Origin: Sphingomonas sp. QA11
GTDB lineage: Bacteria > Pseudomonadota > Alphaproteobacteria > Sphingomonadales > Sphingomonadaceae
NCBI RefSeq assembly: GCF_028473665.1
Contig: NZ_CP098774.1
Span: forward strand, 3,500,501-3,564,500
Reading direction: 5' to 3'
Length of the DNA: 64,000 bases
A program made the position numbers and the translations under genes. A model generated the notes under the pieces. The model saw nothing but the letters and a program-made list of their open reading frames with translations, searched no databases and had not been told where the DNA came from. Of this stretch, positions 1 to 64,000 are shown in pieces (the stretch's first letter is position 1; each line of letters opens with the position of its first letter).

Positions 1-2
1 AC

Positions 3-305
3 ATCCTGAACGAAAAGGTGCTCTCCGCGATCCTCGAGATCACGGTGCCGGTCGAGCGCACCGAGGAGATCATCCGCACCGTCTGGGCGGTCGAGAAGAG
101 GATCGATACGATCGTTGTGCTCGGCGTCGGCACGCGCTGCGACGAGGATGGCGAGGAGCGCGTGGTCGCCCCGATCCTGGAGAGCCTCGGCTACACGCTG
201 AAGCGCGCCAAGACCAATCTCGGCCTGGGCCGCCCGCAGATCCGCGAGCTTGCGCGCGAGAATGCCGAACCGGCCAGTCAAGCACAGGAGTCGGTCGCGG
301 CATGA
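3..305 (+). CDS. Conserved hypothetical protein, 5' end outside window
   Basis: The reading frame is open from the window edge (ILNEKVLSAILEITVPVERTEE...), so the true start is probably upstream; a GTG at 18 is only an internal candidate. I do not recognise the family. The visible part is a small mixed alpha/beta protein with a hydrophobic strand (TIVVLGVGTRC), one cysteine, and a charged C-terminal tail. Its TGA overlaps the ATG of the next gene as ATGA, so the two are probably translationally coupled and work together. No signal peptide or membrane segment is visible in the part present. Confidence 0.6.
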   Translation: MLNEKVLSAILEITVPVERTEEIIRTVWAVEKRIDTIVVLGVGTRCDEDGEERVVAPILESLGYTLKRAKTNLGLGRPQIRELARENAEPASQAQESVAA

Positions 306-985
306 CCAACACCCTTCACCGCTACGGCACCGCAGAAAGCTTCAAGGACGATTATGTGATCTTCGCGCTGCCCGCCAAGGGCGGCGCGCAGACGGGCGAC
401 CCCAAGCCGGCGTTGCGGCGCTTCCTGGAGATCGCGCTCGACTATAATCCGGTGAACATCGGCGACGCGATCCACGGCGGCGGCACGCGGCCGACCGAAC
501 ATAGCCACGCGATGGAGCATTTCGCCAGGCGCCCGACCAAGCCCGATTTCCAAAGGGTGATGGACGGCCTGGGCGAGCCGACGACCTATTCCGCCGTGTT
601 CGCGACACGCGAGGACGCGGAAGCATTCGTCCAGCGAATCGTCGAGGAGGACCTCGGCCTCAGCATCAACATCTCCTCCTCGATCGAGAATGCCCAGAAT
701 TGCTGCAAGGCGGCCGGCATCACTCGGCACAGCGTCGGCTATTCGCTCGGCTTCGAGGGCATTCAGGACAATGCGCCGAACCGCCATGTGCTCGCCCTGT
801 CGACCATGTGCGGCCACGGCATGATCAGCCAGTCGCTCGCCAAGAAGATGATCGACATGGTCAAGGAGAACCGCGCCTCGCCCGACAAGGTGACGGCGGC
901 GCTGAGCCGTTTCTGCTCGTGCGGCATCTTCAACCCGGTGCGCGCCAGACGGATCATCGAAGAGGCGCGCAAGAAGACCTTCTAG
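302..985 (+). CDS. Cysteine-containing conserved hypothetical protein (227 aa)
   Basis: The product is soluble with no signal peptide. I cannot name the family. The middle (about 93-125, TTYSAVFATREDAEAFVQ then LGLSINISSS) looks like a ferredoxin-like alpha/beta fold. Cysteines cluster in the second half: C134-C135, C170 in a CGHGM segment, and C205-x-C207 followed by GIFNPVRARRIIE. Such an arrangement could bind a metal or an Fe-S cluster, but this is inference. It is coupled to the preceding gene by an ATGA overlap and followed by a small gene 20 bp downstream, forming a likely three-gene unit. Confidence 0.7.
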   Translation: MTNTLHRYGTAESFKDDYVIFALPAKGGAQTGDPKPALRRFLEIALDYNPVNIGDAIHGGGTRPTEHSHAMEHFARRPTKPDFQRVMDGLGEPTTYSAVFATREDAEAFVQRIVEEDLGLSINISSSIENAQNCCKAAGITRHSVGYSLGFEGIQDNAPNRHVLALSTMCGHGMISQSLAKKMIDMVKENRASPDKVTAALSRFCSCGIFNPVRARRIIEEARKKTF

Positions 986-1005
986 TCCCCGATGGAGCAA
1001 CCATT

Positions 1006-1311
1006 GTGACGACCCAAGCCATGGACCCATGGTCCGACACCAAGCAATCCGCCGCCGGACGCGGCGCCAGAGCGCCGATCGGCGTCGGCGAAGGAACGAT
1101 CCCGGCCGGGCGCTCCGGCCGTACCCGGCTCTGCTATGTTCATCCCGACCTGGTCAGGGACGCCCGCGACCGGCTGCGCGCGCAGACCGCGGATTGCGTG
1201 ATGGAGACCCTCGGCATCAGCGTGAACACCTGGGTCAAGATGCGCGACGGCAAGCCGATCCGCATGTCGGTCGCCGAGCGGTTCGTTCAGCGGGTCGGCG
1301 CCTCACGCTGA
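1006..1311 (+). CDS. Small hypothetical protein, possible helix-turn-helix
   Basis: A GTG at 1006 is preceded by GGAG at 993-996, about nine bases away, so I prefer it to the ATG at 1021. The product has 101 residues: a basic, low-complexity N-terminal part, then a compact helical C-terminal half (LVRDARDRLRA, ETLGISVNTWVKM, SVAERFVQRV). The segment around LGISVNTWVKM could be a helix-turn-helix, so it may be a small DNA-binding protein, but no family match is claimed. It lies 20 bp after the cysteine-containing gene and is probably co-transcribed. Confidence 0.55.
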   Translation: MTTQAMDPWSDTKQSAAGRGARAPIGVGEGTIPAGRSGRTRLCYVHPDLVRDARDRLRAQTADCVMETLGISVNTWVKMRDGKPIRMSVAERFVQRVGASR

Positions 1312-1352
1312 TCCGCCGTGGGGCGGATCGCTGCGCAGGGCGGCATCGGCGT

Positions 1353-2483
1353 TCAGTCCACCACGTCTTCGTAGCGCGGATCGAGATCGACGGCGCGATC
1401 CGCATCGGCATCCGCCCGGCGGATGTCGCCCTGCCGACGCAACAACAGGCTGCGGTTATAATAGCCGCGCGCCGCATTCGGCGCATAGCGCACCGCCCGG
1501 TCCAGATCGGCAATGGCGCCAGCAAGCTCTCCCTTGCGCTCCCGTGACAGGCCACGATTGAGCCAGGCGATGGCAAGCCGCGGCGACACCTCGATCGCCC
1601 GGTCGAATGCCGCGATCGCGCCGTCGACATCGCCACGCCACGCCAGCGAGAGTCCATCAGCCACCTGCGCCGCCGCGCGTCCGGCGGGGCCCGGCGCAGC
1701 CGGATCGACCAGTTTCCCGCACGCACCGAGATCGCGGCCCGGATCATCCACCGTGCACGCATTCCAGTCGCCGCGTCGCGCGCGCTTCGACACCATCCGG
1801 GCCCGCGCCCCGGCCTTGCCGCTCGATCCGCTTACCCGCGTCCCGGTGACCACGATATTCGCATCGGCGGAATCTTCCACCACCGGAGCGGACGGCGCCG
1901 CGGCCGCGGGAGGCGGAGCGGCCACAGGTGCGGCGAGGAATGCGCTTTCCGCCCGCGCGGAAGCGGCGCTGCGTTTCATTTCCATCGGCGGCGGCGGTGG
2001 GGGTGGCGGTGGCGGTGGCGGCGCAACATCGGCCTTCACCGTTGGTAATATGGGAGGCGCCGCCGGAACATTCGCGCCCGCCGAAAGCGACCCGGTTGGC
2101 TTGCCTCGAGGCGTGACGACCGGCGGCGCAATATCGGCCGCGACCGGCAAGGGCGGCCCGGGGGGCGAAGCGGGTGCGGGCCGGGATGGCACGTCCACAG
2201 GCGATGGCGCCTGCGTATCGCTGGCAAACCGGGGACTTGTCGTCATCCAGACCGGCACGCCCACCACCGCGACCAGCGCGACGGTGACCAGCGCTCCCAT
2301 ACGGGGGCCGCCGATCCACGACCGTCGCGGCGGCGTTGCCGGGCGCGGCGGATCGACGGCGCGCGGGGGGCCGGTGGCCGCATCGAACCGCTGCATCGCC
2401 GCCTCGATCGCCGAATCCCGGGCGGCGGGCCTTGGCGGCGGTGGGTCGGGCAGCGAAGCCGAGAGGTCGCTATCGGGCTCCAT
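1353..2483 (-). CDS. Proline-rich single-pass membrane protein with C-terminal TPR repeats
   Basis: The 376-residue protein has a cytoplasmic proline-rich N-terminus (1-60), one membrane helix (about 63-80, ALVTVALVAVVGVPVW), a long Pro/Ala-rich periplasmic linker with an uninterrupted proline run near 155-166, and two or three tetratricopeptide repeats at about 270-370 (GDVDGAIAAFDRAIEVSP is one). Residues 209-217 read NIVVTGTRV, the same motif as in the VWA protein upstream. It is the last gene of a sigma factor / VWA / TPR unit. The topology resembles an anti-sigma or energy-transducer protein, but no anti-sigma domain is recognisable and the function is unknown. Confidence 0.8.
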   Translation of the reverse strand: MEPDSDLSASLPDPPPPRPAARDSAIEAAMQRFDAATGPPRAVDPPRPATPPRRSWIGGPRMGALVTVALVAVVGVPVWMTTSPRFASDTQAPSPVDVPSRPAPASPPGPPLPVAADIAPPVVTPRGKPTGSLSAGANVPAAPPILPTVKADVAPPPPPPPPPPPPMEMKRSAASARAESAFLAAPVAAPPPAAAAPSAPVVEDSADANIVVTGTRVSGSSGKAGARARMVSKRARRGDWNACTVDDPGRDLGACGKLVDPAAPGPAGRAAAQVADGLSLAWRGDVDGAIAAFDRAIEVSPRLAIAWLNRGLSRERKGELAGAIADLDRAVRYAPNAARGYYNRSLLLRRQGDIRRADADADRAVDLDPRYEDVVD

Positions 2484-2606
2484 TCACGGCGCCCCGTCTG
2501 CGGCACGGATCGCATGGAAACCCGCCACTGGCCCGAGGCAATGAGGAGACGAAAGCAACATCTGCCGGCCTTATAGCCTCAATTGCCGACGGGTCGAATG
2601 GCGATC

Positions 2607-2637
2607 GGGTGCGGCGGCAGCGCCTGACGCCGCACCC
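2607..2637 (-). terminator. Strong hairpin after the VWA gene
   Basis: A perfect 10-bp GC-rich stem (GGGTGCGGCG / CGCCGCACCC) with an 11-base loop begins 7 bases past the stop codon of the VWA gene on the minus strand. No U-run follows, so it may attenuate rather than stop transcription into the TPR gene, or protect the upstream mRNA. Confidence 0.5.
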
Positions 2638-2643
2638 CCTTGC

Positions 2644-4416
2644 CTATCGCCGCAACTGGGCCAGCGCCCCGGCCGACCTGGCCGCCCGGACGAGCTGGAC
2701 GAACTCGGTGCGATAGCCGAAATCATCCTCGCCCCGCGCGGCCGTGACGATCCGCAGCACATCGTCATAGCTCATCGAGCCGTTATATTTGCCACCGCGA
2801 AGCAGTTCGGCAAACGCCGCGACCCCGGTCGCGAACCGTGCTTCCCGCGGCGCATCCTCGAACCGGGCAACCTCCGACGTTCGGTCGATCGGGGTCGAGA
2901 TCAGCCGGCTCGTGTCGGATTTCGGCAGCTTGTAGCGGATCCTGACGAAACCATATTCGCCGCCGCGCGCTGACGCCGCAACTGGTGCGGGCCGTGCATA
3001 GCGCAGATCGCCAATGGCGCGCGGACCACCCACCGGCACGATCTCGTAAATCGCGGTGACCGTCTGGCCCGATCCGACATCGCCCGCATCGACCTTGTCA
3101 TTGTCGAAATCCTCGCGGTTGAGCATGCGCGTTTCATACCCGATCAGGCGATATTCGGCGACGGTCGCCGGGTTGAACTCGACCTGGATCTTCACGTCCT
3201 TGGCGATCGGGAACAGGGTCGAGGTCGCCTCGTCCACCAGCGTCTTCCGCGCCTCGCCGATCGTATCGATATACGCGGCCGCGCCATTGCCGTTCTGCGC
3301 CAGCGTTTGCATCATCGCGTCATTGTAATTGCCCATGCCGAAACCGAGCACCGAGAGGAACACCCCCTTGCCGCGCTCGCGTTCGATATAACCCTTCAGC
3401 TCTTCCTGATTGGTGATGCCGACATTGAAATCGCCGTCGGTCGCCAGGATGACTCGGTTGACACCCTTCGCATCGAAATTGCTTTCGGCGAGTGCATAGG
3501 CCTGGCGGATCCCCTCGGCCCCCGCCGTGCTCCCGCCCGCGCCAAGCCGATCGATCACCCCGAGAATCCGGCCCTTTTCGCTCGCCCGGGTCGGCTCGAG
3601 CGCGGTGCCGGCCGAGCCGGCATAGGTGACGATCGACACCCGGTCATCGGCATCGAGCTGGTCGAGCAGCAGCGCCAGCGACTGCTTCACCAGCGGCAGC
3701 TTGTTGGGCGCGTTCATCGACCCCGAGGTATCGATCAGGAAGACGAGATTGGCGCGCGGCCTGGTCGCGCGCTGGAGCTCATAACCCCGGATGCCGATGC
3801 GGACGAGCTTGCGCCCGGCCGTCCAGGGGCTGGGGAAGACAGCGACATTGGTACTGAACGGCTGGTCCGCCGAACGTGCTGCCGCATAGCTGTAGGGGAA
3901 ATAATTGACCATCTCCTCCGTCCGCACCGCCGCCGGCTGGGGCAGGAGGTTCTGGTTGAGCGAGGCACGGACGAAGGAATAGGACGCGGTGTCGACATCG
4001 ATCGAGAAGGTCGAGACCGGATCTTCCCGCACGACCTTGAAGGGGTTCTGGGAAGTAGCGGTGAACTTGTCGCGCCCGACATCCTGATAATAGGGCATCG
4101 GCATGCCAGGTTCGGGCGCGATCCGCGCCAGATAGCTCTGCGGCGCCATCATCTTGCCGGTCACGATCATGGACGGCGGCGGCGGCGGGGCGGGCGGCGG
4201 TGGAGCAGGTACCGCCATCGCGACATCAGCGGCGACTTCGGCCCGCGCGGCAGTCTGCTGGTGCACACGCGTTCCGGTGACGACGATATTATCATCCGCC
4301 AGCGCGGCGGGCGGGGCGGCGGTCTCGATGCCGGACCTCGCGCACGAGGCGAGGAGCATGACGGTCACGCCGATAGCGATGGCGGGGTGCTGGCGGGACA
4401 TGTATTGGCGGGGCAT
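2644..4416 (-). CDS. VWA-domain lipoprotein (YfbK-like)
   Basis: The 590-residue protein starts with a lipoprotein signal (IGVTVMLLASC; Cys25 is the lipidation site). DDNIVVTGTRV follows at 41-51, then a proline-rich stretch with a second IVTG, a YfbK-type N-terminal region (KVVREDPVSTFSIDVDTASY, about 128-146), and a von Willebrand A domain with an intact metal-dependent adhesion motif (DTSGSMN), followed by the C-terminal region typical of this family. The ATG at 4416 has AGGGAGA upstream. VWA proteins of this type often lie beside ECF sigma factors, as here. The molecular role is unknown; a part in envelope stress or assembly is inference. Confidence 0.88.
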   Translation of the reverse strand: MPRQYMSRQHPAIAIGVTVMLLASCARSGIETAAPPAALADDNIVVTGTRVHQQTAARAEVAADVAMAVPAPPPPAPPPPPSMIVTGKMMAPQSYLARIAPEPGMPMPYYQDVGRDKFTATSQNPFKVVREDPVSTFSIDVDTASYSFVRASLNQNLLPQPAAVRTEEMVNYFPYSYAAARSADQPFSTNVAVFPSPWTAGRKLVRIGIRGYELQRATRPRANLVFLIDTSGSMNAPNKLPLVKQSLALLLDQLDADDRVSIVTYAGSAGTALEPTRASEKGRILGVIDRLGAGGSTAGAEGIRQAYALAESNFDAKGVNRVILATDGDFNVGITNQEELKGYIERERGKGVFLSVLGFGMGNYNDAMMQTLAQNGNGAAAYIDTIGEARKTLVDEATSTLFPIAKDVKIQVEFNPATVAEYRLIGYETRMLNREDFDNDKVDAGDVGSGQTVTAIYEIVPVGGPRAIGDLRYARPAPVAASARGGEYGFVRIRYKLPKSDTSRLISTPIDRTSEVARFEDAPREARFATGVAAFAELLRGGKYNGSMSYDDVLRIVTAARGEDDFGYRTEFVQLVRAARSAGALAQLRR

Positions 4417-4533
4417 TGGGGGACTCTCCCTGGTGACAGCGGCGCACGATCGTCCGCATGTCCCTTCGACGCCCCTCCCCGGGATATCCTTGGGCCCGGT
4501 TGAAAATATTTCTTCGAATGCCGCCCGTGCCGT

Positions 4534-5079
4534 TCAGCCGCCTTCGGCCCGGTCGGTGGCAAGCAGCCGCCGTACCTCGTGCATCCGCCACGATATGGTC
4601 GATTCAGCCACGCCCAGTATCTCGGCCGCCTCGGCATGGCTGAGCTGCTGTCCCGCCACGAGCACCACCGCATCGCGATAGCCCGGCTTGAGCCGGGCGA
4701 TGGCGCTCTTCATCCACATCGCATCGTGGAGATCGCGCCCGTCCGGCCCGCGCGTCAGCCCGGTCAGCACGCCGAGCCGCTCCGTAAAGCCGAGAAAGGA
4801 GCGGCGCCGGCGCTTCTGGTCGCGGCAGGCGTTGACCACGATGCCGCACAGCCAGGTGGTGAACCTCGCTTCGCCGCGGAACCCGCCGATCTTCTCGACC
4901 AACGTGCAGCAGACATCCTGCGCGATATCGTCCGCATCGGCACGCGATCCGGTCAATTGCCAGGCCAGGCCGTGGATCCGGTTGTAATGCCGTTGCAGCA
5001 GCAGGCCGAAGGCATCGCGATCACCGCCCATGGCGGCGGCGATCAGGTCGACGTCAGGATCGTCCCCCGTATCCGCCAT
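4534..5079 (-). CDS. RNA polymerase ECF sigma factor
   Basis: The 181-residue protein shows sigma region 2 ([46 protein letters not shown]) and region 4 with its helix-turn-helix ([28 protein letters not shown]). Length and layout fit the ECF class. It heads the minus-strand unit with the VWA lipoprotein and the TPR membrane protein, which probably act in the same regulatory circuit. No classical anti-sigma gene is adjacent. The start codon has no clear Shine-Dalgarno sequence; instead a 9-bp hairpin ends six bases before it. Confidence 0.9.
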
Positions 5080-5085
5080 GAGTCA

Positions 5086-5111
5086 GCGCCGGCCGCCATA
5101 CGGGCCGGCGC
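5086..5111 (-). promoter_or_regulatory. Hairpin immediately upstream of the sigma factor start
   Basis: GCGCCGGCC (5086-5094) pairs perfectly with GGCCGGCGC (5103-5111) around an 8-base loop. On the minus strand the stem ends six bases before the sigma factor ATG and takes the place of a ribosome binding site. It may limit translation, or it may be a terminator for the SDR gene that ends at 5241. Confidence 0.4.
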
Positions 5112-5240
5112 GCATGCGCATGACTGTCGCCGTATCTCCCACAGGCCGCTCTGTGCATCATTCGCGCCCATGATGCCATCGCGGACCGGCGCCCCACACC
5201 TTCCGCTCGGGAAAGCGGGAGCGGATCGGCGGCATTTCCT

Positions 5241-6134
5241 TCACTCCACCAGGGCGGTTTCCGTCGATGCCATGCCGGCGCTCGCGACCTCGCGCTCGGC
5301 CTGGACGAAGCCATATTCGGGGACGATCTCGCCCGCCCGGTCGGAGATGATGTTCCAATGGGCGACCACCTGCTCGCCGGCATCCCCCGTACCGCCGATA
5401 TGCCGCCCCTGCGACAAGGTGACGCTCGCCCGCGCGAAATGACCGGCGCCCGCGCAGAGGATCGCGCGGGTGGGCGCATCCTCGCCGACGAGCGCGAGCA
5501 GCCCCGGGCTCACCAGCGCCGGGTCGAGCAGGTCGAGGCTAGTGTCGGGCAAGACGCCATGAGTCATCCGGGTGGCGGCAGTCGGCGCGAGGCAGTTCAC
5601 GCGGATGCCGTATTTCTCGCCCTCGATCGCCAGGGTCTGCATCAGCCCGACCAGCGCCATCTTGGCGGCGCCATAATTGGCCTGGCCGAAATTGCCGTAC
5701 AGGCCGGACGAAGACGTCGTCATGATCACGCGGCCGTGGCGCTGCTCGCGCATGATCTCCCACACCGCCTTGGTGCAGATCGCCGCGCCCATCAGGTGAA
5801 CGTCGATCACGATGCGGAAATCGTCGAGGCTCATCTTCGCGAAGCTCTTGTCGCGCAGGATGCCGGCATTGTTCACCAGAATGTCGATCCGGCCCCAATG
5901 GTCCATCACCCGGGCGACCATCGCGGCGACCGCCGCCTCGTCGGTGACCGATCCGGCGACGGCAAGCGCCTCGCCGCCGGTGGCGGCGATCTCCGCGGCA
6001 ACGGTCTCCGCTGCCTGCTGTGCCACATCGTTGACCACCACCCTAGCTCCGTGGCGCGCCAGAAACAGGGCATGCGCCCGGCCCAATCCGCCGCCGGCCC
6101 CGGTTACGATCGCGACGCGTCCTTGCAGTGACAT
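5241..6134 (-). CDS. SDR family oxidoreductase (MFE-type 3-hydroxyacyl dehydrogenase-like)
   Basis: A short-chain dehydrogenase of 297 residues. It has the NAD(P) motif TGAGGGLG (11-18), NNAG (88-91), the catalytic serine region TTSSSG, and Y154-x3-K158 (YGAAK). The N-terminal GRVAIVTGAGGGLGRAHA followed by VVVNDVA resembles the dehydrogenase domain of peroxisomal-type multifunctional enzymes, which oxidise 3-hydroxyacyl-CoA or hydroxysteroid substrates. The start at 6134 is supported by GGGAGGAA just upstream. It probably supplies a dehydrogenase step for the esterase / acyl-CoA synthetase cluster to its right. The substrate is unknown. Confidence 0.85.
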   Translation of the reverse strand: MSLQGRVAIVTGAGGGLGRAHALFLARHGARVVVNDVAQQAAETVAAEIAATGGEALAVAGSVTDEAAVAAMVARVMDHWGRIDILVNNAGILRDKSFAKMSLDDFRIVIDVHLMGAAICTKAVWEIMREQRHGRVIMTTSSSGLYGNFGQANYGAAKMALVGLMQTLAIEGEKYGIRVNCLAPTAATRMTHGVLPDTSLDLLDPALVSPGLLALVGEDAPTRAILCAGAGHFARASVTLSQGRHIGGTGDAGEQVVAHWNIISDRAGEIVPEYGFVQAEREVASAGMASTETALVE

Positions 6135-6184
6135 CTGACTGTTCCTCCCTCTTGACCTGCGTTCGTCGCTAGCTCGATTCATAT

Positions 6185-6206
6185 TCACTCTCAAGCTAGT
6201 TAGTGT
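6185..6206. promoter_or_regulatory. Candidate TetR operator upstream of the SDR gene
   Basis: TCACTCTC at 6185-6192 and AGTGT at 6202-6206 form an imperfect inverted repeat (CACT...AGTG) 51-72 bases upstream of the SDR start. The half-site TCACTCTC recurs exactly in the repeat upstream of the TonB receptor at 13953. The TetR gene lies between the two sites. Confidence 0.4.
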
Positions 6207-6261
6207 CTTTTATGTGTAACATCCGCTGATGCGGCCGGCGGGAATCACCTTCATCACGCCG

Positions 6262-6957
6262 TCAGAACGGCTCTTTTCCCGAATGCTGGCGGCACAATTC
6301 CAGGAAGCCGGCGGCCATGAACGACGCCATGCGATCCTTGACGGCAACAAAATCGTCCGACTTGCAGATGCCGCCGGAAAGCTTGTCGATACGCCCGGTG
6401 CGCGCCAGCGTGAGCATCAGGGCGCCAGTCACGAAATGATAGCCCCAGAAGATATCCTGCTCGCTGCAATCGGGCAGCGCCTTTTTCAGCAATCCGATCA
6501 GGCGCAGCACGACCGGATCGAAATGCTCGTCCATCAGTTCGGCACCCCATTGGGGTGCGTTCGCCACCTGGGCGCCAAGCGCGGCATAATTCTTCCAGCC
6601 CTCCCCGCCCTCGATATAGAGGTCGAGATCGGTATCGAGGAAAGCGCGCAGCGCCCCCGCGACACTCGGCTTGCCCTGGGTCGCCACGTCATATTCGTCG
6701 AGCGCCTTCATGCGCCGCTCACTCGTCACCACGGCGCGGCGGGCGAAGACGGCGTCGAAAAGCTTCTTCTTGTCCTCGAAATAGTAATTGAGCAGCGTGT
6801 GGTGGACGCCGACGCGTTTCGCGACATCCTTCAGCGTCACGCCGTAAAGGCCGTGCTGCGAGAAGAGATATTCGGCCGCGTCGAGGATCTGCTCCATCGT
6901 CTCGGCACGCTGTTCCGCCTTGGTGTTGCGTCGGCGGGGTTTCACGTCTTCGGGCAA
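6262..6957 (-). CDS. TetR family transcriptional regulator
   Basis: The 231-residue protein has an N-terminal TetR helix-turn-helix (ILDAAEYLFSQHGLYGVTLK, then KRVGVHHTLLNYYFEDKKKL) after a basic leader. The C-terminal ligand domain is all-helical and resembles regulators of fatty-acid or aromatic catabolism. The start at 6957 is TTG with AAAGG upstream; a GTG four codons later is an alternative. It sits inside the receptor / esterase / acyl-CoA synthetase cluster and is the likely local repressor of that cluster, responding to a substrate or CoA ester. The effector is unknown. Confidence 0.85.
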   Translation of the reverse strand: MPEDVKPRRRNTKAEQRAETMEQILDAAEYLFSQHGLYGVTLKDVAKRVGVHHTLLNYYFEDKKKLFDAVFARRAVVTSERRMKALDEYDVATQGKPSVAGALRAFLDTDLDLYIEGGEGWKNYAALGAQVANAPQWGAELMDEHFDPVVLRLIGLLKKALPDCSEQDIFWGYHFVTGALMLTLARTGRIDKLSGGICKSDDFVAVKDRMASFMAAGFLELCRQHSGKEPF

Positions 6958-7012
6958 TGAGGGCCTTTCTGTCTTGGCGCGACCAGCGCCGAACCGGCGA
7001 CCGGACCCCGGC

Positions 7013-8596
7013 TCACGCGCTGCCGTATTCGGATCTCAGGCGTATCTTGTCGATCTTGCCGGTCGACGCCAGAGGCATGTGCTGAAGGCGCACGATCGCA
7101 TCGGGGATCCACCAAGGCGCGACCCGCCCTTTCAGGGGTGCCAGCAGCGCTTCGTCGCTAATTCCCTGTCGATCGCGCATCTCCACCAGCAGGATCGGGC
7201 GCTCGCCCCATTTATCGTCCTGCCGCCCGATTACCGCGGCCAGCGACACCTCCGGCAGCGCGCCGACCACGGCTTCGATCTCGGCCGGGTTGATCCACTC
7301 GCCGCCCGACTTGATCAGGTCCTTGGCCCGGCCGGTGATGATCAGATTGCCGTCCATGTCGATCCGCGCGAGATCGCCGGTCCCGAACCAGCCATCGGCA
7401 TCGGTCGCGCTCTGCTCCTGGCCGAAATAGCGCTCGACCACCGCCGCGCCGCGCACGCGCAGATGCCCCTCCGGCCCGCGCTGTTCAGGCAAGGCGTTTC
7501 CTTCCGCATCGACCAGCAACAGATCAACCCCGATCGCGGGACGCCCCGCCAGGGCGGCGGACCGGGCCGGATCATTGGGCGGGGAGACGGTGCCCGAGGG
7601 CGACAATTCGGTCATCCCCCAGCTCGTCTGTACCGTCACGCCGAGCCGGCGCTCGATACGCTCCATCAGCGCTGGCGCCAGCGGAGCACCGCCCATGATG
7701 ATTCGCTGGAGCGTCGGCACCTCTTCGCCGGTGGCCTCGAGGTGGTCGAGCAGCCCGAGCCAGACGGTCGGCACGCCCACCGCGATCGTCACCCCTTCAG
7801 CGACGATCAGACGCGCCAGGCTCGCGCCGTCAGTCCGCCTTCCGGGCAGCACCAGCTTCGCGCCGGCCGCGGGCACCGCGAAGGGCAGTCCCCAGGCATT
7901 GGCGTGGAACATCGGCACGACGACCAGCGCGCTGTCCTTGGCGGAGATCGCCATGACGTCCGCCTGCAGCAGCCGCAACGTGTGCAGGAAGCTCGACCGG
8001 TGTGTGTAGGTGACCCCCTTGGGCGCGCCCGTGGTGCCGGAAGTGAAGCAAAGGCCGCAGGGCGCGGTTTCGTCGAAGCCTCCCCAGGACACGGTCGGGG
8101 ACGCGTCGGCGATCAGCGGTTCGAGTTCGACGACGCGCGCGGTCCCCGCCACGCCCTGGCCGGGCCCGTCGATCACCAGTACGTACTCGATCGCCCGCAC
8201 CCGCTCGGCGATCTGGCTGGCGAGCGGCATCAGGTCGGCGCTCGCGACCAGCATCCGCGCGCCCGACTGCTCGACCATCGAGGCAAGCTGCGCGCCGGTC
8301 AGCCGCGGGTTGAGCGTATGGCAGACCGCCCCCATGCCCATGACGGCATACCAGGTCTCGACATGCGCCTGGCTGTTCCACGCCAGCGTGGCGATTCTGT
8401 CCCCCGCCCGCGCGCCAAACCCGTCGAGCACCGCCGACACGCGCCTGCTGCGCGCCTGTAACTCGCCATAGCCGATCCGGGCGATCCGCCCATCTTCGCA
8501 GGCAGTCACCACCTCGCGGCGAGGATGCCATTTGGCTGCATGTTCCAGAAACTTGTCGAGCGTCAGGTCGAAAGGCTGCATTTCACCGTCGATCAT
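7013..8596 (-). CDS. Acyl-CoA synthetase (AMP-forming, long-chain-fatty-acid--CoA ligase-like)
   Basis: The 527-residue ANL-superfamily enzyme activates a carboxylate to its CoA thioester through an acyl-adenylate. The phosphate-binding loop TSGTTGAPKG is at about 185-194. Further hallmarks are the adenylate motif SWGMTELSP, the hinge region DLIKSGGEWINPAEIE, and the C-terminal lysine motif STGKIDK. The start at 8596 overlaps the esterase stop as ATGA, so the two are translationally coupled. The acid released by the esterase is the natural candidate substrate. Chain length or ring preference cannot be read from the sequence. Confidence 0.9.
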   Translation of the reverse strand: MIDGEMQPFDLTLDKFLEHAAKWHPRREVVTACEDGRIARIGYGELQARSRRVSAVLDGFGARAGDRIATLAWNSQAHVETWYAVMGMGAVCHTLNPRLTGAQLASMVEQSGARMLVASADLMPLASQIAERVRAIEYVLVIDGPGQGVAGTARVVELEPLIADASPTVSWGGFDETAPCGLCFTSGTTGAPKGVTYTHRSSFLHTLRLLQADVMAISAKDSALVVVPMFHANAWGLPFAVPAAGAKLVLPGRRTDGASLARLIVAEGVTIAVGVPTVWLGLLDHLEATGEEVPTLQRIIMGGAPLAPALMERIERRLGVTVQTSWGMTELSPSGTVSPPNDPARSAALAGRPAIGVDLLLVDAEGNALPEQRGPEGHLRVRGAAVVERYFGQEQSATDADGWFGTGDLARIDMDGNLIITGRAKDLIKSGGEWINPAEIEAVVGALPEVSLAAVIGRQDDKWGERPILLVEMRDRQGISDEALLAPLKGRVAPWWIPDAIVRLQHMPLASTGKIDKIRLRSEYGSA

Positions 8597-10221
8597 TTGC
8601 AGTTTGCCACCTTTGCCAGCACCGGGGAGATGACGCCGGTATTCCAGTTCCACGGCTGGTCGCCTGCCGCGGACCGGCGGCAGACAGCCGCTTCGTGCAG
8701 CGCGAACATGCCCGGGAAGAGCTTCCTGCCCGGCGTCGGCACCTGCGCGAAGGCAATGTAGTTCGCGTCCTTGCCATAAGGTTGCCAGGCGGGCTGGCCC
8801 TTGGCGACCGGATCGCCGGTCGTCGCGAACGACGTCCAGTAGCTCATCATCGCGTCGGACAGGCGCCGTTCGGCCAGCGTGTCGGGCACCTTCGGCCAAT
8901 AAGGCGGCGTCTGGCCCGTCGTGCCGAAGACATAGGGCAGTTCCGATGCGTGAAACGCATGCAGGCCGTTATCGTCGGCGGCCGGATAGCCGTGATCGAA
9001 CAGATAGAGATAGCCGCGCTGGCCGATCGCTGTCTGGCCGATCGCCAGCCGGGTCGAGGTCCAGCCGTAGAGTGCATCGCGGGTATTGGCGAGCATGCTC
9101 TCGTCGATCGTGCCAGCGGGATAGAGCCTGAGATAATAGTCGGCGAGATCGCCATAACGGCCGCGAATCGTCTCCTCATAGGCAGCGGCGTTGGCCGGCG
9201 CCGGCGGCAGCAGGACACGGAGCGAGCGGATTTCACCACTGTTGAAGCCGGCGAGGACCGGCACGGGCGCCTGCTCGCCGCGATTCCAGGTGTCGATGAG
9301 CTGGCGGGTCAGCACCTTGCCATCGACGGCGCCCCAGGGGCCATAACCCCTGGCCGCGGCCGAATCCGTGAGCTTTTCCGCGTCCATCGCGCGGAACGCC
9401 GGCAGATCGGCCGCCCCCAGCGCCGTCATGATCTGAGTCCCGGCAGCTTCCGCCGAGGGCGTGCCGTGCGCCGTCTGCTTCAGCTCGGGCGTTGAGATCA
9501 TATAGGCGCTTTCGGCGATGGCCTTGTGGAACAGCCCGCGCGCGCGCGGTGAGGCCATCAAATACATCACGCTGAGGCCGCCCGCCGATTCCCCCGCGAT
9601 CGTGACGTTGCCGGCGTCGCCGCCGAACGCGCCAATGTTGCGCTTGACCCAGTCAAGCGCCGCGATCTGATCGAGCAGGCCGTAATTGCCGGAGATACCT
9701 TCCGCCGATTCAGCGCTCAGCGCCGGATGCGCGAGATAGCCGAGCACGCCGAGCCGATAGTTGATCGAGACGACGATCACCTTCTTCCCGGCCATGCGCG
9801 CGCCGTCATACGTCCGCTCATGGCTGTAGCCGCCGACCAGCGCGCCGCCGTGGATCCAGACGAAGACCGGCAGGTTCCTCGCGTCCTTCGGTGCCCAGAT
9901 ATTGAGCGTCAGGCAGTCCTCGCTCATCTTCTCGGGCGGGTTGGTGTAGATGCCGACCGCCTTCGAATGCGGCTGGACGCAGGCCGGCCCGAACTCAGTC
10001 GACTTGCGCACGCCTTGCCAGGCCGGGAGCGCGGCCGGGGCCTTCCAGCGCATCGCCCCAACCGGCGGCTGTGCATAGGGGATGCTTCTGAAGACACGAA
10101 CATCACCCTGGACGCTGCCCTGTACACTTCCTGCGGGAGCATCGACGGTCGCCGACTGGGCAAATGCCGGACCGGTCGGAAGCAGGAAGGCCGCCAGCGC
10201 GGCAACGCACAATTGTTTCAT
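8593..10221 (-). CDS. Secreted carboxylesterase, type B (COesterase family)
   Basis: The 542-residue protein starts with a Sec signal peptide (MKQLCVAALAAFLLPTGPAFA). Family hallmarks include SEDCLTLNIWAP (about 100-111), the oxyanion segment WIHGGALVGG, and the nucleophile motif GESAGG with Ser212. The start at 10221 overlaps the transporter stop as ATGA. It probably hydrolyses an ester in the periplasm or outside the cell. Being secreted while the synthetase is cytoplasmic, the pair implies import of the released product by the MFS transporter encoded just upstream. Confidence 0.9.
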   Translation of the reverse strand: MKQLCVAALAAFLLPTGPAFAQSATVDAPAGSVQGSVQGDVRVFRSIPYAQPPVGAMRWKAPAALPAWQGVRKSTEFGPACVQPHSKAVGIYTNPPEKMSEDCLTLNIWAPKDARNLPVFVWIHGGALVGGYSHERTYDGARMAGKKVIVVSINYRLGVLGYLAHPALSAESAEGISGNYGLLDQIAALDWVKRNIGAFGGDAGNVTIAGESAGGLSVMYLMASPRARGLFHKAIAESAYMISTPELKQTAHGTPSAEAAGTQIMTALGAADLPAFRAMDAEKLTDSAAARGYGPWGAVDGKVLTRQLIDTWNRGEQAPVPVLAGFNSGEIRSLRVLLPPAPANAAAYEETIRGRYGDLADYYLRLYPAGTIDESMLANTRDALYGWTSTRLAIGQTAIGQRGYLYLFDHGYPAADDNGLHAFHASELPYVFGTTGQTPPYWPKVPDTLAERRLSDAMMSYWTSFATTGDPVAKGQPAWQPYGKDANYIAFAQVPTPGRKLFPGMFALHEAAVCRRSAAGDQPWNWNTGVISPVLAKVANCK

Positions 10222-11552
10222 GCTGACATCTCGACGGGGTTGCGGCTTTCGCGGCGCAGGATGCGTGCGAGCCGGAGGAAGAGCGCGATCGCGATCAGGT
10301 AGAAGGGCGTCAGCGTGTACAGGGCCGATTGCAGATACTGGGGATGGCCATGCACCTTGAACCAGTCGCTTGCCTGACCGACCCAGGTCGGCCCGAGACC
10401 GAGACCGATGAAGTTCATCACCAGCAGCAGCAACGCTCCGGCCAGAACGCGCTGGTTGGGCCTGACTTCGTCCTGCACCAGCGCCACGGAGGCGGAGAGG
10501 TAGAAATAGTTGAACATCATCACGACCGCGAGCAGCGCGAGCGCCAGCGGCCAACCCGGCGCCCAGATGAAGGCAAGGTAGAAGGGCATCGCCACCGCGA
10601 GCGACAGTGCGGGCGCGACGGCATAGCCAGCGCGCGAGGTTCGGGTCATGCGGTCGATCACCCGGCCGGAAATGACCATCCCGCCGCCCATGCCGAGAAC
10701 GAGCACCAGCGCGTACCAGATCGCAACCTCGCTCAGCACCATGCCCTTGTCGCGCATCAGGAACAGCACGGCGAAATTGCCGAGGCCATAGGTGACGAAC
10801 TGAGTCGCGCCGCTGCCCAGCGCCGCGAGCATGAGCACCGGGTGCGTAAAGAACATGCGCAACGTGGGCCAGAATGGAGCCTTGTCCGACCCGTCGCTCG
10901 CGCGCACCTGGTCGGTCGCGCCGCGTTCCGGCTCGCGGAGGAATAGCCGCACCAGCAGCGCCGTGACGACGCCGATGACGCCGATGATGATGAACGGCAT
11001 GCGCCAGCCGAACCGCTCAGCGATCGCGGCGCCGAACGCCACGCCGATCGCGGCGCCGATCGCCGGGCCGAGATTGAAGATGCCGAGCGCCGCCGCGCGC
11101 CTGCCGGGCGGATAGGTATCAGTGATGATCGCGTAGGATGGCGGCACGCCCCCGGCCTCACCGAAACCGACGACCATGCGGGCGACGACGAGTTGCGTAT
11201 AATTCCCCGCCATGCCGCAGGCGATCGTCGCGCCGCTCCAGATCGCGCAGGCGAACGACAGGACGTTCACGCGGTTGGTCCGGTCGGCCAGCCAGCCGAC
11301 CGGGATCGCGATGAAGCAATAGAACATCGCGAAATAGAGGCCACCGATCAGTCCAAGCTGACCATCGGTTACCTGCAAGGCGTCCTGGATCGGCTTGGCG
11401 AGGATGCCGATCAGCTGCCGGTCGAGAAAATTGAGGACATAGACGAAGGTGAGCGCGGCCAGCATGAACCACGGACGGGCGCTGGTGGCCGGGGCGGAAC
11501 GCGCGGCGGCCGGCTCCGTCACGCCGATCGGGGGAACGGAACCGGCGGCCAC
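10218..11552 (-). CDS. MFS transporter (spinster-like)
   Basis: The 444-residue protein has about twelve hydrophobic segments and an MFS signature after the second segment (GWLADRTNRVNVLS). The first helix ends in NFLDRQLIGIL, typical of the spinster-like group frequent in sphingomonad degradation clusters. The GTG start at 11552 lies three bases after the stop of the TonB receptor, and the stop overlaps the esterase start. It probably carries the substrate or its hydrolysis product across the inner membrane. Substrate unknown; the N-terminal 25 residues are poorly ordered and the exact start is uncertain. Confidence 0.88.
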   Translation of the reverse strand: MAAGSVPPIGVTEPAAARSAPATSARPWFMLAALTFVYVLNFLDRQLIGILAKPIQDALQVTDGQLGLIGGLYFAMFYCFIAIPVGWLADRTNRVNVLSFACAIWSGATIACGMAGNYTQLVVARMVVGFGEAGGVPPSYAIITDTYPPGRRAAALGIFNLGPAIGAAIGVAFGAAIAERFGWRMPFIIIGVIGVVTALLVRLFLREPERGATDQVRASDGSDKAPFWPTLRMFFTHPVLMLAALGSGATQFVTYGLGNFAVLFLMRDKGMVLSEVAIWYALVLVLGMGGGMVISGRVIDRMTRTSRAGYAVAPALSLAVAMPFYLAFIWAPGWPLALALLAVVMMFNYFYLSASVALVQDEVRPNQRVLAGALLLLVMNFIGLGLGPTWVGQASDWFKVHGHPQYLQSALYTLTPFYLIAIALFLRLARILRRESRNPVEMSA

Positions 11553-11555
11553 CGA

Positions 11556-13871
11556 TCAGAGCCCGTAGCCGAGGCGGATGCCGATCGTACGCGGCCGCAA
11601 TGTACCGAACCGGCTGACGAGAAACGCTTCGGGATGGATGTAGGTGATCGAGTGATCGTCGAACACATTCTCGACATAGAGCTGCGCCGAGATGTCGCCG
11701 CGCTTGAGGCCGAAGGTCAGGTTCGTGTTCACATATTCGTCGGTCTTGCCAAAGGTCGACAACGGCACGGTCGGCGCGCCCGGCGTGTTCGGGAACGAGC
11801 TGTTGTACGAGCCGACATATTGCGCATTCACGGCGAAGTTCGCCTTGGTGTCGTTGCCGAGATCGAAGCCATAGGACGCGTAGAGCGCGCCCTGGAGCCG
11901 CGGTGCGGAGAGCCTGTGCCCGAGCACCGCGCCGGAGATCGCGGCCTCGGTCGCGCTCAGCTTGGTGATCTTCGAATCATTATACGCCGCGTTCAGGCCG
12001 ATGAAGACGTCCTTGACCGGGATGATGCCCATCTCGACTTCGAAGCCCTTGCTGCGTGCCCCACCGATATTGGTGGCGAACTGCACCGAGTCCGATACGC
12101 GGTTGGCCTGTGCCTGGATATTGCTCCAGTCGATCAGATAGGCCGCGACATTGATCGTCACCAGCCCGTTGAGGAAGCGCCCCTTGGCGCCGACCTCATA
12201 GCTTTTCAGATCGTCCGAGGACGCACCGTTGGGGATGATGATGTCGTTGGGATTCACCAGGCTGGGACGCCCCGCGAACGCATTCACGATCGGGGCGCGG
12301 AAACCGGTGGAGAAGGTGGCATAGGTCGTCACTGACTCGGTGGGCTTGAAGCTGGCGCTCGCCTTCCAGGATGGCTTCGATCCCGATGCCTTCACACCGG
12401 CGACCGCGGCATAGGGTGTGAACTGGTTGAAGTTCACATTCCTGAAGCCGCCCAGCGCGTAATCGAAATAGTTGAAGCCCGCCGCCGTCGCGAGATACCC
12501 GCCAGCTTCGGTGAACCCCTGGGCCGAGGTACGGCCGTAGCGCATGCCGCCGGTCAGCCAGAACTTGCTCGAGAAGCGATAGGTCAGCTCCCCGAAACCG
12601 GCGAGTTCTTCACTGATCTGATGAGTATATTGCTTCTGGTAATATTGGTCGGGCAGTCCCGTAAAGCCGCGTGACTGCAGGAACGGAAGGCTGGAGCGGT
12701 AGAAATAATCGACGTCGCGGCGGCGGTGCATGTAGAAGCCGCCGACGACGAACTGGAAAGGGCCGTCCAGCGACGAGACGAGCCGGGTCTCCTGCACGAA
12801 CACCTTGTCATAGCCGTTCGCATCCAGGCCGAACGCAATCGGCGCACCGGGAAAGGACCCGCGCGGGAAGGTGCCGCCGAGGTCAACCCAGAAGCGCTGG
12901 TCGAACTTCGAATAGGTCGACGAGCTGGTCAGCTTGGCGAAATCGAACTCATAGTCGAGCGTGCCGTTGAGCACGAGCTGCTTGCCGGTGAAGCGGTCCG
13001 GCTGGTCCGAAACGCGTTTCTCGCGCCCGAGCGCCGGGCTGGTCAGCGAGGAATCCTTGGGATCGCTGTTCTCATAGGAGCCGAGCAGCTTGATCGACAG
13101 CCGGTCGGTCGGCCGCCACAGCGCGACGAGGCGCCCGCCCCAGTCGATCAGCTTGTTCGAATTGTGGATGCCGGTGCCGACATTGTCGAGATAGCCATCC
13201 TCATGGCGATAGAAGCCGACGCCGCGGATCGCGAGCTTGTCGGTCACGACGGGGATGTTGACCATCACATTATAGCGCTGGCGCACCGAATCCGACCCGG
13301 TCAGACCAATATCGACGAGTGCGGAGGTGTCGAACTCATGAAGGTTCGGGCTCTTCGTCAGGATGCGCATCGCCCCCGACAGCGAGCCGGAGCCGAACAG
13401 CGTGCCCTGCGGCCCGCGCAGGAACTCGACGCGCTCCACGTCGAACAGATTGGGGTCGACCACCGTGGTGTTGCCGATGGTCGAGACCGGCAGCTCATCG
13501 ATATAGACCGCGACCGAACTCTGGAGATTGGCGTTGTAGCCGTTGGTGGCGATGCCGCGCGCGGTGAAATTGTTGAAATTCTGGGTCGGACGGTTGAGCA
13601 CCACACCCGGCGTCTCCCGGGCGATGCCTTCGAAGCCGACGATTCCCTTCTCGGTCAGCTGTTCCTGCGAGAAGGCGGTGATGCTGAGCGGAACGTCCTG
13701 GATGCGTTCGTTGCGGCGGGTGGCGGTGACGACGATGTCGTTCGCGTCATGAGCCTCTTCCTGCGTGGTGGCCGGGGTATCGGCTTGCGGTGCGATCGCC
13801 TGTGCCAGCGCCGGCGTTGCCGATACGACGAACGCGGCGGCGCAAGCCGACGCAAGAAGAATGGCCCTCAT
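11556..13871 (-). CDS. TonB-dependent receptor
   Basis: The 771-residue outer-membrane protein has a signal peptide (ILLASACAAAFVVSATPALA), then an acidic linker and NDIVVTATRR, the TonB-interaction/plug start typical of sphingomonad receptors. The plug domain (RIQDVPLSITAFS, GTLFGSGSLSGAMRI) and a long beta-barrel ending in aromatic-rich strands follow (terminal LGYGL). The ATG at 13871 has GGGAGAGACAGG directly upstream, which favours it over a GTG at 13892. It heads the operon with MFS transporter, esterase and acyl-CoA synthetase, so it probably imports an organic ester rather than iron. Confidence 0.92.
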   Translation of the reverse strand: MRAILLASACAAAFVVSATPALAQAIAPQADTPATTQEEAHDANDIVVTATRRNERIQDVPLSITAFSQEQLTEKGIVGFEGIARETPGVVLNRPTQNFNNFTARGIATNGYNANLQSSVAVYIDELPVSTIGNTTVVDPNLFDVERVEFLRGPQGTLFGSGSLSGAMRILTKSPNLHEFDTSALVDIGLTGSDSVRQRYNVMVNIPVVTDKLAIRGVGFYRHEDGYLDNVGTGIHNSNKLIDWGGRLVALWRPTDRLSIKLLGSYENSDPKDSSLTSPALGREKRVSDQPDRFTGKQLVLNGTLDYEFDFAKLTSSSTYSKFDQRFWVDLGGTFPRGSFPGAPIAFGLDANGYDKVFVQETRLVSSLDGPFQFVVGGFYMHRRRDVDYFYRSSLPFLQSRGFTGLPDQYYQKQYTHQISEELAGFGELTYRFSSKFWLTGGMRYGRTSAQGFTEAGGYLATAAGFNYFDYALGGFRNVNFNQFTPYAAVAGVKASGSKPSWKASASFKPTESVTTYATFSTGFRAPIVNAFAGRPSLVNPNDIIIPNGASSDDLKSYEVGAKGRFLNGLVTINVAAYLIDWSNIQAQANRVSDSVQFATNIGGARSKGFEVEMGIIPVKDVFIGLNAAYNDSKITKLSATEAAISGAVLGHRLSAPRLQGALYASYGFDLGNDTKANFAVNAQYVGSYNSSFPNTPGAPTVPLSTFGKTDEYVNTNLTFGLKRGDISAQLYVENVFDDHSITYIHPEAFLVSRFGTLRPRTIGIRLGYGL

Positions 13872-13952
13872 CCTGTCTCTCCCAATCGACACCGGTCGTT
13901 AATGCCGGCTCGTTGGCAGGAGAATGCCGCGCGCCTTGCCTGGAGTCAACAC

Positions 13953-13970
13953 TCACTCTCTAGAGTGTGA
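13953..13970. promoter_or_regulatory. Candidate TetR operator upstream of the TonB receptor operon
   Basis: TCACTCTCTAGAGTGTGA is an 18-bp inverted repeat with one mismatched pair, 82-99 bases upstream of the receptor start. It shares TCACTCTC with the repeat at 6185. Binding by the TetR protein encoded at 6262-6957 is inferred from the shared half-site and genome context. Confidence 0.45.
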
Positions 13971-14107
13971 ATATTAATGGGTAGATCGCCTGAGCCTGAA
14001 CCAGATTGTCCTGTGCAATTTGGGAAAACATGCGACAGGGACGATCGAACGCGTCGCGCGCTCGATCGTCCGCAACAGTGCCGCCAGCGGAGCGGGTGCT
14101 GGCGCTA

Positions 14108-14365
14108 TCAGCGGTAGCGCCAGCCACCATGCCCGCGATAGCGGTGCTGCCAATAACGCCGACCATCCCAGTAGCCACGGCCATGATAGAAGTTGCCGAC
14201 CACGAGCGGCCCCGGCGCGACGACCACCGCGGGACCGCGATTGGGGCGGCAATGGCCCGCCGGCCCCCGGTGATAGCCCGGCCCGCATCCCTGCCTGGCA
14301 TCGGCCGGCGATATCGAAACGGTGGTGGCGCCCGTGACAAGGGCAATTGCTAGAAGCGTCTTCAT
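14108..14365 (-). CDS. GCG_CRPN-type small secreted protein
   Basis: The 85-residue protein starts with a signal peptide (MKTLLAIALVTGATTVSISPADA). The mature part opens with GCGPGYHRGPAGHCRPNRG, the signature of the GCG_CRPN prefix family, and continues with a Gly/Tyr/Arg/His-rich tail (YHGRGYWDGRRYWQHRY). Such proteins are small, secreted and of unknown function; the tail is rich in aromatic and basic residues that could bind metals or surface polymers. It stands alone between the receptor operon and the CoA lyase gene. Confidence 0.82.
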   Translation of the reverse strand: MKTLLAIALVTGATTVSISPADARQGCGPGYHRGPAGHCRPNRGPAVVVAPGPLVVGNFYHGRGYWDGRRYWQHRYRGHGGWRYR

Positions 14366-14582
14366 AATGACCTCTCGGTACTGGTTACGCTACACGCCCG
14401 ATGAAGGGCGATGCGAAAACGAGCGCGGTCGGGCCGTGGTTCCGTGCTCCCCATCCGTCACGCTGCCTCGCCAGCGGCGACCACATACCGAAAATCGCGC
14501 CCATCGCGCCGACCGCCGCGGTGGACGGGATTGTCGCGCCTGTGCCAGAGCGGCGGCGAGATGTGTCGATGAAGGTGAAAAG

Positions 14583-15419
14583 ATGAAGCTTCGGTCGCTG
14601 TTGTTTGTCCCCGGGGATCGCCCGGAACGTTTCGCCAAGGCAGCAGCGAGCGGCGCCGATGCGCTGATCCTCGATCTCGAGGATTCGGTCGCGCCGGAGA
14701 AGAAACCCGAAGCGCGTGCGGCGATCGCCGCCTGGCTGAAGGACGGGCGCAGCGTCCCCTGCTTCGTCCGGATCAACCCGCTCGGCAGCGGCGAGACCCG
14801 GGCCGACCTGGAGGCGATCCTCCCCGCCGCGCCCGACGGCCTCATCCTGCCCAAGGCCGAGGGCGCTCCCTCCGTCCGCGCGCTGATCGACCTGGTCGGC
14901 GGCACGACACCGCCGATCCTGCCGATCGCCAGCGAGACCCCCGCCGCGGTGTTCCAGCTTTCCACCTATGGCGAGGTCGCGGATCATCTCGCCGGCCTGA
15001 CCTGGGGTGCCGAGGACCTGCCCGCCGCGATCGGCGCGACCAGCTCGCGCAACGAGGACGGCAGCTATACAGCGCCTTATGAGATGGTCCGCGCGCTCAC
15101 CCTGTTCGGCGCGCATGCCGCCACCGTGGCGGCGATCGAAACGGTCTATCCCAACATCGCCGACACCGACGGCCTCGCCGCCTATGTCGCGCGCGGGCGG
15201 CGCGACGGCTTCACCGGCATGATGGCGATCCACCCGGCGCAGGTCGCAACGATCAACGCCGGCTTCAGCCCGAGCGAGGCGGAGATCTCTCATGCTCATG
15301 CGGTGGTGGAAGCCTTCGCCGCCAACCCCGGCGCGGGCGCGCTCAAGCTCGACGGCAAGATGATCGACCGGCCACATCTCAACCAGGCGCGCAAGGTGCT
15401 GGCCCAGGTGGAAGGCTGA
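14583..15419 (+). CDS. HpcH/HpaI aldolase / citrate lyase beta family CoA-ester lyase
   Basis: The 278-residue TIM-barrel enzyme resembles CitE-like and malyl-CoA lyase-like proteins, which cleave or form malyl- or methylmalyl-CoA-type bonds using Mg2+. Visible landmarks are RSLLFVPGDRPERFAKA (start), LILDLEDSVAPEKK (13 residues after A25, metal region), FVRINPLGSGET, LILPKAEG, PIASETPAAVF, LTWGAEDL and MMAIHPAQV. The ATG at 14583 has AAGGTGAAAAG upstream. The gene is single, without CitD or CitF partners, so it is not a citrate lyase subunit in the strict sense. The precise substrate is open. Confidence 0.85.
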   Translation: MKLRSLLFVPGDRPERFAKAAASGADALILDLEDSVAPEKKPEARAAIAAWLKDGRSVPCFVRINPLGSGETRADLEAILPAAPDGLILPKAEGAPSVRALIDLVGGTTPPILPIASETPAAVFQLSTYGEVADHLAGLTWGAEDLPAAIGATSSRNEDGSYTAPYEMVRALTLFGAHAATVAAIETVYPNIADTDGLAAYVARGRRDGFTGMMAIHPAQVATINAGFSPSEAEISHAHAVVEAFAANPGAGALKLDGKMIDRPHLNQARKVLAQVEG

Positions 15420-15560
15420 CGAGCGGATCGACCATGAGGCCGGATAGCGCCCGGCACCGCCGGGTCGGATCAGGTGCCCGCTGGAAATGTCATGAGGGTA
15501 GCTGACATTTTCATTCTGGCTATTATTGTTTGTTTTCAGATATTTAATTGAGCATTTGCA

Positions 15561-15588
15561 ATGACGGGCCGGTTAACCGGCCCGTCAT
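15561..15588. terminator. 28-bp perfect palindrome between convergent genes
   Basis: ATGACGGGCCGGTT is followed directly by its reverse complement, with no spacer. It lies between the ends of the convergent CoA lyase and DUF3597 genes and most likely acts as a bidirectional terminator, although no U-run is present on either side. A smaller hairpin (CCCGGC-ACC-GCCGGG) lies at 15450-15464. Confidence 0.55.
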
Positions 15589-15638
15589 CGCGGAAATTGG
15601 CATATGAGACAGGCCGGGCGACCTTGCCCGGCATCGGC

Positions 15639-16031
15639 TCAGTTGCGCAGGCTGTCCGGCACGACGCCGCCATTCTCGGCGAGCTTGGCCATCACCGCCT
15701 GGTGGAGCGCGATATTCTTCTCGGCGCTGCCATCTTCCCCGCTCACGCCAAGTTCGTCCGCCAGTTGCTTCCGTGCGGAAAGGCTCGAATCGAGATCGAG
15801 CAGTTTCAGCAGGTCGACGATCGACGTCTGGTAGTTGCCGCCGCCATCGTCCTTCATCGACGCCATTTCGCTGAGCACCGCGCCGACATCGACATTCTGG
15901 GGTGCGGCCGCCGGCTCGGGCGTCGCCGCCTCGGGTGCTGCGGCGTCGGGCGTCGCCTCGGCGGGCGCAGGCTGCGGCGCGGCGGACTGATGATGGAAGA
16001 TCTTGTCCATGATGTTACCGAAAATGCCCAT
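15639..16031 (-). CDS. DUF3597 domain-containing protein
   Basis: The 130-residue protein opens with MGIFGNIMDKIFHH, continues with an Ala/Pro/Glu linker (20-50), and ends in the DUF3597 core (VGAVLSEMASMK, SIVDLLKLLDLDSSLSARKQ, LADELGVSG, MAKLAENGGVVPDSLR). The family is small, cytoplasmic and of unknown function. The amphipathic start may contact a membrane. It is divergent from the DUF4142 gene, and both may be stress-induced given the promoter-like sequence between them. Confidence 0.9.
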   Translation of the reverse strand: MGIFGNIMDKIFHHQSAAPQPAPAEATPDAAAPEAATPEPAAAPQNVDVGAVLSEMASMKDDGGGNYQTSIVDLLKLLDLDSSLSARKQLADELGVSGEDGSAEKNIALHQAVMAKLAENGGVVPDSLRN

Positions 16032-16139
16032 TGCTCTTCTCCTTGGTATTGCCGTTGCCCGACCTCGCCGCGCGCCTCGTAGAACGGGGCCGGACGCCAA
16101 AAGGTCCGTCCCGAAGCATCGCACGAAAATTTACCGGGC

Positions 16140-16164
16140 GGAACGTCCTTCGCCGCCGAAGGTT
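16140..16164 (+). promoter_or_regulatory. Candidate general-stress (EcfG-type) promoter
   Basis: GGAAC at 16140-16144 and GTT at 16162-16164 are separated by 17 bases, matching the alphaproteobacterial EcfG pattern GGAAC-N16/17-(C)GTT, 44 bases before the DUF4142 start. On the opposite strand, GGACC-N16-CGTT faces the DUF3597 gene with one mismatch. Confidence 0.4.
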
Positions 16165-16208
16165 GGTGCGCGGGGCGCCGCTGTGCGCGATCAACAGGAG
16201 ACGGAATA

Positions 16209-16793
16209 ATGCGCTACAAAACCATCGCGATGCTGTCGGCGGCGACGCTTGCACTCGCCGGATGCGGCCAGAAGAGCGAGACGAGCACCACGACCACGAA
16301 CACCGTCTCGACCGAGGTCGGCAGCTCGATGACGGCCGGCAACGACAGTCTGGCGGCACCGTTGCCGAGCGCCGGCCAGAGCTTCGCCAACGCCGCGGCT
16401 TCAGGCGACGCGTTCGAGATCGCCGAATCCCAGCTCGCGCTGACCACGTCGAAATCAGCCGCGATCAAGTCGTTCGCGAAGAAGATGGTCGATGCGCATA
16501 CCGCCTCGACCGCCAAGCTGAAGACGGCCGCGGCGAGCGCGACCCCGGCGATCACGCCGGATGCGACGCTGACGGCCGACCAACAGCAGAAGCTCGATGC
16601 CCTCAAGACGAAGACCGGCGCCGATTTCGACACAGCCTATGTCGCCGACCAGGTCGCCGCACACCAGGCGACGCTGGATGCGGTACGCGGCTATTCGACC
16701 ACCGGCGACGTTCCCGCCCTGAAGACCTTCGCGACCGGCCTGATCCCGACCGTGACCGCGCATCTCAACATGGCGAAGGGGCTCAAGCCCTGA
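16209..16793 (+). CDS. DUF4142 lipoprotein
   Basis: The 194-residue protein has a lipobox (MLSAATLALAGC, Cys19) and a Ser/Thr-rich linker. The DUF4142 four-helix domain covers about 60-190 (GDAFEIAESQLALTTSKSAA, IKSFAKKMVDAHTASTAKL, YVADQVAAHQATLDAV, LIPTVTAHLNMAKGL). DUF4142 is ferritin-like in fold and generally periplasmic; its function is unsettled. The ATG is preceded by CAGGAGACGGAATA. An EcfG-like promoter lies upstream, which would place it in the general stress response. Confidence 0.9.
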   Translation: MRYKTIAMLSAATLALAGCGQKSETSTTTTNTVSTEVGSSMTAGNDSLAAPLPSAGQSFANAAASGDAFEIAESQLALTTSKSAAIKSFAKKMVDAHTASTAKLKTAAASATPAITPDATLTADQQQKLDALKTKTGADFDTAYVADQVAAHQATLDAVRGYSTTGDVPALKTFATGLIPTVTAHLNMAKGLKP

Positions 16794-16813
16794 TCTGACC
16801 CGCCTGACCTCGC

Positions 16814-16840
16814 TGGCGAGGCGGCACTGCCGCCTCGCCA
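16814..16840. terminator. Bidirectional terminator hairpin
   Basis: TGGCGAGGCGGCA (16814-16826) and TGCCGCCTCGCCA (16828-16840) are perfect inverted repeats around one base, followed by TTCTAG on the plus strand. The hairpin sits between the convergent DUF4142 and hydrolase genes. Confidence 0.75.
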
Positions 16841-16842
16841 TT

Positions 16843-17784
16843 CTAGACGATCCACCCTTTGATCGCCCGCGCGATATCATCGATCGCCGCGCGCGCGATC
16901 GGTACGTCACGCGTCATCTGCAGGAAGCCGTGCACCGCGCCCGGCCACACCACCAGTTCGGCCGGCACCGCCGCCGCCTCCAGCCGCTCGAGCAGCAAGC
17001 GGCTGTCGTCCGCCACCGTGTCCGCCTCCGCAACGCCCAGGAAGATCGGCGGCAGGCCGACGAGATCGGCATATAGCGGCGTCGCCTCGACCGGCGGCGC
17101 ATCCTTCGCCGGTCCGAGATAGATTCCCCAGTACCAGGCCATTCTTTCCGCCGTCAGGCCATAGGGCCCGGTGCCGAAAGTGCGCGCGCTTTCCGTATCG
17201 AGCCCCGGCGCGAAGCACCCGTAAAGCAGCGCGCAGCCGGCCGGCATCGTCCGCCCGGCATCGCGCAGCCGGATCGCCAGCGACAGCGCCAGATTGGCCC
17301 CCGCGCTGTCACCGGTAAAGGCGAAGCGCGCCGGATCGAGCGCATAGCGCCTGGCGCGGCGCTCGATCCACTCCCATGCCGCCAGGCAGTCGTCGAGCGC
17401 GGCAGGATGGGGCTGTTCGGGCGAGAGGCGATAATCGACACCGAACAGTACCGATCCGCTTTGCTGCGCCAGCAACCGCAGCATGCGATCATGCGTGTCG
17501 ACGTCGCCGGCACACCAGCCGCCGCCATGGAGATAGAAGATCGCGCCCCGCGCGGTGGCGGCGATGGGCGTATAGATGCGCAGGCGGATCAGGCCGCCCG
17601 GTCCCTGTATCCGGCGATCCTCAACGCCGCCCATCTCGGGCAGGCCGTCATTGAAATAGCGTGCCGCCGCGTTCGCCCGCGCCCGCGCCTCGGCCGGTGG
17701 CAGGACCGTCACGTCGAAGGCGGGAAAATGGGCCGCCTGGGCCGCGCGCGCGGCAATGATCTCTGGATCGATCGGGATCGCCAT
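16843..17784 (-). CDS. Alpha/beta hydrolase, hormone-sensitive-lipase family
   Basis: The esterase of 313 residues (from the ATG at 17784) has the HSL oxyanion motif HGGGWCAGD, the nucleophile motif GDSAGAN, and the C-terminal catalytic histidine in AVHGFLQ. There is no signal peptide. The start could also be the ATG at 17814, which would overlap a possible small upstream frame as ATGA; 17784 gives the usual N-terminus (MAIPIDPEIIAARA). The substrate is unknown; family members hydrolyse short to medium acyl esters. A related hydrolase is at the right edge of the window. Confidence 0.85.
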   Translation of the reverse strand: MAIPIDPEIIAARAAQAAHFPAFDVTVLPPAEARARANAAARYFNDGLPEMGGVEDRRIQGPGGLIRLRIYTPIAATARGAIFYLHGGGWCAGDVDTHDRMLRLLAQQSGSVLFGVDYRLSPEQPHPAALDDCLAAWEWIERRARRYALDPARFAFTGDSAGANLALSLAIRLRDAGRTMPAGCALLYGCFAPGLDTESARTFGTGPYGLTAERMAWYWGIYLGPAKDAPPVEATPLYADLVGLPPIFLGVAEADTVADDSRLLLERLEAAAVPAELVVWPGAVHGFLQMTRDVPIARAAIDDIARAIKGWIV

Positions 17785-17810
17785 GACAGGCGCGTAGCAC
17801 GCGCCATAAG

Positions 17811-17939
17811 TCATGCAATAATGACAAATCGTGCCGACCGCCGTGATGGCGTTCCCGCCGCGCCGGACCTCGGGTATTCGCGCAGGATTCGCCGCGCCTC
17901 CCTCGAGATCAGCCCGAGGTTGAACATCCGGTCAAGCAT
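17811..17939 (-). CDS. Possible small ORF of about 42 residues
   Basis: Between the aldo/keto reductase and the hydrolase, an ATG at 17939 opens a frame with coding-like third positions (MLDRMFNLGLISREARRIL...). It ends in a TGA that overlaps the ATG at 17814 of the hydrolase frame. The frame continues upstream to the stop codon of the aldo/keto reductase. It may be a real small protein, a leader for the hydrolase, or a gene remnant. No homology is claimed. Confidence 0.25.
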   Translation of the reverse strand: MLDRMFNLGLISREARRILREYPRSGAAGTPSRRSARFVIIA

Positions 17940-17993
17940 CGCCCGGCCTGCGCGCGGCGGCTCGCCGCGACAGGCGCGTCCGCCCACGCCATC

Positions 17994-18860
17994 TCAGTCG
18001 CCGGTCGTGCCGATCCGGTCGAGCTCACCGATCACCGCGTCCGACAGCACAAGATCGGCCGCGGCGAGATTCTCGAGCAAATGCCCGGTCGAGGAAGTGC
18101 CGGGGATCAGCAGGATGTTCGGCGAGCGCCGCAGCAGCCAGGCGAGCGCGACCTGCATCGGCGTCGCGCCGAGCCGCGTCGCGATGTCTGACAGGGACGA
18201 GGATTGAAGCGGCGAGAAACCGCCAAGCGGGAAGAAGGGCACATAGGCGATGCCCCTGGCCGCCAGTTCGTCGACCAGCGCATCGTCCTCGCGGTGGACG
18301 AGGTTATACTGGTTCTGCACGCACACCACCGGCGCGATACGTTCCGCCTCGGCGACCTGCGCCGATGTCACGTTGCTCAGGCCGAGATGCCGGATCAGTC
18401 CCTGACGCCGCAGGTCCGCCAGAGTGGTGAATCGCTCGGCGATCGAACCCTCGCTCGGCCCATGGCCATCGCCGAGGATGCGCAGATTCACCACGTCGAG
18501 CGCTTCGACGCCAAGGTTGCGCAGATTGTCGTGCACGCCTCGGGTCAATTCGGCGGGGCTCATCGCGGGATTCCAGGACGCATCGTCACCGCGCACCGCG
18601 CCGACCTTGGTCACGATCGTCAGTGCCTCGGGATAAGGATGAAGCGCCTCGCGGATGATCTGGTTGGTGACGTGCGGGCCATAGAAATCGCTGGTATCGA
18701 TATGGTTCACGCCGCTCGCGATCGCTTCGCGCAGCACGGCGACCGCCGCGTCACGGTCCCTGGGCGGACCGAACACGCCCGGCCCTGCAAGCTGCATCGC
18801 GCCATAGCCCATGCGGTTCACGATTCGGTCGCCGAGGCGGAAGGTGGTGGTGTCGGTCAT
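17994..18860 (-). CDS. Aldo/keto reductase
   Basis: The 288-residue NADPH-dependent TIM-barrel oxidoreductase has the catalytic Asp-Tyr segment DTSDFYGPHVTNQIIREAL, the catalytic-lysine strand IVTKVG, and the cofactor region ILLIPGTSSTGHLLENLAA near the C-terminus. The start at 18860 has TGGAGACC upstream. It is divergent from a LysR-type regulator that probably controls it. It likely reduces a small aldehyde or ketone; the substrate is unknown. Confidence 0.9.
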   Translation of the reverse strand: MTDTTTFRLGDRIVNRMGYGAMQLAGPGVFGPPRDRDAAVAVLREAIASGVNHIDTSDFYGPHVTNQIIREALHPYPEALTIVTKVGAVRGDDASWNPAMSPAELTRGVHDNLRNLGVEALDVVNLRILGDGHGPSEGSIAERFTTLADLRRQGLIRHLGLSNVTSAQVAEAERIAPVVCVQNQYNLVHREDDALVDELAARGIAYVPFFPLGGFSPLQSSSLSDIATRLGATPMQVALAWLLRRSPNILLIPGTSSTGHLLENLAAADLVLSDAVIGELDRIGTTGD

Positions 18861-18957
18861 ATCCGGTCTCCAGAGGTTTCCCTGCACAGGATATGTGCCC
18901 GGCACGACCGGACTATAAGACAGGACAATCGGGACAAGCCGTGCGATAATATGCACA
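18861..18957. promoter_or_regulatory. Divergent promoter of AKR and LysR genes
   Basis: This 97-bp gap between two divergent starts must hold both promoters. GTGC (18941-18944) and GCAC (18953-18956) form an inverted repeat with 8 bases between, ending just before the LysR start codon. It is a plausible autoregulatory LysR site. Confidence 0.4.
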
Positions 18958-19860
18958 ATGGCGACCGAGCTCGACGATCTGGCGACCTTTGCCGCGGTGG
19001 TGCGCGCCGGTGGCTTTCGCGACGCGGCACGCGCCGGGACGGCGTCAGCATCAGGCCTGAGCGAAGCGATCCGCCGGCTGGAGGCACGGCTCGGCGTGCG
19101 CCTGCTCAACCGCACCACCCGCAGCGTCACGCCGACCGAGGCAGGCGCACGCCTGTTCGAACGGCTCGGCCCGGCGCTGGGCGAGGTCGAGGCTGCGCTC
19201 GACGTGGTCAACGCCTTTCGCGACCGGCCCGCCGGTACGCTGCGGCTCAACGTGCCGGCCAATGTCGCGCGGATCGTGCTGCCGTCGATCGTGACGCCAT
19301 TCCTCAAGGCCTATCCGGAGATCCGCCTCGAGGTGACGAGCGAGGATGGCTTCATCGACATTCTCGCCACCGGCCACGACGCCGGCATCCGCTATGACGA
19401 GCGGCTGGAGCAGGACATGATCGCGGTGCCGATCGGCCCGCGTTTCCAGTGCATCGCCACCGCCGCCGCGCCCGCCTATCTCGCAGCATATGGTCGGCCG
19501 GATCATCCGCGCGACCTGCTCGACCATGCCTGCATGCGCGGGCGCTTCTCCAGCGGGCGGATCGCCGTCTGGGAATTCGAGCGCGACGGGGAGATCGTGC
19601 GGATCGACCCGGCCGGGCCGCTGCTGATCCAGCCGGGCGCCTCGGCCGACCTGCTGGTCGATGCGGCGATCGGCGGGCTGGGCATCGTCCATCTGTTCGA
19701 GGACTGGCTCAAGCCGCATCTCGACAATGGTGCGCTGGTGCCGGTACTCGAACCGTGGTGGCAGCGCTTCACCGGCCCGTTCCTTTATTATCCCGGCCGC
19801 CGTTACCTCCCCGCGCCGCTCCGCGCGTTCGTGGATTTCATCAAGGACCGGCCCGGCTGA
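18958..19860 (+). CDS. LysR family transcriptional regulator
   Basis: The 300-residue protein has an N-terminal winged helix-turn-helix (LDDLATFAAVVRAGGFRDAA, SASGLSEAIRRLEARLGVRL, LLNRTTRSVTPTEAGARLF) and a LysR substrate-binding domain from about 90 to 295. It resembles the CrgA-type subgroup that usually lies divergent from oxidoreductases. It is transcribed away from the aldo/keto reductase and probably regulates it. Confidence 0.93.
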   Translation: MATELDDLATFAAVVRAGGFRDAARAGTASASGLSEAIRRLEARLGVRLLNRTTRSVTPTEAGARLFERLGPALGEVEAALDVVNAFRDRPAGTLRLNVPANVARIVLPSIVTPFLKAYPEIRLEVTSEDGFIDILATGHDAGIRYDERLEQDMIAVPIGPRFQCIATAAAPAYLAAYGRPDHPRDLLDHACMRGRFSSGRIAVWEFERDGEIVRIDPAGPLLIQPGASADLLVDAAIGGLGIVHLFEDWLKPHLDNGALVPVLEPWWQRFTGPFLYYPGRRYLPAPLRAFVDFIKDRPG

Positions 19861-19995
19861 CCTGCCCTTGCCCGGGTCCGTTCCGGCGGGCGATGGGACG
19901 GGATGTGCATTAGGCTGCTTCCCGCGCTTGATCTCTCGCCCGCCGAGGCCGACATTGCGATCGAACCGCGATGCCTAGCGAGATGACGACCCGAT

Positions 19996-21414
19996 ATGAC
20001 CAACCTGTTCAACTCCTTCGACCCTGCCACCGGTGAAATGGTCTGGTCCGGTCCCGAGACGAGCGCGGCCGATTGTGCCGCCGCGGTCACGACGGCGCGC
20101 GCCGCCTTTGACGGCTGGTCGGCGACGACAGTCGAGGAGCGAATCGCGTTCGTCCATCGCTACCGCGACGCGCTGAAGGAGGACGGCGAGGCCATCGCCG
20201 CGGCGATCTCGCGCGAAACCGGCAAGGCGCTGTGGGAAACGAAGGCCGAGCTCGCCTCGATGATCGGCAAGGTCGACCTGTCGATCGCCGCCTATGCCGA
20301 ACGCACCGGCAGCCGCGAACAGGATGCGCCGTTCGGCCGCGCGGTGCTGCGCCATCGCCCGCATGGCGTGATGGTGGTGCTTGGGCCGTATAATTTCCCC
20401 GGCCACCTGCCCAACGGCCATATCGTGCCGGCGCTGCTGGCGGGCAACACGATCCTGTTCAAGCCGTCCGAGGAGACCCCTCTCGTCGGCGAGCTGATCG
20501 GCGCGGCGATGCGCAAGGCCGGCCTGCCCGAGGGCGTGTTCACCGTCGTCCAGGGTGGCCGCGACACCGGCGCCGCCCTGATCGCCGAGGATATCGACGG
20601 GCTGCTGTTCACCGGATCGGCCGGCGCCGGCGCTCATTTCAGCCGCATCTTCGCCGACAGGCCCAAGGTGATCCTCGCACTTGAACTGGGCGGCAACAAT
20701 CCGCTGATCGCCTGGGACGGCGATCCGGCAGCGATCGCCTCGATCGTCGTCGCGTCAGCGTTCATCACCACCGGCCAGCGCTGCTCCTGCGCGCGCCGCC
20801 TGATCGTGCCCGAGGGCGCGAAGGGCGAGGCGATCGTCGCCGCGGTCGCCGCCCTGTCCGACCGGATTACGATCGGTGCGTGGGACGATATGCCGGAACC
20901 TTTCATGGGGCCCCTGATCTCCCCCGGGGCGGCGGCGCGCGTGTCGCTCCAGGCCGAGGAACTGATGAAGCTCGGCGCGCAGGCGATCCGTCCGTTCGAG
21001 GGCCGACCCGGCCGGTCGACCGCGTTCGTCGGCCCGACGATCCTCGACGTGACCGGGGTCGACGTGCCGGACCAGGAGATTTTCGGCCCGGTGCTCCAGG
21101 TGACGCGCGTGGCCGATTTCGACGCCGCCATCGCCGCCGCCAACGCGACCCGTTTCGGCCTGTCGGCCGGGCTGATCAGCGACGATGACTCGCTATGGGA
21201 CCGGTTCAAGCGCCATATTCGCGCTGGCGTGGTCAACCGCAACCGACCGACCACGGGCGCCGCCGGATCGATGCCGTTCGGCGGCCTCGGCGCCTCGGGC
21301 AATCATCGACCGAGCGCCTATTACGCCGCGGATTATTGCGCCTATCCGGTCGCGAGCTTCGAGGCGGACCGGGTGGCCGACCAGGTGCACGACCTGCGGG
21401 GTATCCGCGACTGA
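19996..21414 (+). CDS. astD: Succinylglutamate-semialdehyde dehydrogenase
   Basis: The 472-residue aldehyde dehydrogenase has the segment GPYNFPGHLPNGHIVPALL characteristic of AstD, the glutamate motif LELGGNNP and the catalytic cysteine in GQRCSCARRL. AstD oxidises N-succinylglutamate semialdehyde to N-succinylglutamate with NAD+ in the arginine succinyltransferase (AST) pathway. The other ast genes (astA, astB, astC, astE) are not adjacent, so they are elsewhere or absent. The downstream aminotransferase is fold-type I class I/II and is not AstC, which belongs to class III. Confidence 0.88.
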   Translation: MTNLFNSFDPATGEMVWSGPETSAADCAAAVTTARAAFDGWSATTVEERIAFVHRYRDALKEDGEAIAAAISRETGKALWETKAELASMIGKVDLSIAAYAERTGSREQDAPFGRAVLRHRPHGVMVVLGPYNFPGHLPNGHIVPALLAGNTILFKPSEETPLVGELIGAAMRKAGLPEGVFTVVQGGRDTGAALIAEDIDGLLFTGSAGAGAHFSRIFADRPKVILALELGGNNPLIAWDGDPAAIASIVVASAFITTGQRCSCARRLIVPEGAKGEAIVAAVAALSDRITIGAWDDMPEPFMGPLISPGAAARVSLQAEELMKLGAQAIRPFEGRPGRSTAFVGPTILDVTGVDVPDQEIFGPVLQVTRVADFDAAIAAANATRFGLSAGLISDDDSLWDRFKRHIRAGVVNRNRPTTGAAGSMPFGGLGASGNHRPSAYYAADYCAYPVASFEADRVADQVHDLRGIRD

Positions 21415-21575
21415 GAGCGATGGCCGTTGCCATCCGGTAGCGGCCATGCGCCCCTCTCCGGCTCAGCCGCGCGCGCCGCGGCTCGTTCCGATCTCCCAGG
21501 GGATGGCGCCGGCGCCGCCGCGCGTGCAGGATCGCGATGCCAGAGTTCGCGGTCGCAAAGTGGGGGGAGGAACCG

Positions 21576-22676
21576 ATGCGCTATGTCCGGATGCCGATCG
21601 AGGTCGAGTCACCCGAGGAATATGGCTATGGCCGGATCCGCTATAATCTTTCCGAAAGCTCGGTCGCCGACCGAAGCCTGGGCGACCTGGGCCTGCATGT
21701 TCCCGACCTGACCCTGCTCTATGGCGAGCATCGCGGCGGCGCGACGTTGCGTCGCCTGATCGCCGAGGCAAGCGGCGGGGTCGAGGCCGACGACATCCTG
21801 GTCACCGTCGGCGCGGCCGGGGCGTTGTTCATCATCGCCACCGCCTTGCTCGGCACCGACGATCATCTCGTCGTGATCAGGCCGAACTATGCGACAAACC
21901 TAGAGACGCCCCGCGCGATCGGCTGCAAGGTCACCCAGGTCGACCTCGGCTTCGAGAGCGGCTTCCGCATCGATCCCGCCGCCATCGCCGCCGCGGTCAC
22001 GCCGCAGACCCGGATCATCAGCATCACCACCCCGCACAACCCGACCGGCACGATGCTGGCCGAGGCCGAACTGCACGAACTGGTCGCGCTGGCGAAGAAG
22101 CGCGGCTGCATCCTGCTGGTCGACGAGACCTATCGCGACCTGTCGCTCGACGGCACGCTGCCGCTGGCCGCGTCGCTGGGCGACCATGTCATCAGCGTTG
22201 CGTCGCTCTCCAAGGCCTATGGCGTGCCCGGCATCAGGATCGGCTGGATCGCCTGCAGGGACCCGGCGCTTCAGGAACGATTCCTCGCCGCCAAGGAACA
22301 GATCAGCATCTGCGGCAGCGTGATCGACGAGTGGGTCGGCGAGCAGATCCTGTCGCGCCGCGACGATATTCTCAAGCCAGTGCTGACCGAAATGCGCCGT
22401 CGCCTTACCCGGATAACCGAATGGATGGCGGGCGAGGACCTGCTTGAATGGGTCGCGCCCAGGGGTGGCGTCGTGTGCTTCCCCCGCATGCGCCGGGAAC
22501 CGCCCGGTGGCGTCGACGCCTTCTACAAACGCCTGATCGAGGAGCATGGATGCTATGTCGGCCCGGGCCACTGGTTCGAGCGGCCCGACACCTGTTTCCG
22601 CCTCGGCTATGGCTGGCCGACCGCCGAGGAACTTGAAGGCGGGCTCAAGAGCATCTCGGCGGCGTTGCGCGGCTAG
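21576..22676 (+). CDS. PLP-dependent aminotransferase, class I/II
   Basis: The 366-residue enzyme shows the fold-type I core: the NPTG motif (TTPHNPTGTML), the cofactor aspartate region LLVDETYRDL, the Schiff-base lysine in SLSKAYGVPGIRIGW, and a C-terminal arginine in CFRLGYGW. I start it at the ATG at 21576 because GGGGAGGAA lies a few bases upstream; an ATG at 21537 would also be open. It follows astD and may share its promoter, which suggests amino-acid catabolism. The substrate is unknown. Confidence 0.85.
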   Translation: MRYVRMPIEVESPEEYGYGRIRYNLSESSVADRSLGDLGLHVPDLTLLYGEHRGGATLRRLIAEASGGVEADDILVTVGAAGALFIIATALLGTDDHLVVIRPNYATNLETPRAIGCKVTQVDLGFESGFRIDPAAIAAAVTPQTRIISITTPHNPTGTMLAEAELHELVALAKKRGCILLVDETYRDLSLDGTLPLAASLGDHVISVASLSKAYGVPGIRIGWIACRDPALQERFLAAKEQISICGSVIDEWVGEQILSRRDDILKPVLTEMRRRLTRITEWMAGEDLLEWVAPRGGVVCFPRMRREPPGGVDAFYKRLIEEHGCYVGPGHWFERPDTCFRLGYGWPTAEELEGGLKSISAALRG

Positions 22677-22775
22677 ACCCGTGCTCGTCTCTCGCGACGA
22701 GGACGGCACCATCGGCCTATAGACTCAACGTGGCAGTATTGCTGCGACGCCCGCCGATACATGAGGCGCGCGCCC

Positions 22776-23339
22776 TCAGGCGTCGGCGAGTTCGGGTTGA
22801 GCGCGCGCCGCCGGAACGCCGGGGAACTCGACGACATGATGGGCCATGCCAACCACGTCGCAAGCTTCGAAACGGTGGCCGGTGCGATCGAGCTTCAACC
22901 GGGCGAGCCCGGCCAGACGAGCGCCACCATCTTCCGTTCCGCCATGCTCGACGACCGCCACCGAGGGCAGCCAGTCGATGCCGATACCGTCAGTGGGCCG
23001 ATTATTGACCTGATGGACATGGCCCTGTGCGACGAAGCGAAGGTCATGGCCGTCGAAAAGCGCCTCAAGGCCACGCCGCGTATCGCGCGAGACATCGCCA
23101 TCGACCATCTTGAACCACGGCTTGTTCAGGAACAGGCCGATCGGGCCCGCGCTCGCATCTAGCACCCCGCCCAGCCACGCCATTTGCGGGCTGTCGGGAT
23201 CAGTGTCGAACGATGCCGGGTTGACGCCGATCAGCGTCCAGCCGGAGGTGTGGTGAACCCAATTATCCTGCCCGAAAGTAGCATGGAACCGTGCAAGCAT
23301 GTCGGTCCGGTCAGCTGCTATATCGCCGAGGTGAATCAT
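22776..23339 (-). pseudogene. Metallophosphoesterase remnant
   Basis: The frame reads IHLGDIAAD (the GD metal motif), then jumps to RFHATFGQDNWVHHTSGWTLIGVN and ends with AQGHVHQVNNR (the GHxH motif) and a normal tail. The first D-x-H motif and the GN[H]D motif of calcineurin-like phosphoesterases are missing, although the frame stays open about 70 bases further upstream (to a stop codon) without restoring them. This looks like an N-terminal and internal deletion, leaving half the metal ligands, so it is probably inactive. Confidence 0.6.
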
Positions 23340-23462
23340 GCGGTTCGCTCCCGTAATATCAAGACGATCGCGGTCTCGCCTCTGGCGGGAACACTGGCGA
23401 TCGTCCGGGAATCATACCGGCGATCGATGCAGCTTTGATGACGTTACCGTTGCGATTCGGCG

Positions 23463-24764
23463 TCAGGCCGACCAGGCGGCGATATCGTCCTGCTGCCCGA
23501 TCAGGGCGAGGCCATGGGCAATCGAGGTCAGTTCGTCGCCCGAGCTGATCGCCGCATCGCCGAAGCGCCGCGAGAACAGCGCACGGACGGCGGGGATCAG
23601 CGACGAACCGCCGGTCAGGAACACCCGGTCGATCCCGTCAGCGCCGAGCCCGGCGGCGGACAGCGCGCGATCGACGGTCGCATCGATGCGGCGCAGATCC
23701 TCGGCGATCCAGCCCTCGAACTCAGCCCGCGCAACGTCCGCCTCGACCTCAAGCCCGGCGCCCGCGAAGTGGAAATGAGCCAGGTCGTCAGTCGACAGGC
23801 TGCGCTTCAGACGGCCGACCGCGTCGTACAAGGGGAAACCAAGCTCGTTCTCGATCAGCGCGATCATCCGCCCGATCGCCGCTGGATCGATCGCCGAACG
23901 CTGAAGCCGGTTCAGCTCCTCGAGCGTGCGGCGATTGCGCATCAGCGCGAGCCGCGACCAGTCAGCGAAATCATTGAAATAGCCGCCGGGGATATCGAGC
24001 ACCTTGTCGAACGACCGATAGCTGCCGCCCTTGCCGAGCATCGGCAGCACCAGCCGGTCGACGATGCGCTGGTCGAAACGATCGCCCGCGATGCCGATGC
24101 CGGCATGGCCGAGCGGCACGCAGCGCTTGGCTGCCCCCGGCTCCGCCACGCGCACCACCGAGAAATCGCTGGTGCCGCCGCCAAAGTCGGCGACGAGGAT
24201 CGTGGCCGGTTCCTCAAGCCGCGTCGCATAGCTGAACGCCGCGCCGAGCGGTTCATAGACATAGTGAATCTCGGCGCCGAAGCCAGCGAACATCGCGTCA
24301 TAGCGTTGCCGGGCGAGCGCGACATCGGGCCGCGCGCCGGCATATTCGACCGGACGCCCGACGATGACTCGTTGGGGCTTTACGTCCAGGCCGCCACCGG
24401 CATGCGCCGCGAGCTTGTCGAGGAACAGCCGCCCAAGCTCTTCGAAACGGTAGCGCTTCTCGAACACCGAGGCGTGTTCGAACACCGCGCTGGCCGCGAC
24501 CGACTTGAACGACTGGATGAATCGCGTGTCCTGCGGATACTCCAGATATTCGGCGATCGCCCAAGGGCCCGCCTCGACCGCCAGGCCGCCCCGCACATCA
24601 TCGTCATGCCAGAAGCAGAGCGCCGACCGGAAAACCGCGCCGCGTGCCTCGGGGCCATCGAACTCGACCAGCGTCGCGCCCGCATCAGCGCCCGCCCGCG
24701 CGAGCACGCTGTTGGTGGTCCCGAAATCCAGGCCGATCGCGGTGCCAGCGGCAACATGTTCCAT
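23463..24764 (-). CDS. Hsp70-family protein (YegD-like)
   Basis: The 433-residue protein has the actin-like ATPase fold: phosphate 1 (IGLDFGTTNSV), phosphate 2 (ILVADFGGGTSDFSVVRV) and the adenosine motif (VFLTGGSSLIPAVR). It ends soon after the ATPase domain and lacks the peptide-binding domain of DnaK, as in YegD. The start at 24764 has CGGAGGT upstream. It probably acts as a specialised ATPase or chaperone; its client is unknown. It is divergent from the flavin-transfer cluster. Confidence 0.88.
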   Translation of the reverse strand: MEHVAAGTAIGLDFGTTNSVLARAGADAGATLVEFDGPEARGAVFRSALCFWHDDDVRGGLAVEAGPWAIAEYLEYPQDTRFIQSFKSVAASAVFEHASVFEKRYRFEELGRLFLDKLAAHAGGGLDVKPQRVIVGRPVEYAGARPDVALARQRYDAMFAGFGAEIHYVYEPLGAAFSYATRLEEPATILVADFGGGTSDFSVVRVAEPGAAKRCVPLGHAGIGIAGDRFDQRIVDRLVLPMLGKGGSYRSFDKVLDIPGGYFNDFADWSRLALMRNRRTLEELNRLQRSAIDPAAIGRMIALIENELGFPLYDAVGRLKRSLSTDDLAHFHFAGAGLEVEADVARAEFEGWIAEDLRRIDATVDRALSAAGLGADGIDRVFLTGGSSLIPAVRALFSRRFGDAAISSGDELTSIAHGLALIGQQDDIAAWSA

Positions 24765-24888
24765 TGCCGACCTCCGACTCAGCACACAAAGGGGGCGCCT
24801 ATGCCGCCTTGCGCATGATCGGGGCAAGCCTTGTTATCGGGACGGTCAGCCTTCGCCGCCACGGCACAGGCCCCGCCTAAGTCTTGCA

Positions 24889-24905
24889 ACTGCGAGTCGT
24901 TTGCG
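24889..24905. promoter_or_regulatory. Weak Fur-box-like site before the PepSY cluster
   Basis: ACTGCGAG-TCG-TTTGCG, 46-62 bases upstream of the first PepSY gene, keeps the TGCGAG-N3-TT core of the two stronger sites at 28715 and 61664 but not the TTATCA half. Iron control of the flavin-transfer cluster would be expected from its content. Confidence 0.35.
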
Positions 24906-24950
24906 TTATCGCGACTCACTCTCACTTCGAGCCGGGGCCGTCCGCCAGTA

Positions 24951-25586
24951 ATGACTATCCAGGCCGCGCGGCAGAAGCCACGGCGCAAGACCTTCTGGCT
25001 CAAGCAGCTTCACACCTGGCACTGGATAAGCTCAGCGCTCAGCCTTGTCGGGCTCCTGCTGTTCGCCGTCACCGGATTCACGCTGAACCACGCGGCCGAT
25101 ATCGAGGCCAAACCGACGGTCGTCGCAAAGGCCGCGGCGCTGCCGGCGCCGCTGCTGCGCGCCGTCGCCCCGGTCGAGGGCCCCGACGTCAAGAAACCCC
25201 TCCCGCCCGAGGTGGCGACTTGGGTCGAAGCACATTTTCCCGCCAGCGCGCGCGGCGATGCCGAATGGTCCGCCGACGAAATCTATCTGGCGCTGCCCCG
25301 GCCCGGCGGCGACGGCTGGGTCTCGATCAACCGGGCATCAGGCGCGGTGACGTCGGAATTCACCGATCGCGGCTGGATCTCGTATCTCAACGACCTGCAC
25401 AAGGGGCGCAATTCGGGCGCCGCGTGGAAATGGTTCATCGACATCTTCGCCTTTGCCTGCCTCGTCTTCGCGCTGACCGGGCTGGTCCTGCTCCAGCTCC
25501 ACGCGGCCAAGCGCCCGATCACCTGGCCGCTCGTCGCCCTCGGCCTCGCCATTCCGGCCGGCCTCGCCGTCTTCTTCATCCACTAA
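24951..25586 (+). CDS. PepSY-associated transmembrane protein
   Basis: The 211-residue inner-membrane protein has a basic cytoplasmic start, a first helix preceded by histidines (LKQLHTWHWISSALSLVG, LLLFAVTGFTLNHA), a periplasmic PepSY-like region (about 50-160), and two C-terminal helices (WFIDIFAFACLVFALTGLVLL and WPLVALGLAIPAGLAVFFIH). Such PepSY proteins move electrons across the membrane in iron-linked systems, often with haem ligated by membrane histidines. It is the first gene of PepSY-DUF2271-DUF4198-apbE and probably reduces the flavinylated partner. Confidence 0.88.
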   Translation: MTIQAARQKPRRKTFWLKQLHTWHWISSALSLVGLLLFAVTGFTLNHAADIEAKPTVVAKAAALPAPLLRAVAPVEGPDVKKPLPPEVATWVEAHFPASARGDAEWSADEIYLALPRPGGDGWVSINRASGAVTSEFTDRGWISYLNDLHKGRNSGAAWKWFIDIFAFACLVFALTGLVLLQLHAAKRPITWPLVALGLAIPAGLAVFFIH

Positions 25587-25605
25587 TCCATCGGGAGTTC
25601 CGTCA

Positions 25606-26124
25606 ATGCAGCTCAGCCACCGCCTGATCCTCACCGGCATTCCCGTCGCCGGGCTGGCCGCGGGCACGCCCGCCTTCGCCCAGACGATCGACGTCGCCGT
25701 CACCGTGCCGCGCCTGTCGGTCGCCGAATATCACCGCCCCTATGTGGCGATCTTCGTCGAGGGCAATGGCGCCCCGGCCAGGACGCTGTCGGTCTGGTAC
25801 GATGTGAAGAAGGCGAAGAACGAAGGCCGCAAATGGCTGAACGAGGTGCGTTCCTGGTGGCGTGCCTCCGGCCGTACCAACGCCTTCGTCGCCGACGGCA
25901 CATCGGGCGCGACGCGCGCGCCTGGCGTCCAGGCGCTGAGCTTCAATGCCGCCAAGCTCGGGCTCAAGCCCGGCGAATACACCCTGGTCGTCGAGGCCGC
26001 GCGCGAGACCGGCGGGCGCGAGGTCCTGCGCCTTCCCTTCGCCTGGCCGGCCAAGCCTGGCCAGACGGCCCGCGCCGCCGGGAAGACCGAACTCGGCGCC
26101 GTCTCCGTCACCTTCAAGCCCTGA
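25606..26124 (+). CDS. DUF2271 periplasmic protein, predicted covalent FMN carrier
   Basis: The 172-residue protein has a signal peptide cleaved near TPAFA-Q (about residue 25), then a beta-rich DUF2271 domain (VAIFVEGNGAPARTLSVW, WLNEVRSWWR). Residues 97-103 read DGTSGAT, which fits the ApbE target pattern D-x-x-[ST]-[GA]-A-[ST]; Thr103 is the predicted FMN attachment site. ApbE is encoded two genes downstream. The protein is therefore inferred to be a periplasmic flavin electron carrier taking electrons from the PepSY protein. GGGAG precedes the start. Confidence 0.88.
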   Translation: MQLSHRLILTGIPVAGLAAGTPAFAQTIDVAVTVPRLSVAEYHRPYVAIFVEGNGAPARTLSVWYDVKKAKNEGRKWLNEVRSWWRASGRTNAFVADGTSGATRAPGVQALSFNAAKLGLKPGEYTLVVEAARETGGREVLRLPFAWPAKPGQTARAAGKTELGAVSVTFKP

Positions 26125-26151
26125 TCATAATCGTTCCGGAAGGATCCGCCC

Positions 26152-26964
26152 ATGAAGACCCTCCACAAACTGCTTGCCGCCGCCGTCTGTACGGCCGCGA
26201 TCGCCGCGCCGCTGCAGGCGCATCGCCTCTGGATGCTGCCCTCGACCACGATCGTATCGGGTGACGACGACTGGATCACCTTCGACGCCGCCGCGTCGAA
26301 CGACCTGTTCTTTCCCGATCACCAGCCGCTGCGCGCCGAGCCAGCGGTGGTCCAGCCCGACAGCACGCCAGGCAAGGTAGAGCATATGAACATCGGCCAG
26401 TACCGGGCGAATTTCGACCTGCACATGACCCAGAAGGGCACCTACAAGATCGTGATCCAGAATGCCGGGATCATGGGCAGCTTCAAGGTCAACGGCGTCG
26501 AGCAGCGCCTGCCGCGAGGCACCACCGCCGACAAGCTCGCCACCGCCGTGCCGGCCGGGGCGACCGACGTGAAGCTGAGCGAAACGATCAGCCGCAACGA
26601 GGTGTTCGTGACATCGGGCGCGCCGACCGACACCGTGCTCAAGCCGACCGGCCAGGGCCTCGAACTCGTCCCAGTCACCCATCCCAACGACCTGGTCGCG
26701 GGCGAGCCAGCGACGTTCAAGCTGATCGCCGACGGCAAGCCGGCCGCGAACATTGCCGTCACCGTGATCCCGGGCGGCAGCCGCTACCGCACCTCGGTCA
26801 ATGAGATCGCGCTGAAGACCGACGCCCAGGGGCAGGTCGCGATCACCTGGCCTGGCGCCGGCATGTACTGGATGTCAGCATCGACCACCGCGCCGAGCAC
26901 CGTCATCCCGAACGGCGAGAAGCGGATGAGCTACACCACCGTGCTTGAGGTGCTGCAGCCCTGA
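26152..26964 (+). CDS. DUF4198 periplasmic protein
   Basis: The 270-residue secreted protein has a signal peptide ending near LQA-HRLWM. The mature protein opens with HRLWMLPS, the histidine-initiated start typical of DUF4198, and then has two beta-sandwich modules (about 25-130 and 150-265, the second with AGEPATFKLIADGKPAANI). DUF4198 proteins accompany metal transport and flavin-transfer systems, and the N-terminal histidine may bind a metal. It overlaps apbE by one base (TGATG). Confidence 0.87.
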   Translation: MKTLHKLLAAAVCTAAIAAPLQAHRLWMLPSTTIVSGDDDWITFDAAASNDLFFPDHQPLRAEPAVVQPDSTPGKVEHMNIGQYRANFDLHMTQKGTYKIVIQNAGIMGSFKVNGVEQRLPRGTTADKLATAVPAGATDVKLSETISRNEVFVTSGAPTDTVLKPTGQGLELVPVTHPNDLVAGEPATFKLIADGKPAANIAVTVIPGGSRYRTSVNEIALKTDAQGQVAITWPGAGMYWMSASTTAPSTVIPNGEKRMSYTTVLEVLQP

Positions 26965-27953
26965 TGGCTGGCCCGCCTCGCGTCGCGGTGCCGTTGCACG
27001 TCTCGCCTGAGTCGTTCCGGCGACGCGACGCCGGGGCGACGATCGCCCTGTTCGGCGGCGACACGATGGGGACGAGCTGGTCGGCGCGGGTCGTCTCCCC
27101 GCGACCGGCCAGCGACATACGCGCGGCGATCAAGCGCGCACTGGACGGCGTGATCGCCGAGATGAGCAACTGGGAACCGGATTCCGACCTGTCCCGGTTC
27201 AACCGCGCGCCGCCGGGCCAGTGGCAGGCGCTTCCGGCCGATCTCCTCCAGGTGCTCGATGCGGGGCTGGCCGTCGCCCGCGCGAGCGGCGGGGCCTTCG
27301 ATCCGACGGCGGGCGCGCTGGTCGACCTATGGGGTTTCGGGCCAGCGGGCCGGGGTGCCCTTCCGGCGGAAACCGAGGTGATGGCTGCACCGGTCGGCTG
27401 GCGGAAGCTGGAGATTTCCGAAACGCGCGCGCGGCGAACCGCCGACGTGCGGCTCGACCTGTCGGGTATCGCCAAGGGGTTCGGAGTCGACGCGCTGGCC
27501 CGCGCGCTGCACGGCCTCGGCGCCGGCGATTTCCTCGCTGAGATTGGCGGCGAACTGGTCGGGGCAGGCGTAAAGCCGGACGGCGAACCATGGTGGGTCG
27601 AGCTTGAAGCACCGCCCGGTGCAAGAATCGCCCCCTTGCGCGTGGCATTGCACGATCTCGCCGTTGCGACCTCGGGCGATTATCGGCGCTTCTTCGAGAC
27701 GGGTGGGCGACGCTACGCCCATAGCATCGACCCGCGGACCCGCCGCCCCGTGGCCAACGGCATCGCCGCGGTCACCGTGCTGAATCCTCGCTGCATGCTG
27801 GCCGATGCGTGGGCGACGGCATTGACGGTGCTCGGGCCGGAAGAGGGCCTAGCTTTGGCCATCCGCGAGGGTCTCGCCGTTCGCTTCGTCATACGGGACG
27901 CCTCCGGATATCGCGAAATCCTGTCGCCTGCGCTGGACGAGATGCTCGGCTAA
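26964..27953 (+). CDS. apbE: FAD:protein FMN transferase (ApbE)
   Basis: The 329-residue enzyme transfers FMN from FAD to a Ser or Thr of extracytoplasmic proteins, using Mg2+. Recognisable segments are MGTSWSARVV, MSNWEPDSDLSRFNR, GGAFDPTAGALVDLWGFG, the DLSGIAKGFGVDA motif, GGELVGAG, and the HSIDPRTRRPVANG / LADAWATAL region near the C-terminus. No clear signal peptide or lipobox is visible, so export is not obvious; the annotated start is fixed by coupling to the DUF4198 gene. The likely target is the adjacent DUF2271 protein. Confidence 0.92.
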   Translation: MAGPPRVAVPLHVSPESFRRRDAGATIALFGGDTMGTSWSARVVSPRPASDIRAAIKRALDGVIAEMSNWEPDSDLSRFNRAPPGQWQALPADLLQVLDAGLAVARASGGAFDPTAGALVDLWGFGPAGRGALPAETEVMAAPVGWRKLEISETRARRTADVRLDLSGIAKGFGVDALARALHGLGAGDFLAEIGGELVGAGVKPDGEPWWVELEAPPGARIAPLRVALHDLAVATSGDYRRFFETGGRRYAHSIDPRTRRPVANGIAAVTVLNPRCMLADAWATALTVLGPEEGLALAIREGLAVRFVIRDASGYREILSPALDEMLG

Positions 27954-27963
27954 GGCCCCGCCT

Positions 27964-28647
27964 TCAGGCGTCGGCCCAGCGGCGCAGCAGATTGTGATAG
28001 ACCCCCGTCAACTGTACCACCGCGGCATCGTCCTGCCCGCGATCGCCCGCGACCGCCTGCACCGCGGAATCTAGGTCGAACAGGATATTGCGCGCGCTCT
28101 CGTCGCGCACCATCGACTGAATCCAGAAGAAGGACGCCACGCGGGTGCCCCGGGTGACCGGCGTCACGTGGTGCCGGCTCGAGGCGGGATAGAGCACCAT
28201 ATGGCCGGCGGGCAGCTTGACCATCTGCTCGCCGAACTGCCCCTCGATCACCAGCTCTCCACCGTCATAGCTCTCCGGATCGGCGAGGAAGAGCGTTGCC
28301 GAAAGATCGCTGCGGATACGGAAATCGCTGCCGCGCCTGATACGGATCGCATTGTCGACATGGGTATCGAAGGCCTGTCCCCCGGCGTAGCGATTGAACA
28401 GGGGCGGGAAGACCTTGAGCGGCAGGGCAGCCGCGACGAACAGGGGCGACGCGGCGAGCGCATCGAGTACCATCGCCCCGGCGCGGCGCGCTGCGTCCGA
28501 ATCCTCGGGCAATTGCTCGTTGCGCTTGGCAAGGGCCGATTGATGCCCCGACGTCACATTGCCATCGACCCATAAGGCAGCGTCGATGATCACGCGCATT
28601 CCGGCAAGCTGATCAGGCGAGAGCAGGTCGGGAATAGCGATCAGCAT
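27964..28647 (-). CDS. piuC: Fe(II)/2-oxoglutarate PKHD-type hydroxylase (PiuC/YbiX)
   Basis: The 227-residue enzyme opens with [14 protein letters not shown]. The iron ligands are in [10 protein letters not shown] (H-x-D) and the downstream histidine of SRHHVTPV; the 2-oxoglutarate arginine is in [13 protein letters not shown]. PiuC/YbiX proteins are iron-regulated and usually lie near TonB receptor or PepSY genes, as here. The biological substrate is not established. The gene converges on apbE with only 10 bases between and has a Fur-like box upstream. Confidence 0.92.
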
Positions 28648-28714
28648 CGCGCGGGGCCGCGTCGGATGGGTGTGGTTGCGCGCAAGCTGGGCCCTTTCGG
28701 TCAAGAGACCCGCT

Positions 28715-28733
28715 ATTGCGAGCGGTTATCAAT
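28715..28733. promoter_or_regulatory. Candidate Fur box upstream of piuC
   Basis: ATTGCGAGCGGTTATCAAT has matching ATTG/CAAT ends and shares ATTGCGAG-N3-TTATCA with the site upstream of the second PepSY gene at 61664. It lies 68-86 bases before the piuC start. Confidence 0.55.
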
Positions 28734-28734
28734 G

Positions 28735-29874
28735 TCAATGAGCGCTGGCCGGCGGGCGCAGCCGGGACGGGGCGATCGCCGCGGTCGTCACGCCGAACGC
28801 GGCGAGATCGTCCGGCAGATCCCGACCCAGGGCGAGCGCGGCGGCGGTACGTGCCAGCGCCGGCGCGGTCTGGATGCCATAGCCGCCCTGCCCCGCCAGC
28901 CAGAAGAACCCCTCCACCCCAGGTTCGTAGCCGACGACCGGCGTGCGATCGGGAACGAAGTTCCTGAGCCCCGCCCAGCTATGCTTGATGCTCCTCACAT
29001 CGAGCGCCATCGCTTCCTCGGCACGGTGCACCGCGATGGCGATGTCGAGGTCGTCCGGCTGGACGTCGCACGGTTCGGTCGGGGTCTCGTCCGCCGGCGA
29101 CAGGAGCAGCAGGCCCGCGTCCGGCTTGACGTAGAAGTTCTCGTCGATGTCGATCAGCAACGGCCAGTCGTCAGCGACCACGCCGGCGGGCACGGCGACC
29201 AGGGCTGCGGTGCGCCGATGGGCCTGAAGCCCGATCGGCGGCACCCCGGCCATGATGGCGATCTCGTCAGCCCAGGCACCGGCGGCATTGATCAATGTGG
29301 CAGCCTCATACTCCTCGGCGCCAGCGGTGACACGCCACCCCTCCGCGCGCCGGGCGATCGCGGACACGCGCGCATCGGTACGCAGGATGCCGCCGCGCTG
29401 CCGGAACTGCCGGAGATATCCATGATGCAGTTCATGGACTTCGAGGTCGGTCGACAAGGGCTCGTGCAGTCCGCCCGCGATATAGTCGTCGCGCAGCACG
29501 GGGCAGATCAGCTTCATCTCCCCAGGTGTCAGCATCTGCGTGGCCGGGGCGACATCGGGAAGCGCGGCGAAGGCGGCAAGCGTATCGAGTTGCGCCTCCG
29601 ACGCGAGGAACAGCGTACCGCGCGGCCTGACCAGCGGCTGGTCGGTAAAAGCCTTTGGCGGATCGAACAGGAAGGACCGGCTTGCCCGGGACAGCGCCCT
29701 GATCGCGGCGTTTCCATAGATTTCGGAGAATTGAGCGGCCGACCGGCCAGTCGAATGATAGCCGGGCTGCTCCTCGGCCTCGAGCAGCGTCACGCTTGCT
29801 TCGTCGGCAAGCGTCGCGGCAACCGATGCCCCGGCAATCCCTCCACCTACTACGAGGAAATCAATCTTCGCCAT
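28735..29874 (-). CDS. DauA-like FAD-dependent D-amino-acid dehydrogenase
   Basis: The 379-residue protein starts with the FAD-binding Rossmann motif VVGGGIAGAS and then GYHSTGRSAAQF. It aligns along its whole length with my recollection of Pseudomonas D-arginine dehydrogenase (DauA), including INAAGAWADEIA, GLQAHRRTA, YVKPDAGLLLLSPAD, TWAGLR-like SWAGLRNFV and the C-terminal FFWLAGQGGYGIQTAPA. Two pocket residues differ: position 48 is Gln instead of His, and position 87 is Thr instead of the Glu that binds the D-arginine side chain. It probably deaminates a different D-amino acid. The XRE-cupin regulator upstream is the likely controller. Confidence 0.85.
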   Translation of the reverse strand: MAKIDFLVVGGGIAGASVAATLADEASVTLLEAEEQPGYHSTGRSAAQFSEIYGNAAIRALSRASRSFLFDPPKAFTDQPLVRPRGTLFLASEAQLDTLAAFAALPDVAPATQMLTPGEMKLICPVLRDDYIAGGLHEPLSTDLEVHELHHGYLRQFRQRGGILRTDARVSAIARRAEGWRVTAGAEEYEAATLINAAGAWADEIAIMAGVPPIGLQAHRRTAALVAVPAGVVADDWPLLIDIDENFYVKPDAGLLLLSPADETPTEPCDVQPDDLDIAIAVHRAEEAMALDVRSIKHSWAGLRNFVPDRTPVVGYEPGVEGFFWLAGQGGYGIQTAPALARTAAALALGRDLPDDLAAFGVTTAAIAPSRLRPPASAH

Positions 29875-29970
29875 TCGGATCGACATCCCCAATTCCGGGG
29901 CAATCGCCCCATCGCGCGTCAGCGAAAGCCGCCCCTTCGCTGCTTGCCAATGCTACAGGGGATGACACGA

Positions 29971-30008
29971 ATTCTCCAAATGGAAAATCATCGCTAATTT
30001 GGAAAATT
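29971..30008. promoter_or_regulatory. Repeated TGGAAAA sites upstream of the dehydrogenase
   Basis: TGGAAAA occurs at 29981-29987 and 30000-30006, 19 bases apart, which is nearly two helical turns. The first is part of an inverted repeat (TTCTCCA-AA-TGGAAAA). They lie in the 280-bp gap between the XRE-cupin gene and the dehydrogenase and may be operator sites for that regulator. The rest of the gap shows no gene. Confidence 0.4.
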
Positions 30009-30154
30009 TATAGCCAATCGAGTTGACGAGCCGTCACGCGGCCGTTTGACGCAACCGACACCGGGCATCCCGTTCACGATATGCACGGGACAGCGCCTTC
30101 CGGAAACGAGCCCGGAGCGATCGATACGCAACCTGTTGCAGCGCCTGGCGGCCC

Positions 30155-30802
30155 TCAGGCCCTGGCGGTCTCATATTCGACGTCGTCGCCGTGGAGGTTC
30201 AGCAGCGAATCCATCAGGCCGTCCTCCGCGCTGGAGCAGACCGCCAGCACGACTGCCTCCTCGCAGTCCTTGCCCGTCACATAGGCATGGCCCATGGTTG
30301 AATCGAGGTAGATGGACTGCCCCTCCTCAAGCGCAACCGGATCGTAGAATTCGCTGTGCACCACGATCCGCCCGCTGACGACGTAGATGAATTCCTCGCC
30401 GGGATGATGGATCAGTTCCCCGAATTCCTCGGCCGATTTCGAGCGGATACGGGTGATCAGCGGGATCATCCGCTTCCGCCGCAGCTCGGTGCAGAGATAA
30501 TAATAGTCGTAGTTGCGGGTGTTCACCCGCACCGCGTGATCGAGATCGCCGAGACTGCGCCGCGCGGTGATGGGCGGCTCGGCGCCGGCATCATTCTCCG
30601 CGAACAGTTCCGACATGCGGATGTTGAGCCGCTGGCTGAGCTGGAGGAGCTTGTCATAGGTCAGCGTCAGGCGATCATGCTCGACCTTTGACAGGGTCGA
30701 GATCGGGATGCCGCTATGCTCGCTCATCTCCTTGAGGGTCCAGCTGTTGCGCGACCGAAGCGCGCGCAACAGCGCGCCCAGCGTGGGCTGGCTGGCCTTC
30801 AC
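30155..30802 (-). CDS. XRE family regulator with C-terminal cupin domain
   Basis: The 215-residue protein has an N-terminal helix-turn-helix (LGALLRALRSRNSWTLKEMS, IPISTLSKVEHDRLTLTYDK) and a cupin sensor domain at about 115-205 (ELIHHPGEEFIYVVSGRIVV, LEEGQSIYLDSTMGHAYV). Regulators of this build often control genes for amino-acid, polyamine or opine breakdown lying next to them. The start is a GTG at 30802. The DauA-like dehydrogenase gene immediately downstream is its likely target. Confidence 0.9.
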   Translation of the reverse strand: MKASQPTLGALLRALRSRNSWTLKEMSEHSGIPISTLSKVEHDRLTLTYDKLLQLSQRLNIRMSELFAENDAGAEPPITARRSLGDLDHAVRVNTRNYDYYYLCTELRRKRMIPLITRIRSKSAEEFGELIHHPGEEFIYVVSGRIVVHSEFYDPVALEEGQSIYLDSTMGHAYVTGKDCEEAVVLAVCSSAEDGLMDSLLNLHGDDVEYETARA

Positions 30803-30983
30803 GCGGCCGCTCGCAGCGGTCGCACGGGCTGGTCCAGGCCCATGCCGGGGCGCTCTCTAAACCGGCTCATTTCGTCCCAACCGGGATATTCCCCACGCGA
30901 TATAGGTCTGGTCATAGAAACTCAGACTATACGCACATATCGGACGGTGCAATCCGGGGATAGGACCGGCCCGGTGGGGAGTC

Positions 30984-32648
30984 TCAGCGGAGCGACGGCA
31001 GGTCGAGGCCTTTCTCGCGGGCGCAGTCGATGGCGATGTCGTATCCGGCGTCGGCATGGCGCATCACGCCGGTGGCCGGATCGTTCCAGAGCACACGCTC
31101 AAGCCGGCGCGCCGCAGCCTCTGTGCCGTCGGCGACGATCACCATGCCGGCATGCTGCGAATAGCCCATGCCGACCCCGCCGCCATGATGCAGCGACACC
31201 CAGGTCGCGCCCGACGCGGTGTTGAGCAAGGCGTTGAGCAACGGCCAGTCCGACACCGCGTCCGACCCGTCCCGCATCGCCTCGGTCTCACGATTGGGGC
31301 TGGCGACCGATCCTGAATCGAGATGGTCCCGCCCGATCACGATCGGCGCCTTCAGCTCGCCGCTCGCCACCATCTCGTTGAAGGCCATGCCAAGCCGCTG
31401 CCGGTCGCCAAGCCCGACCCAGCAGATCCGCGCCGGCAGCCCCTGGAAGTGGATCCGTTCCCGCGCCATGTCGAGCCAGGTGTGGAGATGCTTGTTGTCC
31501 GGCAGCAGCTCCTTCACCTTGGCATCGGTCTTGTAGATGTCCTCCGGATCTCCCGACAGCGCCACCCAGCGGAACGGGCCGACGCCCCGGCAGAATAGCG
31601 GGCGGATATAGGCGGGCACGAAGCCGGGGAAGTCGAACGCGTTGGCCACGCCTTCATCCTTCGCCATCTGGCGGATATTGTTGCCGTAATCGACCGTTGG
31701 CACGCCCGCCGCCTGGAAATCGAGCATCGAGCGGACGTGCACCGCCATCGAAGCCTTGGCGGCCACGGCGACGCTCTCCGGATCGCGTTCGCGCCGCTCG
31801 ATCCACTCGGCGACGCTCCAGCCCGCGGGCAGGTAGCCGTTGATCGGGTCGTGCGCCGAGGTCTGGTCAGTCAGCAAATCGGGCCGCACGCCCCGCGCGT
31901 AGAGCTCAGGCAGGATTTCGGCGGCATTGCCGAGCAGGCCGACCGACACCGGCTTTCCGTCAGCCTTTGCCTGCTCGATCATCGCCAGCGCTTCGTCGAT
32001 CGTCTCGGCGGCGCGATCGAGATAGCCGGTGCGTAGCCGCATCTCGATCCGGCTGGGCTGGCATTCGATCGCGAGGCAGGAGGCACCCGCCATCACCGCC
32101 GCCAGCGGCTGCGCGCCGCCCATGCCGCCAAGCCCGGCGGTCAGCAGCCAGCGGCCCTTCAGGTCGCCGCCATAATGCTGGCGCCCCATCTCGACGAACG
32201 TCTCGTACGTGCCCTGCACGATGCCCTGGGTGCCGATATAGATCCACGACCCGGCGGTCATCTGGCCGTACATCGCCAGGCCCTTGCGATCGAGCTCGTT
32301 GAAATGCTCCCAGGTCGCCCAGTGCGGCACCAGGTTCGAATTGGCGAGCAGCACGCGCGGGGCATCGGCATGGGTGCGGAACACGCCGACCGGCTTGCCC
32401 GACTGGATCAGCAAGGTCTCGTCATCCTCGAGCCGGGCCAGCGCCGCGACGATCCGGTCATAGCTCTCCCAGTCCCGCGCCGCGCGGCCGATCCCGCCAT
32501 AGACCACCAGTTCCTCGGGTCGCTCCGCCACATCCGGGTGGAGGTTGTTCATCAGCATCCGAAGCGGCGCCTCGGTCAGCCAGCTCTTCGCCGACAAGGC
32601 GGTACCGGTGGCGGGGCGGATGATGCGGCTATTGTCCAAACGAGTCAT
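30984..32648 (-). CDS. hutU: Urocanate hydratase
   Basis: The 554-residue NAD-dependent enzyme converts urocanate to imidazolonepropionate, the second step of histidine breakdown. Clear family segments include [53 protein letters not shown], the active-site cysteine in [13 protein letters not shown], and the C-terminal [15 protein letters not shown]. The start overlaps the hutG stop as ATGA (32648-32645), making it the last gene of the hutIHGU operon. Confidence 0.97.
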
Positions 32649-33460
32649 AAAACGTCCTTGAGCGCGAAGGCGGTGCACGCCTCCAGAATACGGATAAGCG
32701 TCGCGCGCAGCGGCGCGGCGATCTCGGGATCGAGCGGGGTGGGCCAGATGTCAGGCGCCGGCATCCCGGGCTCGGCCATATAGCCGCGCATCGCCAGCTC
32801 CATCTGGATCGCGTGGATGCCGTCCAGGGGGCGACCATAATGACGGGTGGTCCAGCCCCCCTTGAAGCGGCCGTCCAGCACATGGCCCATGCCGGATGCG
32901 ACGCATTCAGCCTCCACCGCCCCGGCCAGCGCCGGATCGCAGCTCGCGCCGGAGAAGGTGCCGATATTGAACTGGGGCAATTCGCCCTCGAACAGCCGGG
33001 GGATATGGCTGCGGATCGAATGGGCGTCGTACAGCACCACGCGCGAATGTTCCTTTCGCAGCCGCGCCAGTTCGGCGGCAATCGCCTCGTGATAAGGGTC
33101 GAACCATAGCGAACGGCGCCGCGCGATCTCATCGCCATCGGGTTGGCACCCGACACGATAGAGCGGACCGCCGTCGAAGCTCGTGGTCGGGCATAATTCG
33201 GTCGTCGCCTGTCCGGGATAAAGCGACGCGCCCGACGGATCGCGATTCACGTCGATCACGCTGCGCGACACGGTCGTACGGACGGTTGTCGCGCCGAGAT
33301 CGCCGGCAAAGTCGTAGAGCCGGTCGATCCACCAATCGGCATCGCGGCGCGCAAGCCACGGCGACACGAATCCTGCCTCGATCTCCGCCGGAAGATCGGT
33401 GCCGGTATGTGGAAAGCTGACGACGAGCGGCGCGGTGCCGCGCCGGATCTCCACGCTCAT
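32645..33460 (-). CDS. hutG: N-formylglutamate deformylase
   Basis: The 271-residue protein belongs to the N-formylglutamate amidohydrolase family and releases glutamate and formate in the last step of the five-step histidine pathway. Segments seen are [43 protein letters not shown] and [13 protein letters not shown], all typical of HutG. Both ends overlap neighbours as ATGA. Its presence with HutF shows that this organism uses the formylglutamate route rather than formiminoglutamase. Confidence 0.95.
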
Positions 33461-34989
33461 CCCGCCACGCCCGGCAGGGCGATCCCCACTGCCTCGACCA
33501 GCGCGCCGGAGCGGATGATCGCGTTCGCCGCCTCCATATCGGGATGCATGTGGCGGTCATGGTCAAGCCACGGCACCTCGCGCCGAAGCCGCGCCCGCGC
33601 TGCCTCGAGCGAGGCGGACGAGGTGAGCGGGACATGGAATTCGCAGCCCTGCACGGCGGCGAGCAATTCGATGCCCAGCACCGCGCCGAGATTCTCCGCC
33701 ATGTCGAGCAGCCGGCGCGCACCATGCGCCGCCATCGAGACATGGTCCTCCTGATTGGCCGAGGTCGGGATCGAATCCACGCTCGCCGGATAGGCGCGCT
33801 GCTTGTTCTCGGAGACGAGCGCCGCCGCCGTCACCTGCGGAATCATGAAACCGGAGTTGAGCCCCGGCTGCGGCGTCAGGAAGGCGGGCAGGCCGGACAG
33901 CGCGGGATCGACCAGCATCGCGATGCGCCGCTCGGCGATCGAGCCGATCTCGCAGAGCGCGAGCGCGATCATGTCGGCGGCGAAGGCGACCGGTTCAGCG
34001 TGGAAATTGCCGCCCGACAGCGCTTCGTCGGTGTCGGCGAAGATCAGCGGATTGTCGGAGACGCAGTTCGCCTCGTTCTCCAGCGTCGCGGCGGCCTGGC
34101 GCAGCACATCGAGCACCGCGCCCATCACCTGGGGCTGGCAGCGCAGGCAATAGGGGTCCTGCACGCGCGGATCGCCCACCGCGTGCGAGGCGCGGATCGC
34201 CGAGCCCGCCATCAGGGTACGCAGCGCCGCCGCAGTCTCGATCTGCCCGGCATGCCGGCGGAGCGTGTGGATGCGCGGGTCGAACGGCGTGTCCGATCCC
34301 TTGGCCGCCTCGGTCGAAAGCGCGCCGGTGACGAGCGCCGACTGGTGCAGCAATTCCGCCTCGAACAGGCCGGCCAGCGCGTTGGCGGTGGAGAATTGCG
34401 TGCCGTTGAGCAGCGCCAGCCCTTCCTTGGGACCAAGCGTCACCGGTGCCAGCCCGGCGCCGGTCAGCGCTTCGGCCGCCGGCAGCCGCTGCCCGTCGAC
34501 CAGGATGTCACCGACCCCGATCATCGTCGCGGCCATATGCGCGAGCGGCGCGAGATCGCCCGAGGCGCCGACCGACCCTTGTGCCGGGATCACCGGCGTC
34601 AGCCCGCGCGCCAGCATCGCTTCGAGCAGGGCGACGGTTGCCGGCTGCACGCCCGACGCGCCCTGGGCAAGGCTGGCCAGCTTAAGCGCCAGCATCAGCC
34701 GCACCACCGGCACCGGCGACGGTCCTCCGGTCCCGGCGGCATGGCTCAGCACGATGTTGCGCTGGAGCGTGGCGAGATCACCCGCCTCGATCCGCACGCT
34801 GGCCAGCTTCCCGAAGCCGGTGTTGATGCCATAGACCGGCTCGCCCCGGGCGAGGATCCGTTCGACCGCCGCGGCGCTGGCGGCGATCACCCCGGCGGAC
34901 GCCGGATCGAGCGATACGGCGGCACCCCGATAAATCGCACGCCAGTCACTCAGCGGCACCGCGCCGGGCTTCAGGACAATCGCTTTCAT
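33457..34989 (-). CDS. hutH: Histidine ammonia-lyase
   Basis: The 510-residue enzyme deaminates L-histidine to urocanate. The Ala-Ser-Gly triplet that cyclises to the MIO cofactor is at 142-144 ([15 protein letters not shown]). Other landmarks are [45 protein letters not shown] and [12 protein letters not shown]. Length and motifs are complete. It is coupled to hutI upstream and hutG downstream by ATGA overlaps. Confidence 0.97.
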
Positions 34990-36203
34990 AGACCACTCCA
35001 GATACGGGCATGGAGCGGGTTGAACCCCATGCGATAGACGAGTTCGGACGGGTGACCCACGTCCCAGATGGCGAGATCGCAGGCCTTGCCCGCCTCAAGC
35101 GTGCCGACCTCGTCCTGCAGGCCGAGCGCGCGGGCCGCGTTGACGGTCACGCCGCGCACGCATTCAGTCACGGTCAGGCGGAACAGCGTCGCGCCCATAT
35201 TCATGACCAGCAGTAGCGAGGTGAGCGGCGAGGTGCCGGGATTGCAGTCGGTCGCGAGCGCGATAGGCACGCCGGCCTCGCGCAAGGCGGCGATCGGCGG
35301 CAGCATCGTCTCCCGCACGAAATAATAGGCGCCGGGCAAAAGGGTCGCGACCGTGCCGCTCACCGCCATCGCCGCGACCCCGTCCGAATCGAGATATTCG
35401 AGATGATCGGCCGACAGTGCGCCATAGCGTGCGGCGAGCGCAGCGCCATGCAGGTTCGACAGTTGCTCGGCGTGGAGCTTGACCGGGAGGCCCTGCGCCG
35501 TGGCGGCGGCAAAGACGCGCTCGGTCTGCGCGGCGGTGAAGCCGATCCCCTCGCAGAACGCATCCACGGCATCGGCGAGGCCCGCCCCGGCGACCGCCGG
35601 GATCATCGTGTCGCAGACCAGATCGACATAGCCGTCGGGATCGCCGGCCCATTCGGGCGGCAGGGCATGCGCGCCGAGGAAGGTCGTGCGGACACGGACT
35701 CGCCGTGTTTCGCCGAGCGCGCGTGCCGCGCGCAGCATCTTCAGTTCGTCATCGAGCGTCAGGCCATAGCCCGACTTCACTTCGACGGTCGTCGCCCCTT
35801 CGGCGATCAGCGCATCGAGGCGGCGCAGAGCGCTCCCGACAAGCTCCGCCTCGCTGGCGGCCCGGGTCGCGGCCATGGTCGAGCGGATGCCGCCGCCGGC
35901 CCGGGCAATCTCTTCATAGGTTGCCCCGTCCAGCCGCATCTCGAACTCGCGCGCGCGGTCGCCGGCATGGACGAGATGGGTGTGGCAATCGATCAGGCCA
36001 GGCGTGATCCAGCGGCCTTCGCAGTCGATCGACTCGTCCGCTTCGAAGGCCGGCGCACCGCTTGCCGGCCCGGCATAAGTGATTCGCCCGTCGCACGCCG
36101 CGACGATGCCGTCCTCGACCAGCCCGAGCCCCTCGCCCACACAGGTCGCCAGCCGGGCATTGCGCCACAGGCGGTCGCATCGGGGATGGTTCGGAGTCGT
36201 CAT
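34986..36203 (-). CDS. hutI: Imidazolonepropionase
   Basis: The 405-residue amidohydrolase opens the imidazolone ring to give N-formimidoylglutamate, the third step. Metal and substrate motifs include [45 protein letters not shown] and [12 protein letters not shown]. It is the first gene of the minus-strand hut operon. Its start lies 25 bases from a perfect palindrome that probably binds HutC. Confidence 0.96.
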
Positions 36204-36228
36204 GCGATACAGACTTGGCCAATCCGAT

Positions 36229-36248
36229 GAATATGTCTAGACATATTC
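36229..36248. promoter_or_regulatory. HutC operator palindrome
   Basis: GAATATGTCTAGACATATTC is a perfect 20-bp palindrome in the 68-bp gap between the divergent hutI and hutF starts. HutC is encoded in the flanking hutF-hutC pair, so one bound repressor could close both promoters. Confidence 0.8.
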
Positions 36249-36271
36249 GTACCGACAGGCAGGAGAAGATG

Positions 36272-37624
36272 ATGCCGGCATTGTGGTTCGAGACCGCGTT
36301 CGTGGATAACGCCTGGGTCGACCGGGTTCGGCTGGAGATTTCAGACGGTCTGGTTTCCGCCATCGCCACCGGTGTCGACCCGGCAGCCGGCGACGAGCGC
36401 CATGCGATCGGCCTGCCCGGCCTGCCCAATCTCCACAGCCATGCATTCCAGCGCGGCATGGCTGGCCTCGCCGAGCAGCGCGGCACGACCGGCGACGATT
36501 TCTGGTCGTGGCGGGACCTGATGTACCGCTTCCTCGACCGGCTCGGCCCGGAGGATGTCGAGGCGATCGCGACGCTGGCCTATGTCGAGATGCTCGAGGC
36601 CGGCTTCACGCGGGTCGGCGAGTTCCACTATCTCCATCACGATCCCGATGGCCGCCTTTATGCCGACCCGGCCGAGATGGCGGCACGCGTCGCGGCGGCG
36701 GCGCAGGCGAGCGGCATTGCCCTGACGCTGCTGCCCGTCTTCTACGCCCATGGCGGCTTTGGCGGCATGGCGCCCGGTGCCGCGCAGCGCCGTTTCCTGA
36801 ACGATGTCGACGGCTATGCCCGATTGCTGGACGGAAGCCGCGGCGCCGTCGCGGCCCTGCCCGACGCCGTGGCCGGCATCGCACCGCACAGCCTGCGCGC
36901 GGCGACACCCGATGAGCTTCGCGCGATCCTGTCGCTCGCGGGAACCAACCCGATCCACATCCATATCGCCGAGCAGCGCAAGGAAGTGGCCGATTGCCTG
37001 GCCTGGAGCGGCCGACGGCCGGTCGAATGGCTACAGGGCGAAATGCCGGTCGACCCCCGCTGGTGCCTGGTTCATGCGACTCATGTCACTGATAGGGAGC
37101 GCTCCACTCTTGCCGGTAGCGGCGCGATCGCCGGGCTTTGTCCGATCACCGAGGCCAATCTCGGCGACGGCATCTTTCCGGCGGCCACCTATCTCGCTGA
37201 AGGCGGCGCCTTCGGGATCGGCAGCGATTCCAACGTGCTGATCTCCGCCACCGAGGAACTGCGCCTGCTCGAATATGGCCAGCGACTAAGCCTGCACCAG
37301 CGCTGCGTCCTTGCCGGCGACCGCCCGTCGATCGGCGCGACATTGTTCGCGGGCGCCCTGGCCGGCGGATCGCGCGCGCTGGGTGTCGAGGGAGGCATCG
37401 CGATCGGTCGTCCCGCCGACCTGGTCTCGCTCGATGCGGACGACCCCGCCTTTGTCGCGCGTTCGGGCGACAGGCTGCTCGACAGCTGGATTTTCGCGGC
37501 GCGCACGGGGATAGATTGTGTCTGGCGCCGGGGCACCCGGCTGGTGGAGGGTGGCAGGCATGTGCGCGGCGAAGAAACACGGCGACGCTTTTCGGCCGTG
37601 CTCGCTCGCCTGATGGACGGATGA
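36272..37624 (+). CDS. hutF: Formimidoylglutamate deiminase
   Basis: The 450-residue amidohydrolase converts N-formimidoylglutamate to N-formylglutamate and ammonia, the fourth step. Visible are the metal motif LHSHAFQRGMAGLAE, the WSWRDLMYRF segment, HYLHHDPDG, HIHIAEQ, LVHATHVTD, and GIGSDSNVLISATEELR. Two ATGs are adjacent (36269, 36272); AGGAG at 36261 gives the better spacing for the second. It overlaps hutC as ATGA. Confidence 0.95.
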   Translation: MPALWFETAFVDNAWVDRVRLEISDGLVSAIATGVDPAAGDERHAIGLPGLPNLHSHAFQRGMAGLAEQRGTTGDDFWSWRDLMYRFLDRLGPEDVEAIATLAYVEMLEAGFTRVGEFHYLHHDPDGRLYADPAEMAARVAAAAQASGIALTLLPVFYAHGGFGGMAPGAAQRRFLNDVDGYARLLDGSRGAVAALPDAVAGIAPHSLRAATPDELRAILSLAGTNPIHIHIAEQRKEVADCLAWSGRRPVEWLQGEMPVDPRWCLVHATHVTDRERSTLAGSGAIAGLCPITEANLGDGIFPAATYLAEGGAFGIGSDSNVLISATEELRLLEYGQRLSLHQRCVLAGDRPSIGATLFAGALAGGSRALGVEGGIAIGRPADLVSLDADDPAFVARSGDRLLDSWIFAARTGIDCVWRRGTRLVEGGRHVRGEETRRRFSAVLARLMDG

Positions 37625-38310
37625 CGATCGAGGCGCGCATCCGGCGCGATATCGAGGAGCGCATCCGATCAGGCGAATGGGCGCCCGGCACGCGAATCCC
37701 GTTCGAGCATGAGCTTGTCGTCACCTATGGCTGCGCCCGCGCGACCGTGAACAAGGCGCTCAGCCGCCTCGCGCGCGAAGGGCTGATCGAGCGCCGCCGC
37801 CGCGCCGGATCGTTCGTGGCACATCCGCGCATCCAGTCGGCTGTGGTCGGCGTACCGGATATCGGCGCGCTGATCGCGGCGCGCGGCGAGGCCTATCGCT
37901 GGAAACTGGTATCGAAGAGCCTCGACATGAGCCCGCCGGGAGAGGTCGAGGCGAGCGCCACCGCGCGATGGCTGCGTCTTTGCGGGATCCATCTGGCGAG
38001 CGCCCAACCCTTTGGATGGGAAGAGCGCTGGCTCGCCTTGGGCACCGTGCCCGAGGCAGCGGAGATCGACTTCGGCGAGGTCGCGCCCGGCACCTGGCTG
38101 CTCGGCCATGTGCCCTGGACCGACGCGCGTCACCGGATCGGCGCGGTTGCCGCCTCGCCCGCCGTCGCGCGCCATCTCCATATCGGCGCCGGCTCGCCCT
38201 GCCTGCAGATCGAGCGCTGGACCTGGCGGAGCGACGCGGCGGTCACCTTCGCGCGGCAGCTCTTCCCGGGCGATCGCTACGACCTGGTCGAGGATTTCAC
38301 GCCGCGCTGA
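37621..38310 (+). CDS. hutC: GntR/HutC family histidine utilisation repressor
   Basis: The 229-residue protein has an N-terminal GntR winged helix (IRRDIEERIRSGEWAPGTRI, CARATVNKALSRLAREGLIE) and a C-terminal UTRA effector domain (about 85-225), which in HutC binds urocanate. The start is fixed by ATGA coupling to hutF. It probably represses both arms of the hut locus through the palindrome at 36229. Confidence 0.93.
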   Translation: MTIEARIRRDIEERIRSGEWAPGTRIPFEHELVVTYGCARATVNKALSRLAREGLIERRRRAGSFVAHPRIQSAVVGVPDIGALIAARGEAYRWKLVSKSLDMSPPGEVEASATARWLRLCGIHLASAQPFGWEERWLALGTVPEAAEIDFGEVAPGTWLLGHVPWTDARHRIGAVAASPAVARHLHIGAGSPCLQIERWTWRSDAAVTFARQLFPGDRYDLVEDFTPR

Positions 38311-38380
38311 CGGCATGGCTTGCCGCAATCAGGGACCCGGGGAACGCGACAAACCGGTCGCCACCGCGTATCCGTCGGGC

Positions 38381-38851
38381 ATGACCGCATCCAAGCCCGC
38401 CATCCTGTTCGTCTGTCTCGGCAATATCTGCCGTTCACCCCTGGCCGAAGCGGCGTTCCGCGCGGAAGCGGATCGCGCGGGACTGTCGGTCGAAGCCGAT
38501 TCCGCCGGTACGGGGGACTGGCATATCGGCGCCGGTCCCGACCGCCGCGCGGTGGCGACGGCGAAGCGCCACGGTATCGACATTTCGGACTATCGCGCCC
38601 GGCAGGTCAGCGCCGGGGACTTTCGCCGATTCACCCATATCTTCGCGCTGGACGCCAATAATCTCGCCGACCTGCAAGCAATCGCACCGGCGGATTCGAC
38701 CGCCGAGCTTGATCTCTTGTTGAATGTCGCGCCAGGTCGCGAAGGCCAGGCGGTACAGGATCCTTATTACGGTGACGACGAGGGATTCGAGACGACCTGG
38801 AACGATGTCACCACCGCCGCCCGGGCGCTGGTGGAACGGCTACGGACCTGA
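38381..38851 (+). CDS. Low-molecular-weight protein-tyrosine phosphatase
   Basis: The 156-residue protein has the phosphate loop VCLGNICRSPLAEAAF (C-x5-R-S) near the N-terminus, the DSAGTGDWHIG segment, and the general acid in QDPYYGDDEGFE. Length and motifs are those of classical cytosolic LMW-PTPs. It lies alone between hutC and the S9 peptidase gene, without exopolysaccharide kinase genes nearby, so its target is unknown. Confidence 0.93.
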   Translation: MTASKPAILFVCLGNICRSPLAEAAFRAEADRAGLSVEADSAGTGDWHIGAGPDRRAVATAKRHGIDISDYRARQVSAGDFRRFTHIFALDANNLADLQAIAPADSTAELDLLLNVAPGREGQAVQDPYYGDDEGFETTWNDVTTAARALVERLRT

Positions 38852-38875
38852 AGATCGCTCTCCAGGCCCTCCGTT

Positions 38876-41005
38876 TCACTTTCCCGCGTTCGCGGCCTTT
38901 TTCATCAACTTGCGCTGCAGGAACTCCTGAGTCTTGTCGAACACCGCCAGCCAGCTCCGGTGGCGGATGAAGTCGTGCACCTCGTCGGGCAGGACGAACA
39001 GTTCCGGCTCCACCTTGCCGACCTCGCGCAATGCGCCGACCAGCTCGACCGACTGAGCGAAGTTCACCGCGCGGTCGTCATCGCCCTGGATGATCAGCAC
39101 CGGCGCGGTCCAGTCAGCGACGCTGCTGATCGCCGAGGATTTCACCGCCACCTCGGCCGGTCCGGGAGGCGCGCCGGGCTCGGTAAGGTAAGGCAGGAAG
39201 GTCTTCCAGTTGTGCACCCCGGCGATATCGACACCGGCGGCAAAGTCGTTCGGCAGCTTCGACAGCGCGAGCGAGGTCATCACCCCGCCATAGCTCATCC
39301 CGTAGACGCCGATGCGCGACGCATCCACATCCGGGCGGGTCTTGAGATAGGCGACCGCCCCGGCGATATCGCGAACCTCGCTGCCCCCCGTCTCGGCGAA
39401 TTCGAGCGGTTCGCGCCAGTTGAGGCCGTAGCCGGTGCCGCCGCGGAAGTTTACCGACAGGACGATATAGCCCTGGCTCGCGAGGAACTGGTTCATCGCA
39501 TAGAGATGCGTATAGGCGCCCATCGGATGCCAGCCGAGCAGCATCTGCCGTTGCGGCCCGCCATGGAAGAACAGGACCGCCGGCTTCCTGCCCGGCGCCT
39601 TGCCCTCGGGAAGGAAGAGCTGGCCATGGACCGGCAGCCTGTCGCTGGCGTCGAACACCACCCGCTGCGGCACGACCAGCGCCTGGCGCGGAAAGTTCTT
39701 CAAGGCTGCCGGGGCATAGACCGGCTCCATCGTGCCGTTGGCGTTGAGCGCGACCGGCGTGAGCGGATCGCGGCCGGTACCGTGCAACGCATAGACCACG
39801 CCATCCTTCGTGACGGCCGGCAGGTCCTCGACGCTCGCCCCCCTGGTCAGCGCCCGCGCGGTGCCGCCCGCGGCGGGGACTTCCCAGAGATGGCGGTGAT
39901 CGTCGTCGGTCGAATTGGACGAGAAGACGATCTTCCTGCGTGAGGGATCGAGATCGGCCGCGAACAGCTCCGAGCCGTCCGGCGTCAGTGGGACTGCCTC
40001 GCCACCGTCGACGGGAACCGAATAGAGCCGGATCCATCCGGTCTTCTCCCACGGGAAGACGAGACGGTCGTCGGCGGCCCACAACAGCATTGTGCCGTCC
40101 TCGACCTGACGGAAAGCGCTGCCCGGGCCCGACGCCGCTCGCCAGACCTGTTTCGATTCACCCGTCGCGACATCGCCGACCCAGACCGACCAGGGCGGTG
40201 CAGCGCGGATCGGCAGGAAGCCGCGGAACGCCGGCTGGCCTGCCGGAATGCGTACCCAGGCGATGCGCTTGCCATCAGGCGACCATTGCGGGGCACCGTC
40301 GCGATCAGTGGCGGGCGCCATCCACAGGATCTTCGCGCTGGCGAATTCATAGATGCCGAGAAGCGCCTGTCTGTCACGCCGATGGCTGATGAACGCGATC
40401 CTCGATCCGTCGGGCGACCACGAGATGCCGCTGGAGGAACCGCGATCATGGATCAGTTGCGCGGCCGCATCGCTCGACCCGAGCCGGGCGAGCCAGATCT
40501 GGCCTCCGCGGATGAAGGCGATGCGATCGTCGACCGGCGATGCCTCGGGCGCTTCGCCGGGACCGAAGATGCGCGAGGTCGCCTCGCCGATCGTCAGCGC
40601 CAGCACTTCCTTGACCATCGGGCCGGAGGTCAGGCTTTCGGTGTTGACCGGACCACCGCCCTCCAGGCTGCCGCCGCCGGTATAGACGATCGCCTTGCCG
40701 CCATTCGCCCAGGTCAGGTGATCCAGTTCATAGCCATTGTCGCGGCTGTAGCTCGTGACGCTGGCCGGCGCGAAGGAACCGTCCGGCTTGCGCGCCGCGA
40801 CCATGATGTTGCGCACGCCCTGCTCATTGGAAACCCAGGCGACTCGTCCATCGGTGCGGGATGCGGTCAGGTCCATCGGGAAGGGCGCGCTCATCACGCT
40901 TTCAAGCGGTGCATTCTGGGCAAGGGCCGGCGCGGCGAAGGGCAGCAACGCCGCCCCGCACAGCAAGGCCGCGACACAAGTGCGCTCCAACGTCCTGATC
41001 CTCAT
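38876..41005 (-). CDS. Secreted S9 family peptidase (prolyl oligopeptidase type)
   Basis: The 709-residue protein has a signal peptide (CVAALLCGAALLPFAAPALA), a beta-propeller with WD40-like PD repeats (SPDGSRIAFISHR, WSPDGKRIAWVR), and a C-terminal alpha/beta hydrolase with the nucleophile motif GMSYGG, the aspartate in IIQGDDDRAVNF and the histidine in PDEVHDF. The ATG at 41005 has AAAGGTGGGGA upstream. It probably cleaves short peptides in the periplasm. It is the third gene of an apparent peptide-use operon with the YkvI-like transporter and M19-like protein. Confidence 0.92.
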   Translation of the reverse strand: MRIRTLERTCVAALLCGAALLPFAAPALAQNAPLESVMSAPFPMDLTASRTDGRVAWVSNEQGVRNIMVAARKPDGSFAPASVTSYSRDNGYELDHLTWANGGKAIVYTGGGSLEGGGPVNTESLTSGPMVKEVLALTIGEATSRIFGPGEAPEASPVDDRIAFIRGGQIWLARLGSSDAAAQLIHDRGSSSGISWSPDGSRIAFISHRRDRQALLGIYEFASAKILWMAPATDRDGAPQWSPDGKRIAWVRIPAGQPAFRGFLPIRAAPPWSVWVGDVATGESKQVWRAASGPGSAFRQVEDGTMLLWAADDRLVFPWEKTGWIRLYSVPVDGGEAVPLTPDGSELFAADLDPSRRKIVFSSNSTDDDHRHLWEVPAAGGTARALTRGASVEDLPAVTKDGVVYALHGTGRDPLTPVALNANGTMEPVYAPAALKNFPRQALVVPQRVVFDASDRLPVHGQLFLPEGKAPGRKPAVLFFHGGPQRQMLLGWHPMGAYTHLYAMNQFLASQGYIVLSVNFRGGTGYGLNWREPLEFAETGGSEVRDIAGAVAYLKTRPDVDASRIGVYGMSYGGVMTSLALSKLPNDFAAGVDIAGVHNWKTFLPYLTEPGAPPGPAEVAVKSSAISSVADWTAPVLIIQGDDDRAVNFAQSVELVGALREVGKVEPELFVLPDEVHDFIRHRSWLAVFDKTQEFLQRKLMKKAANAGK

Positions 41006-41071
41006 TCCCCACCTTTCGAACATGTGATTGACGATGTTCCCGGAAATTTCCCCGCCGCCTCGGGCTTCGCG

Positions 41072-42187
41072 TCAGGTCGGCATGCCCTTGACTACCCGGT
41101 ACAGCCCCAGTGTCAGCAGCGGGACCACGTAGACCGCGAGCAACGCGTAAGCGAGAATCCGGTAGCCGTTGCCGATCAGCGCGACGAGACCGAAGCGGTC
41201 AGCCACGAAGATGCACCCGATCAGCAGCAAGGTCGCGATGCCCGCCCGTGCCCGGTGCGACAGATCGACGCCGCGCCGCTTACGCCACACCGCCGCGATG
41301 CGTTCATTGATCGCGTGGACCGATCCGGTGCCGCTTTCCAGCAGGGCAGCGAAAATCATCAGCTGGAACAGCAGGTGGAAGACCGGGATTCGCAACTGCT
41401 GGAGCATGAAATCCGACGGCAGCGTCTCGCTGGCGATGCCGGGATAGAAGGCGATCATGCAGATGAAGAACAGGAGTGCCGGCAACATCGCCAGCGGGCC
41501 AGCGATCAGGCCCGAGACGATCGCGTCGCGCTGGCTGGTCAGATGGCGCATCACCGGCAGGATCACCACGGCCCCGACGATATTGTAGCCGGCATAGGTC
41601 AGCCCGCCCGCCGCCCAGCCATCCGTCGGAGTCGCCAGCGCGAGATTGGCCGAAATGCGATCGCCGAAGCTGGTCAGCGCCAGCACGACGAACAGCGCGT
41701 AGACGCCGTAGAGCAGGAACGAGACATATTTGAACAGCTGCTCGACCGAGGCATTGCCGAAGGTCGCGAACAGCGCGATCGCGCCCGCGAGCGTCAGCGT
41801 GCCGACGATCGGCGGCAAGCCCATGGTCGCGGCCCCGATCGCCCCCGCCGCGGCGCCGAACACGGACAGGATCAGGATGACGAACGCCACATAGGCGATC
41901 TCGAACAGGATCCAGCCCGGGCCGAGGAGTCGTTCGAAGAAGGTACGATAGTCATACGCCTGTGCTGCGCGGGCGAAGGCGAAGGTGACGGCGCAGACCG
42001 TGCTCCAGATGATCATCGCCAGCAGCATTCCGGCAAGGCCGCCCCAGGGGCCGCTCGGCAGGAAGAACTCGGCAAGCTCGCGACCGGTGGCATAGCCGCC
42101 GCCGATCACCACCGCCTTGAAGGCAAAGCCGGGCAGGAGGAAGCGCTGGAACCAGCTCGAGCGGACCGCGCCGTCACCCTGGGCCAT
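41072..42187 (-). CDS. YkvI-like membrane transporter
   Basis: The 371-residue integral membrane protein has about ten hydrophobic segments. It begins with LPGFAFKAVVIGGGYATGRELAEFF, typical of YkvI-type proteins in the APC superfamily, and has the helix-break GYATG in the first segment and AGYNIVGAVVILP in the middle. Such proteins are thought to carry amino acids or small solutes; the substrate is unproven. The position between two peptidase-type genes suggests uptake of peptide-derived amino acids. Confidence 0.82.
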   Translation of the reverse strand: MAQGDGAVRSSWFQRFLLPGFAFKAVVIGGGYATGRELAEFFLPSGPWGGLAGMLLAMIIWSTVCAVTFAFARAAQAYDYRTFFERLLGPGWILFEIAYVAFVILILSVFGAAAGAIGAATMGLPPIVGTLTLAGAIALFATFGNASVEQLFKYVSFLLYGVYALFVVLALTSFGDRISANLALATPTDGWAAGGLTYAGYNIVGAVVILPVMRHLTSQRDAIVSGLIAGPLAMLPALLFFICMIAFYPGIASETLPSDFMLQQLRIPVFHLLFQLMIFAALLESGTGSVHAINERIAAVWRKRRGVDLSHRARAGIATLLLIGCIFVADRFGLVALIGNGYRILAYALLAVYVVPLLTLGLYRVVKGMPT

Positions 42188-42294
42188 GGATCAGCCGCGC
42201 GCGGAAACGCTGCCGGAGCGGCGAGCGCCCCGGAGCTGGCGGAAGATCATGGCTGGCTCCATCCGGCTATGGGTGCGAGGTCGCTCGCGACGGA

Positions 42295-43443
42295 TCATCC
42301 GCCCCAGGTCGCCGTCAGCAGGCGCTGGAAGTTGCCGCCCAGTATCGCCGTGATGTTCGCGTCGGAATACCGGCGGCGGATCAGTTCCTCCGTCAGGTCG
42401 TACATCTTCAGCGGATGATCGAAGCCGTCGGTGTCGATCTTGTCGCGGAAGGCGTAGCTTGATTTGTACGCGGCCCGGATCTGCTTCTGAACTTCCGGCG
42501 GGGTGTCGTCATACCCGTTGAGATCGGCATCGGAGCCGATGCCGACATGCTCGATGCCGATCAGCTTCACGACGTGATCGATATGGTCGACTATGTCGAC
42601 GATCGTGGTGGGCTCCTTCTCGCTGACGAACATGCGCACCCCGGTGATGCCCATCACCCCACCCTTGGCGCCGAGCGCCCTGATCGCCTCGTCGGTCTTC
42701 AAACGGGGATGATTGACGAGCGCGCGGCAATTGCTGTGCGTGATGGCGATCGGCTTGGGCGAGATCGCGATGGCGTCGAGCGTGGTGCGATCGCCGCAAT
42801 GCGACACGTCGACAAGCATGCCGACCTCGTTCATCGCGGCGATGATCTCAGCGCCGAGATCGGAGACGCCCCCGTCGACGCGCTCGGTCGAGCCCGAACC
42901 AAGCAGATTCTGGCTGTTATAGGTGAGCTGCGAACAGCGCTGCCCGATCTGGTAGAAATATTTGACGTCTTCCGGCCGGCGGAGATGGTCCGAGCTCTGC
43001 AAGCCCATGATGACCGCGCATTTGCCGTTCTTCTTCGCGCGGACCAGGTCGGCCGCCTTGTCGACCAGGGTGAAGACATCGCTGTTGCGCCCGGCATAGC
43101 CTTGCCAGGTGGCGAAGAAATCGAGCGCTGCTTCGCGCGGATTCGGACCGCCCAGGCCGATCGCATGGTGGAAGCCGGTGATGCCGCTGGACAGGAACTC
43201 CTTCGCATCCTTTTCGCTCAGGGGCACCGCGAAGAACTTGGGACCCATGTCGATCTTGAGCGCGCCAAGCATGTCGATGACGAGCGACTGGCGCATGAGG
43301 TCGACCGCGCGCTTCGAATAGGTCTTCGGCGATGCGGCATTCAGGCGATACTGGCCGAAATTGATCATCGGGAAACCAGTGGCCGCGAGCGCGGTGGCCC
43401 CGCCGAGAAGCTGACGTCGCGACATGGGGAGTAGCTTCTTCAC
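42295..43443 (-). CDS. M19 (membrane dipeptidase)-like protein with incomplete metal site
   Basis: The 382-residue protein begins with a twin-arginine signal (SRRQLLGGATALAATG), so it is probably exported folded. It has the M19 fold with VDVSHCGDRT (His215), ITHSNCRAL (His236) and HVGIGSDAD (Asp305), three of the usual ligands. The first H-x-D motif is replaced by IDMLGA (Asp57 only) and the bridging Glu of GxEG is Gln149. A binuclear zinc site is therefore unlikely; it may be mononuclear, use another substrate, or be inactive. The GTG at 43443 has AGAGAGG upstream. Confidence 0.85.
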   Translation of the reverse strand: MKKLLPMSRRQLLGGATALAATGFPMINFGQYRLNAASPKTYSKRAVDLMRQSLVIDMLGALKIDMGPKFFAVPLSEKDAKEFLSSGITGFHHAIGLGGPNPREAALDFFATWQGYAGRNSDVFTLVDKAADLVRAKKNGKCAVIMGLQSSDHLRRPEDVKYFYQIGQRCSQLTYNSQNLLGSGSTERVDGGVSDLGAEIIAAMNEVGMLVDVSHCGDRTTLDAIAISPKPIAITHSNCRALVNHPRLKTDEAIRALGAKGGVMGITGVRMFVSEKEPTTIVDIVDHIDHVVKLIGIEHVGIGSDADLNGYDDTPPEVQKQIRAAYKSSYAFRDKIDTDGFDHPLKMYDLTEELIRRRYSDANITAILGGNFQRLLTATWGG

Positions 43444-43596
43444 GGCGGCCTCTCTGTAGATTATTTGATTGATCGGGATGGTATGATCCCAATTGGAGAA
43501 CTGTCAAACGGAATTGTGCCACTGGTCGACGGGATTAAGCGGACCCGCCTCCCGCAGGCCTGATCCAGCACGGCGAGAGCATCGATCACTATCGTC

Positions 43597-43685
43597 ATGC
43601 CGGACTTGTTCCGGCATCCACTGTGCCGCGAGCGCTGAAGCGCGATGGATACGCGGCACGGCGAGCCCCGGAGCAGGTCCGGGGC
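43597..43685. repeat. REP-like element with three hairpins
   Basis: Three perfect stems occur in series: ATGCCGGA-N5-TCCGGCAT (43597-43617), GTGCCGCG...CGCGGCAC (43623-43659, with an inner GCGCT-GA-AGCGC hairpin), and GCCCCGGA-N5-TCCGGGGC (43665-43685). This mosaic of short GC-rich palindromes is typical of extragenic repeats scattered through sphingomonad genomes. Confidence 0.75.
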
Positions 43686-43747
43686 GACGATTCGAGTTAG
43701 GTCGGATCGACATTCACCTCATTGGCGCGGTCGCAGCAAAAAGAAGG

Positions 43748-43770
43748 ATTCGCGCAGAGGGCGCAGAGAA
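43748..43770. repeat. CGCAGAG direct repeat
   Basis: CGCGCAGAGGGCGCAGAGAACGC contains CGCAGAG twice in tandem, 9 bases apart. It resembles a dispersed intergenic repeat motif known in several proteobacteria; copy number here is unknown. Confidence 0.4.
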
Positions 43771-44033
43771 CGCGGAGTTCATTTCCGGACTCGATCATCA
43801 TGCACCGCCGACGGGCCGGTTCTGAATGTCGATCCGCCCCAGGTGGAGCCACCCCAAAATACGATGCGGACTCTATCAGGCTGACCCGCCATAGCCGAGC
43901 GGCCTTGCCCGTCCGTGCGGGCGCGCCCTCACGCATACGCCATCGCCGCGAGCGGTCTGTCGCCGCGTGGGTTGCCGTGTCGGATGTCGTAGCCGGCACG
44001 CGCCCTGTCGAGCGCGCGCCGGTAGTTCCGGAG

Positions 44034-44052
44034 ATAACGCGCGGCGCGTTAT
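44034..44052. terminator. Hairpin overlapping the DUF1488-like stop codon
   Basis: ATAACGCGC-G-GCGCGTTAT is a perfect 9-bp stem around one base. It includes the stop codon of the gene ending at 44049 and may terminate transcription or protect the mRNA end. Confidence 0.45.
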
Positions 44053-44321
44053 TCCAGGTCGTTCTCGCTGATCACGATCAATGCCTGATCGCTGTTGCGC
44101 GCAAGCGCGACCAGGCCGGCGTCAGCGATCACGTCGCTGAAGCGGTTGAACATGTCGACCGCATCATCGTCCGGCGCGTCGCCGCTAAGCGCTTCCAGCA
44201 CTGCATATTGGACAGCGAATTCATATTCGTCGCCATCGACTTCGCCGGTGAACTCGACGAGCTGTTCATGCTCATTGTCGAGGATCGTCGACTGGTCGAT
44301 GTCCATCTTGTCTGCCGCCAC
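44049..44321 (-). CDS. Small acidic protein, DUF1488-like
   Basis: The 90-residue acidic protein has VEFTGEVDGDEYEFAVQYAVLEAL followed by a helical FNRFSDVIADAG and a terminal ALIVISENDL. This order (F-x-G-x2-D-G strand, helix, short strand with final D-L) resembles DUF1488. The start is a GTG at 44321 with GAGGGAAG upstream; an ATG at 44306 is an alternative. Function unknown. It is transcribed in the same direction as putA, which ends up elsewhere, so no operon is implied. Confidence 0.65.
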   Translation of the reverse strand: MAADKMDIDQSTILDNEHEQLVEFTGEVDGDEYEFAVQYAVLEALSGDAPDDDAVDMFNRFSDVIADAGLVALARNSDQALIVISENDLE

Positions 44322-44407
44322 GCCGATCTTCCCTCTTTGTCGTTACGCGCCACGGGCGCCCTGCCCCGCCTATCCGTAACGCGCCGACGGAGGTCAAGCT
44401 CCCCGTG

Positions 44408-47400
44408 CTACAGGTTTAGCAACGCGGGGTCGCCACCCTGGGCGGTGATGTTGACCGAGACAGCCCGTTCAAGCGCATAGCGCAGCAGCGCGTGGGGGCC
44501 GCCTGCCTTGGGGCCAGTGCCCGACAACCCCTCCCCGCCGAACGGCTGGACACCGACGACCGCGCCGATGATCGAGCGGTTCACATAGACATTGCCGGCG
44601 GGCACCGCGTCGCGGACTTCCTCGGCGAAACGGTCGATCCGGCTGTGGACGCCGAGCGTCAGGCCATAGCCACGGGCGGCGAGCTTGCCAGCGACTGCCT
44701 CCAGTTCGTTCGGGTCGTAGCGGTAGATATGCAGGATCGGGCCGAACACCTCGCGCTCAAGAAAATCGGGCGTCGGCACTTCGGCGATGACCGGACCGAA
44801 GAAACTCCCGCGCGTCGCGAGCGCGCCGGGATCGAGCCGGGCAACGATGCGCGCTTCCTTTTCCAGCCGGGCGACATGCCTGTTCAGCGCCTCGCGCGCC
44901 TCCTCGTCGATCACCGGGCCGATATCGGTCGAAGGGTCGCCGGGGTTGGCGAGAATTTGGGCCTCGAGCGCGCCGACCAGGGTCGCGATGGTCTCCTCGG
45001 CAGTGTCCTTCGGCAGGTACAGCAGGCGGAGCGCCGAGCAACGCTGCCCGGCCGAACCGAAGGCGGAGAGGATGACGTCGTCAACCACCTGCTCGCGCAG
45101 CGCGGTCGAATCGACGAACATGCCGTTGAGCCCGCCGGTCTCGGCGATGAATGGGACGATCGGGCCGGGGCGCGCCGCCAGCGTGCGGTTGATCGCGCCC
45201 GCGGTGTCGGTGCCGCCGGTGAAGGCGACGCCATCGATACCCGGATGCGCGACCAGTGCCGCGCCGACGACAGCGCCGTCGCCCGGCACCAGCGCAAGCA
45301 GCGCCGGGTCGAGCCCTGCCTTGTGGTAGATGCGCACCGCTTCAGCCGCGATCAGCGGAGTCTGTTCGGCTGGCTTGGCCAGCACGGCATTGCCTGCCGC
45401 CAGCGCGGCGGCGATCTGGCCGGTGAAGATCGCCAGCGGGAAATTCCATGGCGAGATACAGGCGAACACGCCGCGGCCATGCAGTTCCAGACTGTTCACC
45501 TCGCCGACCGGACCGTCGAGGATCACCGGCGCACCGAACTGGCGCTCGGCGAGCATCGCATAATAGCGGCAGAAATCGACCGCCTCGCGCACCTCCGCGA
45601 CGCCGTCGTTGAGCGTCTTGCCTGCCTCCAGCGAGAGCAGCGCGACGAGGCGGTCCTCCTCCGCCTCAAGCGCATCGGCCATCGCACGCAGCAAGACGGC
45701 GCGACCGGTGCCGGTCAGCGCGTCCCAACGCGGCTGCGCCTTGCGCGCGAGCTTGATCGCCGCATCGATATCAGCAGGCGTCGCGCTGCCGACCTGGCCG
45801 ATCGTCAGGCTGCGATCGGCAGGATTGGTGACCGGCTCGGTCGGACGCGTGACGAGCTTGCCGCCGATGATCGGCCCGGCCTTGAGCTTTTCAGCACGCA
45901 CCATCGCGAGCGCCTTGCCCGCCGTGTCGCGCGCCGCCAGCAACGAGAAGTCGCGACCTTCCGAATTGCGACGGGCGCCGCCATAGAGCCGCGACGGCAC
46001 CGGGATCTTGTCATGCGCGCGTGGGTGGGCCTCGACGATCGCGACCGGATCACGAACGACCTCGGCGGCCGGGATTCCCTCGTCGAGCAGCGCATGGACG
46101 AAACTGGTGTTCGCGCCATTCTCGAGCAGGCGGCGGACGAGATAGGGCAGCAGTTCCTCATGCCCGCCGACCGGCGCATAAGCGCGCAGGATGATGCCGC
46201 CATAACGCTTGTCGGCCCCGGCATAGAGCGCCTCGCCCATGCCGTGCAGCCGCTGATGCTCGATCCGGACACCAGCCGCATCGGCCATGTGGCGCACCGC
46301 GGCAAGCGTGTGGGCATTGTGCGACGCGAATTGCGGGTAGAGCACGGGCGAGGCGTCGATCAGCGCCTTCGCACAGACCAGATAGCTGAGATCGGTCGCC
46401 GCCTTGGTGGTATAAACCGGATAATCCGGCCGGCCGGCGACCTGGGCGCGCTTGATCTCGCTGTCCCAATAGGCGCCCTTGACCAGGCGGATCATGATCC
46501 GGCGGCCGGTTTCCTTCGCCAGATCGGCCAGCGCGGCGATGACCAGCGGCGCGCGCTTCTGATAGGCCTGGACCACGACGCCGAGGCCCTTCCAGTCGCC
46601 AAGCTCAGGCTCGCGCACCAGCCGGTCGACCAGCTTGAGCGAGAGCACGAGGCGATCGGCCTCCTCGGCATCGATCGCGAAGTTCAGGTCGTAGCGGGCC
46701 GCGATCAGCGCGAGGCGCTTCACGCGGGGATAAAGCTCGTCCCAGACGCGCGCTTCCTGCACCGCCTCGTAGCGCGGGTGGAGCGCGGACAGCTTGACCG
46801 ACACGCCATGCCCAAGCTCAGGCCCGGCGCCCGCCGCGGCCTTCCCGACCGTCTCGATCGCATCGGCATAGATCTGCTCGAAACGCGCCGCGTCAACCTC
46901 GGTCCGGGCGCCCTCGCCCAGCATGTCGAACGAGCAGAGCGTGTCCTCCTTCTTCGCCCGAGCCAGCGCCGCTTCGATCGTGCGGCCAAGCACGAACTGC
47001 TCGCCCATGATCCGCACCGCGGCCGCCACCGCCTGACGGATCACCGGCTCGCCGATGCGCGCCGCGATACGCTTGATATAGCCGCCGATATCCTTCTTCG
47101 CGGTCTCGTCCGCCTCGACCAGCTTGCCGGTCAGCAACAGGCCCCAGGTCGAGGCGTTGACGAACAGGCTGTCGGACTTGCCGACATGGCTTGCCCAGTC
47201 GGCCGATCCGATCTTCTCGGCGATCAGCCGGTCGCGCGTCTCGGCATCGGGCACGCGCAGCAACGCCTCGGCGAGGCACATCAGCGCAAGACCCTCGCGC
47301 GTGCCGAGCGAGAATTGCTGGAGGAAATCCTCGACCACACCCTGTTTCTTCGCCGCCGAGCGCGCCGACCCCACCAGCGCGATCGCCTCCGCCACGACAG

Positions 47401-47509
47401 CTTTGCGCTCCGGAACCGAAAGCGGCTGGCGCGCAAGCAGATCAGCGATGGTTTCCGCCTCGTCGCGATATTTGGCGTCGTCGATCATGTCCCAGGGCGA
47501 GCGCGGCAT
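44408..47509 (-). CDS. putA: Bifunctional proline dehydrogenase / L-glutamate gamma-semialdehyde dehydrogenase
   Basis: The 1033-residue enzyme oxidises proline to glutamate in two steps. The N-terminal half carries the FAD-dependent proline dehydrogenase barrel (GHGVSVKLSALHPRY, FAIDAEEADRL, RIMIRLVKGAYWDSEIK, FASHNAHTLAA). The C-terminal half is the NAD-dependent P5C dehydrogenase (ISPWNFPLAIFTGQIAAALA, ETGGLNGM, catalytic Cys in AGQRCSALRLL, PFGGEGLSGTGPKAGG). It lacks the N-terminal ribbon-helix-helix domain of E. coli PutA, so it should not repress itself. The divergent Lrp-type gene is the likely activator. Confidence 0.97.
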   Translation of the reverse strand: MPRSPWDMIDDAKYRDEAETIADLLARQPLSVPERKAVVAEAIALVGSARSAAKKQGVVEDFLQQFSLGTREGLALMCLAEALLRVPDAETRDRLIAEKIGSADWASHVGKSDSLFVNASTWGLLLTGKLVEADETAKKDIGGYIKRIAARIGEPVIRQAVAAAVRIMGEQFVLGRTIEAALARAKKEDTLCSFDMLGEGARTEVDAARFEQIYADAIETVGKAAAGAGPELGHGVSVKLSALHPRYEAVQEARVWDELYPRVKRLALIAARYDLNFAIDAEEADRLVLSLKLVDRLVREPELGDWKGLGVVVQAYQKRAPLVIAALADLAKETGRRIMIRLVKGAYWDSEIKRAQVAGRPDYPVYTTKAATDLSYLVCAKALIDASPVLYPQFASHNAHTLAAVRHMADAAGVRIEHQRLHGMGEALYAGADKRYGGIILRAYAPVGGHEELLPYLVRRLLENGANTSFVHALLDEGIPAAEVVRDPVAIVEAHPRAHDKIPVPSRLYGGARRNSEGRDFSLLAARDTAGKALAMVRAEKLKAGPIIGGKLVTRPTEPVTNPADRSLTIGQVGSATPADIDAAIKLARKAQPRWDALTGTGRAVLLRAMADALEAEEDRLVALLSLEAGKTLNDGVAEVREAVDFCRYYAMLAERQFGAPVILDGPVGEVNSLELHGRGVFACISPWNFPLAIFTGQIAAALAAGNAVLAKPAEQTPLIAAEAVRIYHKAGLDPALLALVPGDGAVVGAALVAHPGIDGVAFTGGTDTAGAINRTLAARPGPIVPFIAETGGLNGMFVDSTALREQVVDDVILSAFGSAGQRCSALRLLYLPKDTAEETIATLVGALEAQILANPGDPSTDIGPVIDEEAREALNRHVARLEKEARIVARLDPGALATRGSFFGPVIAEVPTPDFLEREVFGPILHIYRYDPNELEAVAGKLAARGYGLTLGVHSRIDRFAEEVRDAVPAGNVYVNRSIIGAVVGVQPFGGEGLSGTGPKAGGPHALLRYALERAVSVNITAQGGDPALLNL

Positions 47510-47616
47510 CAGGGTTTCCTTGGCGAATGGCGAAATGGCTGAACATCTTCGTCATACCGCTTTCAGGGATGAACGTGCTTCGTTATATTGCCCTATATTC
47601 CGAAGGAGTTTGCATC

Positions 47617-48096
47617 TTGGGCGTCCGTACCATGGAATCTTCGGCCGATGGCGTGGACATCCGAATCCTGCGCATCCTTCAGGAAGACGGGCGCATCACC
47701 AACCAGGAACTGGCGAGCCGCGCCGGCCTGTCACCGGCCGCCTGTTTCGACCGGGTGAAAAGGTTGCGAGCGAGCGGGGTGATCGCTGGCTATACCGCCC
47801 TGCTCGATCCGGCAAAGCTCGGGCAGGCGCTGCTGATCTTCGTGGAGGTGGTGCTCGACCGCACCACCGACGATGTGTTCACGGCGTTCGCCGCGCAGGT
47901 CGGCGACATCCCCGAAGTGCTCGAATGCCATATGGTGGCCGGCGGGTTCGACTATCTGCTCAAGGTGCGCGTGGCGGACATGGCCGCCTATCGCCGCTTC
48001 CTCGGCGAAATCCTGACCAGCATTCCCGGCGTGCGCGAAACGCGGACCTATGCGGTGCTTGAGGAGGTGAAAGCGACGACGCGGTTGCCGATCTGA
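47617..48096 (+). CDS. putR: Lrp/AsnC family regulator (PutR-like)
   Basis: The 159-residue protein has an N-terminal helix-turn-helix (DIRILRILQEDGRITNQELA, LSPAACFDRVKRLRASGVI) and a C-terminal AsnC ligand domain (VEVVLDRTTDDVFTAFAA, MVAGGFDYLLKVRVADMAAY). It is divergent from putA, the arrangement of the proline-responsive activator PutR in other alphaproteobacteria. I use the TTG at 47617 because AAGGAG lies eight bases before it; the ATG at 47632 has no visible ribosome binding site. Confidence 0.88.
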   Translation: MGVRTMESSADGVDIRILRILQEDGRITNQELASRAGLSPAACFDRVKRLRASGVIAGYTALLDPAKLGQALLIFVEVVLDRTTDDVFTAFAAQVGDIPEVLECHMVAGGFDYLLKVRVADMAAYRRFLGEILTSIPGVRETRTYAVLEEVKATTRLPI

Positions 48097-48145
48097 GCCC
48101 GGCCGTTCAGGTTGTGCTCGGGTATGACCGGTCTATAAGACACGG

Positions 48146-48550
48146 ATGACCCGTTCGACGCCCCGGCACTTTCGTGCTCTTCCGACAGCGCTCGTCCTTG
48201 TGGCGGCGGTTTCCTTCTGGCCGATCGCCTCGTTCGCTCAATCCGCACCGGAACAGCCAGCAACGACGACACAAGCCGCGCCGTCCTCGGGCGGCGATGT
48301 CATTCGCCTGACGGATGAGCAGCGGATGGAAATTCTGAACAATAACACCGTGGAAAAAGCCGCGGCAGCCCGGGGCGAGCTTGTCGGAGCGGATGCTCCC
48401 GGGCGGGGCGTCCATGGCGAGATCGGCGTCATGATCGGCTCGAATGGCACGCGTGGCGCCTATGGCACCGCGAACATTCCCCTGGGCGAGAATGCAGGGG
48501 CGACGGTGTCGTTCGAAAGCAGCACCTTCGGATATCCTCGGCGACGCTGA
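48146..48550 (+). CDS. Hypothetical secreted protein
   Basis: The 134-residue protein has a signal peptide (LPTALVLVAAVSFWPIASFA) and a disordered Pro/Thr/Ser linker. The C-terminal domain of about 80 residues has a DEQRMEILNNNTVEKAAAARG helix and a glycine-rich end (VHGEIGVMIGSNGTRGAYGTANIPLG) that may form beta-hairpins. No family is recognised. It follows the Lrp gene by 49 bases but has no obvious link to proline use. Confidence 0.7.
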   Translation: MTRSTPRHFRALPTALVLVAAVSFWPIASFAQSAPEQPATTTQAAPSSGGDVIRLTDEQRMEILNNNTVEKAAAARGELVGADAPGRGVHGEIGVMIGSNGTRGAYGTANIPLGENAGATVSFESSTFGYPRRR

Positions 48551-48610
48551 CGCTGCCATAGTCCGTCGATCGCCGCCCATATCCTGCCGGCTCAGGCGAG
48601 CCCCTGAATA

Positions 48611-49030
48611 TCAGGCCGGATCGCCGCCTGCCGTCGCTGGTTCCCGCATCAGTCGAGAGGGCCAGCCAATTCGGACGAGCATACCATCGGGGCCGCAGAT
48701 ACCGACCTCATAGAGCCCCCATTCACGGTGACGAAGAACCCCGCCGGGACGGACGACGAGATCGTCGACCCGCGCCGCGATCGCGTCCACTTCGGGGGTC
48801 CGGATGAACACGCCGAAGGGATTGTGCTCTTCGGGAACCCGCCATGGGCCAGCCCCGGCCTGTGTCAGGTGAACCTCGCATCCCCAACCGGTCATGATGA
48901 TATAGGCGCTGTCGCCGCCTGTCCGGGCGAAGCCGAGACGCTCCCAGAACGGGATGGCGCCTGGCAAATCATTGTGCGGGACGATGGCGAACGCGCCCGT
49001 CGTTTCAGGGATCGGCACCGGCTTCTCCAT
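48611..49030 (-). CDS. VOC family protein (glyoxalase/bleomycin-resistance fold)
   Basis: The 139-residue protein (ATG at 49030) has the paired beta-alpha-beta-beta-beta modules of the VOC fold: AFAIVPHNDLPGAIPFWERLGF, SAYIIMTGWGCEVHLT, FGVFIRTPEVDAIAARV and a final strand pair YEVGICGPDGMLVRIGW. A sequence of this shape resembles bleomycin-resistance-type binding proteins more than glyoxalase I. It is probably cytoplasmic; its ligand is unknown. It lies after the end of the RND operon and is not obviously part of it. Confidence 0.8.
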   Translation of the reverse strand: MEKPVPIPETTGAFAIVPHNDLPGAIPFWERLGFARTGGDSAYIIMTGWGCEVHLTQAGAGPWRVPEEHNPFGVFIRTPEVDAIAARVDDLVVRPGGVLRHREWGLYEVGICGPDGMLVRIGWPSRLMREPATAGGDPA

Positions 49031-49133
49031 TTTTCCACAGCAGCTTTTAGTCGATTCGATCCTGGCTATCGAGGGGCATCGACACGTTGTTAGCCCTTCG
49101 CCTATTCCTCGAAGCGGCCCGCATTTCGGGAGC

Positions 49134-52100
49134 TCAGCCCGGCGCAAAGGCGGAATCGCCCTCCCGCGCCTCCATCGTGCGCGGCCGCTTCGTCAGCACC
49201 AGCACCAGAGTCGGCAGGATCGTCAGGACCAGCGGCGCGCCGATCGCCAGGCCGAAGATGATCGCGGTCGCCAGCGGTTTCTGCAGGCCCGATCCGTGGC
49301 CGATCCCCAGTGCCAGCGGCAGCAGGGTCAGGATCGCGATCAGCGCCGACATCACGATGGGGCGAAGCCGCGCCTTGCCGGCCGCGAGCAGGCTGGCCGC
49401 ATCGACCGGCGCGTCGGGCACAAGCTCGGCCAGATAGAAGATCGCCAGCTCGGTGATCATGCCGACCACCATGGTCAGCCCCATCAGCGCGGAGATGTCG
49501 AGTTCAGTCCCGGTCAGCCACAGGCCGGCAAACACCGCCGTGGTCGACAGCAGCACCGTCCCGATCACCGCCGCGGTGAAGGCCCATCGCTCATAGAGCA
49601 AGGTCAGCAGCAGCGCTGAGAGCAGCAACGCCACGACAAAGACGGTCGTCAGATCGCTGAACGACTGTTTCTGCTGCGCATAGAGCCCGCCATAGTCGAC
49701 CCGGATCGTGGATGGCAGATTGAGTCCGGCGACCGCAGCCTGCACCTCCCTGATGCCTGACCCGAGATCCTTGCCCTCAAGCCGCGCGGTGACCGGAATG
49801 AAGGGTGCAAGATCCTCGCGGGTGATCTGGCGCTGGCCGGCCGCGATGCTCACCTGCGCGATCGCCCGCAATGTCACCGCCCGGCCATCCGCCGCGCGGA
49901 TCGTCAGCGCCTTGAGCGCATCCGCGCGCTGGCGCAGCTCCCTCGGCAGGCGGACCCGCACATCGATGACCTGCTCGCCCGAGAGAATCTTCGTCGCGAC
50001 CGTGCCGCCGATCTGAGTCTCCACCTGCTTCGCCACCGCATCGGGATCCAGCCCGGCCAGCGCGGCGGCGGCGCGATCGACCTTGATGATGATCGCGTCG
50101 CCGGCGACCCGCAGGCCATCCTGCACCTCGACCACGCCGCCGATCCTGCCGATCGTCTCAGCGACCTTGCCGGCCGCAGCGGCGAGCTGCGCCTGGTCGT
50201 CGCCGAACAGCTTCACCTCGATCGGCTGCGGCACCGCGGTGAGATCGCCGATCAGATCCTCCATCAACTGGACGGTCTCGATCTTCAGGCCGGGGACGGT
50301 CGTTTCCACCTTCCCGCGAATCTCCGTCATCACCTCGTCGATCGGCCGGCGCGATCCGGATTTCAGGCGGATGAAGAAATCGCCTTCGTCCGCCTCGGTC
50401 AGCCCGCCGCCGAGCTGGACGCCGGTACGCCGCGAATAGCCGGTCACCTCCGGCGTCTCGCGGATGATCTTCTCGACCTGGCGCAGCAGCCGATCGGTAT
50501 CCGAGAGCGCCGCACCCGATTTCGCCTTGTAGTCGAGGACGAAACCGCCCTCGTCCATCACCGGCATGAAGCCCGATTGCAGATTGTTCCAGGCGAACAG
50601 GCCCATCAGGATCAGGATGCCGGCCCCGACCGCCGCGAACAGGCGGGGCCTGGCGAAGGCGCGTACCGCCAGCTTCTGGTACCGGCCGCCGAGCGCCCCG
50701 GTGACACGATCGGCCTTGTCCGCTGCCTCGGCGTCCTTCAGCGTCAGCCAGCGATCGGCGATGATCGGCAGGACGAAGCGGGCGTAGAGCAACGAGACGA
50801 CAAGCGCCGCCGTCATCGTCACCGCCAGCGCCTTGAAGAAACCACCGGTCACACCGGTGATGAAAGCCAGCGGCAGGAACACGACGATCGTCGCCATGGT
50901 CGATCCGAACAGCGGCTTCGCCATCTCGCGCGCCGCCGCCAGCATCGACGGGCGTTCGCCTTCCTTCGCCTCCTGCAGGCGACGCATGAGATGTTCGAGC
51001 ATCACGACCGCATCATCGACCACCAGGCCGACCGCCGCGGCCATGCCGCCGAGCGTCATCATGTTGAAGCTCATGTGCAGCGCGTAGAGCCCGAGGCAGG
51101 TCGCCGCGAGCACCGCCGGCAGCAGCGCGGCGGTGATGACCATCAGCCGCCAGCTGCGCAGGAACAGGAACAGCACCACGCCAGCCAGGATCGCGCCGAG
51201 CAGGATCGCATCGCGCACCGCATTCGCCGCCTCCGTCACCAACTCCGACTGGTCGTAATAGGCGCTGACCTTCACATCGGCGGGCAGCGCGACACCCTTC
51301 AGCCGCTCATCGACCTGCCTGACCAGCTTCACCGCGTCAGCGGTCGGGGTCTGGCGGATATTGATGAGCACCGCGTCCGCGCCATTGGAGGTTACCTTGG
51401 TCCAGGCAGGCGCCGGCGCGCGGCGGATCGTCGCGATCTGGCCAAGCGTCGCGACGCCCGCGCCGGGCGCGTTTCCGGCCTTGACCGGGATCGCGGCAAT
51501 GTCGGCCTCATTTACCAGCCGGTCTTCGACCAGGGCGAGATACAGCCGGTGACGGTCCTCGATCCGGCCGACCGCGGCGACGCTGTTGGCACTGCCGAGC
51601 GCTGTCGAGACATCAGCGACGGTAAGGCCGAGCGACTGGAGCCGCGCCGGGTCGACGTCGACCTCTATCTCCGGCGCTGCTCCACCGAGCACATCCACGC
51701 CGGCAACGCCCGGCACGGTCGAGAGCAAGGGCCTGAGCTTCAACTGGGCAAGCTGCGCCAGTGCCACGCCGTTCCGTTTGCCCGACGTCAGCGAGATGCC
51801 GAGCACCGGGAAGATCGTCGGGTCCGACCGGCGAACGCTGAAGCGCGTCCCCGCCGGCAGATCGGGCGCGATCGTCGCCAGCGCGCCCTGAGTCGCCAGC
51901 GTCGCCGCGACCATGTCATCGCCCCAGGCGAAGCTGATTGCGATCTCGGCCGAACCGCGGCTGGTGGTCGAGCGGATCCTAGTCACGCCGGGGATTCCGC
52001 GCAGCGCAATCTCGGCCGGGCGGGTGATGTCGGCGGCCATCTGCGCCGCATCGCGCTCGCCCGCATCGATCGAGACGACGACGCGCGGATAGTCGATATG

Positions 52101-52208
52101 CGGGAACAGCGTTACCGGCAGCCGGGTAGCCGCGACCAGACCCGCCAGCGTGACAAGGAAGACGCTCAGCCAGATCGACCGGCGATGGCGTTGCAGAACT
52201 TCTCTCAC
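49134..52208 (-). CDS. Efflux RND transporter permease subunit
   Basis: The 1024-residue inner-membrane pump has twelve predicted helices and two large periplasmic loops. The proton-relay aspartates are in GLVVDDAVVMLEH in the fourth helix. Sequence features (RPAEIALRGIPGVTRIRSTT, repeated porter domains) place it in the RND superfamily; the substrate, metal or organic, cannot be assigned. The GTG start overlaps the adaptor stop as GTGA. It is the last gene of the RR-HK-OMF-MFP-RND operon. Confidence 0.93.
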   Translation of the reverse strand: MREVLQRHRRSIWLSVFLVTLAGLVAATRLPVTLFPHIDYPRVVVSIDAGERDAAQMAADITRPAEIALRGIPGVTRIRSTTSRGSAEIAISFAWGDDMVAATLATQGALATIAPDLPAGTRFSVRRSDPTIFPVLGISLTSGKRNGVALAQLAQLKLRPLLSTVPGVAGVDVLGGAAPEIEVDVDPARLQSLGLTVADVSTALGSANSVAAVGRIEDRHRLYLALVEDRLVNEADIAAIPVKAGNAPGAGVATLGQIATIRRAPAPAWTKVTSNGADAVLINIRQTPTADAVKLVRQVDERLKGVALPADVKVSAYYDQSELVTEAANAVRDAILLGAILAGVVLFLFLRSWRLMVITAALLPAVLAATCLGLYALHMSFNMMTLGGMAAAVGLVVDDAVVMLEHLMRRLQEAKEGERPSMLAAAREMAKPLFGSTMATIVVFLPLAFITGVTGGFFKALAVTMTAALVVSLLYARFVLPIIADRWLTLKDAEAADKADRVTGALGGRYQKLAVRAFARPRLFAAVGAGILILMGLFAWNNLQSGFMPVMDEGGFVLDYKAKSGAALSDTDRLLRQVEKIIRETPEVTGYSRRTGVQLGGGLTEADEGDFFIRLKSGSRRPIDEVMTEIRGKVETTVPGLKIETVQLMEDLIGDLTAVPQPIEVKLFGDDQAQLAAAAGKVAETIGRIGGVVEVQDGLRVAGDAIIIKVDRAAAALAGLDPDAVAKQVETQIGGTVATKILSGEQVIDVRVRLPRELRQRADALKALTIRAADGRAVTLRAIAQVSIAAGQRQITREDLAPFIPVTARLEGKDLGSGIREVQAAVAGLNLPSTIRVDYGGLYAQQKQSFSDLTTVFVVALLLSALLLTLLYERWAFTAAVIGTVLLSTTAVFAGLWLTGTELDISALMGLTMVVGMITELAIFYLAELVPDAPVDAASLLAAGKARLRPIVMSALIAILTLLPLALGIGHGSGLQKPLATAIIFGLAIGAPLVLTILPTLVLVLTKRPRTMEAREGDSAFAPG

Positions 52209-53242
52209 CTGGCGGCTCCAGCGCCTTCAGCGACCTTCATGCCATCTTCAAGCGCGGTGCCGCCTTCAATCACGACCTTCTCGCCGGGCTGGAGCCCCTT
52301 GAGAATCCGGACACGGTCCCCCGAGGAATTGCCCGGCGAGACGTCCCGACTTTTCGCCACGCCGTTCGTGACGACGAAGACATAGCTTCGCCCGCCATCG
52401 TCGAGTAGCGCAGCATAGGGGATGGTGATGCCATCGCGCGTCGCGCCGACCTGAAGCATCGCGTGCAGCGGCTCGCCGGCCCCCAGATGCAGGCCGGCCG
52501 GGATGCGGACGTAGATCGAGGCGAGCCGCGTGGCCGGATCGATCTGCGGATCGATGCCGACCATGGCAACCCTGGCGGGCGTATTGCCGTTGACCGTGTC
52601 GATATCGATCCGCTGGCCCGGATGAAGGCGTTGCGCAATCGCGGGATCGACGCCGAAGCGTGCGCGCAGATCGCCCTGTACCGCGACCGTCGCCACGGCC
52701 GCACCGGCAGCCACCTGGTCGCCCGGCCTGGCGGTCAGGTTGCGCACCGTGCCGGCGATCGGCGCGCGCAACGCCAGTCCACCGTCCTTGATCCCGAGAT
52801 TGGCACGCGTCGCGTTCGCGACGGCGGCGGCCGCACGAGCGGTTTCGACATCGGCATTGCTGACCAGCCCGTCGGCGCGCAACCGGAGCGCACGGGCATA
52901 GGCTGCCTGCGCCGCGGCCGCATCCGTGGTCGCCCTGGCAATGGCGAGGCGGGACGCCGGGCTCGGCCGCAGCAGCATGATCGTCTGGCCGGCACCCACC
53001 GCGGTTCCGGTCGGTGCGGCAATCGAGGCGATGAGCGCCTCCGCCGGCGCCACCACCGATCGCTCGCCGCCCGGACCGGCCTCGGTCGCGCCATAGACGG
53101 TCACCGAGTCGCTGGATGCGCCGGCTTCGGCAATGCCGGTGCGAACCTGCGCGACCGCTGTGGGTGCCTCGGCCTCGGTCGCGGCCTTGCCGCCGCAGCC
53201 TGCCAGCAGGAGCGGAAGAAGGATCGGCAGGTACGACTTCAT
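52205..53242 (-). CDS. RND periplasmic adaptor (membrane fusion protein), lipoprotein
   Basis: The 345-residue protein starts MKSYLPILLPLLLAGCG, a lipobox with Cys16. It has the barrel-sandwich/biotinyl-like halves (EALIASIAAPTGTAVGAGQT, LRAPIAGTVRNLTARPGDQVAAG) around a short helical hairpin, then beta-barrel and membrane-proximal domains (RVRILKGLQPGEKVVIEGG). The start at 53242 overlaps the outer-membrane factor stop as ATGA. Confidence 0.93.
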   Translation of the reverse strand: MKSYLPILLPLLLAGCGGKAATEAEAPTAVAQVRTGIAEAGASSDSVTVYGATEAGPGGERSVVAPAEALIASIAAPTGTAVGAGQTIMLLRPSPASRLAIARATTDAAAAQAAYARALRLRADGLVSNADVETARAAAAVANATRANLGIKDGGLALRAPIAGTVRNLTARPGDQVAAGAAVATVAVQGDLRARFGVDPAIAQRLHPGQRIDIDTVNGNTPARVAMVGIDPQIDPATRLASIYVRIPAGLHLGAGEPLHAMLQVGATRDGITIPYAALLDDGGRSYVFVVTNGVAKSRDVSPGNSSGDRVRILKGLQPGEKVVIEGGTALEDGMKVAEGAGAAR

Positions 53243-54585
53243 TGGGTCCATCCTTCGGCGGGACCGCCCGAGAGCAATTCGAGCGCGATGGTCTGCTCGG
53301 CGATCTGCTGGTCGAGCTGGCGCAGGGCGAGGCGGCGGTCACGCAGGGACTGCGCGGCAGTCTCCGCGGTCGCGGGCGCAAGATCGCCGCGTTTCGCTGC
53401 GCGTTCGGCACTGGCGGCGAAGCGCTCAAGCTCGGGCATCTGCGCGATCAGCTGGCCCCTCTGGCGGCGCACCGTCACGAGAATCGTCACCGCCGCGTCG
53501 ATCTCGGCGCGGGTCTGGAACAGCCGCGCATCATATTCGGCGTGGAGCTGCTCCCGCGTCGCGCGGGCGATCGCGATCCCGCCGCGGTTGCGGTTCCACA
53601 GCGGCAGGGTGAAACCGATCGCCGGACCGACGGTGTAGTTGTCCGCGGTATCGCGCGCACCCGCCACGGTCAGCGAGAGATTGGGGAACTGGTCGAGCAC
53701 CGCCTTGTGCAGGCCAGCCTCCGCCACGCCATAGCCCCCGCGCAGCGCCTGGAGATCGAGCCGGCGCGCGAGTGCCTGCGCGGTGAGCGTCGCACCGTCC
53801 GGCGGCACGATGGGATCGGTCGGCGCGGCAAGCGACAGGCTGGTCTCGGGCGGCAGGCCGAGCATCTTGTTGAGATCCCCCCGCGCGGCGGCGAGATCGC
53901 GTTCGGCAACGCGCATCTTGTCCGTCACGTCGACCAAGGCCTGGCGGCGCGTGTCGAGTTCGCCCCCGGCGATATCGCCCCGTCCGGCCGCACGCTGCGT
54001 TGCCTGGAACAGCCTTTCGGCGGCGGCCGCGCTGGCGCGCGCAATGGCGAACTGGTCGGTCAGTGCCAGGATACGCACACCCTGCAGCCGGGCCTGCCCC
54101 GCAACCTGCCATTCGGCCCAGGCGAGATCGAGCCGCACCTGCCGCTTGCTCGCGTCGCCCGCCTCGCGCGTCGCGCGTGCGGTGCGGAGCTGCGCGATAT
54201 CGAGGCCAAGCTGCGCGCCCAGCGCATTGAAGACATCCGGGCCCGACAGGATCTTGTCGAAACTGGCCTGGAAGCTTGGATCCGGCAGCAGCCGTGCGGC
54301 AAAGGCCTGCGCATCGGTCACGCCTGCCTTCGCCCGCTGCGCCTTCAGTTCGGGATTCTCCAGCACCGCGATCACCGCCAGCGCGTTGGGTGTCAGCGGC
54401 TGCGACAGGTCGATCGGCTGGGGCGCCAGCCAGGGCCGGTCGATCTTCGCGGCATCCGCCGACAGGATCGCCGCATCAGGCGCCGCGAGCACGTCTGACG
54501 GAGCGGAAAGCGGTGCCGCCTTGTAGCCGACGCAACCCGAAAGCAGGCTGCCCGCCAGCAGCAAGGCGAGCGGCATGCGCCTCAC
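53239..54585 (-). CDS. Outer-membrane factor (TolC family) lipoprotein
   Basis: The 448-residue protein begins with a lipobox (LLLAGSLLSGC, Cys18) and has two TolC-type repeats of long helices and beta strands (LTPNALAVIAVLENPELKAQ, IGFTLPLWNRNRGGIAIARA). It forms the outer-membrane channel of the tripartite pump. Both ends overlap neighbouring genes as ATGA. Confidence 0.92.
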   Translation of the reverse strand: MRRMPLALLLAGSLLSGCVGYKAAPLSAPSDVLAAPDAAILSADAAKIDRPWLAPQPIDLSQPLTPNALAVIAVLENPELKAQRAKAGVTDAQAFAARLLPDPSFQASFDKILSGPDVFNALGAQLGLDIAQLRTARATREAGDASKRQVRLDLAWAEWQVAGQARLQGVRILALTDQFAIARASAAAAERLFQATQRAAGRGDIAGGELDTRRQALVDVTDKMRVAERDLAAARGDLNKMLGLPPETSLSLAAPTDPIVPPDGATLTAQALARRLDLQALRGGYGVAEAGLHKAVLDQFPNLSLTVAGARDTADNYTVGPAIGFTLPLWNRNRGGIAIARATREQLHAEYDARLFQTRAEIDAAVTILVTVRRQRGQLIAQMPELERFAASAERAAKRGDLAPATAETAAQSLRDRRLALRQLDQQIAEQTIALELLSGGPAEGWTQ

Positions 54586-55931
54586 CGTGGCCTCCGGGGC
54601 AGGGTAATCATGGCTGTCACTCCGGGGTAATTGTCATCGAGGCGGACGGTGCCGCCATGCGCCCTGGCGATCGCCGCCACGAGGCTGAGGCCCAGACCAT
54701 GGCCCGGTGTGGTGCGGCTGCTTTCCAGCCGCGCGAAGCGCGCGAACACGCGTTCGCGATCAGCTTCCGGGATGCCCGGCCCCCTGTCGCTCACGACAAG
54801 CTGGACGCCCTCCTCGCCGGCAGCCAGGGCGATACCGATCGCGGTGCCGGGCGGCGTGTGGCGAAGCGCGTTGTCGAGCAGGTTCACGACAAGCTGCGCG
54901 ATCAGTTCCCGATTGCCGTCGATCTCGACATCGGGCGCGATGCTGCGCAACAATTGCCGGCCGGAATCTTCCGCCGAGGGCAGATAGGAATCGGCGAGAT
55001 CGGTCATAAGGCCGCTCAGGTCGAGCCGACTCATGCGCACGACGACACCCCCAGCCTCGACCTCCGAAATGCTCAGGATCGCGGCGAACAGGTCGAGCAT
55101 GTCCTCGGTCTGCTCGATCGCCTGCTGCATCGCCGTCCGCAGCGCCGGCGCATCAGCGTTACTCGCCAGCGCGATATCGAGCTTCTGCCGCAAGCGCGCG
55201 AGCGGCGTACGCAGGTCATGCGCTATGTCGCCCGACACCTGGCGCAGATTGTCGAGCAGCCCGGCAATCCGGTCGAGCATCTGATTGAGCGTTTCGGACA
55301 ACCGGTCGAATTCGTCGCCCGTGCCGGACAACGGCATGCGTTGCGCCAGATCGCCGCCGATGATCGCGTCAGCCGTCCGATTGATCGCGCCGAGCCGCCG
55401 TCCGAGTGCACCACTCAACAAGAAGGTCCCGATGACGCCGATGGCGGCGATCAGGCTGAAGGCGATCGCGAACAAAGGGATTATCCGGCCGTCGAGTTCC
55501 TCGATCGCTTCGGGGTCGGCGCCGACGATCAGCGTGCCGTCATCGGCGGTGCGCGACGCGAAGGCGCGCGTATCGTCCAGCATGCCGCCGTCCTTGACGA
55601 ACCACATGTTCGACCAGCCGGTTGGCGGGATCGCGGTCACCTTGCGCCCGGCGTGCAACCGGCCCGCGGCGTCGAGCACGGCGTAGCGCATATCGCCCCG
55701 CTCCTGGCGCGCGCGCTCAGCGATGATCTTCTCCAGCCCGCCTGCCCCGAGGTTGCTCGCCTCGCGCAGAATGGCACCGCGTTCGGTCACCACCCGCTGC
55801 TCGAGTTCGTAGCGCAGCTCCTGCCGGATCGCCCAGTACATGGCCGTACCCAGCGCGAGGATCAGCACCGTGAAGGCGAGACTGTAAAAGGCCGCGAACC
55901 GGAACGCGGTCGAGGAAGGCAATCTAGGCAT
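54582..55931 (-). CDS. Sensor histidine kinase
   Basis: The 449-residue membrane kinase has a first helix (AAFYSLAFTVLILALGTAMY), a periplasmic sensor of about 120 residues, a second helix (IIPLFAIAFSLIAAIGVIG), a HAMP region, the phospho-acceptor histidine in SGDIAHDLRTPLARL, and the ATPase motifs NLLDNALRHT, DRGPGIP and GHGLGLSL. The ATG at 55931 lies within the last codons of the response regulator. It probably senses the pump's substrate or envelope damage. Confidence 0.92.
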   Translation of the reverse strand: MPRLPSSTAFRFAAFYSLAFTVLILALGTAMYWAIRQELRYELEQRVVTERGAILREASNLGAGGLEKIIAERARQERGDMRYAVLDAAGRLHAGRKVTAIPPTGWSNMWFVKDGGMLDDTRAFASRTADDGTLIVGADPEAIEELDGRIIPLFAIAFSLIAAIGVIGTFLLSGALGRRLGAINRTADAIIGGDLAQRMPLSGTGDEFDRLSETLNQMLDRIAGLLDNLRQVSGDIAHDLRTPLARLRQKLDIALASNADAPALRTAMQQAIEQTEDMLDLFAAILSISEVEAGGVVVRMSRLDLSGLMTDLADSYLPSAEDSGRQLLRSIAPDVEIDGNRELIAQLVVNLLDNALRHTPPGTAIGIALAAGEEGVQLVVSDRGPGIPEADRERVFARFARLESSRTTPGHGLGLSLVAAIARAHGGTVRLDDNYPGVTAMITLPRRPR

Positions 55932-56604
55932 CGGCGTCGAACAGATAGCCGGCACCCCGGATCGTCTGGATCCGGTCGCGGCCGGAACCGGCGTTGAGCT
56001 TCGACCGGAGCCGGCTGATATGCGTTTCGACGATGTTGGTCTTTGGATCGAAATGAAAATTCCACACGCGTTCGAGCAGCATCGTCCGGGTCACCACCCG
56101 CCCCGCATTGCGGATCAATTGTTCAAGCAGGGCGAATTCCCGCGCCTGGACCTCGATGCGTTGCCCGGCGCGACGCACCTCGCGCTTCAGCAGGTCCATC
56201 TCGACATCGCCCGCGCGCAGCACGGTCTCCGTCGCGACCGCTGCCGGCCGCCGCGACAGGGCGTTGAGCCGCGCGGTCAGCTCAGTGAAGGCGAAGGGCT
56301 TGACCAGATAATCGTCGGCGCCTGTCTCGAGGCCCGCGACACGATCCTCCACCCGCGACAGCGCGGTCAGCATCAGCACCGGGGTGGCGATGCCCGCCGA
56401 GCGGATCGACCGCAGGATCGTCATGCCATCCAGCACGGGCAGCATGCGGTCGAGGATGATCGCGTCGAACGGTTCGCCGGTCGCGAGGAACATCGCGTCG
56501 CGACCATCGGCAGCAGTGGTCACCACATGGCCGAGCTCGCGCAGGCCGCGCTCGATATAATCGCGCGTCTCGCCATCATCTTCAGCGACCAGCACTTTCA
56601 ACAC
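55924..56604 (-). CDS. OmpR family response regulator
   Basis: The 226-residue protein has a receiver domain (VLVAEDDGETRDYIERGL, phospho-acceptor Asp in AIILDRMLPVLDG, conserved Lys in DYLVKPF) and a winged-helix output domain (EVRRAGQRIEVQAREFALLE, VETHISRLRSKL). I choose the GTG at 56604, which has AGGAGG five bases upstream; an ATG at 56619 precedes that site. It heads the operon that includes the RND pump and should control it. Confidence 0.92.
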   Translation of the reverse strand: MLKVLVAEDDGETRDYIERGLRELGHVVTTAADGRDAMFLATGEPFDAIILDRMLPVLDGMTILRSIRSAGIATPVLMLTALSRVEDRVAGLETGADDYLVKPFAFTELTARLNALSRRPAAVATETVLRAGDVEMDLLKREVRRAGQRIEVQAREFALLEQLIRNAGRVVTRTMLLERVWNFHFDPKTNIVETHISRLRSKLNAGSGRDRIQTIRGAGYLFDADA

Positions 56605-56730
56605 CGCGTCCTCCTGCATCGGCTTTGCACCAGCGCGGATTGGTCACCCTTTTCGCGCTTTATACAAATCGCCAATATTGGACGGCGACGATAGCTGGAT
56701 CGTCGTCGCGGATGCGGCGACCGCGCGCGG

Positions 56731-57789
56731 CTATTTTTCCGACACGACCATCAGGCGGAACGTACCCGGCTTCGCCTCCGGTCGCGGCTTGCCGCTCGCG
56801 TCCTTCGTCCACAGGAGGTCGGCGGTCGAGCTGAAGGCCCGGTGGCTCTTCGGGTCGATCGACACCGTCTTGGCATAATCGTCGATCGGCAGCGTCTGGT
56901 TGACCGCGTAGTGAGTCTTGTCGACCTGGTCGATGATCGTCCAGCCGCCCTTGCGGTTGGCGACGAAAATCCGGTCCTTCGCATCGTCATAGGCAATGCC
57001 GTCGGGATCGTCGCCAACCTTCACGGTCGCGACGATCTTGCCGGTGTCGGCATCGACCACGACCATCAGCGAATTGCCGGTGCAGCCGCTGAACAGCAAA
57101 CGATCGGACGGGTCGAATGCCAACGGCCCCGGGCCATCGCACCCGTCGAGCTTGATCATCCGCGCGAGCGCCAGCGTCTTCGTGTCGATCTCGGCAATGG
57201 CATTGCCCTCTTCGAGATTGACCCAGACCTTGCCCTGGCCATCGGCCTGCGAAAATTCGGGCGCCTTGGGCAATTTGATCGTCTTGATGACGGCAGCCTT
57301 GGCCGGATCGATCACGCTGATATCGGCCGAGCCGCCGTTGAAGGCGAAGATCATTCCCGATGCCGTGTCATGCACGATTGAATCCGGCTTCTGCCCGGTC
57401 GGGATCGTCGTGATCGCCTTGCCGTTCGAAAGGTCGAACATCACCACCGCGTTCTGGCCTCCATCTGTGACAAAACCATGCCCCCGCGCCGGATCGAGCG
57501 CGACGCCATGCGACACCTTCAGCCCTTCCACCTGAAACAGCGGTTTCAGCGTGGCAAGATCAAGCGCATGCACCGTCGTCGAATGAGTGACGTACAGGCG
57601 GTTCGAATCTGAATCGACCGTGAGATAATCGCCCCGGCCGTCGCCGGGCAGCGGCACCTTAGTGACCCGGAAAGCAATGGGGGCCGCCGCCGTCGCATTG
57701 CCGGCGGATGCTGCCTCGCCACCGGTGGATGCGGAATGACAGCCGGCAAGCATGGCCATAGCAGCGGAGCAGGCAAGTAAATTACGCAT
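56731..57789 (-). CDS. YncE-like beta-propeller lipoprotein
   Basis: The 352-residue protein has a lipobox (MAMLAGCHS, Cys16) and then a seven-blade propeller of YncE/YVTN type (DYLTVDSDSNRLYVTHSTTV, GHGFVTDGGQNAVVMFDLSN, GKIVATVKVGDDPDGIAYDD). Such proteins bind ligands or partner proteins in the periplasm, and YncE-like genes often follow TonB receptor genes, as here. The ATG at 57789 has CCGGAGG upstream. It may take part in the handling of the adjacent receptor's ligand. Confidence 0.87.
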   Translation of the reverse strand: MRNLLACSAAMAMLAGCHSASTGGEAASAGNATAAAPIAFRVTKVPLPGDGRGDYLTVDSDSNRLYVTHSTTVHALDLATLKPLFQVEGLKVSHGVALDPARGHGFVTDGGQNAVVMFDLSNGKAITTIPTGQKPDSIVHDTASGMIFAFNGGSADISVIDPAKAAVIKTIKLPKAPEFSQADGQGKVWVNLEEGNAIAEIDTKTLALARMIKLDGCDGPGPLAFDPSDRLLFSGCTGNSLMVVVDADTGKIVATVKVGDDPDGIAYDDAKDRIFVANRKGGWTIIDQVDKTHYAVNQTLPIDDYAKTVSIDPKSHRAFSSTADLLWTKDASGKPRPEAKPGTFRLMVVSEK

Positions 57790-58009
57790 GATTCCTCCGG
57801 ATTCCATTGCCTTATGCTTTTCCGGTGAAGTGGATTATCGATGAATTTCCCGACTCATAGTCGAGGTGAACCGTATTCACCGTCCATCCTCTCGATCTTC
57901 TTAAAAGCTGCAGCACAAGTGCCGGCGCCTTTTCGGCGCCTCGCCTGCGTTTTCAAGTTACAAGTGTGTAATGTATCTTGTCGTCGGAGTGTCATTCGTA
58001 AATGACCGG

Positions 58010-58053
58010 CGCCTGCCGGAATTCGACCTCGGCCTCTTCCGGCTCGGCAGGCG
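58010..58053 (-). terminator. Stem-loop downstream of the siderophore receptor gene
   Basis: CGCCTGCCG (58010-58018) pairs with CGGCAGGCG (58045-58053), with a possible inner CCGGAA/TTCCGG pairing, starting 10 bases past the receptor stop on the minus strand. A second short hairpin (GGCGCC-N5-GGCGCC) lies further downstream. The rest of the gap to the YncE gene should hold its promoter. Confidence 0.55.
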
Positions 58054-58062
58054 AGAGGACAG

Positions 58063-60255
58063 CTAGAGCTCGATGGAAGCCGATACTTTGACCGTGCGCG
58101 GCGCGCCCTGCAGCAACGAGGTGCCGAACGAGTCGAACGAGGAAGCCCAATAGCGTTTGTTGGCGACGTTATCGACGGTGGCGCGCAGGGTCAGCGGATT
58201 GCCGCCGACCAGCAGGACATAGCGCGCGCCGAGATCGAATCGGGTCCAGGACGGAATCTCGAGCGTGTTGGCGGCATTGACCTGCTGCTTCCCGGTATTG
58301 ACGACCCGGCCGGTCAGCGTGGCACCGGGCAGGAAGCCCAGATCCCATTCGACATTCGCGTTGGCGAGATAGTCGGGCACGCCGACCGCGGTGTTGCCGT
58401 CGTTCGCGCCACCCAGCGTCTTGCGCAACCTCGCCTGGTTCACCGAACCACCGGCAATGACACGAAGTCCATGCGTGATCTCGCCGTCGATGCTCAGTTC
58501 GATACCGCGATTGCGCTGCAGGCCGAACAGCCCGAATGTCGTTGCCGTCGGATTGGCCGGTGTCGGGGTGGGAACGCTGTACGCGCTCGGCAATTCGGTC
58601 TGGTACAAGGCAAGCGAGGCGTTGAACCGGCCAAGGCCGATCTTCCCGCCGACTTCATATTGAGTCGATACATAGGCCGGGAAGATCTGGCCCATATTGA
58701 TGTTGCCCGCACCTGCCACGGCGCCCTGTTGCAAGCCCTCGATCCGGTTGGCGAACAGCGACAGGCCGGTAACCGGCTTGATCACCAGCCCGACGACCGG
58801 CGTCACGGCACTGGTCCTGAGTTTCGTCGTCAGGTCGCCCGCCGCGATCCCGTTCGCCGGGTCGGCGTTATAGGCATAAGAACGCGTGTCGATCGTCTGC
58901 AGCCGGAGGCCGGCGGTGAGCAGGATCCTGTCGTCCCAGAAACCGAGCGTATCCGACGCGAACATGCTGCCCAGCTTCGAGCGGCCGACGGGGAAGGGAT
59001 CGGCCAGATTACCGCCGACCAGCGTCGAGCCGGGCAGCGCGACCCTGGGCGTGTTGTAGAGATTGGTGGCATAGCCGACAAAGCCGGGGCCATAGAGGAA
59101 GTCATAGGCGTTGCGGTTGACCTGCCAGATCATCGACCCGCCAAGATTGAATTCCTGGGTGATGCCGCCGGCCGCCAGCTTGATGCGAATCCCGGCCTGC
59201 GCCGTCTCGTTATTGTCGGTGCGCGGCACGAACAGCGCGTTGCCGTTGGCGTCCCCCGTCACTGCATTGGTCACGGTGATGCCGTCGTAAATGCCCCGCT
59301 CCGACCCGTCGCGCGCGCCGAACGCGGCATAGAGCATGGCATTGTCGGACAGGTCATATTCGCCGCGCACCGCGCCGAAGATGTCGCGGAGCGTGGTGTA
59401 GGAGAAGGCCTGGCCGTAATTGTGATCGGCGGCCGGCACCGCGGGGACCGTAGCGCCGACAGTCACCTTCGGCCTGAGATTGCGAATCTGCACGCGCTGA
59501 TAGGCAAGGTCGAGCGAGAGCCGAACGCGGTCGCTGTGCCAGTCGAGACCGGCGCCGAGCACGGCCGTACGACGGAATTCATTGTCGATCGCGACATCGC
59601 CCGATCGATAGGCGCCGTTGATTCGAATGCCGAAGGCGTCGTCGTCGCCGAAGCGGCGCGACACGTCGAAGCTGCCGCCGAAATGCGACCCGCTGCTGTA
59701 GTTGGCCGTGACCCGGGTCAGCGGCGTGGGGCCGGCGCGTTTCGATACGAGATTGACGCTGCCGCCGACCCCTGTCCCGCCCGGCGCGGCGCCGTTCAGG
59801 AAGGCGCTTGCGCCGTTCAGCACCTGCACCGAATCATAGAGCTCAGGCGCGACGAGCTGACGCGGGGCCAGCCCGTAGAGCCCGTTGAAGCCGACATCGT
59901 CACCGGCCAGGGTGAAGCCGCGAATGACGAACTGTTCGGCGGCGTTGCCGAAGCCATAGGTCGTGCGGATCGACGGATCATTCTCCAATACCTGACCCAA
60001 TGTCTGCGGCTGCTGGTTGAGGATCAGCGCGGCGTTGTAGCTCGTGATGCTGAACGGCACGTCCTCGGCCGCCTTGTCGCCGAGCACGCCGACCTGCCCG
60101 CCACGCCTTACCTCGGTCTGGTTGCCTTTCTGGGCGGTCACGATGATGTCAGCGTCCGACGGCGCCGATTCCTGTGCCCAGCCCGGCGTGGCGAGCGCCA
60201 GCGCCGAGCCGGAAAGCGCGAGGCGTGAGACGAAGCTGAAGATGGACCTGGACAC
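58063..60255 (-). CDS. TonB-dependent siderophore receptor
   Basis: The 730-residue outer-membrane receptor has a signal peptide ending near LATPGWA-Q, then DADIIVTAQKGNQTEVRRGG, a siderophore-type plug (DVPFSITSYNAALILNQQPQ, FVIRGFTLAGDDVGFNG, NGASAFLNGAAPGGTGVGGS) and a barrel ending in VSASIEL. The plug with TLGQVLENDPSIRT fits FhuA/FcuA-like ferric-siderophore receptors. GTG at 60255 has AAAGGGA upstream; a TTG at 60270 is alternative. The PepSY reductase upstream suggests that ferric ligand is reduced after uptake. Confidence 0.92.
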   Translation of the reverse strand: MSRSIFSFVSRLALSGSALALATPGWAQESAPSDADIIVTAQKGNQTEVRRGGQVGVLGDKAAEDVPFSITSYNAALILNQQPQTLGQVLENDPSIRTTYGFGNAAEQFVIRGFTLAGDDVGFNGLYGLAPRQLVAPELYDSVQVLNGASAFLNGAAPGGTGVGGSVNLVSKRAGPTPLTRVTANYSSGSHFGGSFDVSRRFGDDDAFGIRINGAYRSGDVAIDNEFRRTAVLGAGLDWHSDRVRLSLDLAYQRVQIRNLRPKVTVGATVPAVPAADHNYGQAFSYTTLRDIFGAVRGEYDLSDNAMLYAAFGARDGSERGIYDGITVTNAVTGDANGNALFVPRTDNNETAQAGIRIKLAAGGITQEFNLGGSMIWQVNRNAYDFLYGPGFVGYATNLYNTPRVALPGSTLVGGNLADPFPVGRSKLGSMFASDTLGFWDDRILLTAGLRLQTIDTRSYAYNADPANGIAAGDLTTKLRTSAVTPVVGLVIKPVTGLSLFANRIEGLQQGAVAGAGNINMGQIFPAYVSTQYEVGGKIGLGRFNASLALYQTELPSAYSVPTPTPANPTATTFGLFGLQRNRGIELSIDGEITHGLRVIAGGSVNQARLRKTLGGANDGNTAVGVPDYLANANVEWDLGFLPGATLTGRVVNTGKQQVNAANTLEIPSWTRFDLGARYVLLVGGNPLTLRATVDNVANKRYWASSFDSFGTSLLQGAPRTVKVSASIEL

Positions 60256-60294
60256 GGGATTCCCTTTCAATGGCGCGTTACGCCTGCGTTGAGC

Positions 60295-60489
60295 TCAGGT
60301 TCGTCGGGCACGCATCGCCCAGACCACCGCGACCACAGGGATCGACAGCGCGATCCATGAGGCAACGTCCTCGATGCCGTCTCCGGCGAGCGCGCTGATC
60401 AGGCCAACCGTGCTGACCACCGCGATGGCGACGGGCACGACGAAGATCTGGCGGGCCGTTTGTCCACCGGGCTTGCGAGCGGTCCTCAT
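60295..60489 (-). CDS. Small two-helix membrane protein
   Basis: The 64-residue protein has a basic start (MRTARKPGGQTARQ) and two hydrophobic segments (IFVVPVAIAVVSTVGLISAL and IALSIPVVAVVWAMRARRT). Its ATG overlaps the PepSY stop as ATGA and its end is 39 bases before the receptor start. Small membrane proteins in this position accompany iron-linked PepSY genes, probably as accessory subunits. No function is known. Confidence 0.8.
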   Translation of the reverse strand: MRTARKPGGQTARQIFVVPVAIAVVSTVGLISALAGDGIEDVASWIALSIPVVAVVWAMRARRT

Positions 60490-61643
60490 GCGATCGCCAC
60501 CGGCTCGACCGCGCCGCCGCTCTCGACCTCGCGCACCCGTGCGTCGAGCGGCGTGCGACGCTTGCCCAGCCAGAGGTACAGGCCGGACCCGAGGATGACG
60601 AGCGTGAACAGGTCGAGGATCGCCCACAGGATCTTGAGCGGCAGTCCGCCATAATCGCCGAAATGCAGCGGCTGCGACACCAGCAGCGCCTGCGCATACC
60701 AGGGCAACGGCCGGATCGCGGTCAGCTTGCCCGTCTCCGCATCCACCAGCGCCGGCGTGAGCAGGCGCTTGGTGATCGGCGTTTCGCCCTGCAGGAACAC
60801 GGCATAATGATGCCTGCTGCTGAACCCCCCGCCGGGAAACGCGACGAATTGCGGCCGGTTGCCGGGCGCCGCGGCCTTCGCCGTTTCGACCGCCGCGTTG
60901 ATCGACGCGAGCCGGCCGGGCGCCGGCACCTTCGCATCCTTATAGGCAGCGGTCATCTCGGCCAGGTCGTTCCTCTGCCAAAGCTGGATGATCGGCGTGG
61001 CAAGCGTGTTGATCACACCGGTCACGCCGACGACGCTCGCCCAGGCGAGCGCGACGATGCCGAGCAGGTTATGATAGTCGAGCCACTTGAGCCGCGTACT
61101 GCGCGAGACGCGCACCGTGCCGAAGGCGAGCTTCCGCATGAACGGCGCATAGAGCACCACGCCCGAGACGATCGCGACGAAGAACAACAACCCCATCAGG
61201 CCAAGGAACAGCATGCCGGGCAGTCCGAGGAACATGTCGGTATGCAGCCTCAGCAGGAACGCGATCACGCCGCCGCCGTCGAACGTACCGACCAACGCAC
61301 CGGTGCGACGATCGAACGCGCGGGTCGTCATCTTCGCGGCCGGCGCGTCAGGCGTCGGCCCGGTGGTGATGTTGACCACCGGCCGGTCCTCGTCGAAGCT
61401 CATGAACAGCCCGACCTCGCCCGGCCGTGTCGACAGCGCCGTTCGCATCAGCTCGTCGAGCGACTTGAGCGGCACATCGGCACTGACGCCGACAATCTCC
61501 GGCCGCGCACCCGTCAGCGAGTCGATCTCGTCGTGGAAGATCAGCGGCAGGCCGGTGACGCAGAGCATCAGCAGGAAGCCGGTACAGATGATGCTCGACC
61601 ATTTATGGACGAGATACCACGCGCGGATCGTGCCCCGGTTCAT
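60486..61643 (-). CDS. PepSY-associated TM protein (putative ferric-siderophore reductase)
   Basis: The 385-residue inner-membrane protein has four helices with histidines at family-typical places: WYLVHKWSSIICTGFLLML, RLHTDMFLGLPGMLFLG, LDYHNLLGIVALAW and LVILGSGLYLWLG near the end. The two periplasmic PepSY domains lie between them. Proteins of this size act as inner-membrane reductases for iron siderophores. The box at 61664 suggests control by Fur, and the receptor is encoded in the same operon. Confidence 0.88.
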   Translation of the reverse strand: MNRGTIRAWYLVHKWSSIICTGFLLMLCVTGLPLIFHDEIDSLTGARPEIVGVSADVPLKSLDELMRTALSTRPGEVGLFMSFDEDRPVVNITTGPTPDAPAAKMTTRAFDRRTGALVGTFDGGGVIAFLLRLHTDMFLGLPGMLFLGLMGLLFFVAIVSGVVLYAPFMRKLAFGTVRVSRSTRLKWLDYHNLLGIVALAWASVVGVTGVINTLATPIIQLWQRNDLAEMTAAYKDAKVPAPGRLASINAAVETAKAAAPGNRPQFVAFPGGGFSSRHHYAVFLQGETPITKRLLTPALVDAETGKLTAIRPLPWYAQALLVSQPLHFGDYGGLPLKILWAILDLFTLVILGSGLYLWLGKRRTPLDARVREVESGGAVEPVAIA

Positions 61644-61663
61644 GGGCGAGCATCTCGAGCTAT

Positions 61664-61682
61664 ATTGCGAGGCATTATCAGA
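61664..61682. promoter_or_regulatory. Candidate Fur box upstream of the PepSY/siderophore operon
   Basis: ATTGCGAGGCATTATCAGA shares ATTGCGAG-N3-TTATCA with the piuC box at 28715. It lies 21-39 bases before the PepSY start, where bound Fur would block transcription. Confidence 0.6.
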
Positions 61683-61749
61683 TATCGTTAGCGCAGCGCG
61701 CCCTGTCGAACAAGCGGCCGGACGGGTCCAATTCTCCGAAATTATTGGG

Positions 61750-63228
61750 TCAAACGGGAGCCGCGGCGCCAAGGTCGGCGGCAGCCCGCAGACGGCGGAG
61801 CGCATCGTCCGCCTCGACTTCGTCGAGGCTCGCAAAGCCGAGACGCACCCCCCGTTCGACCGAGGGCGCGATCGCATAGGAGGTTGACGGCGCGAAGCGC
61901 AGGCCGACCGCCGCGCCGTTCCGGTCGATGCGGTCGAGCAGCGCGGAATCCGCGAAGCGCAGCCAGAAGGCCAGCCCGCCATCGGGCACCTCGAATTCGG
62001 CCAGCCCGCCGAAATGACGATCGAGCGCGTCAGCGAAGGCTCGCCGCCGTGCCCCATAGACGATGTTCGTCTTGCGCGCGTGGCGACGCAGTTCACCGGC
62101 GTCGATCAATTCCGCGACAGCATCCTCGGTCAGGGTGTTTCCCTGCCGGTCGAGCGACATCACCTGATGCGCAATCGCGTCGATCACTCGCGTCGGCGCG
62201 ACAATATAGCCGATCCGCAGGCTGGGCAGCGTCAGCTTGGACAGCGACCCGATATAGATGATCCGGCCCGGCGCGTAGCTGGCAAGCGGCAGCAGCGGCT
62301 GCGATTCGAAATGATATTCATGGTCGTAATCATCCTCGATGATCGCAAAGGCGAATTGCCGCGCCAGTTCGAGCAGCCGCAGCCGTCGCTCGGGCCGCAG
62401 CGCCACGGTGGTCGGAAACTGATGATGCGGCGTCAGGAAGATCGCCTTGACGCGGTGCAGCCGGCACATGCGCTCCACAGCCTCGACATCGATGCCGTCA
62501 CGATCGAGCGGGACGCCGACCACCGTCGCGCCCATCGCCTGGAAGACGACGGCGGCCGGGGCGTAGCTGAGCGATTCCATCAGCACGGTATCGCCACGGG
62601 AGAGCAGGATCCGCGCCGCCAGCGCCACCCCCATCTGGCTGCCCCGCGTGATGCAGATATTATCGACTCCGGCGACCACGCCGCGCTGCGCATTGAGCAT
62701 GTCGGCGATGCACTGGCGCAGCACGGCCGATCCGCGCGGATCCCCATAGCGCAACCGGTTGCCGCGCCGCGCCCGCGCGATCGAGTCGCGATAAGCTCGG
62801 GCCAGGAGCTCGGTCGGGAACAGCCGGCAATCAGGGCTCCCCTCGTCGAAGGTGAGCCAGTCGCTGCCCGACAGGACAAAAGGTGCGGTCGCCGTCATCG
62901 CGAAGGGAAATTCGGCTGTGTCGGGCGGTCCTGCCACGCCTTGCGGCTCGAGCGGCTGTTCCGGCAGGTTGGCGGCAACCATCGTGCCGCGCGTTCCCTT
63001 CGATTCAAGCCACCCCTGCGCGGTCAGATCGTCATAGGCGAGCACGATCGTCTTGCGGTTGACTTCAAGCGTCGCGGCAAGCTCCCGGCTGCTGGGCAGA
63101 TAGGTGCCGGGCGCCAGCCGCCCGCGCTGTATCTCGTGGATCAGCGCATGCACGATCTGGAGGTAGAGCGGCATCGCCCGCGTGGCGCTGATCCGCTCGG
63201 ACAGCATCACCTTCCATGGTCGCAGCAT
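61750..63228 (-). CDS. MocR-type regulator (GntR helix-turn-helix fused to aminotransferase fold)
   Basis: The 492-residue protein has a GntR winged helix (IVHALIHEIQRGRLAPGTYL, STRELAATLEVNRKTIVLAY-like SSRELAATLEVNRKTIVLAY) joined to a fold-type I aminotransferase domain with ITRGSQMGVALAARI, IIEDDYDHEYHF, and the PLP lysine in IYIGSLSKLTLPSLRIGY. Such proteins bind PLP or a PLP-substrate aldimine and act as regulators. Its target here is not visible. ATG at 63228 has GGTGAGGG upstream. Confidence 0.92.
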   Translation of the reverse strand: MLRPWKVMLSERISATRAMPLYLQIVHALIHEIQRGRLAPGTYLPSSRELAATLEVNRKTIVLAYDDLTAQGWLESKGTRGTMVAANLPEQPLEPQGVAGPPDTAEFPFAMTATAPFVLSGSDWLTFDEGSPDCRLFPTELLARAYRDSIARARRGNRLRYGDPRGSAVLRQCIADMLNAQRGVVAGVDNICITRGSQMGVALAARILLSRGDTVLMESLSYAPAAVVFQAMGATVVGVPLDRDGIDVEAVERMCRLHRVKAIFLTPHHQFPTTVALRPERRLRLLELARQFAFAIIEDDYDHEYHFESQPLLPLASYAPGRIIYIGSLSKLTLPSLRIGYIVAPTRVIDAIAHQVMSLDRQGNTLTEDAVAELIDAGELRRHARKTNIVYGARRRAFADALDRHFGGLAEFEVPDGGLAFWLRFADSALLDRIDRNGAAVGLRFAPSTSYAIAPSVERGVRLGFASLDEVEADDALRRLRAAADLGAAAPV

Positions 63229-63297
63229 TGGACCCTCACCTGCTCGACTATTCAACCATCCTATGGGCCATGCCGCCAGGAGCGGCAAGCGACCCGC

Positions 63298-64000
63298 TCA
63301 GGGCCTCAATTGCGCCGCCAGCCAACGCGCGCCATCGTCGATCGCGCGCGCGGCGAGCGGTGAGATACCGACCGCTTCGATGAAGCTGTGGGTGGCACCG
63401 GCATAGAGCCGGGCCTCGACCGGCACGCCCGCAGCCGCCAGCCGCGCCGCCATCTCACGATTCTCATCGGCTAGGATGTCGCATTCGGCGATGCACAGGA
63501 AGGTCGGTGGCAGACCCGCGAGATCGGCCAGGAGCGGCCGGGCATAGGGATCGTCACGATCCGTCTCGCCGAGATAATCAGTCCAGAAGGCAGCCATCTC
63601 CTCCGGATTGAGGATATAGTCGTCCGACTGGAAAAGGCCGTGCGAGGCGCGGGGTTCAGTGTCGAACGCGCCATAATTGACCAGCACAGCACCCAGCCAA
63701 TCCTGGCCTGCATCGCGCAGCCGCAGCGCGGTGGCGACCGCGAGGTTCCCGCCGGCGGAATCGCCGCCGATCGCGATCCGCCGCGGATCGAGCCCGAATG
63801 CCGCACCCTCGGCTCGCAGCCATTCGAGCGCCGCGTGAACCTCCTCCAACGCTTGCGGATAGCGCGCCTCGGGGCTCAGGCTGTAGTTCACGCCCAGCAC
63901 AGCGCAGCCGCTGCGCGCGGCATATTCGCGCATCAGTCGATCATGCGTATCGATGCTGAACAACACCCAGCCGCCGCCATGGAGATACACGAGCACGGGC
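63298..64000 (-). CDS. Alpha/beta hydrolase, HSL family, 5' end outside window
   Basis: The frame is open to the window edge, so the N-terminus is missing. The visible part begins with PVLVYLHGGGWVLFSIDTH, then the nucleophile motif GGDSAGGN and the catalytic histidine in GATHSFIEA. It is a cytoplasmic-type esterase of the same family as the hydrolase at 16843, sharing HGGGW and GDSAG. Substrate unknown. Confidence 0.88.
   Translation of the reverse strand, partial: PVLVYLHGGGWVLFSIDTHDRLMREYAARSGCAVLGVNYSLSPEARYPQALEEVHAALEWLRAEGAAFGLDPRRIAIGGDSAGGNLAVATALRLRDAGQDWLGAVLVNYGAFDTEPRASHGLFQSDDYILNPEEMAAFWTDYLGETDRDDPYARPLLADLAGLPPTFLCIAECDILADENREMAARLAAAGVPVEARLYAGATHSFIEAVGISPLAARAIDDGARWLAAQLRP

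Follow-up and report, generated by a model that had tools for sequence, protein, structure and literature searches.

The usual explanation for extracellular covalent flavinylation is an ApbE that works in the periplasm and is supplied with FAD in that compartment. Among the closest described systems are the PepSY-like clusters of Meheust et al. 2021 (PMC8238504), where ApbE flavinylation of a DUF2271 protein was abolished by a Thr-to-Ala change and ferric reduction was proposed for such clusters; our main interpretation of the locus described here, an ApbE-flavinylated DUF2271 protein serving ferric reduction, is already in print there. In Caulobacter crescentus, the cluster CC_3059-3063 (CCNA_03155-03159) is Fur controlled and has a fitness role under EDTA, with its genes upregulated when iron is limiting or fur is mutated (PMC3751524) and insertions in them reducing EDTA fitness (PMC11870441).

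In the 64,000-nucleotide stretch of Sphingomonas sp. QA11 DNA that was analyzed (the window), family matches give the gene order PepSY, DUF2271, DUF4198, and ApbE at positions 24951 to 27953, all on the forward strand, with gaps of 19 nt between the first two genes and 27 nt between DUF2271 and DUF4198, and a TGATG stop/start overlap leading from DUF4198 into apbE (Table 1). PepSY-like systems are recognized by a PepSY-like protein (PF03929 or PF16357) clustered with ApbE and/or DUF2271, at least one of them with a predicted signal peptide, and this is what we found, the signal-peptide-like segment being that of DUF2271 and not of ApbE by our own rule. The locus has in common with the published clusters the four families, the acceptor motif, and the proposed role in ferric reduction or iron uptake (PMC8238504), and with the Caulobacter cluster a PepSY-family membrane protein, DUF2271, DUF4198, and ApbE (PMC3751524, PMC11870441). 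However, the fifth Caulobacter gene, for a sulfite-reductase-type flavoprotein, is absent beside the window's cluster, where the neighbor is piuC-like. This is a bacterial gene set of known type, which probably passes electrons to iron beyond the inner membrane by way of a covalent-flavin protein. Two points go beyond the published proposal, namely, an apparently leaderless transferase and a predicted metal-binding fold for DUF4198; the first is unexpected, as the flavin-attaching ApbE apparently remains in the cell while its target is exported.

Table 1. Features of the PepSY-DUF2271-DUF4198-ApbE locus, in window coordinates
Feature	Positions	Strand	Remarks
Fur-like palindrome ACTGCGAGTCGTTTGCGTT	24889..24907	+	44-62 nt upstream of PepSY start codon
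PepSY_TM_like_2 inner-membrane protein, 211 aa, predicted transmembrane heme protein	24951..25586	+	Pfam E 8e-77
DUF2271, secreted, predicted FMN carrier	25606..26124	+	Pfam E 1.3e-41
DUF4198, secreted, predicted periplasmic metal-binding protein	26152..26964	+	Pfam E 2.4e-54
ApbE flavin transferase, signal peptide not recognizable	26964..27953	+	Pfam E 5.2e-81
PiuC/YbiX/CciO-type Fe(II)/2OG dioxygenase, convergent neighbor	27964..28704	-	NCBIfam PRK05467 E 2.5e-117; PKHD_C
Second Fur-like palindrome ATTGCGAGCGGTTATCAAT	28715..28733		Upstream of piuC-like gene

The sequence-only reading had called the cluster iron linked, and this is borne out by the adjoining convergent dioxygenase gene and by Fur-like sites before both units. 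A de novo palindrome upstream of PepSY genes reached a log-likelihood of 443, compared to 32 to 36 in three shuffled sets. With a matrix built from 34 named relatives, the window excluded, the site at 24889 was the best of 127,964 positions on both strands of the window (24.8 bits), the site at 28715 was the next best place (16.7 bits), and the next different place scored 13.2 bits. The pattern TGMGARTCGTTYKCG, fitted to the 24889 site, had no exact match elsewhere in the genome. That the window's two top Fur-like places precede the PepSY operon and the piuC-like gene lends new support to the predicted iron link. Because residue 20 is the first to be covered by the family model, the start of the piuC-like gene is probably near 28647. 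A piuC-type gene lies within the stretch in 62 of 114 four-gene clusters and within 150 nt of ApbE in 22 of them, on the opposite strand in 21 of these 22. An open frame in locus L102 gave no match in a family scan.

The PepSY protein scored 258.2 bits against PF16357 (cutoff, 27), and its histidines are conserved to various extents in 143 aligned rows (H150 in 143, H24 in 141, H47 in 134, H211 in 132, H184 in 121, and H21 in 105). A path from PepSY heme through FMN to periplasmic ferric iron, as in the published proposal, would fit the Fur-like sites and the piuC neighbor. For the cytosolic electron donor, there is no reductase gene beside the window's cluster. The organism's own genome has three flavodoxin-domain matches, the largest of which appears to be a P450-reductase fusion.

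The role of DUF4198, which had been left open, is not wholly so, since its predicted fold is that of two solved metal-binding proteins. The protein has a signal-peptide-like score of 2.46, and its model (mean pLDDT, 96.4) matched Zcp (9mhl; Z 20.4) and IsDUF4198 (9gcb; Z 15.0, rmsd 4.8, 205 residues aligned) in a fold search, all with a common fold at an identity of 15 to 18%. A profile search of solved structures at E ≤ 0.1 listed Zcp, under another molecule name, and not 9GCB, while the fold search gave both. By eye, cleavage (..LQA-HRLW..) would leave precursor residue 24 as an N-terminal His, which is kept in 65 of 65 aligned relatives plus 5 partial rows and in 75 of 78 named rows (3 are without it). 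IsDUF4198 also has the N-terminal His; since mature residues 2 to 33 of the window's protein contain no His, its second ligand, His18, has no counterpart here by sequence position. Candidate metal ligands are His1, His34, and His154. The title of one Zcp mutant entry names H29, H31, and H142.

An operon for Ni, Zn, Cu, or Co, or for general periplasmic redox, with DUF4198 as the metal carrier, seems improbable to us. IsDUF4198 (PDB 9GCB) binds Ni with a Kd of 18 nM (PMC12537917), and the nearest DUF4198 folds are those of Zcp, whose entries (PDB 9mhi-9mho) were solved with Zn, Cu, or Co according to their titles. These metals have to be set against the Fur-like sites and the piuC neighbor, the induction of the Caulobacter orthologues by iron starvation (PMC3751524), and a neighbor family, with a TonB receptor as its scanned representative, found in 36 of 114 stretches. 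The ligands of the solved DUF4198 relatives are Ni, Zn, Cu, or Co, with iron not among them, which counts against reading DUF4198 as an iron partner.

The ApbE acceptor pattern claimed for DUF2271, D97-G-T-S-G-A-T103, is present exactly as described, with SGAT at residues 100 to 103 as the [S/T]GA[S/T] motif and the predicted acceptor Thr103 encoded by codon 25912 to 25914. In an alignment of 169 rows, of which 8 rows of other classes were left uncounted, a Thr or Ser stands at the acceptor position in every counted row: 114 of 114 from four-gene clusters, 23 of 23 from loci whose stretch lacks ApbE, 16 of 16 from a distant class, and 8 of 8 from ApbE fusions. The motif is more than chance, because the acceptor Thr/Ser is invariant across the counted classes. 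The strict form D..[ST]GA[ST], found in the window, occurs in only 49 of 114 four-gene clusters; common variants are GPT, SAT, and N-initial motifs. The reading of DUF2271 as a flavinylated carrier gains weight from family membership, the invariant acceptor, and the published homologue experiment (PMC8238504). No solved structure matched the DUF2271 model (mean pLDDT, 86) at E ≤ 0.001; the hits were all weak ones, to C2- or Ig-like sandwiches. Leaders were scored by our own hydrophobicity rule, not by a trained predictor or SignalP, at a cutoff of at least 1.8 or a looser one of 1.5. The window's DUF2271 has a signal-peptide-like segment, LILTGIPVAGL, scoring 2.12. With the looser cutoff, a segment of this kind is seen in DUF2271 in 42 of 43 clusters. 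Tat export of the flavinylated protein was rejected, with the Tat consensus in 0 of 157 leaders and RR in 15 of 157, all of them MRRL starts; the leader of the substrate looks Sec-like.

ApbE, which the earlier reading rightly placed in the same unit as DUF2271, scored 272.5 bits against PF02424 and is the single ApbE match in its own genome. Its metal/FAD-site residues D281 (137 of 137 rows) and T285 (135 of 137) are conserved. No signal peptide or lipobox was found in its open frame, which starts merely 31 aa before the domain. The rule misses some leaders (at 1.8 it scores 55 of 68 and 59 of 79 DUF4198 proteins as positive). Among stand-alone ApbEs from DUF2271 clusters, it gave a signal-like segment at 1.8 or above for 2 of 60 and, in named genomes, for 0 of 71, rising to 3 of 60 and 3 of 71 at 1.5; two Caulobacter loci, L232 and L250, are among those with a leaderless ApbE. 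In contrast, 58 of 68 ApbEs without DUF2271 in the stretch have such a segment. Of the two positives, that of L161 has a clear leader and that of L146 a short N-terminal VLIP segment, and the leader in L161 counts against cytoplasmic loading. In 17 of 20 genomes checked, no ApbE besides the leaderless protein was found, which would leave it as the one to serve DUF2271 in them. A single clade takes in most cluster ApbEs, and their leaderless sequences are thus not independent events. The window's ApbE shares its family and conserved positions with the periplasmic lipoprotein ApbE (PMC12052999) but differs in its separate clade and in the signal peptide and lipobox not found. In PMC8238504 flavinylation is treated as extracytosolic, and we found no description there, supplements aside, of a missing ApbE leader or of the sole-ApbE pattern. 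For a leaderless ApbE with an exported substrate, open-licence papers, supplements aside, gave only Klebsiella and eukaryotic cytosolic cases (PMC12052999, in a text without DUF2271).

The main rival to cytoplasmic loading keeps the same electron path and has the leaderless ApbE exported by an unrecognized route, either piggy-back with an exported partner or through its N-terminal R-[VI]-x-[IV]-P peptide as an odd signal, to flavinylate DUF2271 in the periplasm; we consider it unlikely, if less so than the other alternatives. The substrate is probably modifiable outside, as loci with the other three genes and no local ApbE have a signal-bearing ApbE elsewhere in 16 of 16 genomes, and the N-terminal motif is conserved (R6 in 96 and P10 in 103 of 137 rows). 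However, the motif peptide is short, charged residues follow soon after it in many sphingomonads, just 3 of the 71 named ApbEs score even 1.5, and we know of no export route that would suit a leaderless ApbE.

ApbE could also be exported behind the DUF4198 signal peptide if a ribosomal frameshift joined the two at their TGATG overlap, where the open frame of apbE reaches back 5 codons further upstream. This arrangement is not a general one, because the apbE frame opens only past the DUF4198 stop in eight loci (L155, L159, L165, L190, L232, L236, L245, and L250), and by eye no slippery heptamer was seen in the overlap; such a fusion was dropped as a general explanation, and we give it hardly any probability. 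It is also very unlikely that ApbE acts on a cytosolic protein and that this organism's DUF2271 carries no flavin. A cytosolic Klebsiella ApbE does flavinylate a soluble fumarate reductase (PMC12052999), but against this reading stand the operon linkage, the invariant acceptor, and the experiment in E. coli in which a homologous DUF2271 was flavinylated by the cognate ApbE (PMC8238504).

We hold with middling confidence that this is a Fur-controlled iron operon with FMN loading in the cytoplasm before Sec export. In this operon for reductive iron acquisition, PepSY hemes would conduct electrons over the inner membrane to FMN on Thr103 of periplasmic DUF2271, the FMN-DUF2271 would reduce ferric iron, free or chelated, and DUF4198 would act beside it in the periplasm, binding the metal to take it up or pass it along. 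The precursor of DUF2271 would be flavinylated by ApbE with FAD from the cytoplasm, most likely before or during Sec export, since ApbE has no export signal. The Sec-like leader of DUF2271 counts against cytoplasmic loading: Sec translocates unfolded chains, and ApbE would have to accept an unfolded substrate. Loading in the cytoplasm can occur, because the homologue was flavinylated in E. coli with leader-truncated proteins (PMC8238504). The same authors call the apbE of the one tested homologue pair, from A. ursilacus (WP_053936888.1), "signal peptide-truncated", so at least this cognate ApbE was taken to have a leader, which counts against cytoplasmic loading. More tentatively, an ApbE clade of alpha-, beta-, and gammaproteobacteria may flavinylate an exported protein in the cytoplasm, the FMN-bearing chain then passing the Sec translocon to make a covalent-flavin ferric reductase under iron limitation.

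Since the transferase looks leaderless, periplasmic loading cannot simply be assumed. If loading before export is true, a periplasmic flavoprotein might be possible without flavin export for that purpose, and this small Sec-type protein would offer a test of SecYEG passage of a cofactor-bearing chain. The reading also assigns DUF4198 a concrete role in metal binding, one that can be tested, within an iron-linked operon that is widespread.

We found that the four genes that the sequence-only reading had placed in this operon, encoding PepSY_TM_like_2, DUF2271, DUF4198, and ApbE proteins, are all present, as is the motif D97-G-T-S-G-A-T103 in DUF2271, where Thr103 is the predicted FMN acceptor. 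The operon is a real, correctly read member of an already described system. According to Meheust et al. (2021, PMC8238504), the A. ursilacus DUF2271 protein is flavinylated in E. coli by its cognate ApbE, a Thr-to-Ala change abolishes flavinylation, DUF2271 (2833 clusters) and DUF4198 (1500) are frequent in PepSY-like clusters, and a role in iron reduction and assimilation is proposed for these clusters. The Caulobacter orthologues are up when iron is limiting and in a fur mutant (PMC3751524), and insertions in them lower fitness in EDTA (PMC11870441). Given the result and proposed role of Meheust et al. and the Caulobacter data, the central idea of a flavinylated, iron-linked DUF2271 carrier is not new.

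Features of the window, and the fusion gene of the relative's locus L105
Feature	Coordinates	Strand	Length	Remark
Operon	24951-27953	+		four genes
PepSY_TM_like_2 protein			211 aa	first gene of operon
DUF2271 protein, secreted			172 aa	second gene of operon
DUF2271 leader	25606-25683
DUF4198 protein, secreted			270 aa	third gene of operon
ApbE			329 aa	fourth gene of operon
ApbE N-terminal peptide region	26964-27050
PiuC/YbiX-type dioxygenase gene	27964-28704			next past apbE, convergent
Fur-like site, best	24889-24907			upstream of PepSY gene
Fur-like site, second copy	24908-24926			directly adjoins the best site
Fur-like site, next-best place	28715-28733			upstream of piuC-like gene
TonB-dependent receptor (PF00593, PF07715)	11556-13892	-		~11 kb from operon
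L105 fusion gene (L105 numbering)	6419-8623			between DUF2271 and ApbE

Relatives came from a search for DUF2271 at three ranks, order (147 genomes), class (289), and phylum (398), with the genomes sampled evenly from the larger groups. Matches above the family cut-off, with duplicates removed and those below it excluded, gave 88 stretches with about 6 kb per flank (less at contig ends), which with the window make a first set of 89: 43 four-gene clusters (including the window), 16 trios whose stretch contains no ApbE, 16 distant DUF2271 loci (L100-L111, L113, L132, L142, L143), 8 ApbE-DUF2271 fusions, and 6 others. A named set, the best 80 of at least 581 confirmed loci, holds 71 four-gene clusters, 7 trios, and 2 others; the first set carries no names, and the two may overlap. 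One named contig, L256, is titled Bacillus subtilis and holds a cluster of Gram-negative type, so the assembly is probably mislabelled or contaminated, and in L198 PepSY and DUF4198 each span several open frames (sequencing errors or broken genes).

De novo discovery in the regions preceding the PepSY genes of 34 named loci and of the window, with one site per sequence by construction, found the palindrome ATTGCGAATCGTTCGCGAT, with a log-likelihood of 443 versus 32-36 in three shuffled sets; the loci were chosen by title as sphingomonads, L185 being titled only 'bacterium'. With a matrix built without the window, the site before its PepSY gene ranked 1 of 127,964 positions, and the next-best place lay before the piuC-like gene. 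Resemblance and the Caulobacter data suggest that the palindrome is a Fur site. A weaker second copy (13.2 bits) adjoins the best site, and a TonB-dependent receptor is encoded elsewhere in the window.

In the alignment, the acceptor Thr/Ser is kept in 114/114 four-gene rows, 23/23 trio rows (no ApbE in the stretch), 16/16 distant-class rows, and 8/8 fusions. D..[ST]GA[ST] occurs in 49 of the 114 four-gene rows, so the published [S/T]GA[S/T] form is looser there, and Pro replaces its Ala in 35. The fusions (L017, L097, L099, L124, L126, L128, L129, L141) have a non-canonical site, e.g., DGVTRPT. The predicted DUF2271 model, which has a mean pLDDT of 86 and lower values across the motif-bearing block, would place the acceptor in a loop following two helices, inside a beta protein. 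By eye and uncounted, T-G often lies within the hydrophobic stretch of DUF2271 leaders.

The predicted DUF4198 model (mean pLDDT 96.4) resembles solved metal-binding proteins in fold comparison, with Z up to 20.4 for Zcp structures and 15.0 for nickel-bound IsDUF4198 (9GCB; next row, 9.4). Numbered from the mature N terminus, His1 is present in 65/65 aligned first-set rows, in 5 initially excluded partial rows by inspection, and in 75/78 rows of the named set (best 80 of at least 581; one partial row unjudged); it is replaced in L195, L206, and L233, though the residues after it are conserved. His154 is kept in 62/65 rows, and His34 in 36/41 four-gene rows, 7/16 trio rows, 2/3 DUF2271-DUF4198 loci, and 0/5 fusions.

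A domain scan of the distant class gave a result at one locus, L105, where a single protein combines PepSY_TM, flavodoxin, and NAD-binding domains; this natural fusion points to a cytosolic electron donor. Flavodoxin and NAD-binding domains were found in the scanned representative of a neighbour family that recurs in at least 12 of the 114 four-gene stretches, a lower bound owing to simple gene picking. No such gene lies alongside the window cluster, and no evident substitute was found in its genome.

Leaders were scored by a hydrophobicity rule (an uncharged hydrophobic 11-mer after a start codon plus a basic residue, in an open frame, over at most 70 residues before the ApbE domain). Among stand-alone ApbEs of the first set, 2/60 score at least 1.8 and 3/60 at least 1.5, the two being L161, with a clear lipoprotein-like leader, and L146, with a short N-terminal VLIP segment; in the named set (best 80 of at least 581) the counts are 0/71 and 3/71, one of the 71, L188, being split over two open frames (sequencing error or broken gene). 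The 14 distant-class ApbEs likewise show no leader, and the 8 fusions reach 1.5 in 7 cases and 1.8 in 6, the eighth fusion, L141, having a weak ApbE match. For DUF2271, with the rule extended a few residues into the domain, scores of at least 1.5 and 1.8 were found in 42 and 34 of the 43 first-set four-gene clusters, in 78 and 65 of all 89 rows including fusions, and in 70/80 and 52/80 of the named set (best 80 of at least 581). DUF4198 reaches 1.8 in 55/68 rows of the first set and 59/79 of the named set (best 80 of at least 581), so the rule fails to catch some leaders. The control comprised 70 ApbE stretches found by searching 150 genomes of the phylum, namely the 30 top-ranked and 40 places further down the list that were hand-chosen before N-termini were seen. 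Two of the 70 ApbEs adjoin DUF2271, neither showing a leader; of the 68 with no DUF2271 in these short stretches, where one beyond ~1.5-2 kb would escape notice, 58 score at least 1.8 and 59 at least 1.5. Against the generality of a leaderless cluster ApbE stand the leader of L161 and the A. ursilacus apbE, which Meheust et al. term 'signal peptide-truncated' (PMC8238504); that wording and the sensitivity of the rule have no direct bearing on the ApbE of the window itself, so the likelihood of the reading given below is unchanged. Near their N terminus, cluster ApbEs conserve the peptide R-[VI]-x-[IV]-P, ~20 residues before the domain (R6 in 96/137 rows, P10 in 103/137). Translations of L209, L205, and L234 show no ATG, GTG, or TTG that suits the apbE start well, and a CTG overlapping the DUF4198 stop seems a likely start.

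In 20 hand-picked genomes of the 43 with a four-gene cluster, the leaderless cluster ApbE is the only ApbE found in 17; the other 3 have a second, with a leader-like segment on two of these. One ApbE was found in the window's genome. All 16 trio genomes of the first set, the set covered by this count, encode a leader-bearing ApbE elsewhere (weakest score, 1.84), the only ApbE in 10. Two kinds of transferase thus seem to serve one substrate family, DUF2271. In a tree of 103 ApbEs (46 cluster, 14 distant-class, 8 fusion, and 35 control; quick method, no bootstrap), 45/46 cluster ApbEs form a single clade (SH-aLRT 98), with L144 outside on a long branch and leader-bearing L161 as first branch within (support only 80); the distant-class ApbEs (96) and fusions (99) form two further groups. 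The leaderless pattern is broad, yet few events lie beneath it.

Because the sole ApbE is leaderless while its substrate bears a leader, we infer, as the simplest account, that a cytosolic ApbE would attach FMN to the DUF2271 precursor, which would then be exported by Sec. Against this, the Sec-type leader of DUF2271 speaks for an unfolded chain, and no test of ApbE on an unfolded substrate is known to us. The A. ursilacus co-expression published for E. coli used leader-truncated proteins (PMC8238504), so cytoplasmic loading of a DUF2271 is possible. The topology of a leaderless ApbE with an exported DUF2271, of which we found no discussion in the open-licence papers searched, merits a direct test.
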